From an uncultured marine group I thaumarchaeote (lineage in GTDB: Archaea > Thermoproteota > Nitrososphaeria > Nitrososphaerales > Nitrosopumilaceae), in contig CABXGK010000004.1 of the NCBI GenBank assembly GCA_902511735.1, positions 1 through 43,550 on the forward strand: a stretch of DNA of 43,550 bases, read 5' to 3'. Positions within the stretch are counted from its first letter, which is position 1. The number at the start of each line of letters is the position of its first letter. Positions 1-43,550 of this stretch are shown in pieces. Made by a program: the position numbers and the translations under genes. Under the pieces are notes generated by a model. The model made no database searches. It saw only the letters and a program-made list of their open reading frames with translations, and had not been told where the DNA came from.

Positions 1-390
1 TGACAGGTGGATATGAACAATTTTCCAAGTAGGTTTTTTTATTAAAACAAATGTTGCTCTTCCTTCAATTGTAATATGTTGACCTGTATACTTTTGAGTA
101 TCTACTAACATTCCTTTTTGAATTAACTCTAAAGCTACTATTGCAGTTTCGCCAAATATACTTATTTTAAGATTATTTATTTTATAATCATAATCTGAAA
201 TACTGACAAATCTTAATTCTTCTAATGCAATTGTTGTAGCAAAATCTTTTAGATCATATGGAGGTACATCGCTAAAACTTGAAAAAGTTGAATCATTAAA
301 CTGAATATCTTTTAATTTTTCTAATTTTTTTGATTTCCCAATCTCAAAAAATGATTCTACAATTTTTATAATTTCTTCTTGTTCGGGCAT
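1..390 (-). CDS. NTF2/SnoaL-like domain protein, 3' end cut by the window
   Basis: The minus strand is open from ATG at 390 to the window edge (130 codons, no stop). The protein begins MPEQEEIIKIVESFFEIGKS, a helix typical of SnoaL/NTF2-like folds, and its last visible residues (TWKIVHIHLS) match the terminal strand of that fold, so little is missing. NTF2-like proteins are cone-shaped folds used as small enzymes or binding modules; the role of this one cannot be read. An in-frame ATG lies at 399, but the TATA-like CTATAAAG (422 to 415 on this strand) places transcription start near 392, which favours a leaderless start at 390. It is divergent from the ilv operon. Confidence 0.7.
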   Translation of the reverse strand, partial: MPEQEEIIKIVESFFEIGKSKKLEKLKDIQFNDSTFSSFSDVPPYDLKDFATTIALEELRFVSISDYDYKINNLKISIFGETAIVALELIQKGMLVDTQKYTGQHITIEGRATFVLIKKPTWKIVHIHLS

Positions 391-414
391 GTATGTCATT
401 TCTCAAAAAGGAAT

Positions 415-422
415 CTTTATAG
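415..422. promoter_or_regulatory. TATA-like box, probably shared by two divergent genes
   Basis: The 8-mer CTTTATAG reads as TTTATA on the plus strand and as TATAAA on the minus strand. Taking about 26 nt from TATA centre to start, it predicts minus-strand initiation near 392 (ATG at 390) and plus-strand initiation near 445 (TTG of the ilv leader ORF at 448). No other good TATA box lies at the right distance from ilvB ATG 545, so ilvB mRNA should carry a leader of about 100 nt. Confidence 0.5.
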
Positions 423-447
423 GTGCACCTCCCGTTTTTAGTTTACA

Positions 448-510
448 TTGCAAGAACAAGCAACAATTAGCACTTTTGGTATCTCTTTGCTAGTTGACCT
501 GCTGCTGTAA
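448..510 (+). CDS. Putative branched-chain leader peptide upstream of ilvB (20 codons)
   Basis: A short ORF runs from TTG at 448 to TAA at 508-510. It encodes 20 residues and ends ISLLVDLLL; eight of the last fourteen residues are Ile, Leu or Val. The last three sense codons are all CTG, whereas the first Leu codons of ilvB are CTA, TTG, CTT and TTA. This composition is what ilv/leu attenuator leader peptides show in bacteria. The predicted transcription start (about 445) is next to the TTG, so the ORF may be leaderless. There is no ATG, and translation is unproven. The role as a sensor of charged Leu/Ile/Val tRNA is inferred from position and composition only. Confidence 0.45.
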   Translation: MQEQATISTFGISLLVDLLL

Positions 511-526
511 ATTAAATCCAATTTAC
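464..526 (+). promoter_or_regulatory. Two hairpins in the ilvB leader, attenuator-like
   Basis: CAATTAGC (464-471) can pair with GCTAGTTG (489-496) through eight pairs including one G-U, across a 17-nt loop inside the leader ORF. GTAAATT (507-513) and AATTTAC (520-526) form a perfect 7-bp stem with a 6-nt loop that begins at the last base of the final CTG codon and includes the stop codon; ACGTTTT follows. A ribosome paused on the CTG run (499-507) would cover the 3' arm of the first stem and the 5' arm of the second. Whether this controls termination or ilvB translation is inference. Confidence 0.4.
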
Positions 527-544
527 ACGTTTTAAATTAGGATT

Positions 545-2254
545 ATGAGTGATAATAATAAAATGAATGAAACTATGATCGGCGCAACTGCGCTAATGAA
601 AGCATTGGAAAAAGAAGGAGTAAAGGAAGTCTTCGGTCTACCGGGAGGTGCGAACCTTCCAATGTATGATGAATTTGGGAAAAGTAACATTCGTCATATC
701 TTAGTAAGACATGAACAATCTGCTGCACATATGGCAGATGGTTTTGGTAGAGTTAGCAGAAAACCTGGTGTATGTTTTGCAACTTCTGGTCCTGGTGCGA
801 CAAATTTGTTAACTGGAATTGCAACTGCTCAGGCAGATTCTGCACCAATGGTTGCAGTTACTGGACAAGTACCTGTTGCAATGATTGGAAAAGATGCATT
901 TCAAGAAAGTGATATAATTGGAATGGCAAATCCTGCATTGAAATATTCATACCAACCTAGAACTCCTGAAGAAATTCCAACAATGGTTAAACAAGGATTC
1001 TATATTGCTGAAACTGGCAGACCTGGTCCTGTATTATTAGATATTCCAAAAGATGTTCAACAAAATGAAGGTAATATCCCATTTCCTGATGAAGTTAGAG
1101 TTCCTGGATATCATCCATGGACTGATCCTGACATACAAAACACTATGCGCGCCGCAGAAATGTTGTTGTCTGCACAAAAACCAATTATTCTTGCTGGAGG
1201 TGGCGTAATAATTTCATCTGCATTTGCAGAATTACAATCAATAGCTGAATTATTAATGATTCCTGTAGTAACCACCTTCAAAGGTAAGGGTGCATTTCCT
1301 GAAAACCATCCTTTATCATTAGGGCCAATTGGAATGCACGGACATGCTGAAGCCAATAAATTGATGACTGAAGCTGATTGTGTATTAGCAATTGGTACAA
1401 GATTTTCAGACCGTTCTGTAGGAACATTTGAAGAATTTGAAAAGAACTTGAAAATTATACACATGGATGTTGATCCTGCAGAGATTGGAAAGAATCAAAC
1501 AACTTCTGTAGCTGTAGTTGGCGATGTTCGTACATCTTTGAGAATATTAGGGAAAATATTGATGGATAAAGCAGTCAGAGCTTCTGATGATAATCCTTGG
1601 TTAAAACATGTTAAAGAAACAAAACAGTATTGGCGTGAAAATTTAAAAATACATCCAGGAGAAATGGGTGCTGCAAAAATTCTCAGAAAATTAAGAGAGG
1701 TACTTCCAAAAGAATCTATAGTTACAACTGAAGTAGGCCAACATCAAATGTGGGCATCATTATTTTTTGATGCAATACATCCTGGAACTTTCTTTAGTTC
1801 TACTGGTCTAGGAACTATGGGATGGGGATTCCCTGCTGCAATCGGTGCAAAAGCTGCACGTCCTAATGTACCTGTAGTTGACATTGCAGGTGATGGTAGT
1901 TTTAACATGACCGAAAACTCACTTGCAACTTCTGTTTTAGAAGGTTTACCTGTAATTGTTTTCTTAATCAACAACTATACTTTGGGAATGGTTGCACAAT
2001 GGCAAAGAACCTTCTATGACCGTCGAATGGTCGGTGTTGATCTTAAGAAATGTCCTGATTATGTTAAATTAGCTGAATCATATGGCGCACAAGGAATTCG
2101 TGCACAATCAATGGATGAACTTGAAAAGGCAATCAAAGATGGATTAAACAGTGACGTAGCTACTGTAATTGATATCCCAATTGATCCTGAAGAAGATGTT
2201 TTACCATTTGTTGCACCAGGAACTGGATTAAAGGATATGATATTACCTTCATAG
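545..2254 (+). CDS. ilvB: Acetolactate synthase, large (catalytic) subunit
   Basis: This ThDP-dependent enzyme condenses pyruvate with pyruvate or 2-ketobutyrate, the first common step of Val/Leu/Ile synthesis. At 569 aa it has the usual full length. The N-terminal PYR domain has VFGLPGGANLPMYDEF and the HEQSAAHMADGFGR motif, with catalytic Glu57. A central FAD/ThDP-enzyme domain follows, and the C-terminal PP domain carries the ThDP motif beginning GDGS at about residue 449 and ending with LINN. ilvN starts 9 nt after the stop, so the two subunits are co-transcribed, and the leuA and leuB genes follow. The leader peptide and hairpins upstream suggest control by branched-chain amino-acid supply. 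Confidence 0.96.
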   Translation: MSDNNKMNETMIGATALMKALEKEGVKEVFGLPGGANLPMYDEFGKSNIRHILVRHEQSAAHMADGFGRVSRKPGVCFATSGPGATNLLTGIATAQADSAPMVAVTGQVPVAMIGKDAFQESDIIGMANPALKYSYQPRTPEEIPTMVKQGFYIAETGRPGPVLLDIPKDVQQNEGNIPFPDEVRVPGYHPWTDPDIQNTMRAAEMLLSAQKPIILAGGGVIISSAFAELQSIAELLMIPVVTTFKGKGAFPENHPLSLGPIGMHGHAEANKLMTEADCVLAIGTRFSDRSVGTFEEFEKNLKIIHMDVDPAEIGKNQTTSVAVVGDVRTSLRILGKILMDKAVRASDDNPWLKHVKETKQYWRENLKIHPGEMGAAKILRKLREVLPKESIVTTEVGQHQMWASLFFDAIHPGTFFSSTGLGTMGWGFPAAIGAKAARPNVPVVDIAGDGSFNMTENSLATSVLEGLPVIVFLINNYTLGMVAQWQRTFYDRRMVGVDLKKCPDYVKLAESYGAQGIRAQSMDELEKAIKDGLNSDVATVIDIPIDPEEDVLPFVAPGTGLKDMILPS

Positions 2255-2263
2255 TGATGCAAA

Positions 2264-2755
2264 ATGGTTTGGGCAATTTTATCAATCAAAGTGGAAAATA
2301 AACCTGGAATATTGTTTAAGGTTACACATCTTTTTAGATCACGTAATTTTAACATCGATAGTATTTCTGTAGGTGTCACTGAAGACAAAAAATATTCTAG
2401 AATGACAATCACCACCATTGGAGATGAGAAACAAATAGTCCAAATTGTCAAACAACTTGACAAAATGATTGACACAATTGAGGTTCGTAGGTTAGATGTC
2501 AATAATTCAGTATATAGAGAGTTGGTAATGTTTAAGATTAAAGTTAGTAAACCAGAAGATAGCATGGAGATTAACAAATTAGCTAGTGCATATTCTGCTA
2601 CAACACATGATGCAAAAAAAGAATCTATCATGGTGGAGATGACTGCCACGCCTCATCAAATATCTGCCTTTGAAGAATTGGCAAAGAAGTTTGGTATCAA
2701 AGAAATGGCAAGAACCGGAATTACTGCATTGGAGCGTGAAGAACATGAACATTAG
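2264..2755 (+). CDS. ilvN: Acetolactate synthase, small (regulatory) subunit
   Basis: A protein of 163 aa, the normal length for the regulatory subunit that stimulates IlvB and mediates feedback inhibition by valine. Residues 1-75 form an ACT domain (AILSIKVENKPGILFKVTHL, then NFNIDSISVG), followed by the usual C-terminal IlvN domain with FKIKV and ITALERE. The gene lies 9 nt downstream of ilvB. Its last 11 nt overlap the start of leuA, which suggests translational coupling. ilvC and ilvD are not in the window. Confidence 0.94.
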   Translation: MVWAILSIKVENKPGILFKVTHLFRSRNFNIDSISVGVTEDKKYSRMTITTIGDEKQIVQIVKQLDKMIDTIEVRRLDVNNSVYRELVMFKIKVSKPEDSMEINKLASAYSATTHDAKKESIMVEMTATPHQISAFEELAKKFGIKEMARTGITALEREEHEH

Positions 2756-4259
2756 AATTTTTGATACAACTTTACGTGATGGTGAACAATCTCCTGGTGT
2801 TTCATTGTCTCCAGAAAAAAAATTAAACATTGCAAAAAAACTTGATGAATTAGGTGTTGATGCAATTGAAACTGGTTTTCCTGTTATATCTGACGGAGAA
2901 AAAGAGGGTGTAAAATTAATTGTTGGGGAAGGACTTAATGCAGAATTATGTGGATTAGCAAGAACTAATAAAAAAGATATTGATGCTGCAGTAGACTGTG
3001 GATTAAACTACATCCACACTTTCATTGCAACATCTGACATTCATTTAGAACATAAATTAAAAATGTCTCGTGATGAAGCTTTAGAAAAAGCAATTGAGGC
3101 TGTTGAATATGGAAAATCACGTGGATTACAAGTGGAGTTCTCTGCTGAAGATGCAACCAGAACTGATAGAGAATTCTTGAAAAAAGTTTTTGGTGCTGTT
3201 GCTAGTGCAGGTGCTGACAGAATCGATATTCCTGATACTGTGGGTTATTCTACTCCTCAATACATTGGTGAAATCACAAAAGATGCAATCGAGATATCAA
3301 AATTACCAATTAGTGTACATTGTCATAATGACTTTGGTTTAGCTGTTGCAAATGCAATTTCTGGTGTACAAGCAGGTGCATCATGTGCACATGTCACAAT
3401 TAATGGAATTGGTGAACGTGCAGGAAATGCATCCTTGGAAGAGTTTGTTATGGCATTACACAGTTTAGAATTTGAAAGTAAATGGGAAACTAACATAAAT
3501 ACAAAATTAATCTATGAAACTTCTAGATACATCTCAAAATTAGCAGGCATGTCTGTACAACCAAACAAAGCAATTGTTGGTGAAAATGCATTTGGTCATG
3601 AATCCGGAATACACACTCATGGTGTATTGAATAATCCTTTAACATACGAGCCTATTAGCCCTGAAATTGTAGGCAGAACTCGTTGGTTACAGGTAGGAAA
3701 ACATGCTGGAATTCATGGTATGAATGCAATGCTCAAAGAATATGGTGTTGAGCCTAACGACAAACAAACAAAACAGATTTTAGAAAAAGTAAAAGCATTA
3801 GGTGATCAAGGTAAACAAGTTACTGAAGTTGAATTGTTATCCATGGCCAATGAAGTAATTGGTGAAAATAAATTAAAACGAATTGTACAATTAACAGGAT
3901 TTTCTGTATCCACTGGAGTAGGAATCATGCCTTATGCATTTGTAAAATTAAATGTAGATGGTCAAGAATTTACAGCAACTGATTATGGTGTAGGTCCTGT
4001 AGATGCTGCATTAAATGCAATTCAGAAAATTACAATTAAAATTGCCGATGAAGTTAGATTAAAAGAATACAAATTAGATTCTATTTCTGGTGGTGCTAAT
4101 GCATTATGTGAAGTTACTGTAAAAGTTGAAGATGCACGTGGTAATATTATTTCATCAAAATCTGTTGGTGAAGATATTGTTACAACAAGCGTTCAAGCAA
4201 TGGTTGATGGAATTAATCGTATCATGTTGAAAAATCTCCTAAAAGAGAAGAAGATTTAA
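2745..4259 (+). CDS. leuA: 2-isopropylmalate synthase (LeuA family)
   Basis: Condenses acetyl-CoA with 2-ketoisovalerate, the committed step of leucine synthesis. I chose ATG 2745, inside the end of ilvN, because the protein then starts MNIRIFDTTLRDGEQSPG, the canonical family N-terminus; the in-frame extension back to 2670 is only ilvN read in another frame. It has 504 aa: an HMGL-like TIM barrel with FDTTLRDGEQ and the metal ligands in HCHNDFGL (His192, His194), GERAGNASLEE, and a C-terminal LeuA allosteric domain (about 370-500) with DYGVGPVDAALNAI. The homocitrate and citramalate synthases are close relatives; the flanking ilvBN and leuB favour isopropylmalate synthase. Confidence 0.9.
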   Translation: MNIRIFDTTLRDGEQSPGVSLSPEKKLNIAKKLDELGVDAIETGFPVISDGEKEGVKLIVGEGLNAELCGLARTNKKDIDAAVDCGLNYIHTFIATSDIHLEHKLKMSRDEALEKAIEAVEYGKSRGLQVEFSAEDATRTDREFLKKVFGAVASAGADRIDIPDTVGYSTPQYIGEITKDAIEISKLPISVHCHNDFGLAVANAISGVQAGASCAHVTINGIGERAGNASLEEFVMALHSLEFESKWETNINTKLIYETSRYISKLAGMSVQPNKAIVGENAFGHESGIHTHGVLNNPLTYEPISPEIVGRTRWLQVGKHAGIHGMNAMLKEYGVEPNDKQTKQILEKVKALGDQGKQVTEVELLSMANEVIGENKLKRIVQLTGFSVSTGVGIMPYAFVKLNVDGQEFTATDYGVGPVDAALNAIQKITIKIADEVRLKEYKLDSISGGANALCEVTVKVEDARGNIISSKSVGEDIVTTSVQAMVDGINRIMLKNLLKEKKI

Positions 4260-4286
4260 TCATTACAAAATTTTAGGTGATTGTGT

Positions 4287-5300
4287 ATGTATAATATTTC
4301 GTTAATTACTGGTGATGGAATCGGTCCTGAATTATCTGAATCTGTAACAACAATTTTAGATACAATTCATGATAAATTAAATGTAAAATTTGATGTTAAA
4401 CCTCTTGTAGCTGGAGATGCTGCACTTGAAAAAAGCGGTAAAGCATTACCTGATGATGTTTTTGAATCAATCAAAACATCTGATGCATGTTTGAAAGCTC
4501 CTGTTGGAGAAAGTGCTAAAGATGTGATTGTTGCATTAAGACAAAAATTAGATCTTTATGCAAACATTCGCCCTGCAAAATCATACCCAAATACTCCTGC
4601 ATTAAGAGATGATATTGATTTGGTGATTGTCAGAGAAAATACTGAAGACCTATACACTGGTCAAGAATTTCAAGTGGATGACACTGCAGTTGCTTTAAGA
4701 ATAATTAGTGAAAAAGCTTCAAAAAGAATTGCAAAACACGCATTTGAAACTGCAATGACTAGAAATCAAGAAAAAAAGGTCACATGTGTTCATAAATCAA
4801 ACGTCATGAAAATGACTGATGGGTTATTTTCTCGTGCCTGTGAAGATGTCTCAAAAGAGTATCCTGATGTTAAATTTGATCAAATGTATGTAGATGCATG
4901 TGCTATGAACTTAATTCGCTCTCCTCATGAATTTGATGTAATTGTAACCACAAACTTGTTTGGAGATATCTTATCTGATGAATCATCACAGGTAGTTGGT
5001 GGATTAGGTATGGCACCAGCTGCAAATTTAGGTGATAATTTTGGTTTATTTGAACCAGTTCACGGTGCGGCATTTGATATCGCCGGAAAACAAATTGCAA
5101 ATCCTTCGTCATTTATCTTATCTACAAAAATGATGCTTGATTGGTTAGGTTCAAAAAATAACGATTCTGCTTGTATTTCTGCTGGAACAAAACTTGAAAC
5201 AATAGTCTTGGATTTAATAAAATCGGGCATTACCACTAAAGATATCGGTGGAGAAAAATCCACGCAAGAATTTACCAAAGAAATTACTAGTAGATTATAG
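4287..5300 (+). CDS. leuB: 3-isopropylmalate dehydrogenase (isocitrate/isopropylmalate family)
   Basis: Oxidatively decarboxylates 3-isopropylmalate to 2-ketoisocaproate with NAD+. The start is ATG 4287, preceded by GGTGA at 4276-4280, a good Shine-Dalgarno match; an upstream TTG at 4281 is less likely. The 337 aa show ITGDGIGPEL, the LDLYANIRPAKSYPN substrate loop, VRENTEDLYTG, the metal-binding NLFGDILSDESSQVVGGLGM region and EPVHGAAFDIAGK with the cofactor loop. IPMDH, isocitrate and homoisocitrate dehydrogenases share this fold; the assignment to leucine synthesis rests on the position directly after leuA. leuC and leuD are not in the window. Confidence 0.85.
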   Translation: MYNISLITGDGIGPELSESVTTILDTIHDKLNVKFDVKPLVAGDAALEKSGKALPDDVFESIKTSDACLKAPVGESAKDVIVALRQKLDLYANIRPAKSYPNTPALRDDIDLVIVRENTEDLYTGQEFQVDDTAVALRIISEKASKRIAKHAFETAMTRNQEKKVTCVHKSNVMKMTDGLFSRACEDVSKEYPDVKFDQMYVDACAMNLIRSPHEFDVIVTTNLFGDILSDESSQVVGGLGMAPAANLGDNFGLFEPVHGAAFDIAGKQIANPSSFILSTKMMLDWLGSKNNDSACISAGTKLETIVLDLIKSGITTKDIGGEKSTQEFTKEITSRL

Positions 5301-5304
5301 ATAT

Positions 5305-5424
5305 CTAATAATTACTTCTTCTGGTTTCCCAGCCTTTTACTGATGCAATGCTTCGTTTGAGGGCTTCAACATCATGATGGATCCATCCTAATCTTGCTGC
5401 TCTACTACGTTCTGCTGTTGTCAT
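5305..5424 (-). CDS. Small basic hypothetical protein (39 aa)
   Basis: A minus-strand ORF from ATG 5424 to TAG 5305, filling most of the gap between leuB and aspS. The peptide starts MTTAERSRAARLGWIHHDVE and ends VKGWETRRSNY. It is rich in Arg and Ala, amphipathic and helical in appearance, with two Trp and a WETRR ending reminiscent of small archaeal basic proteins. It is convergent with leuB (4 nt between stops). The upstream DNA has no convincing TATA box, so expression is uncertain. Function unknown; the aminoacyl composition looks protein-like rather than random A+T-rich translation. Confidence 0.5.
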   Translation of the reverse strand: MTTAERSRAARLGWIHHDVEALKRSIASVKGWETRRSNY

Positions 5425-5498
5425 TATGATTTTTGAAAATACGATTTAGATGATATCTAATTTTGTCATTTTTGTTTGTTTTTTTGATTTAATTTTTT

Positions 5499-6785
5499 CT
5501 ATGGTTTGAGCCTGTCAGGATCTCTTGGATACAAAACTACCTCTCTGACATTGTCAATTCCAATTAAAACTGTCATTAGTCTATCTAATCCCATGCCCCA
5601 GCCTGAGTGTGGTGGCATTCCCCATCCAAATGTTTTAAGATGTTCTTCAAAGCTTGAAGGATCCAGATCTTGTTCTTTCAATCTTGATTTTAATTGTTCA
5701 GGATTGTGTAATCTTCTTCCTCCTGATGATAGTTCTAGATATCCATATTGCAAATCAAATGAGCGTGAAAGTGTTGGATCATCATCTTTTTCATGAATGT
5801 AAAATGGTTTTAGTTTCATAGGCCAGTCTGTTAAAAAGAAGAATCCTGGGTGTTTTTCTCCTAAACTACGAAGATGAGAATCTTGTAAATCTTCTCCAAA
5901 TTCTAATTTTATATCCATGCTTCCTAGTTCATCTAGTGCTTGGGTGTATGTTACTCTCTCAAAAGGAGAATTTGGAATTTTTATCTCATGACCAATTTCT
6001 TGTTGTTCTGTTTTTGAATTTTCTGATGTGTTTTTGAAAACATCTATTACAATTGATTCTAAAACATCCATCACATCTGTATAATCCATCATGGCAGCCT
6101 CAATATCCACACTAGTGAATTCACTCAGATGTCTTCCTGTATGTGATTTCTCTGCTCTATAAAATGATGATATCTCAAATACTCTTTCTAGTCCAATTGT
6201 CATCTGTTCTTTGTATAATTGTGGACTCTGGGCTAGGTATGCTTGTTGACCAAAATAATCTAGACCAAACAAATCGGCACCTCCTTCACTTGCACTGCCA
6301 ATAATTTTTGGTGTGTTTATCTCAATGAATTTTCTTTTTATGAGCGTCTCTCTAATGGATGCTAAAACTTTACTTCTTAACTTGAAGATTGATGCTGTTT
6401 TTTGATTTCTCATATCTAGAGCTCTTGAATTTAATCTATTATCGATGTCACTTTCTAATCTTCCAATTGGGTCTATTGGGAGAGGATATTCTGCTTTTGC
6501 AAGAATTTGAATTTCTGTTGCAGAAACTTCAAAATCAAAATCTTTTGCTTTACTAGCTTGTATTTTGCCAGATATTCTTACAACACTTTGTCTGTTTAAT
6601 CCTTCTAGCAAACTCATTGAATCACCTTTTACTATAACTTGACACATTCCTGTAACATCTCTTACAGTCAAAAATGCCATTTTTCCAAGCTTACGTAGAT
6701 CTACTACCCATCCTCCAAAAACTACGTCATTTCCTTCCATTGATGAGTTTAATTCTTCAATAAGGTGTGTTCTTGAAATCTCCAT
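5499..6785 (-). CDS. aspS: Aspartyl-tRNA synthetase, archaeal type
   Basis: Charges tRNA-Asp, and in many archaea also tRNA-Asn, with aspartate. The 428 aa match the compact archaeal form without the bacterial insertion. The N-terminal OB-fold anticodon domain (about 15-105) has FGGWVVDLRKLGKMAFLTVRD. The class II catalytic core has motif 2 in FYRAEKSHTGRHLSEF and motif 3 in GWGMGLDRLMTVLIGIDNVR, ending with YPRDPDRLKP. The ATG lies at 6785, divergent from the ABC ATPase. Whether it is discriminating or also misacylates tRNA-Asn for a GatCAB route cannot be decided here. Confidence 0.95.
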   Translation of the reverse strand: MEISRTHLIEELNSSMEGNDVVFGGWVVDLRKLGKMAFLTVRDVTGMCQVIVKGDSMSLLEGLNRQSVVRISGKIQASKAKDFDFEVSATEIQILAKAEYPLPIDPIGRLESDIDNRLNSRALDMRNQKTASIFKLRSKVLASIRETLIKRKFIEINTPKIIGSASEGGADLFGLDYFGQQAYLAQSPQLYKEQMTIGLERVFEISSFYRAEKSHTGRHLSEFTSVDIEAAMMDYTDVMDVLESIVIDVFKNTSENSKTEQQEIGHEIKIPNSPFERVTYTQALDELGSMDIKLEFGEDLQDSHLRSLGEKHPGFFFLTDWPMKLKPFYIHEKDDDPTLSRSFDLQYGYLELSSGGRRLHNPEQLKSRLKEQDLDPSSFEEHLKTFGWGMPPHSGWGMGLDRLMTVLIGIDNVREVVLYPRDPDRLKP

Positions 6786-6842
6786 GTAATATTGAAAATA
6801 TACACAAGTAAAAACTTAATCAAAGCTCTTCTAACTAAAAAT

Positions 6843-7778
6843 ATGAGTTTTATTTCAATTGAAAATCTTACTACTCGGTATAACACCTCAAAAGGATTAG
6901 TTCATGCACTCGAAGATGTTACTTTTGCAATAGATAAGGGAGAATCAATTGGAATTGCAGGTGAGAGTGCATGTGGAAAAAGCACTCTTGGGTTATCAAT
7001 AATTCAAATGATTTCAAATGGAAAAATTTATTCTGGGAAAATCCAATTTGATGGAAAATCATTGTTAGATGTGTCTGATTCTGATTTTAATAAAAATATT
7101 CGATGGAAGGAAATCTCTATGGTATTTCAAGGTGCAATGAATTCTCTAGACCCTGTTTTTTCTATACAAGAGCAATTTGAAGAAGTTTTAAAACAACATA
7201 ATTTTGAAGGTGATTTAAAACAATCTATAATTGAATCTCTAAACTCTGTAAATCTTGATGAAACTGTATTGAAGAAATTTCCTCATGAATTAAGCGGAGG
7301 AATGAAACAAAGGGTAATCATTGCAATGGCGTTGATTTTAAAACCAAAATTTGTAATTGCAGATGAACCTACAACTGCACTTGATGTATTAATTCAAGCT
7401 CAAATTGTTAATCTTTTTAAAAAATTAAAAAAAGATGGCCAATCATTTATGATCATATCTCATGATTTAGCTGTACTATCTGAGGTTGCTGAAAAAATTG
7501 GAATCATGTATGGTGGTCAAATGATTGAATTTGGAACTTCTGAAGAAATATTTCTTGACCCAAAACATCCATACACAAAAGGACTCTTAGAATCAATTCC
7601 TGTTTTATCCAAAAACACAAAACCAAAATTTATTCCTGGCACTCCTCCAAATCTGGTAAATCCCTCTGAAGGCTGTAAATTTTTTGATAGATGCCCTGAA
7701 GCAATGGAAAAATGTAAAAAAGATCCTCCAAAAATTAAAACTAAAAGTGGCTATGTTTCATGCTGGCTTTATGAATAA
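6843..7778 (+). CDS. Peptide/nickel-type ABC transporter ATP-binding protein (DppD/OppD-like)
   Basis: The ATPase subunit of an oligopeptide/dipeptide/nickel importer. I start it at ATG 6843, giving 311 aa beginning MSFISIENLTTRYNTSKG; the in-frame extension back to 6792 adds no family sequence. It has Walker A GESACGKST (about 40-48), signature LSGGMKQR, Walker B FVIADEPTTALD and switch His in MIISHDLAV. The C-terminal oligopeptide domain has the Cys pattern CKFFDRCPEAMEKC, which in relatives can bind an Fe-S cluster. No permease, binding protein or second ATPase is adjacent, unlike bacterial dpp operons, so its membrane partners must lie elsewhere if it is a transporter. Divergent from aspS. 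Confidence 0.85.
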   Translation: MSFISIENLTTRYNTSKGLVHALEDVTFAIDKGESIGIAGESACGKSTLGLSIIQMISNGKIYSGKIQFDGKSLLDVSDSDFNKNIRWKEISMVFQGAMNSLDPVFSIQEQFEEVLKQHNFEGDLKQSIIESLNSVNLDETVLKKFPHELSGGMKQRVIIAMALILKPKFVIADEPTTALDVLIQAQIVNLFKKLKKDGQSFMIISHDLAVLSEVAEKIGIMYGGQMIEFGTSEEIFLDPKHPYTKGLLESIPVLSKNTKPKFIPGTPPNLVNPSEGCKFFDRCPEAMEKCKKDPPKIKTKSGYVSCWLYE

Positions 7779-7840
7779 GAAATACCTGCAAAAATTAGAA
7801 CAATCGACTAACTTAATATTCTAAACAAATAATTTTCAAT

Positions 7841-7986
7841 GTTGGCTGTAAGACCATACATGCCTAAGCTCATGTATGGCCTGCTAACGGATTTTTCTCT
7901 TTTATTTTTTAATCACATCTTAGATAATACTGTAAATTTCTGTCTGATTTGTAAGCACGAAATCTCAGAATTTTCTTATAGCCAAC
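7841..7986. other. Structured intergenic segment, possible ncRNA or small inverted-repeat element
   Basis: Intergenic DNA between the ABC gene and the next small gene contains nested inverted repeats. CCATACATG (7854-7862) and CATGTATGG (7871-7879) form a perfect 9-bp hairpin with an 8-nt loop. GTTGGC (7841-7846) can extend it by pairing with GCTAAC (7883-7888, one G-U), and a T-rich tract follows at 7891-7911. Alternatively GTTGGCTGTAAG (7841-7852) pairs with CTTATAGCCAAC (7975-7986), 11 of 12 Watson-Crick plus one G-U, closing a 146-nt unit. This suits a transcript with two alternative folds, or a MITE-like remnant with 12-bp ends. No clear target duplication and no Rfam family that I recognise. 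Confidence 0.4.
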
Positions 7987-8017
7987 ACTAATTGGTCAAC
8001 TTTATGAATAGAAATGT

Positions 8018-8197
8018 CTAGTCATAACCGATAGTTTTCATGCCGTAGCAAGGCTTGTTTCCTTTACTCCAGCATTTACAAGAACAAGAAACAGCTTTTC
8101 CAGTTTCTAAATCTTTAACAACTTTATGAAATACTCCTTCTCTAACTTTTGATTCAATAGATATTGTCTCAAATCTATCTTCTTCTGAATCGGTCAT
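8018..8197 (-). CDS. Small Cys-rich C-terminus protein (59 aa), SWIM-like
   Basis: The protein reads from MTDSEEDRFETISIESK at ATG 8197; an in-frame ATG at 8230 would add 11 residues without obvious family character. The N-terminal half is acidic and strand-like. The C-terminus has VSCSCKCWSKGNKPCYGMK, giving four Cys (CxCxC and a distant C) that resemble a degenerate SWIM zinc motif (CxC...CxH) in which the last ligand is missing. Function unknown; zinc or metal binding is plausible. It is isolated, with intergenic DNA on both sides. Confidence 0.5.
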   Translation of the reverse strand: MTDSEEDRFETISIESKVREGVFHKVVKDLETGKAVSCSCKCWSKGNKPCYGMKTIGYD

Positions 8198-8293
8198 ATT
8201 GTTAGATAATGCGCCTACTAAAAAAGTCAACCATATCTTCTCAATTTCATGAATAAGACGATTCTTTTTTTATTAGTAAAAAAATTAAAGATT

Positions 8294-8377
8294 ATGAAAT
8301 GTCATATTGAGACCTGTGAAGATGAAGGCGAAAATATTCATCCATGTGGAAGTCACGAACCTCCAAAGTATTTTTAA
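8294..8377 (+). CDS. Tiny Cys/His protein (27 aa), putative
   Basis: ATG 8294 to TAA 8375-8377 encodes MKCHIETCEDEGENIHPCGS followed by HEPPKYF. Three Cys and three His in 27 residues make a metal-binding knuckle plausible. A TATA-like TTTTATTA at 8267-8274 lies about 24 nt upstream, the distance expected for a leaderless mRNA in this genome. An in-frame ATG at 8249 would add a hydrophobic stretch but lies upstream of the predicted transcription start. It is convergent with the methyltransferase gene, 12 nt away. Expression is unproven. Confidence 0.35.
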   Translation: MKCHIETCEDEGENIHPCGSHEPPKYF

Positions 8378-8389
8378 TCAAAATTTTTC

Positions 8390-9136
8390 TCAAATAGATC
8401 TATCTACAAACACATTACCAAATGTGTAAGAGGTTTGATTAATCATTACATCAATTGGAATTGGTTCTATGTCTGAATGTAACATAGATTTCAATTCTTT
8501 TTTGGTAAACCATTGGCTACGAAAACCAAGTCCATTTTGAAATACTCTGTTTTCAGCATCAAAAGAATTCTCATCAATTTGTTTTATCATTGGCATCATA
8601 GGATTGTACATTTTTGGTGCTACAAAATCAAAATTATCTCCATTAAAGGTTGTAAGTATTGTTGCTCCTTTTTCACCAGCTATATTTCTCATATTATCGA
8701 TGAATCTCTGTCGTTTTTCTGAAGGTATGACTCCAAGTGTATTGTACAAGCACATAACAATATTTGTTTTATCTGAATCAAAATATTCTGGTAGATCAGG
8801 ATCTGTTAAATCATATTTTAGAAACTCGATATTTGAATTTTTTTTATGATCTTGACTCTTTTGATTGGCATAATTTAACATAGGTTCTGATATTTCTACA
8901 CCGCAAAATTGGATTGTATTTTGATGTATCTTCTCATCTAATCCAAATATCACTCGTCCTGTACCTGCGCCCATATCAATAATTGAACAATTTTCTTTTG
9001 AATTACAAATCTTTTGACAAATTTTTGTTAAAATCTCAATTTCTCTTTTGAGATAATTTGCAATTATTGAGCTCTCATTATTTTCTACACTTTTATCATA
9101 ATCAATTGCCATGTTGTCCCAAATTCTTCGGTCCAT
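8390..9136 (-). CDS. Class I SAM-dependent methyltransferase
   Basis: A 248-aa protein with a Rossmann-type methyltransferase core. Motif I is IIDMGAGTGRVIF (about 50-62), the acidic residue after beta-2 is in CGVEISEPMLNYA, and motif IV lies near NIVMCLYNTLGVI. The first residues (MDRRIWDNMAIDYDKSVENN) form the helix typical of small-molecule methyltransferases of the UbiE/Tam class. The C-terminal part has GLGFRSQWFTKKELKSML, a common feature of that class. The substrate cannot be inferred from sequence or neighbours. The start at ATG 9136 gives the complete N-terminal helix. Confidence 0.8.
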   Translation of the reverse strand: MDRRIWDNMAIDYDKSVENNESSIIANYLKREIEILTKICQKICNSKENCSIIDMGAGTGRVIFGLDEKIHQNTIQFCGVEISEPMLNYANQKSQDHKKNSNIEFLKYDLTDPDLPEYFDSDKTNIVMCLYNTLGVIPSEKRQRFIDNMRNIAGEKGATILTTFNGDNFDFVAPKMYNPMMPMIKQIDENSFDAENRVFQNGLGFRSQWFTKKELKSMLHSDIEPIPIDVMINQTSYTFGNVFVDRSI

Positions 9137-9237
9137 GATTTTGATTTTATTATTATTAATTTAAAGTCTAACACAAATTTTTTTAATATATGAATATACT
9201 TTGATAATTAAAAATTACAAAAACTTGTTCTATGTTT

Positions 9238-9390
9238 CTAAACTTTCTTTTCAAAACAATTTTTGTATGTATTTGGATTTGTTTTAAGTTGTAATTCCAT
9301 AATCCATTTTGTGAATTTATGTACTTTTAACATATGTTCTGTAATATCATCACAATCTGTCTTACAGCTTTTGCATGTGTATTTGACCAT
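9238..9390 (-). CDS. Small C2H2 zinc-finger protein (50 aa)
   Basis: A minus-strand ORF from ATG 9390 to TAG 9238 in what otherwise looks like a gap. It begins MVKYTCKSCKTDCDDITEHM, followed by LKVHKF. The CxxC (residues 6 and 9) followed by His19 and His24 makes a classical C2H2 knuckle, with a further helical tail containing one more Cys. A TATA-like CTATAC at 9416-9411 lies about 23 nt upstream of the ATG. It belongs with the other small C2H2 proteins in this window (27063, 29628, 34064). Target unknown: nucleic-acid or protein binding. Confidence 0.65.
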   Translation of the reverse strand: MVKYTCKSCKTDCDDITEHMLKVHKFTKWIMELQLKTNPNTYKNCFEKKV

Positions 9391-9443
9391 ATTTTTTTTA
9401 ATTTTTGCTAGTATAGAAACCGATCTATTATTAATTGACTATT

Positions 9444-9818
9444 TTATGAATAACGCTTCACAATAGGAAGGCATGAATCGATAATTCTTAGCATTTCAGA
9501 ACGAATTACCTTTTTGTCAATTGTTATCCAAATTCTCTTTGATGAGATGGCAAATGCAATTGTTTGAACTTTTGTCCTTTCTTCCCATACGAATTCTGTA
9601 TCTCCTAATTGTTCATCAAACTGTTCTTCAAGTTCTGTCTTTATGGCAATTTGTGCAAATTGATACTGTGTCTTTTTTGAGTCTAATAATGGGTCTAAAT
9701 CTTCTCTTCTGAAGTAAGAAAGTAGTTCTCCAGTTTTGCTAACTACTCCGATAAATCTTATGTATGGACTGATTTTTGATATCAAATCTGCAATTTCATA
9801 GTCTTCGTTTTCAGTCAT
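9444..9818 (-). CDS. Conserved thaumarchaeal protein, possibly DUF6659, roadblock-like
   Basis: A 124-aa soluble protein: MTENEDYEIADLISKISPYI, then IRFIGVVSKTGELLSYFRRE, and a C-terminus RIWITIDKKVIRSEMLRIID with SCLPIVKRYS. The alternation of short strands and two helices, with the VVSKTGELLSY turn, resembles profilin/roadblock-type small domains, and the sequence looks like the family I know from Nitrosopumilus as DUF6659; this was recalled, not searched. Members occur in several copies per genome and their role is unknown. It is divergent from the VTT membrane protein. Confidence 0.65.
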   Translation of the reverse strand: MTENEDYEIADLISKISPYIRFIGVVSKTGELLSYFRREDLDPLLDSKKTQYQFAQIAIKTELEEQFDEQLGDTEFVWEERTKVQTIAFAISSKRIWITIDKKVIRSEMLRIIDSCLPIVKRYS

Positions 9819-9866
9819 TTACGTAATTGCTCATTTTCGAATATTTTAGTGATCTTAATTGCATTT

Positions 9867-9875
9867 TTTTATATA
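9867..9875 (+). promoter_or_regulatory. TATA box of the VTT-domain gene
   Basis: TTTTATATA is centred about 26 nt before TTG 9898. This indicates a leaderless transcript starting at that TTG and rules out the upstream TTG at 9859, which lies before the TATA box. Confidence 0.55.
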
Positions 9876-9897
9876 CAGTTATAGATCTCGTTATCTA

Positions 9898-10557
9898 TTG
9901 GATCTTTGGGATTTTCTTCCATTCTTTTCTTCAGAGGTTGGGTATCTTGGTTTAGCATTAGTTAGTTTCTTTGGGTCATTAATTCCATTTGTCCCAATTC
10001 CATCATTCATTTTATTAGTTACAATGTCTGTCGGTGATCAATTTGATCTTCATATACTTGCAATAATTGCTGCAGTTACTGCTACTGTTGCAAAACAAAT
10101 AATTTTTGTAATTAGTTATGGTGGAAGAAAAATTATGTCAGAAAAAACAAAACAACGTATGTTGCCATTTCAAAGATTAGTTAAAAAATATGGTGCCGCA
10201 GCTGCATTTGTTGCTGCAGCTACTCCAATTCCAGATGATATCATATATGTTCCACTAGGATTAGCAAAATACAATCCATTACGATTTTTTATAGCAACTT
10301 TAACAGGAAAACTTGTTTTATGTTATGCAATCGTTATACTGGCTCATTATTTGAGCGGTCCTGTGGTTGATCCAATCTTTGAAATGTTTGGAATTACAGA
10401 ACCTGAAGATTTGGATGATCCTACACCAATAATTATTGGCATTGTAGTTTTTGGTGCTGCAATGACTGCTGTAGTTGTATTGATGTTAAGAATGGATTGG
10501 AGTCGTATACTTGGACGCTTTCTTCCTTGGACTCTAGAAGATGATGATAAAAATTAA
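9898..10557 (+). CDS. VTT-domain (DedA/SNARE-associated family) membrane protein
   Basis: A 219-aa polytopic membrane protein. The VTT domain is visible as a re-entrant region FFGSLIPFVPIPSFILLV, a second hydrophobic stretch, then the AAATPIPDDIIYVPLGLAKY segment that corresponds to the conserved second re-entrant loop of DedA proteins, followed by at least two transmembrane helices. DedA/VTT proteins act as flippases or exporters linked to membrane lipid and proton-motive-force homeostasis; the substrate here is unknown. I use TTG 9898 because of the TATA box at 9867-9875. It is convergent with the DNA glycosylase gene, overlapping by 4 nt at the stops. Confidence 0.8.
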   Translation: MDLWDFLPFFSSEVGYLGLALVSFFGSLIPFVPIPSFILLVTMSVGDQFDLHILAIIAAVTATVAKQIIFVISYGGRKIMSEKTKQRMLPFQRLVKKYGAAAAFVAAATPIPDDIIYVPLGLAKYNPLRFFIATLTGKLVLCYAIVILAHYLSGPVVDPIFEMFGITEPEDLDDPTPIIIGIVVFGAAMTAVVVLMLRMDWSRILGRFLPWTLEDDDKN

Positions 10558-11120
10558 AAATAATCTTTTGGGTCAATACTGAAATTCCATTTTTTATCTA
10601 ATCCTTTAGAAATCCCTATTCTCGGACCTGTTTTGATTTTTTTTGGTTTAATTCCTTCTTTTATGTAAATTGACGATTTTTTTGTGATGTCTTTATTGTG
10701 TTCCTTTTTTGTTATTCCAAAAGCCATGGTGAGCTTTCCTGGGCCGTTTGAAATTATGTCTATTTTATCCAATCCTCTGTTTTTGATCATTATCTTTAAT
10801 CCTTTTTGCGGATATAATCCTCGAATCAGAACTGCACCTGCATTTTGTTTTTTACTTTTTGCTACAACATTTAGCATGAAATACATGCCATATGTGAAGT
10901 ACACATAAGATATGCCCACCGGTCCAAACATCACTTCATTTCTATTTGTCATTTTCACTGCCGCATGACTTGCAGGATCATCTTTTCCTCTATAAGCTTC
11001 GGTCTCTGTAATTATGCCTGTTAATTCTTGACCTCTAATTTTTCTTACAATTGTTTTACCTATCAATTCTTTTGCAACTGTTACTGTTTCACGTTCATAA
11101 AATGATTTTTCTAGTATCAT
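10554..11120 (-). CDS. 3-methyladenine DNA glycosylase (AAG/MPG family)
   Basis: A base-excision repair enzyme removing alkylated and deaminated purines. The 188 aa are typical of archaeal and bacterial AAG-like proteins. Recognisable are LAKELIGK-like AKELIGKTIVRK, the catalytic Glu in GIITETEAYRGKDDPASHA, VYFTYGMYFMLNVV, GAVLIRGLYP and a C-terminal GPRIGISKG. The ATG overlaps the stop of the upstream DRG GTPase gene as ATGA (11117-11120), so the two genes form a translationally coupled pair. Confidence 0.92.
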   Translation of the reverse strand: MILEKSFYERETVTVAKELIGKTIVRKIRGQELTGIITETEAYRGKDDPASHAAVKMTNRNEVMFGPVGISYVYFTYGMYFMLNVVAKSKKQNAGAVLIRGLYPQKGLKIMIKNRGLDKIDIISNGPGKLTMAFGITKKEHNKDITKKSSIYIKEGIKPKKIKTGPRIGISKGLDKKWNFSIDPKDYF

Positions 11121-12229
11121 TTTCGTTTAATTATTGTTAAAACATCTTCGTCAATTAAAACATGATTTAGACCCACTCGTTGTCCTCCAAATTTCACACT
11201 TTCGCCCCAAACTAACCCAAACCTGAAATCTTTTTTTAAATTTCTATGAAGTTTGTTACACACATCTCTGACCGTATTTCCTTTTCTAACTATTAGTGGT
11301 TCTTTAAAATCAGTTTCTCCTCCTTTTGGTTTAAGATAAACTCGAATGAATTCTAATTCATTGTAGATTCTTTCTTTTAACTCATTGATATTTTTATTTG
11401 AATCTGCAGAAGTTGGTATGAAATCTGTTTTTAATTTTTTTGAGACATTTTTAACAAATTTATCGTCTACTAGATCAATTTTATTTAAAATTGTAATTGC
11501 TTTTGCATATGTTTTGTTACCATTTATGAAATCCACTAATTGTTCTGATTCTATATCTTCTCTAATTACTACTCGTGCACTGGTATATCCGTAAATATTT
11601 AGGATTTCTTTTAATAATTTCTCTGACATTTTTTTTAATTTTACTTGTTGCGCTACTGCAATTCCGCCCGTATTTGATTTTTCAATCACAATGTTTGGTG
11701 GTGATTGATTCAGTCTAATTCCTATATTTCCTAATTCGTTTATGAGAACATCTTCGTGGTATGGTTGAAAAACATCTAACACCAGCAACACAATATCTGC
11801 ACTTCTTGCAACTGATAGGATTCTTTTTCCTAAACCTTTTCCTGTTGATGCACCTTTGATTATTCCTGGCAGGTCAAGAACTTGAATTCTGGCACCTCTA
11901 TAATTCATCACTCCTGGCACAACTGTTAATGTGGTAAACTGATATGCTCCTATTGCTGATTTTGAGCCTGTTAATCTATTCAATAATGTGGATTTACCAA
12001 CACTAGGCAATCCAATAAAAACTACTGTAGCATCTCCCGTCCGTTTAACATCAAACCCATCTTGTTTCTTTGCACTTTTTTTCACTTGCTCTGCTTCTTG
12101 TTCTCTTTTCAGTTTGGCAATTTTTGCTTTGAGTAATCCGATATGATGTTCGGTAGCTTTGTTTAGTTGTGTTCGATGTATTTCATCTTGAATAGCTTTG
12201 ATCTTCTCAGGAATTCCCATTGTACTCAA
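11117..12229 (-). CDS. DRG-family GTP-binding protein with TGS domain
   Basis: A 370-aa member of the Obg-related DRG GTPases, which are conserved between archaea and eukaryotes and associate with ribosomes. An N-terminal helical hairpin (AIQDEIHRTQLNKATEHHIG) is followed by G1 GLPSVGKSTLLN, G3 DLPGI, and G4 NKID, and a C-terminal TGS domain starts near EPLIVRKGNTVRDVC and ends VLIDEDVLTIIKRK. The insertion between G3 and G4 that is typical of DRG is present. The start at 12229 could instead be the ATG nine nt downstream (MGIPEKIKAI). It is the first gene of a two-gene operon with the DNA glycosylase. Confidence 0.93.
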   Translation of the reverse strand: MSTMGIPEKIKAIQDEIHRTQLNKATEHHIGLLKAKIAKLKREQEAEQVKKSAKKQDGFDVKRTGDATVVFIGLPSVGKSTLLNRLTGSKSAIGAYQFTTLTVVPGVMNYRGARIQVLDLPGIIKGASTGKGLGKRILSVARSADIVLLVLDVFQPYHEDVLINELGNIGIRLNQSPPNIVIEKSNTGGIAVAQQVKLKKMSEKLLKEILNIYGYTSARVVIREDIESEQLVDFINGNKTYAKAITILNKIDLVDDKFVKNVSKKLKTDFIPTSADSNKNINELKERIYNELEFIRVYLKPKGGETDFKEPLIVRKGNTVRDVCNKLHRNLKKDFRFGLVWGESVKFGGQRVGLNHVLIDEDVLTIIKRK

Positions 12230-12302
12230 TTAGTAAAAAATCTGCCATTATGAAAGGTTTCTTAACGCTTTACTCATTAATGGCATGCAAAACGAAAGAT
12301 CA

Positions 12303-12995
12303 ATGAAGAAAAAAGTTTTAGCTGTAGATATTGATGGCACAATTACATTGAATGGTTTTGGTAAAATACATCTTCAGGCATTGGAAAAACTAAGAAATTT
12401 AAAAAATGATGGGCATCATGTTATCTTTGTAACTGGTCGTTCATCAATTGAGGCATATCTTCTCTCAATATTTGGTGGATTAACTTTGCTTGGAGTTGGA
12501 GAAAATGGTGGTTGCATAACTCATGGAGAAGTAATGACTCATAAATTAATAGGCGATAAACAAGAATGTGAAAAAGCATTTTCATTTCTTAAAGAAACAG
12601 TTGATGCATCAATTAAAGAAAAACCTGTATTTCCTCGACTTACTGAAGTTGTTTTAGATAGAACTTTTGATATAAAAAATGCACAAAAATCATTAGATGA
12701 GAATGGATTCAATGTAGGTTTGTTTGATAGTGGTTTTGCATACCACATCAATTCTCGTGGTGTTGACAAAGGATCTGGTTTGATTAAAGCTCTTGAAATG
12801 CTTAATGCAGATCTGGAAGATACGATTGCATTGGGTGATAGTGAAACTGATGTTCCTTTATTCCAAATTGTAAAAAATAACATTGCAGTAAATAATTCCA
12901 TTCCTGAATTAAAGGAAATTGCCAAAATTGTTACTACAAAGAATTCAGGTGAAGGGGTATTGGAAGGCTTAGATATGATTAAATCAGAATTCTAA
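12303..12995 (+). CDS. Phosphoglycolate phosphatase, archaeal HAD type
   Basis: A HAD-superfamily hydrolase. The first catalytic motif is VDIDGTITLNG (DxDGT), motif II is FVTGRS, the motif III Lys is in RGVDKGSGLIKAL, and motif IV is ALGDSETDVPLF. The C2-type cap and length (230 aa) match the archaeal phosphoglycolate phosphatase family, which clears 2-phosphoglycolate, although related sucrose- or mannosyl-phosphatases cannot be excluded. I prefer ATG 12303 over the in-frame ATG 12285: CATTAAT at 12273-12279 lies about 26 nt before it, and family members begin just ahead of the DxD motif. argS follows after 3 nt. Confidence 0.85.
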   Translation: MKKKVLAVDIDGTITLNGFGKIHLQALEKLRNLKNDGHHVIFVTGRSSIEAYLLSIFGGLTLLGVGENGGCITHGEVMTHKLIGDKQECEKAFSFLKETVDASIKEKPVFPRLTEVVLDRTFDIKNAQKSLDENGFNVGLFDSGFAYHINSRGVDKGSGLIKALEMLNADLEDTIALGDSETDVPLFQIVKNNIAVNNSIPELKEIAKIVTTKNSGEGVLEGLDMIKSEF

Positions 12996-12998
12996 CTA

Positions 12999-14879
12999 AT
13001 GGTTTTCCTTGAATTACTTGAAAATATTCGTAAAAAGACCGCTGAAATTTTAGATTCTCAAAATCTTACCTCTGTTCCATTCTCTGTTGAGGCGGCAAAA
13101 TCTGGATTTGGAGATATTACTTGCAATGTCTCATTTTTACTCTCAAAACAACTCAAAAAAAGCCCTCAAGATATTTCAAAAGATCTTTCAAAATTATACA
13201 AATTTGATGATTTACCTGAAATAAAAAATGTTGAATCACATCCAAGTGGATATTTAAATTTCAATATTGATTATGCGAAATTTAATGGAGGTGTTATTTC
13301 AAAATCATTAAAAGAAAATTATGGTTTTCTAAATTTAGGAAATAATGAAAAAATCGTTGTAGAACACACTTCTGTAAATCCAAACAAAGCTCTACATGTT
13401 GGTCATGTAAGAAATGTAATCTTAGGTGATATTATATCAAAAATTTTACGTAAAGGAAACTTTGATGTTAATGTACTAAATTATGTAGATGATTCTGGTC
13501 TTCAAGTTGCTGATATCATTGTTGGTTTTACAGAGCTTGGTTTTTCACAAGAACCACCTAACAATGAAAAATTTGATCATTATTGTGGTGATACTGTATA
13601 TGTAAAAACAACTGAAAAATATGAAACTGATAAAAAATTGGAAGAAAAACGACATGAAATTCTAAAACAAATTGAAGATAACACTAGTGACATTTCAAAA
13701 ATGGCACAATCAATTACTCGAAAAGTATTGAATGAACAACTAAAAACAGTTTGGAATCTTGGAGTTTTCTATGATTGCCTCAACTATGAATCTCAAATTA
13801 TACATTCAAAATTATGGGAAAAAATCTTTGAAAAATTAAAATCTGATAATCAAATAAAATACGAAGAATCTGGTGATAATGCTGGATGTTGGGTAATTCC
13901 TGCTGATGGTGAAGATGATAAAATCCTAGTTAGAAGTAATGGTGTTGCAACATATATTGCAAAAGATATTCCTTATGCCGCTTGGAAACTTGGTCTAGTT
14001 GACGACCCATTTTCTTATAAAATTCACTCCACACAAAAAAATTCTCAAACACTTTATGAAACTACTTTGGATGACATTACTGATGAAAATCAACTAAATC
14101 TATCTGGGAAAAAAGTTATCACTGTAATTGATAATAGACAAATTCGTTTACAAAAAATCGTTTCTAGTCTTATGGCAAAATTCAAAGAAGAAGGTGCATA
14201 TACGCATCTTGGGTATGAATCAGTTACTTTGAGTGCAGATACGGTAAAATCGTTAGGATTGACTGTGGATGGTGAATCTGCACAAATGTCTGGTCGAAAA
14301 GGATTGTACGTTAATGCCGACACTGTTCTTGAAACTCTTACAAATCGTGTGTATGATGAATCAAAAAGTCGTAATGATGATTTATCTGAATCTGAATTAC
14401 AAAAAATTGCTAATACTGTTGCGGTAGGAACAATTCGTTATGAAATGATAAAACCAGATCTTGATAAAATAATTACGTTTGATCTAAAAAACTCTCTTCG
14501 ATTAGAAGGTGATACTTGTAGCTACATCCAATATTCATATGCTCGTGCTTCGAGAATTCTTGAAAAAACAGAATCAAAACCAAACTTTGATTCAGAATTT
14601 GAAATATTATCTTCTGAATATGAAAAAAATCTAATTAAAAAAATTGCAATGTTTGATGTTCAGATTAATGATTCAGTTAACAACTTATCTCCGAAAGTTA
14701 TTGCAAAATATTCATACGATCTTGCAGTTACATTTTCTTCATTTTATGAACATGTTAAAGTATTGAAATCTGAAACACCTGAATTACTAAATGCTAGATT
14801 ATGTCTTGTTGTATCGTTCCAAAAAACTTTGAAATCTTCTCTTGGCTTACTTGGAATTGACGCACCTGAAAAAATGTAG
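12999..14879 (+). CDS. argS: Arginyl-tRNA synthetase
   Basis: A class I aminoacyl-tRNA synthetase charging tRNA-Arg. The 626 aa are within the usual range. An N-terminal Add-1 domain (about 1-100) has GFGDITCNVSFLLSKQL. The HIGH-like signature is HVGHVRN within NPNKALHVGHVRNVILGD. VLNYVDDSGLQV and the MSGRKGLYV segment at the KMSK position follow, and the C-terminal DALR helical anticodon domain contains SYIQYSYARASRIL. The phosphatase gene ends 3 nt upstream, so the pair is one operon; the downstream TPR gene is convergent and abuts directly. Confidence 0.96.
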   Translation: MVFLELLENIRKKTAEILDSQNLTSVPFSVEAAKSGFGDITCNVSFLLSKQLKKSPQDISKDLSKLYKFDDLPEIKNVESHPSGYLNFNIDYAKFNGGVISKSLKENYGFLNLGNNEKIVVEHTSVNPNKALHVGHVRNVILGDIISKILRKGNFDVNVLNYVDDSGLQVADIIVGFTELGFSQEPPNNEKFDHYCGDTVYVKTTEKYETDKKLEEKRHEILKQIEDNTSDISKMAQSITRKVLNEQLKTVWNLGVFYDCLNYESQIIHSKLWEKIFEKLKSDNQIKYEESGDNAGCWVIPADGEDDKILVRSNGVATYIAKDIPYAAWKLGLVDDPFSYKIHSTQKNSQTLYETTLDDITDENQLNLSGKKVITVIDNRQIRLQKIVSSLMAKFKEEGAYTHLGYESVTLSADTVKSLGLTVDGESAQMSGRKGLYVNADTVLETLTNRVYDESKSRNDDLSESELQKIANTVAVGTIRYEMIKPDLDKIITFDLKNSLRLEGDTCSYIQYSYARASRILEKTESKPNFDSEFEILSSEYEKNLIKKIAMFDVQINDSVNNLSPKVIAKYSYDLAVTFSSFYEHVKVLKSETPELLNARLCLVVSFQKTLKSSLGLLGIDAPEKM

Positions 14880-15593
14880 TTATTTGTTCTTTTGAACTTT
14901 TTTGTATCTTTTTAGAAGAAAAGCATGTTGTACTGAATATTTGTTTTCTTTTGCCTCTTGTTTTAGTTGCTCTGCATCTTTCAATCGCATTCCTTGTGCA
15001 GCTAAAAATGCATCATCTTCTCTTCCTAATTCTTTGAATGCATTTGATTTTTCAACTGCGGCTCTAGAAAACTCTGGCATAATTTGTTGCACTGTGTCAT
15101 AATATGGAATAGAATCTTGATATCTTTTCAAATAACTCAATGTTACTGCCATATTCATCAACGCATCTACATTTGTTTTATCTAACTCTAAAGCCAAATC
15201 ATACAATGTTAACGCATCTTCATGTTTTCCTATTTTGTTAAACGCAATACCTTTTGTGACTAAAGCATCTACATCTTTTTCATTTTTTGATAATAAGATT
15301 TCACAACATTCCAAGACTTTATCATGTAATTCTAATTTTTCTAATGCAAGCATTTTATTTTTTATTGCATGTTCTTCGTTTGGATCTTTTTCTAATGCTT
15401 TATCACAACATTTGATGGCATCTTCATATGCGCCTACTGCATAGTATGCTGTACTGATATTTTGTAGTGCGATAGGATCATTTGGGTCTTTTTCTAATAA
15501 TTTTTGACAAAATTCTATTGATGCATCAAATTTCTTTGCATCAAACAATTTTTTTAATTCTGTAACTGGATCAAGCAATGGAATATCTTTCAT
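14880..15593 (-). CDS. TPR-repeat protein (237 aa)
   Basis: Built almost entirely of tetratricopeptide repeats: about five 34-residue units with the W/G/A/P pattern, for example ALQNISTAYYAVGAYEDAIK, ALVTKGIAFNKIGKHEDALT and ALMNMAVTLSYLKRYQDSIP. A basic helical tail (LKRYKKVQKNK) ends the protein. There is no signal peptide or membrane segment, so it should be cytoplasmic. TPR proteins are protein-interaction scaffolds; the partner is unknown. The gene is convergent with argS with no base between the stops. Confidence 0.85.
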   Translation of the reverse strand: MKDIPLLDPVTELKKLFDAKKFDASIEFCQKLLEKDPNDPIALQNISTAYYAVGAYEDAIKCCDKALEKDPNEEHAIKNKMLALEKLELHDKVLECCEILLSKNEKDVDALVTKGIAFNKIGKHEDALTLYDLALELDKTNVDALMNMAVTLSYLKRYQDSIPYYDTVQQIMPEFSRAAVEKSNAFKELGREDDAFLAAQGMRLKDAEQLKQEAKENKYSVQHAFLLKRYKKVQKNK

Positions 15594-15620
15594 TTCAATA
15601 CCTTCTTTGACTCGTGAATT

Positions 15621-15627
15621 TTTATAG
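15621..15627 (+). promoter_or_regulatory. TATA box of the SIMPL-domain gene
   Basis: TTTATAG lies about 24 nt before ATG 15648, consistent with a leaderless transcript and supporting that ATG over the upstream in-frame TTG at 15636. Confidence 0.5.
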
Positions 15628-15647
15628 TATCTCTTTTGATACTTTGC

Positions 15648-16460
15648 ATGGATACTCGCATCAACATAGCTGTGATAGTAGGTGTTGTATTTGTTTTAGC
15701 CTTTGCTGTAACTCTAACTCAATATGAAAATCAAGCCGTATCTCAGAATGTTGATTTTGAAATGAGTGATCAATTAATTGAACATTGGATAAAAAAATAT
15801 GATCCTTCAGAAAACACAATATCTGTAACTGGTAGTGCAACTGTTTCTTCTGAATCTGATAAATTAACTATAGTTCTTGGAGTTGAATCTGAAGCAAAAA
15901 CAGCAAATGAATCTCTATCGCAAAATTCTAATTCATTAAATTCTGTTATTTCATCATTAACTAATTCTGGAATATCGGGAGACGATATACAAACATCTGA
16001 TTTTAGAATATATCCTATGTATGATTTTTCAGATTCAAAAGATAAACAAATTCTAATTGGATATCGTGTATCTAACATCTTGTCTATACAAACTGATAAA
16101 ATTGATTCTGCTGGAAACATAATTGATGTTGCAGTATCTTCGGGTGCAAACCGCGTTGACAATGTATCATTTCAATTATCTGATGAGAAATTCCAAAACA
16201 TTAGTGATAATTTAATTGCTGATGCAATAACTGATGCTACACAAAAGGCAGAGAAAGCACTTGTTCCGTTAAAACAAAAAATTGTTGGAGTAAAATCTAT
16301 TATCATTCATGACAATTCGGTACCATATTATGATAGCCCAATGCGTGCATCCTTTGATGGATTTGCAGAATCCTCAATGAAATCTGCACCAATAATGTCT
16401 GGTGATGAAGAGATTAGAACTGATGTTAGTGTTATTTTCTATATTGGTCCTGTAGAATAA
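15648..16460 (+). CDS. Secreted or membrane-anchored SIMPL (DUF541) protein
   Basis: A 270-aa protein. Residues about 5-25 (INIAVIVGVVFVLAFAVTLT) form an N-terminal signal anchor, so the rest faces the pseudoperiplasm. The SIMPL/DUF541 domain follows: ISVTGSATVSSESDKLTIVL, then the helix with NESLSQNSNSLNSVISSL, ISGDDIQTSDFRIYPMYD and a terminal RTDVSVIFYI strand. DUF541 proteins are periplasmic or envelope proteins linked to stress tolerance in bacteria, with unclear biochemistry. It stands alone and is convergent with the RAM-domain gene (stops adjacent). Confidence 0.85.
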   Translation: MDTRINIAVIVGVVFVLAFAVTLTQYENQAVSQNVDFEMSDQLIEHWIKKYDPSENTISVTGSATVSSESDKLTIVLGVESEAKTANESLSQNSNSLNSVISSLTNSGISGDDIQTSDFRIYPMYDFSDSKDKQILIGYRVSNILSIQTDKIDSAGNIIDVAVSSGANRVDNVSFQLSDEKFQNISDNLIADAITDATQKAEKALVPLKQKIVGVKSIIIHDNSVPYYDSPMRASFDGFAESSMKSAPIMSGDEEIRTDVSVIFYIGPVE

Positions 16461-16703
16461 TTATTTTCCTTGTTCTTCAATTTTAGTTAGTGTTAGTGTA
16501 GAACGAATTTTCTCGATTTTACGTATTTTCCATGTAATGGTTTCTCTAATTTTTTCAATTGATTCTGAAGATACTTTTGCAATTATATCATATGCCCCAA
16601 ATGTGCCACGAACTTCTTTAATGTCTGGAAATGTTTTTAGCTCTGAGATAATTTGTTCTTCTGAGCCTAATTCGCAATTAATTAAAACAAATGCTTGAGC
16701 CAT
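16461..16703 (-). CDS. Stand-alone Lrp/AsnC ligand-binding (RAM) domain protein
   Basis: An 80-aa protein consisting only of the alpha-beta RAM domain of Lrp/AsnC regulators: AQAFVLINCELGSEEQIISE, IKEVRGTFGAYDIIAKV and the final strand IRSTLTLTKIEEQ. There is no helix-turn-helix. Such stand-alone domains form ligand-binding dimers or decamers and may modulate full-length Lrp proteins or bind amino acids. I start at ATG 16703; the ATG nine nt upstream (16712) is less likely given a TATA-like AAAATAGTT about 26 nt before 16703. Confidence 0.88.
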   Translation of the reverse strand: MAQAFVLINCELGSEEQIISELKTFPDIKEVRGTFGAYDIIAKVSSESIEKIRETITWKIRKIEKIRSTLTLTKIEEQGK

Positions 16704-16782
16704 AGTATCCATACATTGTCATAGCAGTTAACTATTTTTTCCTAAATCTAATATACCTCATGATCTTCTGTCCTAACTTACA

Positions 16783-17538
16783 ATGTATGAAAATTTATGG
16801 TTAATTCCATTGGGATTTGCAGCAGGTGTGCTTGGTTCTATTGTAGGACTTGGTGGCGGAATCATTGCAGTTCCTGTAATGACATTTGCAGGATTTCCTC
16901 CATCTCTTGCAGCAAGTAATAGCCTTTTTGCAGCGTTTAGTAATTCTGTAGCGTCAACTATTTCATATGCACGTCAAAAACGTGTTGAATTTGGAATTGG
17001 AATAAAGCTTGGTCTGATGTGTATTCCTGGAACAATTTTAGGTGCTTTTGTATCTGATGTAATGACTCCTGTCGCTTTTCAGATTCTATTTGCATTTGTG
17101 TTGATTGCTTCTGCAGTTTACATATTTCTTAAACGTGCAATTGGCGAAAAACCATATAATCAAACCGCATTAATGATGATAATTTCTGCAGGTGCAAGCT
17201 TCTTTGCTGGAATAATTTCTAGCTTGTTTGGAATTGGTGGCGGAATTGTCTTTGTTCCATTGATGGTTATTGGAATTGGTATTCCTATGAGAAAGGCTGC
17301 ACCTACTGCACAACTTGTTTTGATGTTTGCCTCTCTTAGCGGTCTTTTAGTACATTCTGCGTTAGGACATCCTGATTATTTACAAGCGTTTTTCTTAGCA
17401 ATTGGTGCATTTTGTGGTGGTTTACTTGGTGCCAGATTGTCATTAGAAATTAAAGAGAGAAAATTAAAAATTCTTGTAACAATAGTTCTTTTAGCCGCTG
17501 CTGTAAAGTTGATTATCGATTCGGTGGCTCTTTTTTAA
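16783..17538 (+). CDS. TauE/SafE-family sulfite exporter-like membrane protein
   Basis: A 251-aa polytopic membrane protein with about eight hydrophobic segments and the two-fold repeat typical of TauE/SafE: GSIVGLGGGIIAVPVMTFAG near residue 20 and SLFGIGGGIVFVPLMVIGIG near residue 150. Family members export sulfite, sulfoacetate or related organosulfur compounds; the substrate is not predictable here. A TATA-like AATATACC at 16749-16756 about 30 nt upstream supports ATG 16783. The 3' end overlaps the convergent hotdog gene by 26 nt. Confidence 0.88.
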   Translation: MYENLWLIPLGFAAGVLGSIVGLGGGIIAVPVMTFAGFPPSLAASNSLFAAFSNSVASTISYARQKRVEFGIGIKLGLMCIPGTILGAFVSDVMTPVAFQILFAFVLIASAVYIFLKRAIGEKPYNQTALMMIISAGASFFAGIISSLFGIGGGIVFVPLMVIGIGIPMRKAAPTAQLVLMFASLSGLLVHSALGHPDYLQAFFLAIGAFCGGLLGARLSLEIKERKLKILVTIVLLAAAVKLIIDSVALF

Positions 17539-17971
17539 TTCTGTAAAGATTTCTCTTTGATGTTAAAACTAATTCTCCATCCTCAAAGGTTGCTTCAAAA
17601 TCAACGCTAATCAAACCATATTCTTCATCAATGTCTCGTTTATCTGAAATTGTAAATTTTAATCGTAATACTTGGTCTGTATATACTGGTCTTACAAATC
17701 TAGTTTGTCTATTTTTCCATTCTTCATCTCCATCAATTCCATACAATACGATATAATTTCCATAAATCTGTCGTAATCTGGTAAACTCTCCTTCCATACG
17801 TGAAATAATTGCTCGTCCTGAAATCACTCGTTCTTCATCTTTTCCAGAATCAATTTCAAACATTGCATTTTTTATTCTTGAAAATCCCAAATATTCTTCT
17901 AATTCTTTTTTTGAAATACTTGTTGTAGAAACAAATGAATTTCCTACTTTTAATGTCTTAAATTTTTCCAT
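17513..17971 (-). CDS. Hotdog-fold (MaoC-like) protein without the hydratase dyad
   Basis: A 152-aa protein with the layout of a MaoC-like single hotdog: an N-terminal strand-helix (LKVGNSFVSTTSISKKELEE), a long central helix, and the diagnostic RFVRPVYTDQVLRLKFTISD segment matching the RPV-x-GD-T-L region of MaoC hydratases. The Asp-x5-His catalytic pair of R-hydratases is not present: that region reads EYLGFSRIKNAMFEIDSG. It may be a thioesterase, an acyl-CoA binding partner or an accessory subunit. The gene starts 3 nt after the SDR gene, so they are co-transcribed and probably act on the same CoA or acyl substrate. Confidence 0.6.
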   Translation of the reverse strand: MEKFKTLKVGNSFVSTTSISKKELEEYLGFSRIKNAMFEIDSGKDEERVISGRAIISRMEGEFTRLRQIYGNYIVLYGIDGDEEWKNRQTRFVRPVYTDQVLRLKFTISDKRDIDEEYGLISVDFEATFEDGELVLTSKRNLYRIKKEPPNR

Positions 17972-17974
17972 TTT

Positions 17975-19723
17975 CTATCTTGATTCGTCAGGACAGAAAA
18001 TTACTTCTGCACTAGATTTTGAATCATCAGATATCAAATAATTAACTGCATCTGTAATTCTTGTATTGTCTGGTTCTTTACCGTCTACTGTACCTGCTAA
18101 TGTTAGAAATACTCTAACATTTGATTTCAAAACATCACTCAATTCCTGATTAATTGTTGTTGCAAATGGTCTCAACGCACCTCTGAACACTTCAACTTTT
18201 GCTCTTTCTCCTCCTCCTATCTTTTTTCCATATGGAAGGTCTGGACCAATAATGACGATACGTCCCTTTGCATCTTTGAAAAGTCTTGGATCATCTGAAC
18301 CATTAGGAACAAAAATGCCCATTGCATTCTGACTAACTGTAGCTGGAATATTGATGAATTTGTTTGTTAATTCATCCCATTCGCTTCTAGATAATTCAGT
18401 TAATTTTGAAATTTTTGGAACTTTACCTGTAATGTGTATGAATATCTCTATATCACCTTTTGATTTTGCTGTATTAAACCATCTTGTAATTTCTTCATTA
18501 TTTGAAAAATCTATTACGTGTGAATGAAATTTGTTGGCAATTGAATCTTGAATTTCTTTTGAACATTTACTTGAAATAAAACAAATTGCTTGACCCCCAT
18601 TTGACTGCACGTTTGTTGCAATTTCTTCAGCTTTCTTTGCATCCTCTTCATCAGTTGCATCTATTGTTAGCACTGCAATTTTTGATGAATAATCATGTTG
18701 TTTTACAGTTTCTGGAACTGATGTGATGTGTGATCTTACTGGGTAGAAAACTCTGTCTCCTGGAATAATTTTTCCATTTAGAATTTTTGCTTGATCATCA
18801 CCTGCTAATGTTAGAACTGTTGTTGCAACTTGATCTTGTGATAAGAATTGTTGATCTGCAATCATTGTTGATGTATTTTTCTGAATTTTCTCTGCAATAC
18901 TTTGAACTTTGTTTAGTAAATTGGTAAATGTAGATTCCTGTTTTCCTAATTTTTCTGCAGCAGCCTTAATTCCATTCTTAATGGTATCTTCATCTTCGCC
19001 AAGTAGGCCTACAATCTCTTTGTTTGCAGCTTCTACTTCTGTAGGTGTTAAATCCTCAAATCCACTTACTCTGAGAAATTCTGATGCAGCTTTTGGATAA
19101 ACCGTTTTGTAAATTCTATCTGAATGAACTGGACCTGGGTTTGTTCCAATTGAAATGATTCCTTTTTCAGTTAGTTCCCATGACATTGCTTCAACTAATC
19201 TGTTCTTTGCGCCTTGTGATGCTGTATATGGGCCTCTGAATCTATATGGTCTTTGTTCTAGCGGTCTTTCTTCAGCAAAGAATGTTGAAATGGTAATAAT
19301 TTTTCCACCTTCTTTCATAACCTTTAATGCTTGTACTGAAGTCCAAAATGTTCCAGTTAGATGTATGTCTACGGTGCTTCTAAAATCTTCTAAAGGGGCA
19401 TGTGCAAAACATGTTACTGGTCCTGATACTCCTGCATTGTTTACTATTACATCTACATTAATGCCCTCGTTTTTTATTGCATCAAACATTTCTGTAACTG
19501 ATTTTTCATCACTCACATCTACTCCTGAAAATATCTTTACAAATCCGTTTGAATTTTTTTCATTAATAATTTTTGTTAACATTTCTGATGTACTTTCAAG
19601 AGGCTCTTTTCGTCTGCCTAGAATTATGGCACTTGCTCCATTTTCTATAAATTTCTTAGCAACGGTCATTCCGATGCCGGTTCCACTGCCTGTGATTAAA
19701 ACAACTTTATTTTCGAACTTCAA
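17975..19723 (-). CDS. Double-Rossmann SDR protein resembling half of Chloroflexus malonyl-CoA reductase
   Basis: A 582-aa protein. Residues 1-330 are a short-chain dehydrogenase: TGSGTGIG (11-18), NNAG (95-98), catalytic-type Ser146 in TISTFFAE, and PGPVHSDRI near 196-204. From about 348 (KIAVLTIDATDEEDAKKAEE) a second, degenerate Rossmann unit begins. This two-unit arrangement and several motifs match, from memory, one half of the Chloroflexus bifunctional malonyl-CoA reductase. Oddly, neither candidate Tyr (160 or 166) has Lys four residues on: after Tyr166 the residue is Gln170, and Lys appears at 173. The start is TTG 19723, just inside a palindromic operator. A role in the 3-hydroxypropionate/4-hydroxybutyrate cycle or another acyl-CoA/aldehyde reduction is inference. 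Confidence 0.75.
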   Translation of the reverse strand: MKFENKVVLITGSGTGIGMTVAKKFIENGASAIILGRRKEPLESTSEMLTKIINEKNSNGFVKIFSGVDVSDEKSVTEMFDAIKNEGINVDVIVNNAGVSGPVTCFAHAPLEDFRSTVDIHLTGTFWTSVQALKVMKEGGKIITISTFFAEERPLEQRPYRFRGPYTASQGAKNRLVEAMSWELTEKGIISIGTNPGPVHSDRIYKTVYPKAASEFLRVSGFEDLTPTEVEAANKEIVGLLGEDEDTIKNGIKAAAEKLGKQESTFTNLLNKVQSIAEKIQKNTSTMIADQQFLSQDQVATTVLTLAGDDQAKILNGKIIPGDRVFYPVRSHITSVPETVKQHDYSSKIAVLTIDATDEEDAKKAEEIATNVQSNGGQAICFISSKCSKEIQDSIANKFHSHVIDFSNNEEITRWFNTAKSKGDIEIFIHITGKVPKISKLTELSRSEWDELTNKFINIPATVSQNAMGIFVPNGSDDPRLFKDAKGRIVIIGPDLPYGKKIGGGERAKVEVFRGALRPFATTINQELSDVLKSNVRVFLTLAGTVDGKEPDNTRITDAVNYLISDDSKSSAEVIFCPDESR

Positions 19724-19757
19724 TCTGACAAAAATTTTGTCAGAATTGCAATATTAA
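19724..19757 (-). promoter_or_regulatory. Promoter with 21-bp palindromic operator for the SDR-hotdog operon
   Basis: TCTGACAAAA and TTTTGTCAGA flank a single A, giving a perfect 21-bp palindrome at 19724-19744, directly before TTG 19723. On the minus strand TTAATATT (19757-19750) is a TATA box about 30 nt from the start codon. The palindrome therefore covers the expected transcription start, the classic position for an archaeal repressor that blocks polymerase. The regulator is unknown; no transcription-factor gene is adjacent. Confidence 0.6.
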
Positions 19758-19810
19758 TTGCTTGTCACTAGAGAATTATCTTTATTTGAGGGTAATCTTC
19801 AAGATAGCTA

Positions 19811-20047
19811 ATGCATGATGATGAACCTGACACATTTGTTATAAAATCAGAAACTGAAAAATTTTCAGAAATGTTAAATGAGATCGCAGTAGATTCAACA
19901 CCTAAAGAAATTGCAACAGATGATGTTGAAAATGATGATTATTACAGTAGAGTATTTTCACAGAGTACTCGAATGGTTACAAACAAGGGCTGTTTAGATG
20001 TCACTGGAACAAACATTGACGTCATTCAGATTATTCAAAAGGGATAG
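19811..20047 (+). CDS. Acidic hypothetical protein (78 aa)
   Basis: A short acidic protein, MHDDEPDTFVIKSETEKFSE at the N-terminus, with a C-terminal section MVTNKGCLDVTGTNIDVIQI that looks folded. No known domain is recognised and there is no membrane segment. A TATA-like TTTATTT at 19781-19787 lies about 26 nt before the ATG, indicating a leaderless message. The next gene starts 2 nt after its stop, so the two unknown proteins are likely made together. Confidence 0.7.
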   Translation: MHDDEPDTFVIKSETEKFSEMLNEIAVDSTPKEIATDDVENDDYYSRVFSQSTRMVTNKGCLDVTGTNIDVIQIIQKG

Positions 20048-20049
20048 TT

Positions 20050-20421
20050 ATGCAAGATCCAAATCCACTTCCATGGGGCGCACAAGACCGCTTTCAGGCA
20101 CACTTTATCGTTAGGAAGGAAACAAAAAAACCAATAGACCTTACTGCAAGAACTGTTTTGCACACCTCTGGACATTTCGGCTCAAAAAAAGTTACAAAAG
20201 TTGAATGGCAAGGTGGAAAAATCACTGATACATTAAATGATGATTCTGTACTAAATGATCTAATCGCACAACAATCTGTTGATAATGCAACGATAACAAT
20301 TGATCCTACCTCCAAAGGAGTTAGAATATACGGAAAATGGAAAAATAGTTTTGAATTTAATGTATCAAAAGTACAATTTGAAATATTTGATAAAATAGCA
20401 GGTCACATCAAAAGCTTTTAA
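20050..20421 (+). CDS. Hypothetical protein (123 aa)
   Basis: A soluble protein beginning MQDPNPLPWGAQDRFQAHFI, with strand-rich sequence including TVLHTSGHFGSKKVTKVEWQ and NATITIDPTSKGVRIYGKW. No family recognised. It follows the 78-aa gene by 2 nt and its stop overlaps the convergent endA stop by 4 nt. The codon use is like that of its neighbours and the ORF is clean, so it is likely a real lineage-specific gene. Confidence 0.7.
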   Translation: MQDPNPLPWGAQDRFQAHFIVRKETKKPIDLTARTVLHTSGHFGSKKVTKVEWQGGKITDTLNDDSVLNDLIAQQSVDNATITIDPTSKGVRIYGKWKNSFEFNVSKVQFEIFDKIAGHIKSF

Positions 20422-20954
20422 GCTTTCCACCAATCTAGCGCAACATAATCTACTCTTTCTTTTCCAAATGGAATTGCTAAAATGAATTGTTTTTTAACAC
20501 TTGAAGCTAATCTTCCTGCTAACACAACATCTGTAGATGTCATGTTTTCATTTCTATTATACACCTGAACCAAAAATGGCGCATGATCGATTCCAGGTCC
20601 TTTTTCGTAAACGGCAAAGTCACATCCAAATTTTATACCTGGACTTACAATGTATCCTTTATCTCTAAAATCTCTATACACTTGAAATTTTTTCTCAAAG
20701 TTATTATGTTGCTCTTGACAAACATCGAACATTTTTTTTAAAGTGATTTTTTTCTTATTTTTGTAAATTTGTATTTTTGATTTGGTCATTAAATAGTACC
20801 CTTCAATTAAATCTAAAATTAATGGAACATTGATTTCATCTAATTTTGGCTTTGGAATTCCAATAGGTTTTCCATAATATCCTTGACTAAATAATTTTTT
20901 AGAATCATCTAAACTCCATACAATCAAACGATTTTCTAAAAGTTCTGTCTTCAA
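20418..20954 (-). CDS. endA: tRNA-splicing endonuclease
   Basis: Cuts bulge-helix-bulge introns from pre-tRNA. Visible are the catalytic Tyr in YRDFRDKGYIVSPGIKFGCDF, the His in GPGIDHAPFLVQVY and the Lys in ASSVKKQFILAI, plus the C-terminal DYVALDWWKA. I start it at TTG 20954, 2 nt after the DUF47 stop, giving 178 aa and the N-terminus KTELLENRLIVWSLDD expected for the archaeal homomeric enzyme. The ATG at 21005 would add 17 residues that are mainly the DUF47 gene read in another frame. It is probably translated by coupling from the upstream gene. Confidence 0.9.
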   Translation of the reverse strand: MKTELLENRLIVWSLDDSKKLFSQGYYGKPIGIPKPKLDEINVPLILDLIEGYYLMTKSKIQIYKNKKKITLKKMFDVCQEQHNNFEKKFQVYRDFRDKGYIVSPGIKFGCDFAVYEKGPGIDHAPFLVQVYNRNENMTSTDVVLAGRLASSVKKQFILAIPFGKERVDYVALDWWKA

Positions 20955-20956
20955 AA

Positions 20957-21607
20957 TTATAAGCTCAATGCCAAAAGAATGAATGAATCTGATACTTCTT
21001 GACATTTGTCTGCCATTTCTTCGATTCCTTCTATTGTATCTTTCATCAATAGCATTTCACTTGTAGTAGAAATTTCAAGTGCTTTCAATACCATTTTTCT
21101 ATATTTGATATCGATTTCTCTTTCTAGTTTTTGTGTATCTTGTGCCAATTCAATTGATTTTGCAGAATCAGAATTTAGGCTTCTGATAATTTCGTTTAAT
21201 TTGTAAATTTCATCTACTACTAATTCGATTAATTCTGTTAGGTCTCCCTCTAATTTTGATGATTTTAGTGTGGTTGCTTTGATGTTTGATAATTTGAATG
21301 CAATTCCTGTAATGTATCCTGCAATTTCATCCATAGTATATGCGGTATTGAGCAAATTTTCACGATTTAGAATTAGACCTCCAACGTCTGCTACATCTCT
21401 TGTAATCTTTCTCCTCAAACTTTCAACTTCTTCTTCTAATGATGCGATTTGTTCTAATGCATCTTTAATTCCTGCCTTGTCTTTTTTTACAATTAATTCT
21501 GGGAGTTGTGAAAGACTTCTTCCAGCATTTAGTATTCTATTAATTTCGTCTTGTAATACGGCAACTGCTTTACGTTTTGCCTGTACTTCTAATTCCCCAC
21601 TGTACAT
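20957..21607 (-). CDS. DUF47 (PhoU-like) family protein
   Basis: A 216-aa all-helical protein with the PhoU/DUF47 pattern: long heptad-rich helices such as ASLEEEVESLRRKITRDVAD, an acidic-rich KLEREIDIKYRKMVLKALE, and a terminal IEGIEEMADKCQEVSDSFIL, where PhoU-type metal-binding E/D clusters occur. DUF47 proteins accompany phosphate transporters and may regulate them, but no Pit or Pst gene is adjacent. It is the first gene of an operon with endA and is preceded by a 25-bp palindrome overlapping its probable TATA box. Confidence 0.82.
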   Translation of the reverse strand: MYSGELEVQAKRKAVAVLQDEINRILNAGRSLSQLPELIVKKDKAGIKDALEQIASLEEEVESLRRKITRDVADVGGLILNRENLLNTAYTMDEIAGYITGIAFKLSNIKATTLKSSKLEGDLTELIELVVDEIYKLNEIIRSLNSDSAKSIELAQDTQKLEREIDIKYRKMVLKALEISTTSEMLLMKDTIEGIEEMADKCQEVSDSFILLALSL

Positions 21608-21617
21608 AACAAGTTCT

Positions 21618-21642
21618 CTTAATATTCAGACTGAATATTAAG
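21618..21642 (-). promoter_or_regulatory. 25-bp palindrome overlapping the promoter of DUF47-endA
   Basis: CTTAATATTCAG (21618-21629) and CTGAATATTAAG (21631-21642) are exact inverse complements around one base. On the minus strand the first half contains TTAATATT, about 30 nt from ATG 21607, which would make it the TATA box. A dimeric regulator bound here would compete with TBP. The same palindrome could form a hairpin in read-through RNA from the ligase gene, but the lack of a following T-tract argues against a terminator. Confidence 0.55.
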
Positions 21643-21664
21643 GCTTGGTTAATTGATTTTTAAG

Positions 21665-23422
21665 TCATTCCTGAGTTTCTGTCTTTTTTTGTACTTTGTA
21701 GAGTGCAATAACTTCCTCATCTGTTGACGCATCTTCTGCATTTTTCTCTGTTCTTATTTTTCCTGTGAATTTTGGAAATCGTAATGCCAATCCTGTTTTT
21801 TCTTTAATTTTGTCTATTGCTGTTTTATGTATTGGACTTTGTGTTATTTCTGATGCGACTATTTCAATAACTAATTCTGGTTCAAACCAAACGTCTGCTT
21901 CCATTTCACTAACAATTCTTGGATTCTTCTTCAATGTCACCTTTGATGAAAGAATTTGATATAGTTGATCTAAACTCTCATCTGTAAAACCTGTCCCAAC
22001 TTTACAAATACTTGGAAAAACATCTTCCTCGTCATTGTATGTAGCTAACAACAATGTTCCATACTTGCCTGTTCGTCTACCTTTTCCAAAAAATGCACCA
22101 ATAACTACCAAATCAAGACTATCTCCAAGTTCATTTTGATATTCTCTTTTCAATTTCAACCAATTACTTCCTCTAGTTCCTGCTCGATATGTTGAATTCA
22201 GATCTTTTAGCATTAGTCCCTCACAACCTGAATTGATTGAATTTTCTAAAACTTCTAGAACTTCTTCTTCACTTTCTATTACTGACATTGGAATAAGTCT
22301 GGCAAAATCATCTTGTTTGATAATTTTTTCCAATAACTTTCTTCTCTCATCATATTTGTTGTCCATACAATTTTTTCCATCTGAAAATAATACATCAAAG
22401 AAATTAACTGTTATAGGATATTTTGCAACTGCATCATCAATTTCATATTTTCTTCGTCTGTGCATTAACTCTTGGAATGGTAAGAAATCACCTGAATTTG
22501 AATTCATAGCAACTACTTCTGCTTCTAAAATTACATTATCTGAAATAATTAATTTGGAAATTTTCTCAACTATATCTGGATAGTATGATGTAATCTTTTC
22601 TAAACTTCTAGAAAAAATTTCTATTGTATCTTTTTGTTTATGAATTTGTGCTCGCTCTCCATCTAATTTGTATTCTGCAGCAAATTTTTCCTGAAATTTT
22701 TTCACAGTATCTTCTCCACTCTTAATCCTATCTGCTAGCATTGGTCTAATTGGACTAAATAATTTAATTTGAAATTTCTCTATTTGTTCAATTCCTTCAG
22801 TTGAAAGAACTTCTGCAACTTTTCCTAAATCACTAGAAACATTGTATGCATTCTCAATAACTTCTCTATTTTCTTTTTTTCCGGTAAATGCAATTGCTAG
22901 TGCATCCATAACTGTATTTTCTGCAATACCTAGGCGTAATGTTCCTAGTAGAATTTTTAAAATAAATTTTGATTCTTGTGGCGTTGCATCATTTAGCATA
23001 CTTGAAACATATCTCATTTTCATTTCTTGTGAGCCTTTGCCTTCTAATTTTGAAATTTTGAATAATGTTTCATAAACTTTCTCTAATGTGATCGTTTCTG
23101 ATGCAAATGTTGTTTGAATTTTTTGTTGTAAAATATTTTCTGCAGTTTGTCCTAAATCTCCTCCTTTGTTATAATCATCTTCAATTTTTTTTAGTGGTAT
23201 TCCTGATGATTTTGACATTGCTTTCATAACAAGTTTTTCTGCAATTCCCAATTCTACTCCTTCAAAGTTTGGTCGTAGTTTTCCTTGAATAAGATAAACT
23301 GCTTTTGAAATTACATCTTTGGGAATTTCTTGTATTAGTTTTACAAGAATATCTGTTAATTCAAGTCTTTTACTTGTGGATTCCATTTTTTGAAATGCAT
23401 CTGAAATAATTGAAAATTTCAT
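21665..23422 (-). CDS. lig: ATP-dependent DNA ligase, archaeal type
   Basis: Seals nicks during replication and repair. The 585 aa carry an N-terminal DNA-binding domain (about 1-215, with LGTLRLGIAENTVMDALA), the adenylation motif I with catalytic Lys in AAEYKLDGERAQIH, motif III in FFDVLFSDG, motif IV in SGCEGLMLKDLNSTY, motif V WLKLKREY, and a C-terminal OB-fold domain with GKYGTLLLATYND and ALRFPKFTGKIRTEK. The length and layout match the archaeal replicative ligase. The ATG at 23422 is the only sensible start. Confidence 0.95.
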   Translation of the reverse strand: MKFSIISDAFQKMESTSKRLELTDILVKLIQEIPKDVISKAVYLIQGKLRPNFEGVELGIAEKLVMKAMSKSSGIPLKKIEDDYNKGGDLGQTAENILQQKIQTTFASETITLEKVYETLFKISKLEGKGSQEMKMRYVSSMLNDATPQESKFILKILLGTLRLGIAENTVMDALAIAFTGKKENREVIENAYNVSSDLGKVAEVLSTEGIEQIEKFQIKLFSPIRPMLADRIKSGEDTVKKFQEKFAAEYKLDGERAQIHKQKDTIEIFSRSLEKITSYYPDIVEKISKLIISDNVILEAEVVAMNSNSGDFLPFQELMHRRRKYEIDDAVAKYPITVNFFDVLFSDGKNCMDNKYDERRKLLEKIIKQDDFARLIPMSVIESEEEVLEVLENSINSGCEGLMLKDLNSTYRAGTRGSNWLKLKREYQNELGDSLDLVVIGAFFGKGRRTGKYGTLLLATYNDEEDVFPSICKVGTGFTDESLDQLYQILSSKVTLKKNPRIVSEMEADVWFEPELVIEIVASEITQSPIHKTAIDKIKEKTGLALRFPKFTGKIRTEKNAEDASTDEEVIALYKVQKKTETQE

Positions 23423-23464
23423 GTATTGTTCTTGTTCTTGTCTTTTATTTGATTAACTTTTGTT

Positions 23465-23893
23465 CTAAATGTATCTGAACATGACTTTTTTTCGATCTTT
23501 TTTAATATCTGATACCAAAGCAAAATTGTTTAGTGGGTATGCCTCTTTGTATTGTTTCATAAAACTCCATGCTACGTCGTGATTTTTAAATTCTGTTCGT
23601 AATCCTGGCAAGACTGTTTCTTTTCCGTCTATGTCAAATATTACAATAGAGTAATGTTTTGGTCTGTTATGTGGTCGAGCTTTTAGAAACCATGCTACGG
23701 CAAATACAAATGCTGTAACTATGATAAAGCCTGCTCCAATGTCTTTGAAAACTGGCCAGAAAATATCTGGGATGGTCTGACCAAATAGTTGAACTACTAT
23801 ATGTGAAAATGTCAATATTGCAGCAACAGTCATTGCAATCTTTGCTACACTTTGAGATAGGAACGAAAATTGAAATTCATACTTTGAAATCAT
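23465..23893 (-). CDS. Hypothetical membrane protein (142 aa, two helices)
   Basis: Two hydrophobic segments, VAKIAMTVAAILTFSHIVVQ (about 16-36) and IGAGFIIVTAFVFAVAWFL (about 52-70), lead into a soluble C-terminal domain of about 70 residues (HYSIVIFDIDGKETVLPGLR). The soluble part has alternating strands and helices and probably faces the cytoplasm. I recognise no family. It sits between fbp and the DNA ligase on the same strand with gaps of about 50 and 40 nt. Confidence 0.7.
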   Translation of the reverse strand: MISKYEFQFSFLSQSVAKIAMTVAAILTFSHIVVQLFGQTIPDIFWPVFKDIGAGFIIVTAFVFAVAWFLKARPHNRPKHYSIVIFDIDGKETVLPGLRTEFKNHDVAWSFMKQYKEAYPLNNFALVSDIKKDRKKVMFRYI

Positions 23894-23946
23894 GTGTATG
23901 CTAAGAGAACAATTGATTTAATCTTTTCTTAAAATATTTGAGATCT

Positions 23947-25083
23947 CTAATCTGGATCTTCGTAATTTTCTTTTCTTTCACTAGTATCTGACTTTGAATC
24001 CATTGGGGCCATTTTTTCTTTGAGTCCTGTCATTACGTCTTTGTATCCTTCTGCATATTCTAATTCATCTGGAACAAGTGTTGCTGGATGAATGAATCCT
24101 TGACTTCTAATTGCGAGTGCTTTGATTGTTGCTTGTTCTCTTACATAGTCCCAATCTGGAGTTGAAAATCCATCAAATGGCCCTGTGAACTTTCCATCAT
24201 GCATACTGAAAACTAATGATTGTACAATTGGAATGCAGAAGTTAATTGTTGCAGCAGAATTTAGTTTAACAGGCATTAAAGGCATGTTGTGACTTCCTCT
24301 AGTATTTCCTGCAACGTAGTGGGGGTTATTGAAAACACTTCCTGCTTCTTCTGTTGCAGGGAACATCTTTTGTGTTCGTACAATACATACTGGATCATCT
24401 TTGCCGACATATGTTCCTGCAATGTTGTGTAATCTGTCTGTTGATGCATCCATGATTGGCTCTCCCTCTTTTGTTGTGATTGATGAAATAACATATCTTC
24501 CTGGATACATTAGTGCAGCTTCTAACACTGGTTTATCTTGCCATAATGATAATTTTGCAATTGTCGCTTCTTCTACATCCATTATATGAAAATCAACACC
24601 TTTTGCAAGTGATTTGTTTACAATTAATCCTGTATTACTTAGTGCATCAACAAACAATCTGTACATTGGATAATTGAAACATCCTGGTTCTGTTTTATCT
24701 GCTGCAAAAACTGTAAATGCCTCGTTTGCTCTTTCTTCAAATTCTAATTCTGCTACTCCCGGTCCCATTCCTTTTACATTTCCTGAAAAAGAATCTTTCA
24801 ACAAATCTTGACCTGCACCATACAACCCTTCATTCTTTGCAACAGCAGTTCCTGCAACAAATGAATCGTATGCTAGTTTGTGAATTTTTTCATTATCTAC
24901 ACCGTGTGTATGACTCATGACAATGTGTACATCATCTCCACAATATCCAATGTAATAATCAATTAACAGATCTGATGAAGCCTTTACAGTATCTCTAACT
25001 GCCTGAATTAAATTATCGCTAGGTCTTGTATGTCCTCCAATACCTCCAACATCTGCTTTGATTACAGATACTGTAATTTTCAT
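23947..25083 (-). CDS. fbp: Fructose-1,6-bisphosphate aldolase/phosphatase, archaeal bifunctional
   Basis: The one-way gluconeogenic enzyme of archaea: it condenses triose phosphates to fructose-1,6-bisphosphate and hydrolyses it to fructose-6-phosphate. The 378 aa begin MKITVSVIKADVGGIGGHTR, with the metal-binding Asp, Gly and His residues of the family, followed by GYCGDDVHIVMSHTHG, GAGQDLLKDSFSGNVKGMGP and FDGFSTPDWDYVREQ. A TATA-like CTATAAAT (25115-25108, minus) about 27 nt before the ATG suggests a leaderless mRNA. It is divergent from EF-1A. This fits an autotroph that builds hexoses from CO2-derived triose. Confidence 0.95.
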   Translation of the reverse strand: MKITVSVIKADVGGIGGHTRPSDNLIQAVRDTVKASSDLLIDYYIGYCGDDVHIVMSHTHGVDNEKIHKLAYDSFVAGTAVAKNEGLYGAGQDLLKDSFSGNVKGMGPGVAELEFEERANEAFTVFAADKTEPGCFNYPMYRLFVDALSNTGLIVNKSLAKGVDFHIMDVEEATIAKLSLWQDKPVLEAALMYPGRYVISSITTKEGEPIMDASTDRLHNIAGTYVGKDDPVCIVRTQKMFPATEEAGSVFNNPHYVAGNTRGSHNMPLMPVKLNSAATINFCIPIVQSLVFSMHDGKFTGPFDGFSTPDWDYVREQATIKALAIRSQGFIHPATLVPDELEYAEGYKDVMTGLKEKMAPMDSKSDTSERKENYEDPD

Positions 25084-25191
25084 ATTAACGATTTTTTCTT
25101 CTTTGATTTATAGTATATGCTAAAACTGAGAATTTGTTATGATCTAAAAATTTCAAAAAATGATGCAAAAAAATGCAAAAAATCAAAATGA

Positions 25192-25198
25192 TTATAAA
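25192..25198 (+). promoter_or_regulatory. TATA box of the EF-1A gene
   Basis: TTATAAA is centred about 26 nt before ATG 25221, preceded by an A-rich run with repeated ATGCAAAAAA units (25161-25183) that may serve as BRE and promoter-strength elements. A strong promoter is expected for this abundant protein. Confidence 0.6.
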
Positions 25199-25220
25199 GC
25201 GGACTTGATACGAATTTTCT

Positions 25221-26519
25221 ATGGCAGACAAACCACACCTGAACATGATTATCACAGGACACATTGATAATGGTAAATCCACAACAATGGGTCACTTTTT
25301 GATGGATCTTGGTGTAGTTGACCAAAGAACAATTGATGCTCATGCTGCTGAATCTGAGAAAACTGGAAAAGGTGATACTTTCAAGTACGCTTGGGTTATG
25401 GATAACATCAAAGACGAAAGAGAAAGAGGTATTACTATTGACCTTGCTTTCCAAAAATTCGATACTCCAAAATTCAATTATACATTAATCGACGCTCCTG
25501 GACACAGAGACTTTATCAAAAACATGATTACCGGTGCATCAGAAGCAGACTGTGCAGTTCTTGTACTATCTGCAAAACCTGGTGAAACTGACACCGCAAT
25601 TGCACCTGGTGGACAAGCACGTGAACACGCTTTCTTACTAAAGACACTCGGTGTAGGTCAAATTATTGTTGCAATTAACAAAATGGATGATAGTGACTTT
25701 TCTGAAGATGCTTACAAAGCAGCAGTAGAGAAAGGTAAAGGACTAATCAAATCATGTGGTTACAAACCAGATGAGGTACCATTCATTCCAGTTTCTGGAT
25801 GGAAAGGCGATAACTTAGTTAAAAAATCTGAGAACATGGGTTGGTACTCCGGTAAAACTCTCTTAGAAGCATTTGACGATTTCGTTGCACCTGAAAAACC
25901 AACTGGTAAACCATTAAGACTTCCAATTCAAGATGTATACTCAATCACTGGTGTAGGAACCGTTCCTGTAGGACGTGTAGAAACCGGATTGATGAAACCT
26001 GGACAAAAAATCGTTGTAATGCCATCTGGCGCACAAGGTGAGATTAAATCTATTGAATCCCATCATGCAGAACTTCCAAGTGCAGAAGCAGGCGATAACA
26101 TTGGTTTCAACTTGAGAGGAATCGAAAAGAAAGATATCAAACGTGGTGATGTATTGGGAACTCCAGACGCACCACCAAATGTTGCAAAAGAATTCAAAGC
26201 ACAAATTATAGTTATTCATCATCCAACTGCAATCGCACCAGGTTACACACCTGTCATGCATGCTCACACCGCACAAGTTGCAGCAACAATTACCGAGTTT
26301 CTAGGAAAAATTAATCCACAAACCGGTGCAATGGATGAAGAAAATCCAAAGTTCTTAAAAGTTGGTGATTCTGCTATTGTTAAAATTAGACCTGTAAGAC
26401 CAACACCAATTGAAACATTTAGTGAATTCCCTGAAATGGGTAGATTTGCATTAAGAGACATGGGTGCAACAATTGCTGCCGGTGTCGTAAAAGAAATTAC
26501 AGAAGCACACACACCTTAG
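25221..26519 (+). CDS. tuf: Translation elongation factor EF-1 alpha (aEF1A)
   Basis: GTPase that delivers aminoacyl-tRNA to the ribosome. The 432 aa include G1 GHIDNGKST, switch I with ERERGITIDLAF, G3 DAPGH, G4 NKMD and G5 VSGWKGDN, then domain 2 (TGVGTVPVGRVETG) and domain 3 (FSEFPEMGRFALRDMGATIA). G1 in most archaea reads GHVDHGKST, so the GHIDNGKST form with Asn is a slight variant. The gene heads an operon with rps10, 13 nt downstream, and rpo12. G+C is a little higher than in its neighbours, as expected for a highly expressed gene. Confidence 0.98.
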   Translation: MADKPHLNMIITGHIDNGKSTTMGHFLMDLGVVDQRTIDAHAAESEKTGKGDTFKYAWVMDNIKDERERGITIDLAFQKFDTPKFNYTLIDAPGHRDFIKNMITGASEADCAVLVLSAKPGETDTAIAPGGQAREHAFLLKTLGVGQIIVAINKMDDSDFSEDAYKAAVEKGKGLIKSCGYKPDEVPFIPVSGWKGDNLVKKSENMGWYSGKTLLEAFDDFVAPEKPTGKPLRLPIQDVYSITGVGTVPVGRVETGLMKPGQKIVVMPSGAQGEIKSIESHHAELPSAEAGDNIGFNLRGIEKKDIKRGDVLGTPDAPPNVAKEFKAQIIVIHHPTAIAPGYTPVMHAHTAQVAATITEFLGKINPQTGAMDEENPKFLKVGDSAIVKIRPVRPTPIETFSEFPEMGRFALRDMGATIAAGVVKEITEAHTP

Positions 26520-26532
26520 AGAACGAGTCATT

Positions 26533-26841
26533 ATGGCTCAAAATGCTCGCATTAAATTAACTAGTACAAGTCTTTTGAAGCTCGGTGGTGTATGTGATGA
26601 AATTATGGGTATTGGTAAAAAAACTGGTGTTAAAGTAAAAGGTCCAACTCCACTTCCTGTAAAACGTCTTAATGTTGTAACCCGTAAATCTCCATGTGGC
26701 AGTGGTACTGAAACATATGAAAAATGGGAAATGAGAATGCACAGACGAATTATTGATCTTAATGCAGATGATAAAGCAATAAGACAATTAATGCGTCTAA
26801 AAATACCTGATGACGTCTACATTGAGTTATCTCTAAAATAA
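26533..26841 (+). CDS. rps10: 30S ribosomal protein S10 (uS10)
   Basis: The 102 aa match the archaeal S10 family: ARIKLTSTSLLKLGGVCDEI, KGPTPLPVKRLNVVTRKSPC, then TYEKWEMRMHRRIIDLNADD and a final IPDDVYIELSLK. It is part of the 30S head. The EF-1A/S10 arrangement is a conserved archaeal gene pair, and the short spacing (13 nt) indicates co-transcription. Confidence 0.97.
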   Translation: MAQNARIKLTSTSLLKLGGVCDEIMGIGKKTGVKVKGPTPLPVKRLNVVTRKSPCGSGTETYEKWEMRMHRRIIDLNADDKAIRQLMRLKIPDDVYIELSLK

Positions 26842-26877
26842 CTTAGCCTTTTATTATGGAGTTCGTGATTAGCAACT

Positions 26878-27066
26878 ATGTCTGAAGAGAATTTTGAAGA
26901 ATCTTTTTCTGAAGAGAAATTTGATGTATTTTACAAATGCATGAGATGTGGTCATGAAACCGCCTTAGAAGAATTAGCAAGATTACCTGAAATCAAATGT
27001 ATCTGTGGTTTTAGAGTATTTACAAAGAAAAGACCAGGTCTTGTTAGAAACGTAAAAGCAATCTAA
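26878..27066 (+). CDS. rpo12: DNA-directed RNA polymerase subunit P (Rpo12/RpoP)
   Basis: A 62-aa zinc-ribbon subunit of RNA polymerase. An acidic N-terminal extension of about 17 residues precedes the core FYKCMRCGHE, then IKCICGFRVFTKKRPG with GLVRNVKAI. The four Cys in CxxC and CxC arrangement coordinate zinc. The core is the usual 45 residues; the acidic extension is longer than in many archaea. It lies 36 nt after rps10 and is probably in the same operon. The stop overlaps the convergent zinc-finger gene by 4 nt. Confidence 0.93.
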   Translation: MSEENFEESFSEEKFDVFYKCMRCGHETALEELARLPEIKCICGFRVFTKKRPGLVRNVKAI

Positions 27067-27263
27067 ATTCTGTCTTTTTTGTAACTGTGCTTTCTTTGCA
27101 AATGAGTTCTCATATCTTCCATATTTGAAAAATTTTCCCCACATTCTTTACAATCATATGGCAAATCTTTGTAGTGTGTAATTTGCAAATGTTGCATTAA
27201 TTCTTCTTGACTTTTAAATTCTAAATCACATTTCTCACATGGAATTTTTTTAAAAAATTTCAT
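27063..27263 (-). CDS. Small protein with two C2H2 zinc fingers (66 aa)
   Basis: From ATG 27263 the protein reads MKFFKKIPCEKCDLEFKSQE, with a first finger CxxC...HxxxxH (ITH) and a second (YDCKECGENFSNMEDMRTHL, ending KHSYKKDRI). The spacing is that of classical eukaryote-like C2H2 fingers. The longer in-frame ORF upstream of 27263 runs through the preceding zinc-ribbon gene in another frame and is not used. The ATG is 1 nt after the stop of that gene, so the two are translationally linked. Probable nucleic-acid or protein binder. Confidence 0.8.
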   Translation of the reverse strand: MKFFKKIPCEKCDLEFKSQEELMQHLQITHYKDLPYDCKECGENFSNMEDMRTHLQRKHSYKKDRI

Positions 27264-27264
27264 C

Positions 27265-27675
27265 TTAGCTGTTTTTAGCTTTTTGTTCATCCCAACATCT
27301 TCTACATAACTGGCCTTTAATTTTCCATTCTGGTTTTGGATTATATCGAATGAATCCCATTTTTTTGTTACATAATACACAAAATTCTTTTTTTGTTTTA
27401 AAATCACCTTCTTTGTTATCAAAACAAGTTTTACAAAGTAATCCTTTCATATCCCATTGCCATCTCGGTTCCCACAAGTCTGTAATTTTCTTCTGTGTTC
27501 CACATATGACACATTTTGATTTAATGTTTGAGTCATAAGATTCCTTCATCTTGTCCATGTAGCAATCTCCGCAAAGTGGTGATTCTACATACCATTCTTT
27601 TTTTGCTTTATGTTTGTGTTTTGTCTCTTTCTTACAAACGGTGCAAATTGCTGGTTTTTTATCAAATAATCCCAT
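27265..27675 (-). CDS. Cys-rich zinc-ribbon repeat protein (136 aa)
   Basis: A protein with three tandem units, each with two CxxC pairs about 25-30 residues apart: CTVC with CGDC, CVIC with CKTC, and CVLC with CRRC. Each unit has a central Trp (KKEWYVESPLC, EPRWQWDMKGLLC, KPEWKIKGQLC), so the repeats share an origin. The start is ATG 27675, giving MGLFDKKPAI; an upstream ATG at 27687 is less likely. It is followed directly by the two-finger C2H2 gene. Three structural zinc ions are predicted; function unknown. Confidence 0.8.
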   Translation of the reverse strand: MGLFDKKPAICTVCKKETKHKHKAKKEWYVESPLCGDCYMDKMKESYDSNIKSKCVICGTQKKITDLWEPRWQWDMKGLLCKTCFDNKEGDFKTKKEFCVLCNKKMGFIRYNPKPEWKIKGQLCRRCWDEQKAKNS

Positions 27676-27733
27676 AATTATTAACAAAATAAGGATCTAA
27701 TAAATTATAAAATTATAAAAAGAATTTTTTGAT

Positions 27734-27859
27734 TTAGAGTTCTGATAGTAGTTTCTCTAAACCTTGACTAGAGTTTAGCATGCCTTTTTTCTTGGCAATT
27801 TCTTCGATCTTTTTGTATTGCTCATTTGTAAAGCAAACTGGCATTGAACGTTTATCCAT
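27734..27859 (-). CDS. Small ribbon-helix-helix-like protein (41 aa)
   Basis: Read from ATG 27859 to TAA 27734. MDKRSMPVCFTNEQYKKIEE is followed by IAKKKGMLNSSQGLEKLLSE. One strand (SMPVCF), then two helices, the pattern of CopG/MetJ-type ribbon-helix-helix DNA-binding domains, which bind DNA as dimers. A TATA-like TTTAAAA (27888-27882, minus) is centred 26 nt upstream. No toxin gene is next to it, so an antitoxin role is not supported; it may be a small transcription regulator. Confidence 0.65.
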   Translation of the reverse strand: MDKRSMPVCFTNEQYKKIEEIAKKKGMLNSSQGLEKLLSEL

Positions 27860-27940
27860 ATTCAAATGAATTCCCTTTTTGTTTTAAACCTTCCTTTGTT
27901 TTTTAAATTATATTATATTATACGCGTATGAAATTCTTTC

Positions 27941-28450
27941 ATGGCAAAAATGCGTCAGATCTTAATTATTGGAAATAATGATAATGGATGTACTCCTGAT
28001 CTTGAAAAAATTGCATATGATGCAGGAAAACTTGTAGCACAATCCAATTCTGTATTGATTACTGGTGGTCTTGGTGGAGTAATGAAGGCTGCATCTCATG
28101 GAGCAAAAGATGGGGGTGGATTAACAATAGGAATTTTGCCACAAGATGATTCATCTCTTGCAAACGAATTTTGTGATATCGTTATCCCTTCTGGAATGGG
28201 ACTATCTAGAGATTTTCTAAACGCATTATCTGCTGATGGTGTTATTGTTGTTGGTGGTGGCTCTGGTACTTTGTCTGAAATATGCGCTGCATATATGTAC
28301 AAAAAACCAATTGCAACCATCAAAAATTCTGGTGGTATGGCTACAAAATATGCAGATCAATATCTAGATCATCGAGAAAATGTAAAAATTGTCGGATTTG
28401 ATTCTCCTAAAGATGCAGTTGATTATATCTTAGAACAAACTAACTCATAG
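27941..28450 (+). CDS. SLOG-superfamily protein, TIGR00725-like
   Basis: A 169-aa Rossmann-like protein: QILIIGNNDNGCTPDLEKIA, VLITGGLGGVMKAASHGAKD with the GGLGGVM loop, and VIVVGGGSGTLSEICAAY, where LOG-type lysine-decarboxylase-like proteins have PGGxGTxxE. Family members include cytokinin-activating LOG enzymes and molybdopterin-carrier-like proteins; the ligand of this type is unknown. The start at ATG 27941 follows A+T-rich promoter DNA (TTATATTATATTATA, 27906-27920). The 3' end overlaps the convergent dehydrogenase gene by 11 nt. Confidence 0.8.
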   Translation: MAKMRQILIIGNNDNGCTPDLEKIAYDAGKLVAQSNSVLITGGLGGVMKAASHGAKDGGGLTIGILPQDDSSLANEFCDIVIPSGMGLSRDFLNALSADGVIVVGGGSGTLSEICAAYMYKKPIATIKNSGGMATKYADQYLDHRENVKIVGFDSPKDAVDYILEQTNS

Positions 28451-29579
28451 ATTCTAAAAGTGGATCTGGTTTGTAAAATTCTCCATGTTCCTCTGCAAGT
28501 TTGTTTAACTCATCAACAATGTTTTTGATGCCAATTTCTTTTGCAGTATCAAATAATGGTTTTTTCAATCCTAATCCTAACTTGCATGCCTTTTCTATCT
28601 CTTCAATATCGCTTGCACCGTTTGTAATTAACCATGCAGCATTATTCAAAATATTTGCAACTAATTGAATTGGATTACATTTTCCTGCTAATTCTTCAGA
28701 TAATTCAACTCTCTCATATTTGTCGTCTGAGTATTTGTAATAACCTTCTCCAGATTTCTGACCTAATTTTTTTTCGTCAAACATTTTTTCTACTGTTTTA
28801 TGCGGATTGATTACTTTTTTATCTCGTAAATGCATCTCTACAGTTGCTTTATGAATAACATCCATACCTGTAAAGTCTGCCAATTCAAAAATTCCCATTG
28901 GAAATCCTAGTTTGAATTTTACTGCCGAATCTATCTCTTCTAAAGTTGCGTTAGTTCTATCTTGCAAATAACATGCTTCGTGAACCATTGGTATGAATAA
29001 TCTGTTTATGATAAATCCTGGAACGTCTTTTCTACACAAGACTGCTTGTTTATTGACTGATTTCACAAACTCTTGTGTTAATTCTGTAATCTCTTGTGAT
29101 GTTTTTTCACCTGGGATGACTTCAACTAATTTCATGAGTTGTGGTGGATTGAAAAAATGAATTCCAATAAATTTTTCAGGTCTGCTTGTTGTATTTGCAA
29201 TCTCTGTTATAGGTAATGTACTTGTGTTTGATGCAAAAATGACCTCTGGTTTTGCAACTTTATCCAATTCTGCATAAACTTGTTTTTTAAGATCCATTAT
29301 TTCTGGAACTACCTCTATTACCATTTCAGCATCTTTTACTGCATCCGCCAAATCTACGACTGGGCTAATTCTTGAATAAATTGAATCTCCTTCTTCTTTT
29401 GAAATTTTTTCTTTGGAAACCATTTTGTCTAAACTCCATTTTATTTTCTCCATTGCTTTATCCAGAAATTCTTGTTTGATGTCTCGTAATACTACATTAT
29501 ATCCGGCAGTTGCTGAAACCTGTGCAATCCCATGACCCATGACTCCTGAACCTAAAACTGTGATATTTTTTACTGTCAC
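28440..29579 (-). CDS. 3-hydroxyacyl-CoA dehydrogenase (3-hydroxybutyryl-CoA dehydrogenase)
   Basis: Oxidises (S)-3-hydroxybutyryl-CoA to acetoacetyl-CoA with NAD+. In ammonia-oxidising archaea this is a late step of the 3-hydroxypropionate/4-hydroxybutyrate cycle; I assign that role from the lineage. Motifs: NAD-binding VLGSGVMGHGIAQV, ASNTSTLPITEIA, GIHFFNPPQLMKLVEVIPG with the catalytic His, and CRKDVPGFIINRLF, followed by a second 3HCDH C-terminal unit near 290-370. I start at GTG 29579 (379 aa, N-terminus VTVKNITVLGSG), because the TATA element at 29599-29605 lies 23 nt upstream; the ATG at 29600 falls within that element. Confidence 0.9.
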   Translation of the reverse strand: MTVKNITVLGSGVMGHGIAQVSATAGYNVVLRDIKQEFLDKAMEKIKWSLDKMVSKEKISKEEGDSIYSRISPVVDLADAVKDAEMVIEVVPEIMDLKKQVYAELDKVAKPEVIFASNTSTLPITEIANTTSRPEKFIGIHFFNPPQLMKLVEVIPGEKTSQEITELTQEFVKSVNKQAVLCRKDVPGFIINRLFIPMVHEACYLQDRTNATLEEIDSAVKFKLGFPMGIFELADFTGMDVIHKATVEMHLRDKKVINPHKTVEKMFDEKKLGQKSGEGYYKYSDDKYERVELSEELAGKCNPIQLVANILNNAAWLITNGASDIEEIEKACKLGLGLKKPLFDTAKEIGIKNIVDELNKLAEEHGEFYKPDPLLESMS

Positions 29580-29598
29580 GAAGCCTCTTTGAAAAACC

Positions 29599-29605
29599 AT
29601 TATAT
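29599..29605. promoter_or_regulatory. Single TATA element between two divergent leaderless genes
   Basis: ATTATAT on the plus strand reads ATATAAT on the minus strand. Its centre (29602) is 26 nt from ATG 29628 on the plus strand and 23 nt from GTG 29579 on the minus strand. The two start codons are only 48 nt apart, leaving no room for a second promoter, so one TBP site probably serves both directions. Confidence 0.5.
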
Positions 29606-29627
29606 CATTCTTCTTTCAATCATTTTC

Positions 29628-29813
29628 ATGGGATTATTTGGTAAGAAAAAGAACGATGATAAGAAAACTAATACCAAATGCAAAGTTTGTGATTTAGAAT
29701 TACATCAACCTGAAAGGTTAGAACGACACATGAAAAAAGCACATGGTAACGTCCCTGAGAAAAAACCTGAATTCAGCACCAAGGGCGGTGTTGAGCAAGG
29801 TGGTATGTGGTAA
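29628..29813 (+). CDS. Small C2H2 zinc-finger protein (61 aa)
   Basis: Starts MGLFGKKKNDDKKTNTKCKV at ATG 29628 and has one C2H2 finger, CKVCDLELHQPERLERHMKK followed by AH (CxxC with two His), then a tail ending EQGGMW. A longer ORF from 29589 is not used, as the TATA element lies at 29599-29605. It is divergent from the 3-hydroxyacyl-CoA dehydrogenase. The MGLFxKK beginning recurs in other proteins here. Function unknown. Confidence 0.8.
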   Translation: MGLFGKKKNDDKKTNTKCKVCDLELHQPERLERHMKKAHGNVPEKKPEFSTKGGVEQGGMW

Positions 29814-29845
29814 AATTATTAATACAAAATTTCTGTGATTAAATA

Positions 29846-30130
29846 TTGGAATTATCTGATGGTCAAAAATATGCTATAGTGTTTCTGGGATCTCTTGCCG
29901 TTGCTGGCATTGTTCTTTCTACTCTTGTTTTTCCATTTTGGAACTTTATTCGTGAAGATGTAACTGAAGAGGTTGAAATTTTTAGGTCTGCAGATGGAAA
30001 CTGCTATGTTGACACGTCTGATAAAATTCCGAAAACCATCGAGAACTGTAATCTGAAGCAGGGAACTACGGTCACGATAACTTATGAACATGGATTGCCT
30101 TGGGCAACAATTGTAACTCCTGGTGGATAA
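29846..30130 (+). CDS. Small single-helix membrane protein (94 aa)
   Basis: A transmembrane helix at about 9-31 (AIVFLGSLAVAGIVLSTLVF) is followed by a soluble domain with two Cys (NCYVDTSDKIPKTIENCNL) that could form a disulfide outside the cell. The start is TTG 29846; an A+T-rich ATTATTAAT at 29815-29823 is about 27 nt upstream, consistent with a leaderless mRNA. The HIT gene begins 1 nt after its stop, so they share a transcript. Function unknown. Confidence 0.7.
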   Translation: MELSDGQKYAIVFLGSLAVAGIVLSTLVFPFWNFIREDVTEEVEIFRSADGNCYVDTSDKIPKTIENCNLKQGTTVTITYEHGLPWATIVTPGG

Positions 30131-30131
30131 A

Positions 30132-30542
30132 ATGGATTGTATTTTCTGTAAAATAGTTTCAAAAGAAATACCCACAAAAATTTTGTATGAAGATGATGAT
30201 ACTATGTCATTTCTTGATGCATTTCCTGTTGCAAAAGGACACACTTTGGTAATTCCAAAAAAACATCATGCTAAAATCCAAGATCTGCCTTCTGAAATAA
30301 ATCAAAAATTATTCAATACGGTACATAAAATGATGTCAAAGATTGATTCACTTCAAGGTTCAACACTTGTAGCAATTCATAATGGAAAAGATAGTGGGCA
30401 AGAAATTCCTCATGTCCATGTTCATCTTATACCTCGAAGTAACAATGATTCTGCAGGTCCTGTCCATTCCATGTTTACAAACAAAATTGAATTATCTGAT
30501 TCTGAAGTTAATTCACTTTACAATCAATTAAAAATTGTCTAA
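30132..30542 (+). CDS. HIT-family nucleotide hydrolase/transferase
   Basis: A 136-aa Hint/HIT protein: [40 protein letters not shown], and the histidine triad HVHVHLIPR (about 98-106). CxxC near the N-terminus, with His51 or 52, suggests the zinc-binding HinT subclass. HIT enzymes hydrolyse AMP-lysine, AMP-NH2 or dinucleoside polyphosphates. The ATG at 30132 is 1 nt after the stop of the membrane protein gene; the GTG at 30123 is in frame but inside it. Convergent with the DnaJ-ferredoxin gene, overlapping by 4 nt. Confidence 0.93.
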
Positions 30543-31225
30543 TATGGAAAAATTCTTTCGTTTTCTTCTAAATCATCTACGATTATTGCTTTAGTTGGAC
30601 ATGTTTCTGCAGCATTAATGATTTTCTTATTTTTTGCACCATTTTTATTATAAACACGTGATTTTGGATTTGATTTTGTATTTTTATCAATTGTAAATAC
30701 TTCTGGTGCGATTGTTTCGCAACTGCAGCATCCTATACACAAACTTTGATCAACATTTACTCCTAAATCGATTTCTTTGTGCTTCTTTGTAAAACCTCTA
30801 TCTTCTTTTGGTTCTTTTGTTTGCTCATTAACTGTATTTTCATATTTTTGCCAGAATTCCTTTTCATATCTTTTCCACCATTCCTCATTTGCTTCAAAAT
30901 CTTTTGTGTATTTGCCCCAATCGGCTTCTGGTGTTTCATTTTGACCTTCTTTTCCCCATTTTGTTCTCTTGTAGAATTTTTGATTTGTTTTTGTATAATC
31001 TGATTTTTCCTGTGTTCTTTGTGGTTTCTTTCTCGAAGAATGTTTATTTTGATTTTTCAAAAAGTGATATGCCTCAGTAATTATTTTGAATCTTTTTTCA
31101 CTTTCTGTATTTTTATTTTTATCTGGATGATATTGAAGTGCAAGTTTTCTATATGCATATTTGACTTCATCAAATTCTGAATTGTTGGAAACTTCTAATG
31201 TTCTGTAAGCTTGGTTTGAATTCAA
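30539..31225 (-). CDS. DnaJ-ferredoxin fusion protein
   Basis: A 228-aa fusion. Residues 3-60 are a J domain with the HPD motif at 33-35 ([10 protein letters not shown]). A charged, aromatic linker (about 65-155) follows, with repeated W/Y such as [17 protein letters not shown]. Residues about 160-220 are a ferredoxin domain with [15 protein letters not shown] (CxxCxxC) and the fourth ligand in ETCPTKAI, predicting one 4Fe-4S cluster. DnaJ-Fer proteins are known from Thaumarchaeota and plant chloroplasts and have been attributed to gene transfer. The start is TTG 31225, with TATA-like AATATATTA about 25 nt upstream. Confidence 0.92.
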
Positions 31226-31262
31226 CGTTTTTCATTATCTATAATATATTAAAAACAATTCT

Positions 31263-31622
31263 CTATTCATCAATCTCATCTTCTTGTTTCCATGCAGGAT
31301 CTACCATACAAAGCGCAATTAGATCTATTTCCCCATTATTTTCTATGAACTGTTTCGACATTGGTGGAACAAAAACTGATTCGTTTTTTGAAATTTCCTT
31401 CAACTCTTCACCGATATGCATTGTTCCGCTTCCTTGTAGAATATAGTAAATCTCACTTGTTTTCATTGTGTGGGGTTTTGAATTATTTCCTGGACTAATT
31501 GTACAATGTGCTATACTATATCGAATAGCATTGTTTGTATCTGTTGGAGAAAAAATTTGTCTAATTTGAGTTCCTTCTTGTCCTGAGAATGCTTCTAAAT
31601 CTTTGATTTTTTTAATATTCAT
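31263..31622 (-). CDS. Cupin-domain protein (119 aa)
   Basis: A single cupin beta-barrel: SPGNNSKPHTMKTSEIYYIL corresponds to cupin motif 1 (G-x5-H-x-H-x3-E), with one His replaced (KPHTMKTSE: His and Glu kept, second His is Met), and VFVPPMSKQFIENNGEIDL to motif 2, in which the usual His is Gln. The incomplete metal ligand set suggests a binding or regulatory rather than an enzymatic cupin. It directly abuts the preceding cupin gene (no base between stop and ATG), so the two are coupled. Confidence 0.78.
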   Translation of the reverse strand: MNIKKIKDLEAFSGQEGTQIRQIFSPTDTNNAIRYSIAHCTISPGNNSKPHTMKTSEIYYILQGSGTMHIGEELKEISKNESVFVPPMSKQFIENNGEIDLIALCMVDPAWKQEDEIDE

Positions 31623-32087
31623 TTATGATAATCGCTCAGTTACATTTGTTTTAAAATCTGATTCATACCAGATTGTTTTTGGTTCTGAATTCTTTTTTGG
31701 AAATGAATTTATTGCAACATGTGCAAAATCTTCATTTTTCTTTATAGAACCATGGGTGTGCAATCTTTTTGCAGGAATGTGAACACAATCTCCCTTGTTG
31801 AGATTTACACTTTCTAGTTTTTTTATTTTAAAATTTTTTGTTCCATTACCTATTTTCTTATACATAACTAATCTACCTTTTCCTTTAGTAACAATTAGTG
31901 TTTGGCCTGCATCATGAAAATGAAGTTTAGTTCTTGCTCCATTTTTGAATGTTACATGATAAATTTTTTCAGTATCAGGCTTAATCTTAGCTGAAATATC
32001 CTTTGCAGAAATTTTCCCTGTAAAATAATTTATTTTTGCTTTTTTACTTGGTATGCCTGATTTTGTAAAGAGATTCTCTTTTTGCAT
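31623..32087 (-). CDS. Cupin-like protein (154 aa)
   Basis: A cupin with TKLHFHDAGQTLIVTKGKGR (motif 1 with His-x-His and Gln in the Glu position) and GDCVHIPAKRLHTHGSIKK (motif 2 with His). The ligand set is more complete than in the following cupin, so metal binding is likely. The start ATG 32087 (MQKENLFTKS) is preferred over 32096 because GTATATG at 32109-32115 (TATA on the minus strand) lies about 26 nt away. First gene of a two-cupin operon; substrate unknown. Confidence 0.75.
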   Translation of the reverse strand: MQKENLFTKSGIPSKKAKINYFTGKISAKDISAKIKPDTEKIYHVTFKNGARTKLHFHDAGQTLIVTKGKGRLVMYKKIGNGTKNFKIKKLESVNLNKGDCVHIPAKRLHTHGSIKKNEDFAHVAINSFPKKNSEPKTIWYESDFKTNVTERLS

Positions 32088-32168
32088 GTTTAACATGATT
32101 ATTGTGTTGTATATGAGTCATAGTTTAACAGGATTTAAAAATACATGAATCAATTGTATGTAGTTAAT

Positions 32169-32873
32169 ATGGCAAAAAATGATACAAAAGTAAAAGTGGT
32201 CTCGTTGAAACCGGCTCTTGATTTTGATGCTGCTGAAGAAATGGTTGACTCTAGAAAAGTAAAATCATTTCAAACTTTACTCCATAAACCTAAAAAAAGT
32301 GAGATACATCTACATTCACTTACATTGCATTATGAATCGATTCTTCTTTTATCTGGAAAATACTCTGTTGATTTCATTCGTGATGCTGATCATACGTTAT
32401 CTGTAGACAAAGATGTTCAAGAAGTAATCATATCTGATGAAGTTTTTCCTGTCAAGAAAAAGCACGGTGTGCTAAGCAAATTAGAACCATCATTCAAAAA
32501 TAAAATAAAAATACAAATGCAGGAACGTGTGATGCTTGAAAATTCTGATGATGTATCTTTCGATCATCATGGGAAAGAAATGAATCTCTCATACAATGAC
32601 ACTCTGAAACTATTGGAAAAACATCCTAAAAAAACAATCAATGATGATAAAGACTCTATACGTAGGCCTGAAATTACTCTTGATGCTGCAAAATCAAAAC
32701 TTATTGCAAAATTAAGAAAACCAGCTGATTCTGGAATAAAATCTTCTGAAGAAACATTTGATTTTAGGGATATATTGGAAATTTATGTTCCAATTTACGA
32801 AGCACGATTGATTGGTCCTAAAAAAAGAATCAAAATATTAAGAATTGATGCTGTTAGGAAAAAAATTCTTTAG
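32169..32873 (+). CDS. Hypothetical basic protein (234 aa)
   Basis: A Lys-rich soluble protein starting MAKNDTKVKVVSLKPALDFD. It has a strand-rich N-terminal part (LHSLTLHYESILLLSGKYSV), a long charged middle section with DHHGKEMNLSYNDTLKLLEK, and a C-terminal domain LEIYVPIYEARLIGPKKRIK. No family is recognised. I chose ATG 32169 over 32145, as TTTAAAA at 32134-32140 would be about 30 nt upstream of the former and immediately next to the latter. It is divergent from the cupin pair. Confidence 0.72.
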   Translation: MAKNDTKVKVVSLKPALDFDAAEEMVDSRKVKSFQTLLHKPKKSEIHLHSLTLHYESILLLSGKYSVDFIRDADHTLSVDKDVQEVIISDEVFPVKKKHGVLSKLEPSFKNKIKIQMQERVMLENSDDVSFDHHGKEMNLSYNDTLKLLEKHPKKTINDDKDSIRRPEITLDAAKSKLIAKLRKPADSGIKSSEETFDFRDILEIYVPIYEARLIGPKKRIKILRIDAVRKKIL

Positions 32874-33689
32874 TTATTTTACCATTCTTTGAAATTCTGG
32901 ATCCTCATAAAATTTCTGAAAAACTTTTTCTTTTCTTGCCCATAACTTGATTGTCTTTGAATGCTTTATTGCAATATTCAACAAATCAAATGCTTCATTT
33001 ACCTCATTCAGTGCAGCTTTACTCCTAGCTTTAGCATAAACCACATTCACATTTCCTTTATGTTTATCTAAAATTTTATCAAAAACTTCTATTGCTTTTT
33101 CATGTCTTTCTAATTCTGCTAACTCTATTCCTTTGTGAAACAATGAATCAAGGTGCTGTGGATTTGCTCTGTGAACACTTTCAAAACAATTTAATGCAAG
33201 TTCATGTTTTCCCATTTTACCTAAAACAATCCCTTTGTAAAATCTTGGATTTGGTTTCTTTGGATCTTTCTCAATTGCTTCATCCAAAACTTTCAGTGAT
33301 TCCTCATGTTCAAGTTTCTTATCCAATAGAACTCCTTTATTGTAATATGCAGGTGCATAACTTGAATCCGCTTTAATTGCTTTATCATAATATTCCATTG
33401 CTCCTTCAGGATCTCCGAGTTCTGCCATTGCGATACCTCGATTATTCAGTGCAGCTGCATCATTTGGGTTTCTTTGGGTTATCATATCAAAACATGTTAT
33501 TGCATCTGCATATTTTTTCAACTGATTTAATGCCAAACCCTGATTATACCATGCATTAACATTTTCTGGATCAATTTTTGTAACTTTTTTGAATAATGAA
33601 ACTGCTGCTTTCGGTTGATTTTTTTCTAAAAATGTCATTGCTTGATACATCAAGTCTTCTGGGTCTTCCTTTTTTCCAAACAATCCCAT
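32874..33689 (-). CDS. TPR-repeat protein (271 aa)
   Basis: Begins MGLFGKKEDPEDLMYQAMTF and contains about seven tetratricopeptide units, for example NAWYNQGLALNQLKKYADAI, AALNNRGIAMAELGDPEGAM, APAYYNKGVLLDKKLEHEES and LDSLFHKGIELAELERHEKA. Cytoplasmic protein-interaction scaffold; partner unknown. The MGLFGKK beginning is shared with two zinc proteins in this window. The stop abuts that of the convergent 234-aa gene with no base between. Confidence 0.87.
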   Translation of the reverse strand: MGLFGKKEDPEDLMYQAMTFLEKNQPKAAVSLFKKVTKIDPENVNAWYNQGLALNQLKKYADAITCFDMITQRNPNDAAALNNRGIAMAELGDPEGAMEYYDKAIKADSSYAPAYYNKGVLLDKKLEHEESLKVLDEAIEKDPKKPNPRFYKGIVLGKMGKHELALNCFESVHRANPQHLDSLFHKGIELAELERHEKAIEVFDKILDKHKGNVNVVYAKARSKAALNEVNEAFDLLNIAIKHSKTIKLWARKEKVFQKFYEDPEFQRMVK

Positions 33690-33701
33690 ATTTTTTTAAT
33701 A

Positions 33702-33797
33702 TTATTCCTGCTTATAGCAATTACACTGTTTTGTCTTGTGACGTATACATCCCACCAATCTGTGATCTTTACATCCACAAATTATGCATTTTTTCAT
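33702..33797 (-). CDS. Tiny Cys/His-rich protein (31 aa)
   Basis: ATG 33797 to TAA 33702. The peptide starts MKKCIICGCKDHRLVGCIRH and ends KTKQCNCYKQE: six Cys and two His in 31 residues, arranged CxxCxC...H...C..H...CxC, a metal-binding pattern. A canonical Shine-Dalgarno AGGTGA (33807-33802, minus) precedes the ATG by 4 nt, unusual here, where many genes look leaderless, and strong support for translation. It lies just upstream of the TPR gene (12 nt between), so both may be in one transcript. Confidence 0.6.
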   Translation of the reverse strand: MKKCIICGCKDHRLVGCIRHKTKQCNCYKQE

Positions 33798-33880
33798 CTT
33801 TTCACCTGTAATTCCGCTTGACTACTAATCAATGAATCGCATAATGAATCTGTAATATTCCTCCATCCCCTGTTATAATT

Positions 33881-34063
33881 TTGAGAAAAATAACTGTAAA
33901 ATTAAATGAAAAAGATTATCTGGATTTTTTACTTGAAAGTAATGAACATGAAAATACTGTTGAAGAACAGATTACTGAAATTATACAATACTATGTTCTA
34001 ATTAGACGAAGACGTGTAAAACTCAAATACATATCTAAAGAAACTCTGGATTCGCACATATGA
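33881..34063 (+). CDS. Small hypothetical protein (60 aa), RHH-like N-terminus
   Basis: Starts with TTG 33881, giving RKITVKLNEKDYLDFLLESN after the initiator Met. A short strand followed by two helices (EEQITEIIQYYVLIRRRRVK) resembles a ribbon-helix-helix protein with a basic C-terminus, but the match is weak. TAATATT at 33853-33859 is about 26 nt upstream, which supports the TTG. It is convergent with the zinc-finger gene, stops adjacent. Confidence 0.6.
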   Translation: MRKITVKLNEKDYLDFLLESNEHENTVEEQITEIIQYYVLIRRRRVKLKYISKETLDSHI

Positions 34064-34258
34064 TCATTTACATTTCTTTTTGTGTTTTCTCAAGTCATCT
34101 GGGTCTCTAAACTCTGTACCACAATTACGACACTTGACATCAACTCTTCGTCCATGTGCAATTTTTTCATGTCTTTTGAGTCTCTCTGCATCATGTAAGT
34201 CTGAGCCACATTTTTTACATTTTGTTGCATTGTCTTCTGTTTTTGTAAAAAGTTTCAT
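34064..34258 (-). CDS. Small protein with two C2H2-type zinc fingers (64 aa)
   Basis: MKLFTKTEDNATKCKKCGSD leads into a first finger (CKKCGSDLHDAERLKRHEKI, then AH) and a second (VKCRNCGTEFRDPDDLRKHK, ending KKCK, where the last His is replaced by Cys: C2HC). Paralogue of the finger proteins at 27063 and 29628. Highly basic overall. Probably binds nucleic acid or protein; target unknown. Confidence 0.82.
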   Translation of the reverse strand: MKLFTKTEDNATKCKKCGSDLHDAERLKRHEKIAHGRRVDVKCRNCGTEFRDPDDLRKHKKKCK

Positions 34259-34346
34259 CGTATGATATAGTGGTTAGATCTTAAAATGATTTTCCTTTTT
34301 CTTCCTAATGATATTGTTTATTTTATCTATAAGATGAGAATAACTT

Positions 34347-34628
34347 ATGGATTTGAACAAAGTTGTAAAAATTGGCCTAATTGCTGGAATTTCGATAATT
34401 GCAATAATTGCAATAACAAACACTCTCTTTCCATCAAATGCAATAAATCTTCATGAACAAGCATGCATGAGTCTTGCAAATCAAATGATTGAAAATATGG
34501 AAGAATCTAATTTTGACACTGAAAAATTTGCAAAAATGAATGATCTATTATTTTCACGTATGACTAATGAACAATGTACTGATACCGAAGGTTGGAAAAA
34601 AATTGTTAGTTATAGTCCTGAAGATTAA
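34347..34628 (+). CDS. Small membrane-anchored hypothetical protein (93 aa)
   Basis: A hydrophobic segment at about 7-27 (VKIGLIAGISIIAIIAITNT) anchors a soluble domain of about 60 residues (HEQACMSLANQMIENMEESN) with two Cys that may form an extracellular disulfide. No family recognised. TATA-like TTTATTTTA at 34317-34325 is about 26 nt upstream of the ATG. Convergent with the next gene, overlapping by 4 nt. Confidence 0.72.
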   Translation: MDLNKVVKIGLIAGISIIAIIAITNTLFPSNAINLHEQACMSLANQMIENMEESNFDTEKFAKMNDLLFSRMTNEQCTDTEGWKKIVSYSPED

Positions 34629-34993
34629 TCAGGTCTGAATTTCTCTGGCATTATTTCTAAAACTACTTTATGAGATGGAGGTCTTTCTAATTTTTGGCAA
34701 ATTTTGTAAACACAATCTCCTATCATTTTTGAATTTACATCTTTGACCTGAAATTTCTGAAAAATTTCATCTGCTGACATTTTTTCCATCTGTGAATCTA
34801 TGTTAAATGCAATTTCAAGTGCAACTGGTTTTAACTTTGATTCATAATCTCGTTGCAAAAAGTCAATTTCTTTTTTTAATTTGTTTGCAGTTTCTTCATC
34901 ATTGGTTTCTTCTTTTTCTGATTCCAATTTTCTTAATTTTTTAACAGTTTTTCCGCTATGATAATCAAAACTAATGATTAATTCTCGTATCAC
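34625..34993 (-). CDS. Hypothetical protein with coiled coil (122 aa)
   Basis: Residues about 17-55 (VKKLRKLESEKEETNDEETA, NKLKKEIDFLQRDY) form a charged coiled coil, followed by a compact helical domain (MSADEIFQKFQVKDVNSKMI) and KICQKLERPPSHKVVLEIMP. Cytoplasmic; no family recognised. It is divergent from queE with about 50 nt between the starts. Confidence 0.65.
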   Translation of the reverse strand: MIRELIISFDYHSGKTVKKLRKLESEKEETNDEETANKLKKEIDFLQRDYESKLKPVALEIAFNIDSQMEKMSADEIFQKFQVKDVNSKMIGDCVYKICQKLERPPSHKVVLEIMPEKFRPD

Positions 34994-35043
34994 ATTGGCT
35001 AATTGGGAGTTTAGGATATAAGGTATATGAAATAATTATTACC

Positions 35044-35724
35044 ATGCAAGTAAATGAAATTTTCAAATCAATTCAAGGTGAAGGGCCAAATTTTGGAAAA
35101 CCTGCAATATTTCTAAGAACTGCTCAATGTAATTTGAAATGTACTTGGTGTGATACAAAATATACTTGGGATTGGAAAAACTATGATTTTCAAAAAGAGG
35201 TAAAAGAAATGACAACTGACGAAGTAAAAGATGCTATTTCTGCACTTGAGATCAAACATCTTGTAATTACCGGCGGAGAACCCTTACTACAACAAGATGA
35301 TTTGGCTGATTTACTATCATTTTTAAAACCTGATTTCTATGTAGAAGTCGAAACTAATTGTACAATTTTACCAAACAAAATGCTAACTGATTTAGTTGAT
35401 CAATGGAATGTATCCCCAAAAACAAAAAACTCTGGAAATCCATTAGAGCTTTGTGAAAATAATGAATGTTATTACTTTTTTGCAAATCAAAAAAACTGCT
35501 TTTTCAAGTATGTTGTAGAAAATGAAACCGACATTACTGAAATCAAAAAATTTGTCACAAAGTACAAAATTCCTGAAAAAAGAGTACAATTAATGGCTCA
35601 GGCATCAACAAAAGAGGAAATTTCTATGAGAGAAAAGTCAATTTCTGAATTGGCAAAATCTCATAATTTTGAATTTTCTCCAAGACTACATGTTGCAATG
35701 TGGGGCTCGCAACGTGGAAAATGA
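35044..35724 (+). CDS. queE: 7-carboxy-7-deazaguanine synthase
   Basis: Radical SAM enzyme converting CPH4 to CDG in deazapurine synthesis; in archaea this leads to archaeosine in tRNA. The 226 aa start MQVNEIFKSIQGEGPNFGKP, typical of QueE, with the cluster motif CNLKCTWC (CxxxCxxC), LVITGGEPLLQQDDL (GGEP motif) and VEVETNCT. The next gene, trmI, also modifies tRNA, though it appears to have its own TATA box. queC, queD and tgtA are not in the window. Confidence 0.93.
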   Translation: MQVNEIFKSIQGEGPNFGKPAIFLRTAQCNLKCTWCDTKYTWDWKNYDFQKEVKEMTTDEVKDAISALEIKHLVITGGEPLLQQDDLADLLSFLKPDFYVEVETNCTILPNKMLTDLVDQWNVSPKTKNSGNPLELCENNECYYFFANQKNCFFKYVVENETDITEIKKFVTKYKIPEKRVQLMAQASTKEEISMREKSISELAKSHNFEFSPRLHVAMWGSQRGK

Positions 35725-35754
35725 TTATAACCAGAGAAAATTAGGATTTTGAAC

Positions 35755-36555
35755 ATGGCAAAAATAAAAGCAGGAGATCTTGTAATGTTTTTTTACAACG
35801 ATTCGAAAAAATGGTTACTAAAAGTTTCTAAAAAAGAACAATTTCATTCTCATATTGGAGTTATCAAACATGCTGATGCAATAGGAAAAGAATTTGGAAG
35901 TAGATTAATCACAAACAAAGACAAATATCTCTACTTGTTAAAACCTACAATTCATGATCATGTAATGAAAATGCAACACAGTACACAAATTGTATATCCT
36001 AAAGATTTTGGTTACATTGCAGCTAGAATGGGTGTTCAATCTGGCCAAAAAATAGTTGAAATAGGAACTGGTAGTGGTTCGTTAACAACTTTTCTTGCTA
36101 GTATTGTAAACCCTCGTGGACATGTGTATACTTTTGATGTTGAACCAAAATTTATGGAAGTTGCAGAAAAAAATATCAAAAAAGCCGGCATGTCAAAATA
36201 TGTAACTATGCATGAGATGAATCTAAAAAAAGCAAAAAAAATGCCTTTGAAAGATATGGATTTGGCCATAATTGATCTTGGTGACCCTTGGGAAGTTTTA
36301 CCACAAGTTAGAAAAATGTTGAAAAGTAGTGGAAGTGTTGCTGCAATATGTCCTACAATGAATCAACTTGAAAAATTATCTGCAGCTTTTGTAGAAAATG
36401 AGTTTACTGATATAGAGTGTACTGAACATATACTCCGACGTATTGAAGCGAGAGAGGGGAAAACCAGACATTCCTATCAAGGAATTGGGCACACAACATA
36501 TCTTGCAATGGCACGAAAAGTCCACTTTAATAAGAAAAGAACAAAGAAAAAGTGA
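35755..36555 (+). CDS. trmI: tRNA (adenine-N1)-methyltransferase, TrmI type
   Basis: Methylates N1 of A57/A58 in the T loop of archaeal tRNA. The 266 aa start MAKIKAGDLVMFFYNDSKKW, a small N-terminal beta domain, then QIVYPKDFGYIAARMGVQSG, motif I in VEIGTGSGSLTTFLA, TFDVEPKF, motif IV in MDLAIIDLGDPWEVLP, and a C-terminal HSYQGIGHTTYLAMARK. ATG 35755 is preferred to the TTG six nt upstream; ATTATA at 35724-35729 lies about 28 nt before it. It is followed after 6 nt by nnrD. Confidence 0.93.
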   Translation: MAKIKAGDLVMFFYNDSKKWLLKVSKKEQFHSHIGVIKHADAIGKEFGSRLITNKDKYLYLLKPTIHDHVMKMQHSTQIVYPKDFGYIAARMGVQSGQKIVEIGTGSGSLTTFLASIVNPRGHVYTFDVEPKFMEVAEKNIKKAGMSKYVTMHEMNLKKAKKMPLKDMDLAIIDLGDPWEVLPQVRKMLKSSGSVAAICPTMNQLEKLSAAFVENEFTDIECTEHILRRIEAREGKTRHSYQGIGHTTYLAMARKVHFNKKRTKKK

Positions 36556-36561
36556 AATTAA

Positions 36562-37419
36562 TTGACTGTAACTAATCTAACAAAAGAAATCATAGAAAAA
36601 TTCATTCCGTCACGTGAGAATAATTCTCGAAAAGGTGATAATGGCAAAGTCCTGATAGTTGGTGGAAGTTACATTTATCATGGTGCCCCTGCACTTTCAT
36701 CACTTGCTGCGTTACGTTCTGGAAGTGATCTAGTATACACATGTGTTCCAAAAATTAATGCATTTTCTACTCGTTCAATTTCGCCTGACTTGATAGTAAT
36801 TCCTATGGCTGATTCAAAACTCACTCGTGGAACCGTTAACAAATTGTTAGGTCAAGTTCCTGTTGATATTGATTCAGTTGCTATTGGTATGGGACTTGCA
36901 ATACAAGATATTGAAGCAATAAAATTACTTGTAAAATCATTACTTGACAGAAATGTACGTGTTTCTTTGGATGCTAGTTCTCTAATTAAAGAAATACTTC
37001 CAATTATTGAAGGACAAAATGTTGTTGTAACTCCTCATTCTGGAGAATTCAAAAGAATATTCGGTGAAAAAATTGAAACTGAAAATAACTCTCGAATTAA
37101 TACATGTGAAAAATTTGCAAAAAAACATTCGCTTACAATATTGCTAAAAGGACAAAATGATATTATTACAAATGGCGATTCTACATATACAAATTCTACA
37201 TCTACTCCGTGTATGACCGTTGGAGGCACCGGTGATGTTCTATCTGGATTAACAGCTGGATTTCTTTCTAGAAACAAAAATGTGATTGAATCTGCTAGTG
37301 CTGCAACTTTTGTTAATGGTGCTGCAGGGGAAATATTGCAAAAAGAATTTGGTAATCACATTCTTGCAAGTGATCTGATATCTGTATTACCTAAAGTTCT
37401 AAATTCAATTAATAACTAA
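36562..37419 (+). CDS. nnrD: ADP-dependent NAD(P)H-hydrate dehydratase
   Basis: Repairs hydrated NAD(P)H. The 285 aa correspond to the ribokinase-like NnrD domain: NGKVLIVGGSYIYHGAPALS, an internal VVTPHSGEFKRIFG and the signature MTVGGTGDVLSGLTAGFL. The separate epimerase domain (NnrE), fused in many bacteria, is absent here. Start TTG 36562; the stop is 2 nt before the M20 peptidase gene and the start 6 nt after trmI, so these three genes are one operon. Confidence 0.9.
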   Translation: MTVTNLTKEIIEKFIPSRENNSRKGDNGKVLIVGGSYIYHGAPALSSLAALRSGSDLVYTCVPKINAFSTRSISPDLIVIPMADSKLTRGTVNKLLGQVPVDIDSVAIGMGLAIQDIEAIKLLVKSLLDRNVRVSLDASSLIKEILPIIEGQNVVVTPHSGEFKRIFGEKIETENNSRINTCEKFAKKHSLTILLKGQNDIITNGDSTYTNSTSTPCMTVGGTGDVLSGLTAGFLSRNKNVIESASAATFVNGAAGEILQKEFGNHILASDLISVLPKVLNSINN

Positions 37420-37421
37420 AA

Positions 37422-38783
37422 ATGAACTCTGATAAAGCATTAAAATTCATAGATAAAAATAAAAATTCACTTCTAAAAGATCTACAAACACTAATTCGCC
37501 AACCAAGCATATCTGCAAAAAATGAAGGAATTGAAGAATGTAGTGTATTGGTATCTAAAATTTTAAAAAAATCTGGTATAAAATCTGAAATCTTACGATT
37601 AGGAAAAAATGCTGCACCTATAGTATATGGGGAAGTAAAATCAAAAAACAATCCAAACATCACTTTACTTTTCTACAATCATTATGATGTTCAACCAATT
37701 GAGCCTCTTGAATTATGGGATGACCCTCCATTTAGTGGTAAAATAATTGGTAACAAAATTTTTGGTCGTGGCGCGTCTGATGATAAAGGCGAATTAATTA
37801 CTAGGATCAAAGCTGTTGAATCGTATTTGAAAACACATGGTGATGTTCCATGTAATGTAAAATTTGTAATTGAAGGTGAAGAAGAAAATGGCAGTGAAAA
37901 TATTGGAAAATATCTAAAAAAATACAAAAAGAAATTTTCATGTGATGGTGTAGTTTGGGAGTTTGGCTATGTTGATCAAAAAAATCGTCCTATCATTGGA
38001 TTGGGAATGAAAGGTTTGTTGTATGTGGAACTTACCGCAAAAGAATCTATACGTGATGTTCATTCAAGTTTTGCAGTAATTATCAAAAACCCTGCATGGC
38101 GCTTAGTACAGGCACTAAATACAATGCGTGATGATAGTGGAAAAATTCTGATAAAAGGTTGGTATGATGACATTAAGCCATTATCAAAAAAAGATATAAA
38201 ATTAATTCAGAAAGAGCCTTTTGATGCTGATGGATTCAAAAAAGAATATGGAGTGAAATCCTTTGTTGATAACAAAAATGCATTTGATGCAAAGAAAGCT
38301 TTGACATCTGGCGTAACTTGCAACATTGCAGGTATAGAATCTGGTTATATTGGTGAAGGCGCAAAGACTGTTCTCCCAGGAAGTGCAAAAGTGAAGATTG
38401 ACTTTAGATTGGTTCCAAATATGGATCCAAAAAAACTAATCAAATTATTACAAAAACATCTACATGTTAATGGTTTTAGTGATATTACGATCAATGTTTT
38501 GAATGCAGAATCTGCTGCAAGAACAAGTCCTAATGAGAAAATTGTTGATATTGTTTGTAAAAGTACAAAGAAAATTTTTGGTGACTATGTTTTGAATATT
38601 TCTAACGCAGGAACTGGACCAATGCATGCGTTTACAAACATTTTATCTGTACCGTGCATCTCTGTTGGTGCATCGTATATCTTTTGTAGAATGCATTCTC
38701 CTAACGAATTTGCAAAAATCGATCTGTTAAACAAAACAACTAAGAACATTTGTTTACTCTTGGAAAACTTTTCACGATCATAG
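37422..38783 (+). CDS. M20-family metallopeptidase/dipeptidase
   Basis: A 453-aa protein of the ArgE/DapE/carnosinase type. Metal ligands are visible in LFYNHYDVQP (His, Asp) and GRGASDDKGEL (Asp), the catalytic Glu and next ligand in IEGEEENGSENI, and a late His in CRMHSPNEFAKID. A dimerisation insert lies at about 200-330 (KGLLYVELTAKESIRDVHSS). Hydrolyses dipeptides or acylated amino acids; substrate not determinable. ATG 37422 lies 2 nt after nnrD. Confidence 0.88.
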   Translation: MNSDKALKFIDKNKNSLLKDLQTLIRQPSISAKNEGIEECSVLVSKILKKSGIKSEILRLGKNAAPIVYGEVKSKNNPNITLLFYNHYDVQPIEPLELWDDPPFSGKIIGNKIFGRGASDDKGELITRIKAVESYLKTHGDVPCNVKFVIEGEEENGSENIGKYLKKYKKKFSCDGVVWEFGYVDQKNRPIIGLGMKGLLYVELTAKESIRDVHSSFAVIIKNPAWRLVQALNTMRDDSGKILIKGWYDDIKPLSKKDIKLIQKEPFDADGFKKEYGVKSFVDNKNAFDAKKALTSGVTCNIAGIESGYIGEGAKTVLPGSAKVKIDFRLVPNMDPKKLIKLLQKHLHVNGFSDITINVLNAESAARTSPNEKIVDIVCKSTKKIFGDYVLNISNAGTGPMHAFTNILSVPCISVGASYIFCRMHSPNEFAKIDLLNKTTKNICLLLENFSRS

Positions 38784-38872
38784 AATAGAAATTTTACTTG
38801 ATTATTTTACACAATGTGTGTGAAAACATGTAACTTGTATAGTATAACACTGTTAAGATCTGGCAACAAGTC

Positions 38873-39280
38873 ATGGCTATGTCTAAAGCTAAGAGAAGCG
38901 CAGCAGCTAAAAAAGCAGCACGCACTCGCAAAAGAAGAGCAGCAGCCGCAGCAGCAGCAGCTACAAAGAAGAAAGCTTCTGCAGCACGCAAACGTAAGAG
39001 AACCGCCGCAAAAGGCGGTGCAAAACGTAGAGCAGCCCCAAAAAGAAAGGCAGCAAAAAGAGCAGCCCCAAAAAGAAAGGCAGCAAAACGTAAAGCTCCA
39101 AAACGTAAGGCAGCAAAACGTAAAGCACCAGCAAAGAAAAAAGGTGGTGCAAAACGTAAAGCAGCCCCAAAGCGCAAGGCCGCAAAACGTAAAGCTCCAA
39201 AACGTAAGGCAGCTAAAAGAAAAGCAGCTCCAAAACGTAAGGCAGCAAAACGTAAAGCTCCAAAACGACGTCGTCGTTAA
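38873..39280 (+). CDS. Lys/Arg/Ala-rich histone H1-like repeat protein (135 aa)
   Basis: A low-complexity, extremely basic protein composed almost wholly of Ala, Lys, Arg and Pro. From about residue 50 it is a tandem repeat of units like APKRKAAKRK, ending PKRRRR; acidic residues are absent. It resembles the C-terminal tail of eukaryotic histone H1 and bacterial Hc1/AlgP-type proteins, so nucleoid compaction by charge neutralisation is inferred. A TATA-like GTATAAC at 38842-38848 is about 28 nt before ATG 38873. G+C is well above that of the neighbours because of the Ala, Arg and Pro codons. An alternative ATG lies at 38879. Confidence 0.75.
   Translation: MAMSKAKRSAAAKKAARTRKRRAAAAAAAATKKKASAARKRKRTAAKGGAKRRAAPKRKAAKRAAPKRKAAKRKAPKRKAAKRKAPAKKKGGAKRKAAPKRKAAKRKAPKRKAAKRKAAPKRKAAKRKAPKRRRR
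39029..39270 (+). repeat. Tandem degenerate repeat coding for KRKAAKRKAP units
   Basis: DNA units of 15-30 nt such as AAACGTAAAGCTCCAAAACG and AAAAGAAAGGCAGCA recur about ten times inside the H1-like gene. Some units are nearly identical over 20 or more bases while synonymous positions vary, indicating expansion by slippage or recombination. Copy number may vary between strains. Confidence 0.8.
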
Positions 39281-39384
39281 ACTGATCGAAACATCTGTCA
39301 GTAACGTGACCGCGGTAACACGCTGATGCGTTCTCGGCAATTAACGATCTACCGTTTTTTAGATACCACCCTAACTATGGGTAT
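39275..39384 (+). other. G+C-richer, structured segment downstream of the H1-like gene
   Basis: CGTT (39275-39278) with ACTGA (39281-39285) pairs with TCAGT (39298-39302) and AACG (39303-39306), a 9-bp stem with a two-base bulge around the stop codon. ACGC (39320-39323) pairs with GCGT (39328-39331), ATCTA (39347-39351) with TAGAT (39360-39364), and ATACC (39363-39367) with GGTAT (39380-39384). The segment is visibly richer in G+C than other intergenic DNA here. It may be a structured 3' UTR, a processing site or a small RNA gene; no known RNA family is recognised. Confidence 0.4.
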
Positions 39385-39432
39385 TCACAAATTTTTACTA
39401 ATGCTTTTATTGTCTATTTTCAGAGTGATATC

Positions 39433-40026
39433 ATGAGTTACATGCCAGGCGCAACCGCTGTAGGTATTACATTTGATCAAGGTGTTGTATTTGCTAGTGA
39501 AAAAAGAATTGCTTATGGAAACTTTCTAGTTAGTAAATCTACAAAGAAAACTTTCCCAATAACTCCTAAAGTTGGAGCAACATGTGCTGGGTTAGTAGCT
39601 GACATGCAATTATTATCATTACAAATTTCTGCTTTGGCAAAAATTAGAAAAATGGATTTGAAACGTGACATTCCACCAAACACTATTGCAAAGATGATGT
39701 CAAACATGATGTATGAAAGAAGATACTTTCCATTATTGACTCAAGTAATTGTTGGCGGCATGATAGACAAACCTGTAATCTATACTCTTGATCCTCTTGG
39801 TTCTGTTTTGCCTGATGAATATGCTGCAGTAGGTACTGGTGCTGAAATGGCATTAGGTGTCTTAGATCCACAGTTCAAAGAAAACATGAATGAAAAAGAG
39901 GCTACAGATTTAGCTGTAAAAGCAGTTCGTTCTGCAACAATGAGGGATTCATTCAGTGGAGATGGAATTGATGTCTTAGTTGTTAACAAAGACGGAATTA
40001 CTGAATTCACAGAAGATGTCAAATAA
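39433..40026 (+). CDS. psmB: Proteasome beta subunit lacking the catalytic N-terminal Thr
   Basis: A 20S proteasome beta-type protein (197 aa). The N-terminus is MSYMPG followed by ATAVGIT, where active subunits have G/TTTVG; the residue at the processing site (residue 7, Thr1 in mature numbering) is Ala. The rest of the active site is kept: Glu at position 17 (ASEKR), Lys33 in STKK, and the RDSFSGDG segment. CAGLVADMQLL and YAAVGTGAEMALGVLD are typical. It is predicted to be a non-catalytic beta subunit that mixes with an active one encoded elsewhere. TATA-like CTTTTATTG at 39404-39412 lies about 25 nt upstream of the ATG. Confidence 0.87.
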   Translation: MSYMPGATAVGITFDQGVVFASEKRIAYGNFLVSKSTKKTFPITPKVGATCAGLVADMQLLSLQISALAKIRKMDLKRDIPPNTIAKMMSNMMYERRYFPLLTQVIVGGMIDKPVIYTLDPLGSVLPDEYAAVGTGAEMALGVLDPQFKENMNEKEATDLAVKAVRSATMRDSFSGDGIDVLVVNKDGITEFTEDVK

Positions 40027-40028
40027 TT

Positions 40029-40499
40029 CTATAGTGTTTTAGAAATTTCCCACGCCTTATCTGAAATATAGTGTAAATTTTTCAAAATCTCACCTTTGTC
40101 CATATTATCTAATTCTGAGCTATTCACCAATGATTTTCCAACAGCTAAAAATTTGTTTTGTGATTCTTCTACTATGCATACTATGTCATTTTTAGAAAAT
40201 TCTGTAAATTTTTTAATTCCTGGGCGCATGAGGTTTGCTCCTTTACACATGAATTTCACTGCCCCCATGTCTACTTGCACATATGGAAATTTTTCTAATG
40301 TTGTCGTTTCACTAAGAAATGGCAGATATTCGTCCTTGATTTTCAAAATTTTAACTTCACTATCTGTGATTAATTGCATCTCATCATCTATTTCATAGAC
40401 CTTGAGATTTTTTACTTTAGGTAGAGTAATTTTCCATTTTTCTGAGACAATTTTTAGTACTTGAGTTGTCTCACTTTTTGAAATTAGATTTGTTTTCAA
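40029..40499 (-). CDS. PUA-domain RNA-binding protein (156 aa)
   Basis: The C-terminal half is a PUA domain: YVQVDMGAVKFMCKGANLMR, PGIKKFTEFSKNDIVCIVEE and FLAVGKSLVNSSEL. The N-terminal half (about 1-75) is the pre-PUA region seen in archaeal MCT-1/Tma20-like proteins, with VYEIDDEMQLITDSEVKILK. Such proteins bind tRNA or the 40S/30S subunit in translation initiation and recycling. The ATG overlaps the stop of homoserine dehydrogenase as ATGA (40496-40499), so it is translationally coupled to an amino-acid biosynthesis gene. Confidence 0.85.
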   Translation of the reverse strand: MKTNLISKSETTQVLKIVSEKWKITLPKVKNLKVYEIDDEMQLITDSEVKILKIKDEYLPFLSETTTLEKFPYVQVDMGAVKFMCKGANLMRPGIKKFTEFSKNDIVCIVEESQNKFLAVGKSLVNSSELDNMDKGEILKNLHYISDKAWEISKTL

Positions 40500-41506
40500 G
40501 ATTTTGTAATCTCTTTTCTTATATCTATCAGGTCTCTAAGTATAGAACTTGCAGTTTCTGTTCCTCCTGCACCTCTACCAATTATTGTTTGAGTACCTGA
40601 GTGTTCGGATGTAAATGATATTGCATTTAATGTACCATTTACGCATAATGGGTCATTGATCTTGATTTCAATTGGAGCCACAGTTAGCTCTTTATCACAT
40701 GAAGCAATTAATTTCACTGCAGAACCATTCTTCTCTGCATTTTTAATATCGTTTGTGTTAACTTTACGTATGCCTTTTTTGATAATATCTGGCATTGTAA
40801 CTTTCATGCCCATTATCCAATTTGCTAGAATGACAAGTTTTGCAGCTGCATCTAATCCATCTAAATCAAGTGATTCATCAGCTTCAACATAACCCTTTGA
40901 TTTTGCATCTTTCAATGCATCTTCAAATGACATTCCTTCTGCCATATTTGTTAGTATGTAGTTTGTCGTGCCATTAAGAATTCCCTGAAATGACAATATT
41001 TTTTCTCCTCGCAAACTATTTTTCGCATAATCTAGAATTGGTGTTCCTCCACCAACTGTGCCACTAAATCTTAGCATAACTTGATTGTAATTAGCCAACT
41101 CCATTAATGATGGAAATGCAAGTGCTAGCGGTCCTTTGTTAACTGATATCACATGCATTTTCTTTTTCATTGCGGAAATAATATGGCTCATTCCTGGCTC
41201 TGCATCTTTGTAATTACTTGCTGTAGTTTCAATCAACACATCTGCATCAAAGTTTTCAATAATTTCTTTCCCTGGAATCTGTTTTATTGATTTATCATAC
41301 CCTCTTACTGTTCCAGATTGTTTTTTGATCTTGTTTAATTTCTTTAAATCCAATCCTGTTTCGTCATATGCACATCCTTTACTGTCAAATACGCCGACAA
41401 TCCGTGGCTTTAATCCAAATTTAGAATACAAATCATGTGTACGAGATTCTAAGAGCTCTGAAAAGCTTTGTGCAACTACTCCAAATCCACATAATATTAT
41501 TCTCAT
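40496..41506 (-). CDS. hom: Homoserine dehydrogenase
   Basis: Reduces aspartate semialdehyde to homoserine, the branch to Thr and Met. The 336 aa contain the NAD(P) motif at the start (MRIILCGFGVVAQSFSELLE), VLIETTASNYKDAEPG, HVISVNKGPLALAF, and the catalytic-domain segments SGTVGGGTPILDYAK, ILNGTTNYILTNMAEG and ADESLDLDGLDAAAKLVILA. It has no C-terminal ACT domain, so it is the short monofunctional form. It is co-transcribed with the PUA gene. Confidence 0.95.
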   Translation of the reverse strand: MRIILCGFGVVAQSFSELLESRTHDLYSKFGLKPRIVGVFDSKGCAYDETGLDLKKLNKIKKQSGTVRGYDKSIKQIPGKEIIENFDADVLIETTASNYKDAEPGMSHIISAMKKKMHVISVNKGPLALAFPSLMELANYNQVMLRFSGTVGGGTPILDYAKNSLRGEKILSFQGILNGTTNYILTNMAEGMSFEDALKDAKSKGYVEADESLDLDGLDAAAKLVILANWIMGMKVTMPDIIKKGIRKVNTNDIKNAEKNGSAVKLIASCDKELTVAPIEIKINDPLCVNGTLNAISFTSEHSGTQTIIGRGAGGTETASSILRDLIDIRKEITKS

Positions 41507-41531
41507 AGTATCGTAAAATCAAGTCGATTAT

Positions 41532-41930
41532 TTAATTTGACTTGTCTAATTTGAGAGATAATGAGTTGATACAGTATCGAAGTTTTGATGGTTCTGGACC
41601 GTCATCAAAAACATGACCTAAGTGTGAGCCACATTTTTTACAGTTAACCTCAACTCTAACCATTCCAAAACTTCTGTCTTCTATGTATTCAATTCGTTCA
41701 TCATCTTCTGGTTTGAAAAAACTTGGCCATCCTGTACCTGAGTCAAATTTTGTATCTGATGAAAATAATTCTATTCCGCATCCTCTACATTTGTAAACGC
41801 CATTATCTTTACAATCCCAATACATTCCTGTAAATGCGCGTTCTGTACCTTTCATTCTACAAACTTCATATTCTTCTGTATTCAATTCTTTTTTCCATTC
41901 TTCATCTGTTTTAGAAATTTTTTCAGTCAT
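41532..41930 (-). CDS. msrB: Peptide-methionine (R)-S-oxide reductase
   Basis: Repairs oxidised methionine. The 132 aa have the zinc-binding CxxC pairs (YKCRGCG and [12 protein letters not shown]), GTGWPSFF and the catalytic Cys in RYCINSLSL; the resolving Cys position is not certain. It overlaps the upstream ThyX-like gene by ATGA (41927-41930), forming an operon. Catalysis presumably draws on thioredoxin. Confidence 0.95.
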
Positions 41931-43537
41931 CGTTTGTTCCTTTTTTCTTCTGTTCTTTTTTCTGATTCAAATCTTTCTAATTCATATTTATTCATGTCAA
42001 CGAACTTCATTATTTTACTTAGTATCGGATGTTTTCTATTTATTGCCTGATACATTTTTTGTGCAACAATTCTATAATCCTGATGTCCTTGTGGAACTGT
42101 ACGTAACTCAATCATATGTACAGCTTCCCTCATATTCATTTTCATCATATATGGATAGTTGTATGCAAAATTTACAACATATTGTGCCTCTTCAGGAAAT
42201 TTCTTTTGAATTTTTTTGTAAACATGATTTGTATTATCCATACATTCTTTGAATTCTTTCTGTATTCCTAGATCCTTTATTTCCTGCGGCGTATCAAATC
42301 CATGATTTGTTGATAGTAACTGTCTTTCTAGTGTTAATGCTCTGTGTCTGTGAAAATCTCTGAACATTCCAAAATTTGTGACTAAATCAAATGTATACTC
42401 TGCCATTTCAAATGCACGTGATGGTCTGTGTCTTCTATTTTTTCGTAGGTTTGCCATTTCTGAAATAATTTTCTTTTTTCTATTAATTGGAATTTTCTTA
42501 ACTTGTTGTAAGATCTTCTCAAATGATATTCCTGGAGATTGTTCATAAATTATTGCAGAAATTACACTATTGATTACTTTGGTTTCTGAATCATTTTCTA
42601 CGAGTTTTACTACTTTTCCTTTAAATGGTGTGCCTGAAATTGAGGTTTTTGCTATTTTTTGTGCTGATTTTTTTACATTATTCAGATAATTTTGTAAAGC
42701 CTTTCCATATTTGTCATCGGATCTTCTAACAAATGATTTGATGGTTGTATTCAATTCATTTTTTATTTGTGATGCTAAATTATTTTCTTCTTTTAATTTT
42801 GATGCAAATAATATTGATAATAGATATTCAAAGGCTCTGCCATTTCCTGTAACTCCCACATTTGTTAATGTTGATGCTGGCAGTAAACTTCTTAGTGCAT
42901 CAAGTGCTTTTGCTTTTGTTGCAGCATTGTATATCCGCATTGATGATTTAATTATGGTTTCATCATTTATTGCGTTGAATTTTTTTTCTTTACCATCTTT
43001 ATCTTTAAATTTATAATTGTTAATAGAATCTCTTTCTCGAATTAATTTTAACATTGGTTCAATATTTTCAGAATAAACTTTAAAATCTAAATTACATGCA
43101 TCAATATAATCATCTGCAAATTTGGTTTTCATAATTGTTGGTTCATAAAGAAATTTGTATTTTCCTCTAATTTTTTTATCCCATGATACATATCGTGATG
43201 ATTTTTCTAAATACGAAAAACCAATTCTTCTGTCTTCAATTTTTTTTACTGCTATGTTTGAAAGTCCTTCAATTGCAATTTGTGCAATGCCTAATTCTGC
43301 AACTGAATCGTCACCATACTCCAGTAAAACTCTGTCATAAAATTCCTCACCGCGATTTTTATTTTTCAAAAATTCATCTAAGAAAATTTTTCTCATGCTT
43401 TTGTCTGTCCTACTATATCGTGACATCAATGCACCACGATCAACTTGTCTTGGTGTTATGACTGCAAAGACGTTTTTATCTGAATTTGAAAAATGTTTTT
43501 CTAAAATTTTTCTCTCATTCTTTGAAAATTCTGACAA
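41927..43537 (-). CDS. Tandem-domain ThyX-like (FAD-dependent thymidylate synthase family) protein
   Basis: At 536 aa it is about twice a normal ThyX. Two ThyX-like units follow each other. The first (about 30-240) has [14 protein letters not shown] at 103-116, which keeps the Ser-x2-Glu-x-Ser-x-Arg-Tyr half of the ThyX signature but has RRI for RHR. The second (about 340-510) has [13 protein letters not shown] at 396-408, keeping RHR but losing the Ser/Glu/Ser residues. It may make dTMP from dUMP as a pseudo-heteromeric enzyme, or have another flavin-linked role. It starts with TTG 43537; an upstream start beyond the window cannot be excluded. Confidence 0.75.
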
Positions 43538-43550
43538 TAATATTATTTTC

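Follow-up and report, generated by a model that had tools for sequence, protein, structure and literature searches.

A candidate leucine-sensing leader-peptide attenuator before ilvB in ammonia-oxidizing archaea

The ilvB locus and its leader

The window (the whole stretch of DNA analysed, 43,550 nucleotides) belongs to a genome of an uncultured marine group I thaumarchaeote that is 57% complete, and it carries the consecutive gene row ilvB-ilvN-leuA-leuB, which we infer to be a single operon. A marine group I thaumarchaeote record is 97% identical to the window ilvB, and a Ca. Nitrosopelagicus record 94%. The leuB-type gene had TIGR02088 as its top NCBIfam match, with 393.9 bits, below the cut-off of 409.8. 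The features of the locus are as follows.

416..421, + strand: TATA-like box TTTATA, from which the leader message may be transcribed (candidate promoter P1; transcription start inferred at about 443-447)
448..510, + strand: leader ORF (uORF) of 20 codons with a TTG start, LQEQATISTFGISLLVDLLL-stop
464..496, + strand: hairpin H1 inside the ORF, arms 464-472 and 488-496 (9 bp), from sequence and minimum free energy (MFE) fold
487..507, + strand: candidate control codons TTG CTA GTT GAC CTG CTG CTG (Leu Leu Val Asp Leu Leu Leu), from the CTG excess in leader ORFs
507..526, + strand: hairpin H2 over the stop codon, arms 507-513 and 520-526 (7 bp), from sequence, with a T4 run after it at 530-533
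531..539, + strand: TTTAAATTA, the second TATA-like box, 32 nt before ATG 563; as candidate promoter P2 it could give ilvB a leaderless message
545..2254, + strand: ilvB, acetolactate synthase large subunit, start probably 563 (TIGR00118 above cut-off)
2264..2755, + strand: ilvN, acetolactate synthase small subunit (TIGR00119 above cut-off)
2745..4259, + strand: leuA-type 2-isopropylmalate synthase (NF002085 and TIGR02090 above cut-off)
4281..5300, + strand: leuB-type isopropylmalate/isohomocitrate dehydrogenase (PF00180 above cut-off)

ATG 563 is likely to be the start of ilvB rather than 545, because no ATG is found at the 545 position in the relatives G052 and G081. Given this start and a transcription start inferred near 445, the leader is about 118 nt long, which corrects the length of about 100 nt stated in an initial annotation made from sequence alone. 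The TATA-like box 32 nt before ATG 563 (window 531-563) also suggests 563 as the ilvB start, and perhaps a leaderless message as well.

The initial annotation had described an ORF of 20 codons with a TTG start at 448-510 and had pointed out that its three consecutive CTG codons were unlike the usage of ilvB. Both statements held, and CTG accounts for 0 of the 42 Leu codons in the window ilvB. The TTG start had been listed as a weakness; ATG occupies the same site in the relatives G076, G075, G081, G064 and G055. As to the view that most messages of this genome are leaderless, TATA-like hexamers in G052 peak 27-31 nt before ATG, in agreement with many messages being leaderless. A 27-base second match to the leader elsewhere in the same genome (C39) lies in different surrounding DNA without a similar leader and was treated as chance.

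Conservation of the leader ORF and its peptide pattern

Of 250 genomes from the family of the window, 222 contained ilvB; the analysis covered the DNA upstream of the gene in 150 of these, chosen so as to represent all 22 genera. A leader was scored by a fixed rule, in which the stop codon lies 4-75 nt before the site homologous to residue 1 of the window ilvB and the ORF has 12-23 codons from ATG, or else 17-22 from TTG, with an L/I/V-rich end. Orthologous leaders lacking or frameshifting the ORF had been named in advance as a refutation; 130 of the 150 retained the ORF together with its Leu/Ile/Val run, while 20 sets of dinucleotide shuffles gave a mean of 8.15 per 150 and a maximum of 14. 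At a score of 7 or more, the difference was 106 family leaders against 0.6 in the shuffles. The ORFs were 13-20 codons long and occurred in 17 genera. Applied to the gene starts of G052, the rule was met at 13 of 368, ilvB itself included, and before other genes it was met at about the shuffle rate (ilvD 2/26, ilvC 2/26, trpE 1/29, hisG 1/28; 6/109 in total). This comparison shows that the ORF is positioned before ilvB and not before the four other genes tested. Two of the 20 leaders missed by the rule (G245 and G153) have the ORF by eye, and the remaining ones, which fall in g3, g7, g8, g12, g22 and part of g14, look by eye like loss of the whole leader. G087 was counted as ORF-positive with the less typical MINPVAASSILLLEVLY.

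Twenty leaders were inspected from families of the order other than that of the window, and L/I/V-rich ORFs were recognized by eye in 15 of them; the TTG start of L246 was read directly in the sequence. A clear hairpin after the stop codon (stop-region z < -1.6) was present in eight of these 15 (L228, L229, L237, L238, L242, L243, L245 and L246), and the other seven lack such a fold, three of them being f8 leaders of different look (L234-L236). No leader ORF was seen by eye in two f2 leaders, L227, L233 and L244. Among 20 leaders from other orders of the phylum, one of which was cut to 104 bases, two (G500 and G392) showed by eye an L/I/V-rich ORF followed by a hairpin. The ORFs listed before ilvB in G382 and G438 were rejected, as they seem to be part of the upstream gene. 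At six loci (of 80) of Methanomethylicota and Methanosarcina-type archaea, no convincing leader was found by eye.

Other upstream elements were noted during this survey. A short hairpin-like element, GAGGG...CCTC or similar, precedes ilvB in L403, L405, L406, L408 and L414 of the other orders; it sometimes lies inside a tiny ORF, e.g. MRDGTLQV, and is possibly another leader type. In 14 of 29 genomes (L252-L254, L257-L259, L262-L265, L268, L269, L271 and L273), the 300 nt preceding the trpE domain contain a conserved GGTACCGTAC..ATACCGTAA element, perhaps an operator or a control site of the neighbouring gene.

The peptides encoded by the 145 leaders (130 from the family and 15 from other families) end in a Leu/Ile/Val run, typically LLLVDLxL-stop or LLVELVL. 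The start codon was ATG in 133 and the last codon Leu in 131 of the 145. Over 24 groups of these leaders, the L/I/V fraction of the last nine codons was 0.75 in frame against 0.21 and 0.11 off frame, with the caveat that the ORFs had been selected on that same feature. Several synonymous Leu codons are in use at the fixed Leu positions. Among them CTG is strongly overrepresented, accounting in 30 leader ORFs for 71 of 151 Leu codons and in the adjoining ilvB genes for only 2 of 1264; part of this excess may come from a stem containing CTGTAA. In the relative G052, CTG forms 4.1% of Leu codons in 369 genes, and CTG CTG CTG was found in 0 of 483 long open frames. The tRNA reading CTG was not identified, the five tRNA genes in 400 kb of G052 including none for Leu.

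The peptide was also compared at the level of substitutions, the Ka/Ks check that had been proposed for it. The pN/pS of the leader peptide was 0.78 over 37 pairs, so that residue conservation is weak and the check is not decisive. For codons with a single difference, pN/pS was 0.68 in frame, with 0.94 in the N-terminal part and 0.54 in the last nine codons, and 0.54 (+1 frame) and 1.4 in the two other frames. Since the +1 frame scores the same as the last nine codons in frame, pN/pS alone cannot prove coding. The comparison shows that the peptide is kept as a composition and a C-terminal pattern more than residue by residue, its translation being unproven. A Shine-Dalgarno-like AGGAGG was observed at codons 3-5 of leader ORFs in g6, g10, part of g15, g18 and g19 (L074, L075, L077, L086 and L087).

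RNA stems, T runs and candidate promoter boxes

The sequence contains both hairpins that had been proposed in the window, at 464-496 and 507-526. Of the two, only H1 appears in the MFE fold of 441-545, where the H2 bases pair otherwise; the energy of this fold does not stand out (z = -1.56; 12 of 200 shuffles did as well). The H2 of the window itself is weak. A stem at or after the stop codon is usual in the relatives, with base pairs differing from those of the window. The group mean of the folding z was negative in 24 of 24 groups for the whole leader (mean -1.77) and in 22 of 24 for the stop region (mean -1.52). The covariance model R1, trained on other genera only (g15, g18, g19 and g10), matched the window at 445-537 (E = 2.6e-7). 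In total, R1 matched 11 and R2 42 of 151 genomes, 7 of the 11 and 17 of the 42 being outside the training sets, with one match per matching genome and all 53 directly before ilvB; the two models are narrow and missed many leaders that carry the ORF. A search of 10 leaders against Rfam release 15 gave no family at the gathering score, and the only match in window 300-700 was rli45, whose 16.9 bits fall far below its gathering score of 60.

The stems were examined in three alignments, of which A1 (28 leaders of g15, g18, g19 and g10, 20-codon ORFs only) and A2 (13 leaders of g16) consist of distinct sequences only. The H1 counterpart was formed in 92.5% and 93.1% of cells, respectively, and H1 together with the local stem over the stop codon in 94%. 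In the third alignment, A3, the first codons of the ORF pair with bases after the stop codon as a long-range stem that encloses a hairpin. A3 holds 42 leaders (10 of g11, 31 of g14 and 1 of g5) from the 51 distinct leaders listed for the long-range-stem group; nine (g4, g9, g17, two of g5, and G087) were omitted for having the stem elsewhere or a divergent look, and the covariation holds for the 42. Double-change cells numbered 41 against 17.9 expected (sd 3.5; 0/500 shuffles), the covariation score was 0.339 against 0.250 (0/500), and 11 of 13 pairs showed a double change against 8.3 expected (25/500). Pairing was 81.3% against 28.7-47.0% when the partners were slid. Further pair types in A3 showed no excess (24 vs 23.0), the shuffles leave relatedness in place, and the stems were named after inspecting the same sequences. 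Compensatory changes, which had been suggested as a check on both stems, were thus found in one large group (A3) and were absent in A1 and A2, in whose stems there is little variation. H1 and H2 do not exclude each other, and no shared antiterminator helix was seen in the group folds, which form H1 and H2 or the long-range stem, in a search that was not exhaustive.

Runs of four or more T after the stop codon occurred at 0.69 against 0.18 in mononucleotide shuffles and start 11-22 nt from it, and runs of five or more were found in just 17% against 5.5%. The modest T-tract that had been named as a weakness stands as one, since runs of four are short though enriched in the family, and several deep families have no U run after the hairpin. 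When a ribosome was modelled on the Leu run, pairing of the 3′ arm decreased from 0.77 to 0.40, and to 0.20 with the ribosome at the stop codon (group means). The predicted openness of the ilvB start was unaffected by ribosome position on average (0.49, 0.49 and 0.47). In g19, g20, f3, f6, f7 and f14, the 3′ arm stays paired (0.76-1.0) during the modelled stall. The effect of the mask arises partly by construction, and a single stall position was tried. The excess of T4 runs and the stall model together make us lean to a transcriptional output, though these runs are short and are absent in several deep families.

The candidate promoters were assigned by spacing and conservation because a matrix has little power in an AT-rich genome; a matrix from free EM failed and an anchored one had little power. 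In the window, the distance is 32 nt both from the 531 box to ATG 563 and from TTTATA 416 to the leader ORF. All 17 ORF-bearing genera have a P1-type box 26-39 nt before the leader ORF in one or more of their leaders, though not in every one, and its matrix score alone is weak. A P2-like box 24-41 nt (mostly 32-33) before the ilvB ATG was found in most leaders of g1, g2, g4, g5, g9, g11, g13, g14 and g17. In a first set of 110, 15 leaders were at that time scored as ORF-less (G087 among them); such a box also lies 27-38 nt before ilvB in 13 of these, and by eye it resembles the box upstream of ilvD. It is possible, by inference from these sequences, that P2 yields a basal leaderless ilvB message. 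Genera g6, g10, g15, g16, g18, g19, g20 and g21 showed no P2 box, and in these eight genera a GGAG/GGTG-like, Shine-Dalgarno-like site precedes ilvB by eye. An AT-rich inverted repeat overlaps the second box, possibly as an operator or a weak hairpin; it reads AATTTA...TAAATT at window 520-538 and AATTTTAA-CACA-TTAAAATT in several genera.

Proposed mechanism, rival explanations and known attenuators

Comparison shows the ORF with its Leu/Ile/Val run and rare codons, the stems and the place before ilvB. We consider, with moderate confidence, that they are best read as a ribosome-mediated attenuator that senses leucine (plus Val/Ile) and controls ilvB-ilvN-leuA-leuB, probably at the level of transcription; translation, stalling, termination and the direction of the response are inferred, as there are no expression data. 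In the proposed mechanism, transcription would begin at P1, only a few bases ahead of the 13-20 codon ORF, and because it starts so near the ORF, the first ribosome would load behind RNA polymerase. When charged Leu-tRNA is plentiful, the ribosome would complete the ORF and depart at the stop codon, and the stem at or just after the stop would then form beside the short U run and halt the polymerase. This stem would be the local H2 or, in Nitrosopumilus-like groups, the long-range stem between the first ORF codons and bases after the stop. When Leu-tRNA is scarce, above all for the rare CTG codons, the ribosome would stall on the Leu run and cover a stem arm, so that transcription reads into ilvB. 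The second box may supply a basal leaderless ilvB message.

Several points count against this attenuator: the short T runs, the lack of a visible antiterminator helix, the weak residue conservation, the six groups in which the stall model fails to free the arm, the TTG start and weak H2 of the window, the 20 misses among 150 and the possible bypass by P2. The closest alternative keeps the same leader peptide and sensing and places the output in translation, where stalling alters folding or ribosome hand-over without a terminator. This remains possible; several deep families have strong post-stop hairpins and a purine-rich Shine-Dalgarno-like stretch before ilvB without a U run, and in the P2-less genera (g6, g10, g15, g16, g18-g21) ilvB seems to depend on the leader message. 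Against it, the predicted openness of the ilvB start is constant across ribosome positions on average and T runs are enriched in the family.

The other explanations appear very unlikely. If the leader were a structured RNA element, i.e. a ligand or protein binding site with an incidental ORF, the covarying stems and the weakly conserved residues would be accounted for, but the start, the stop, the frame-specific L/I/V run and the rare CTG recur across groups whose stems differ, and Rfam gave no family at gathering score in 10 leaders and only a far sub-threshold match in window 300-700. It is also hard to see the ORF as a small protein acting in trans: it recurs, with ATG in 133 of 145, but it has only 13-20 codons in the family, its N-terminal part is near neutral and all matches of the covariance models are in cis to ilvB. 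A predominantly leaderless ilvB message from P2, with the leader as a minor transcript or relic, is suggested by the P2-like box, which precedes the ilvB ATG (mostly by 32-33 nt) whether or not a leader has the ORF, and which resembles the ilvD upstream box; this explanation is very improbable too, as it leaves the retention of ORF and stems unexplained and eight ORF-bearing genera have no P2 box.

With respect to the attenuator, the observation made in the initial annotation was confirmed and is stronger than a single sequence could show, and its interpretation was supported, with translation, a working archaeal terminator and the leucine response unproven. A bolder reading, which we hold to be rather more probable than improbable, is that archaea have true leader-peptide attenuation. 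On this reading, leucine sensing before ilvB would occur in most sampled genera of the window's family and several other families of the order, would probably be ancestral to the order, would operate via archaeal transcription-translation coupling and may have counterparts in the families of G500 and G392. The archaeal polymerase is eukaryote-like and its termination is less well understood, and attenuation of archaeal amino-acid operons is an open question in the literature searched. Ammonia-oxidizing archaea are abundant in the ocean and in soils. A conserved case among them makes the question testable in cultured species, and the leader provides a natural probe of archaeal transcription-translation coupling.

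Leader-peptide attenuation is a textbook bacterial mechanism. The open-access literature searched, which excluded subscription papers and preprints, contained no described amino-acid attenuator in archaea, and the earlier remark that archaeal leader-peptide attenuation is not well documented held for amino-acid operons within that scope. One paper remarks in passing that uORF attenuation occurs in archaea, and Ribo-seq of Methanosarcina mazei placed 10% of unannotated small ORFs in 5′ UTRs as potential uORFs (PMC11456600). Rfam includes leader RNAs of amino-acid operons, and the archaeal leader matched no family of release 15 at gathering score. The bacterial comparator is the ilvBNC leader-peptide attenuator of Corynebacterium (PMC11857589, PMC10272879). 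The ilv and leu leaders of E. coli belong to the same class of bacterial attenuators. In common with bacterial ilv/leu attenuators, the archaeal leader has a short ORF with a Leu/Ile/Val run before an acetolactate synthase operon, rare Leu codons and stems overlapping the end of the ORF. Unlike them, it has a short U run and no antiterminator helix that could be seen, its ORF lies almost at the inferred 5′ end, its stem sits on or right after the stop codon or, in one group, encloses the ORF as a long-range stem, and in many genera a second TATA-like box stands before ilvB.
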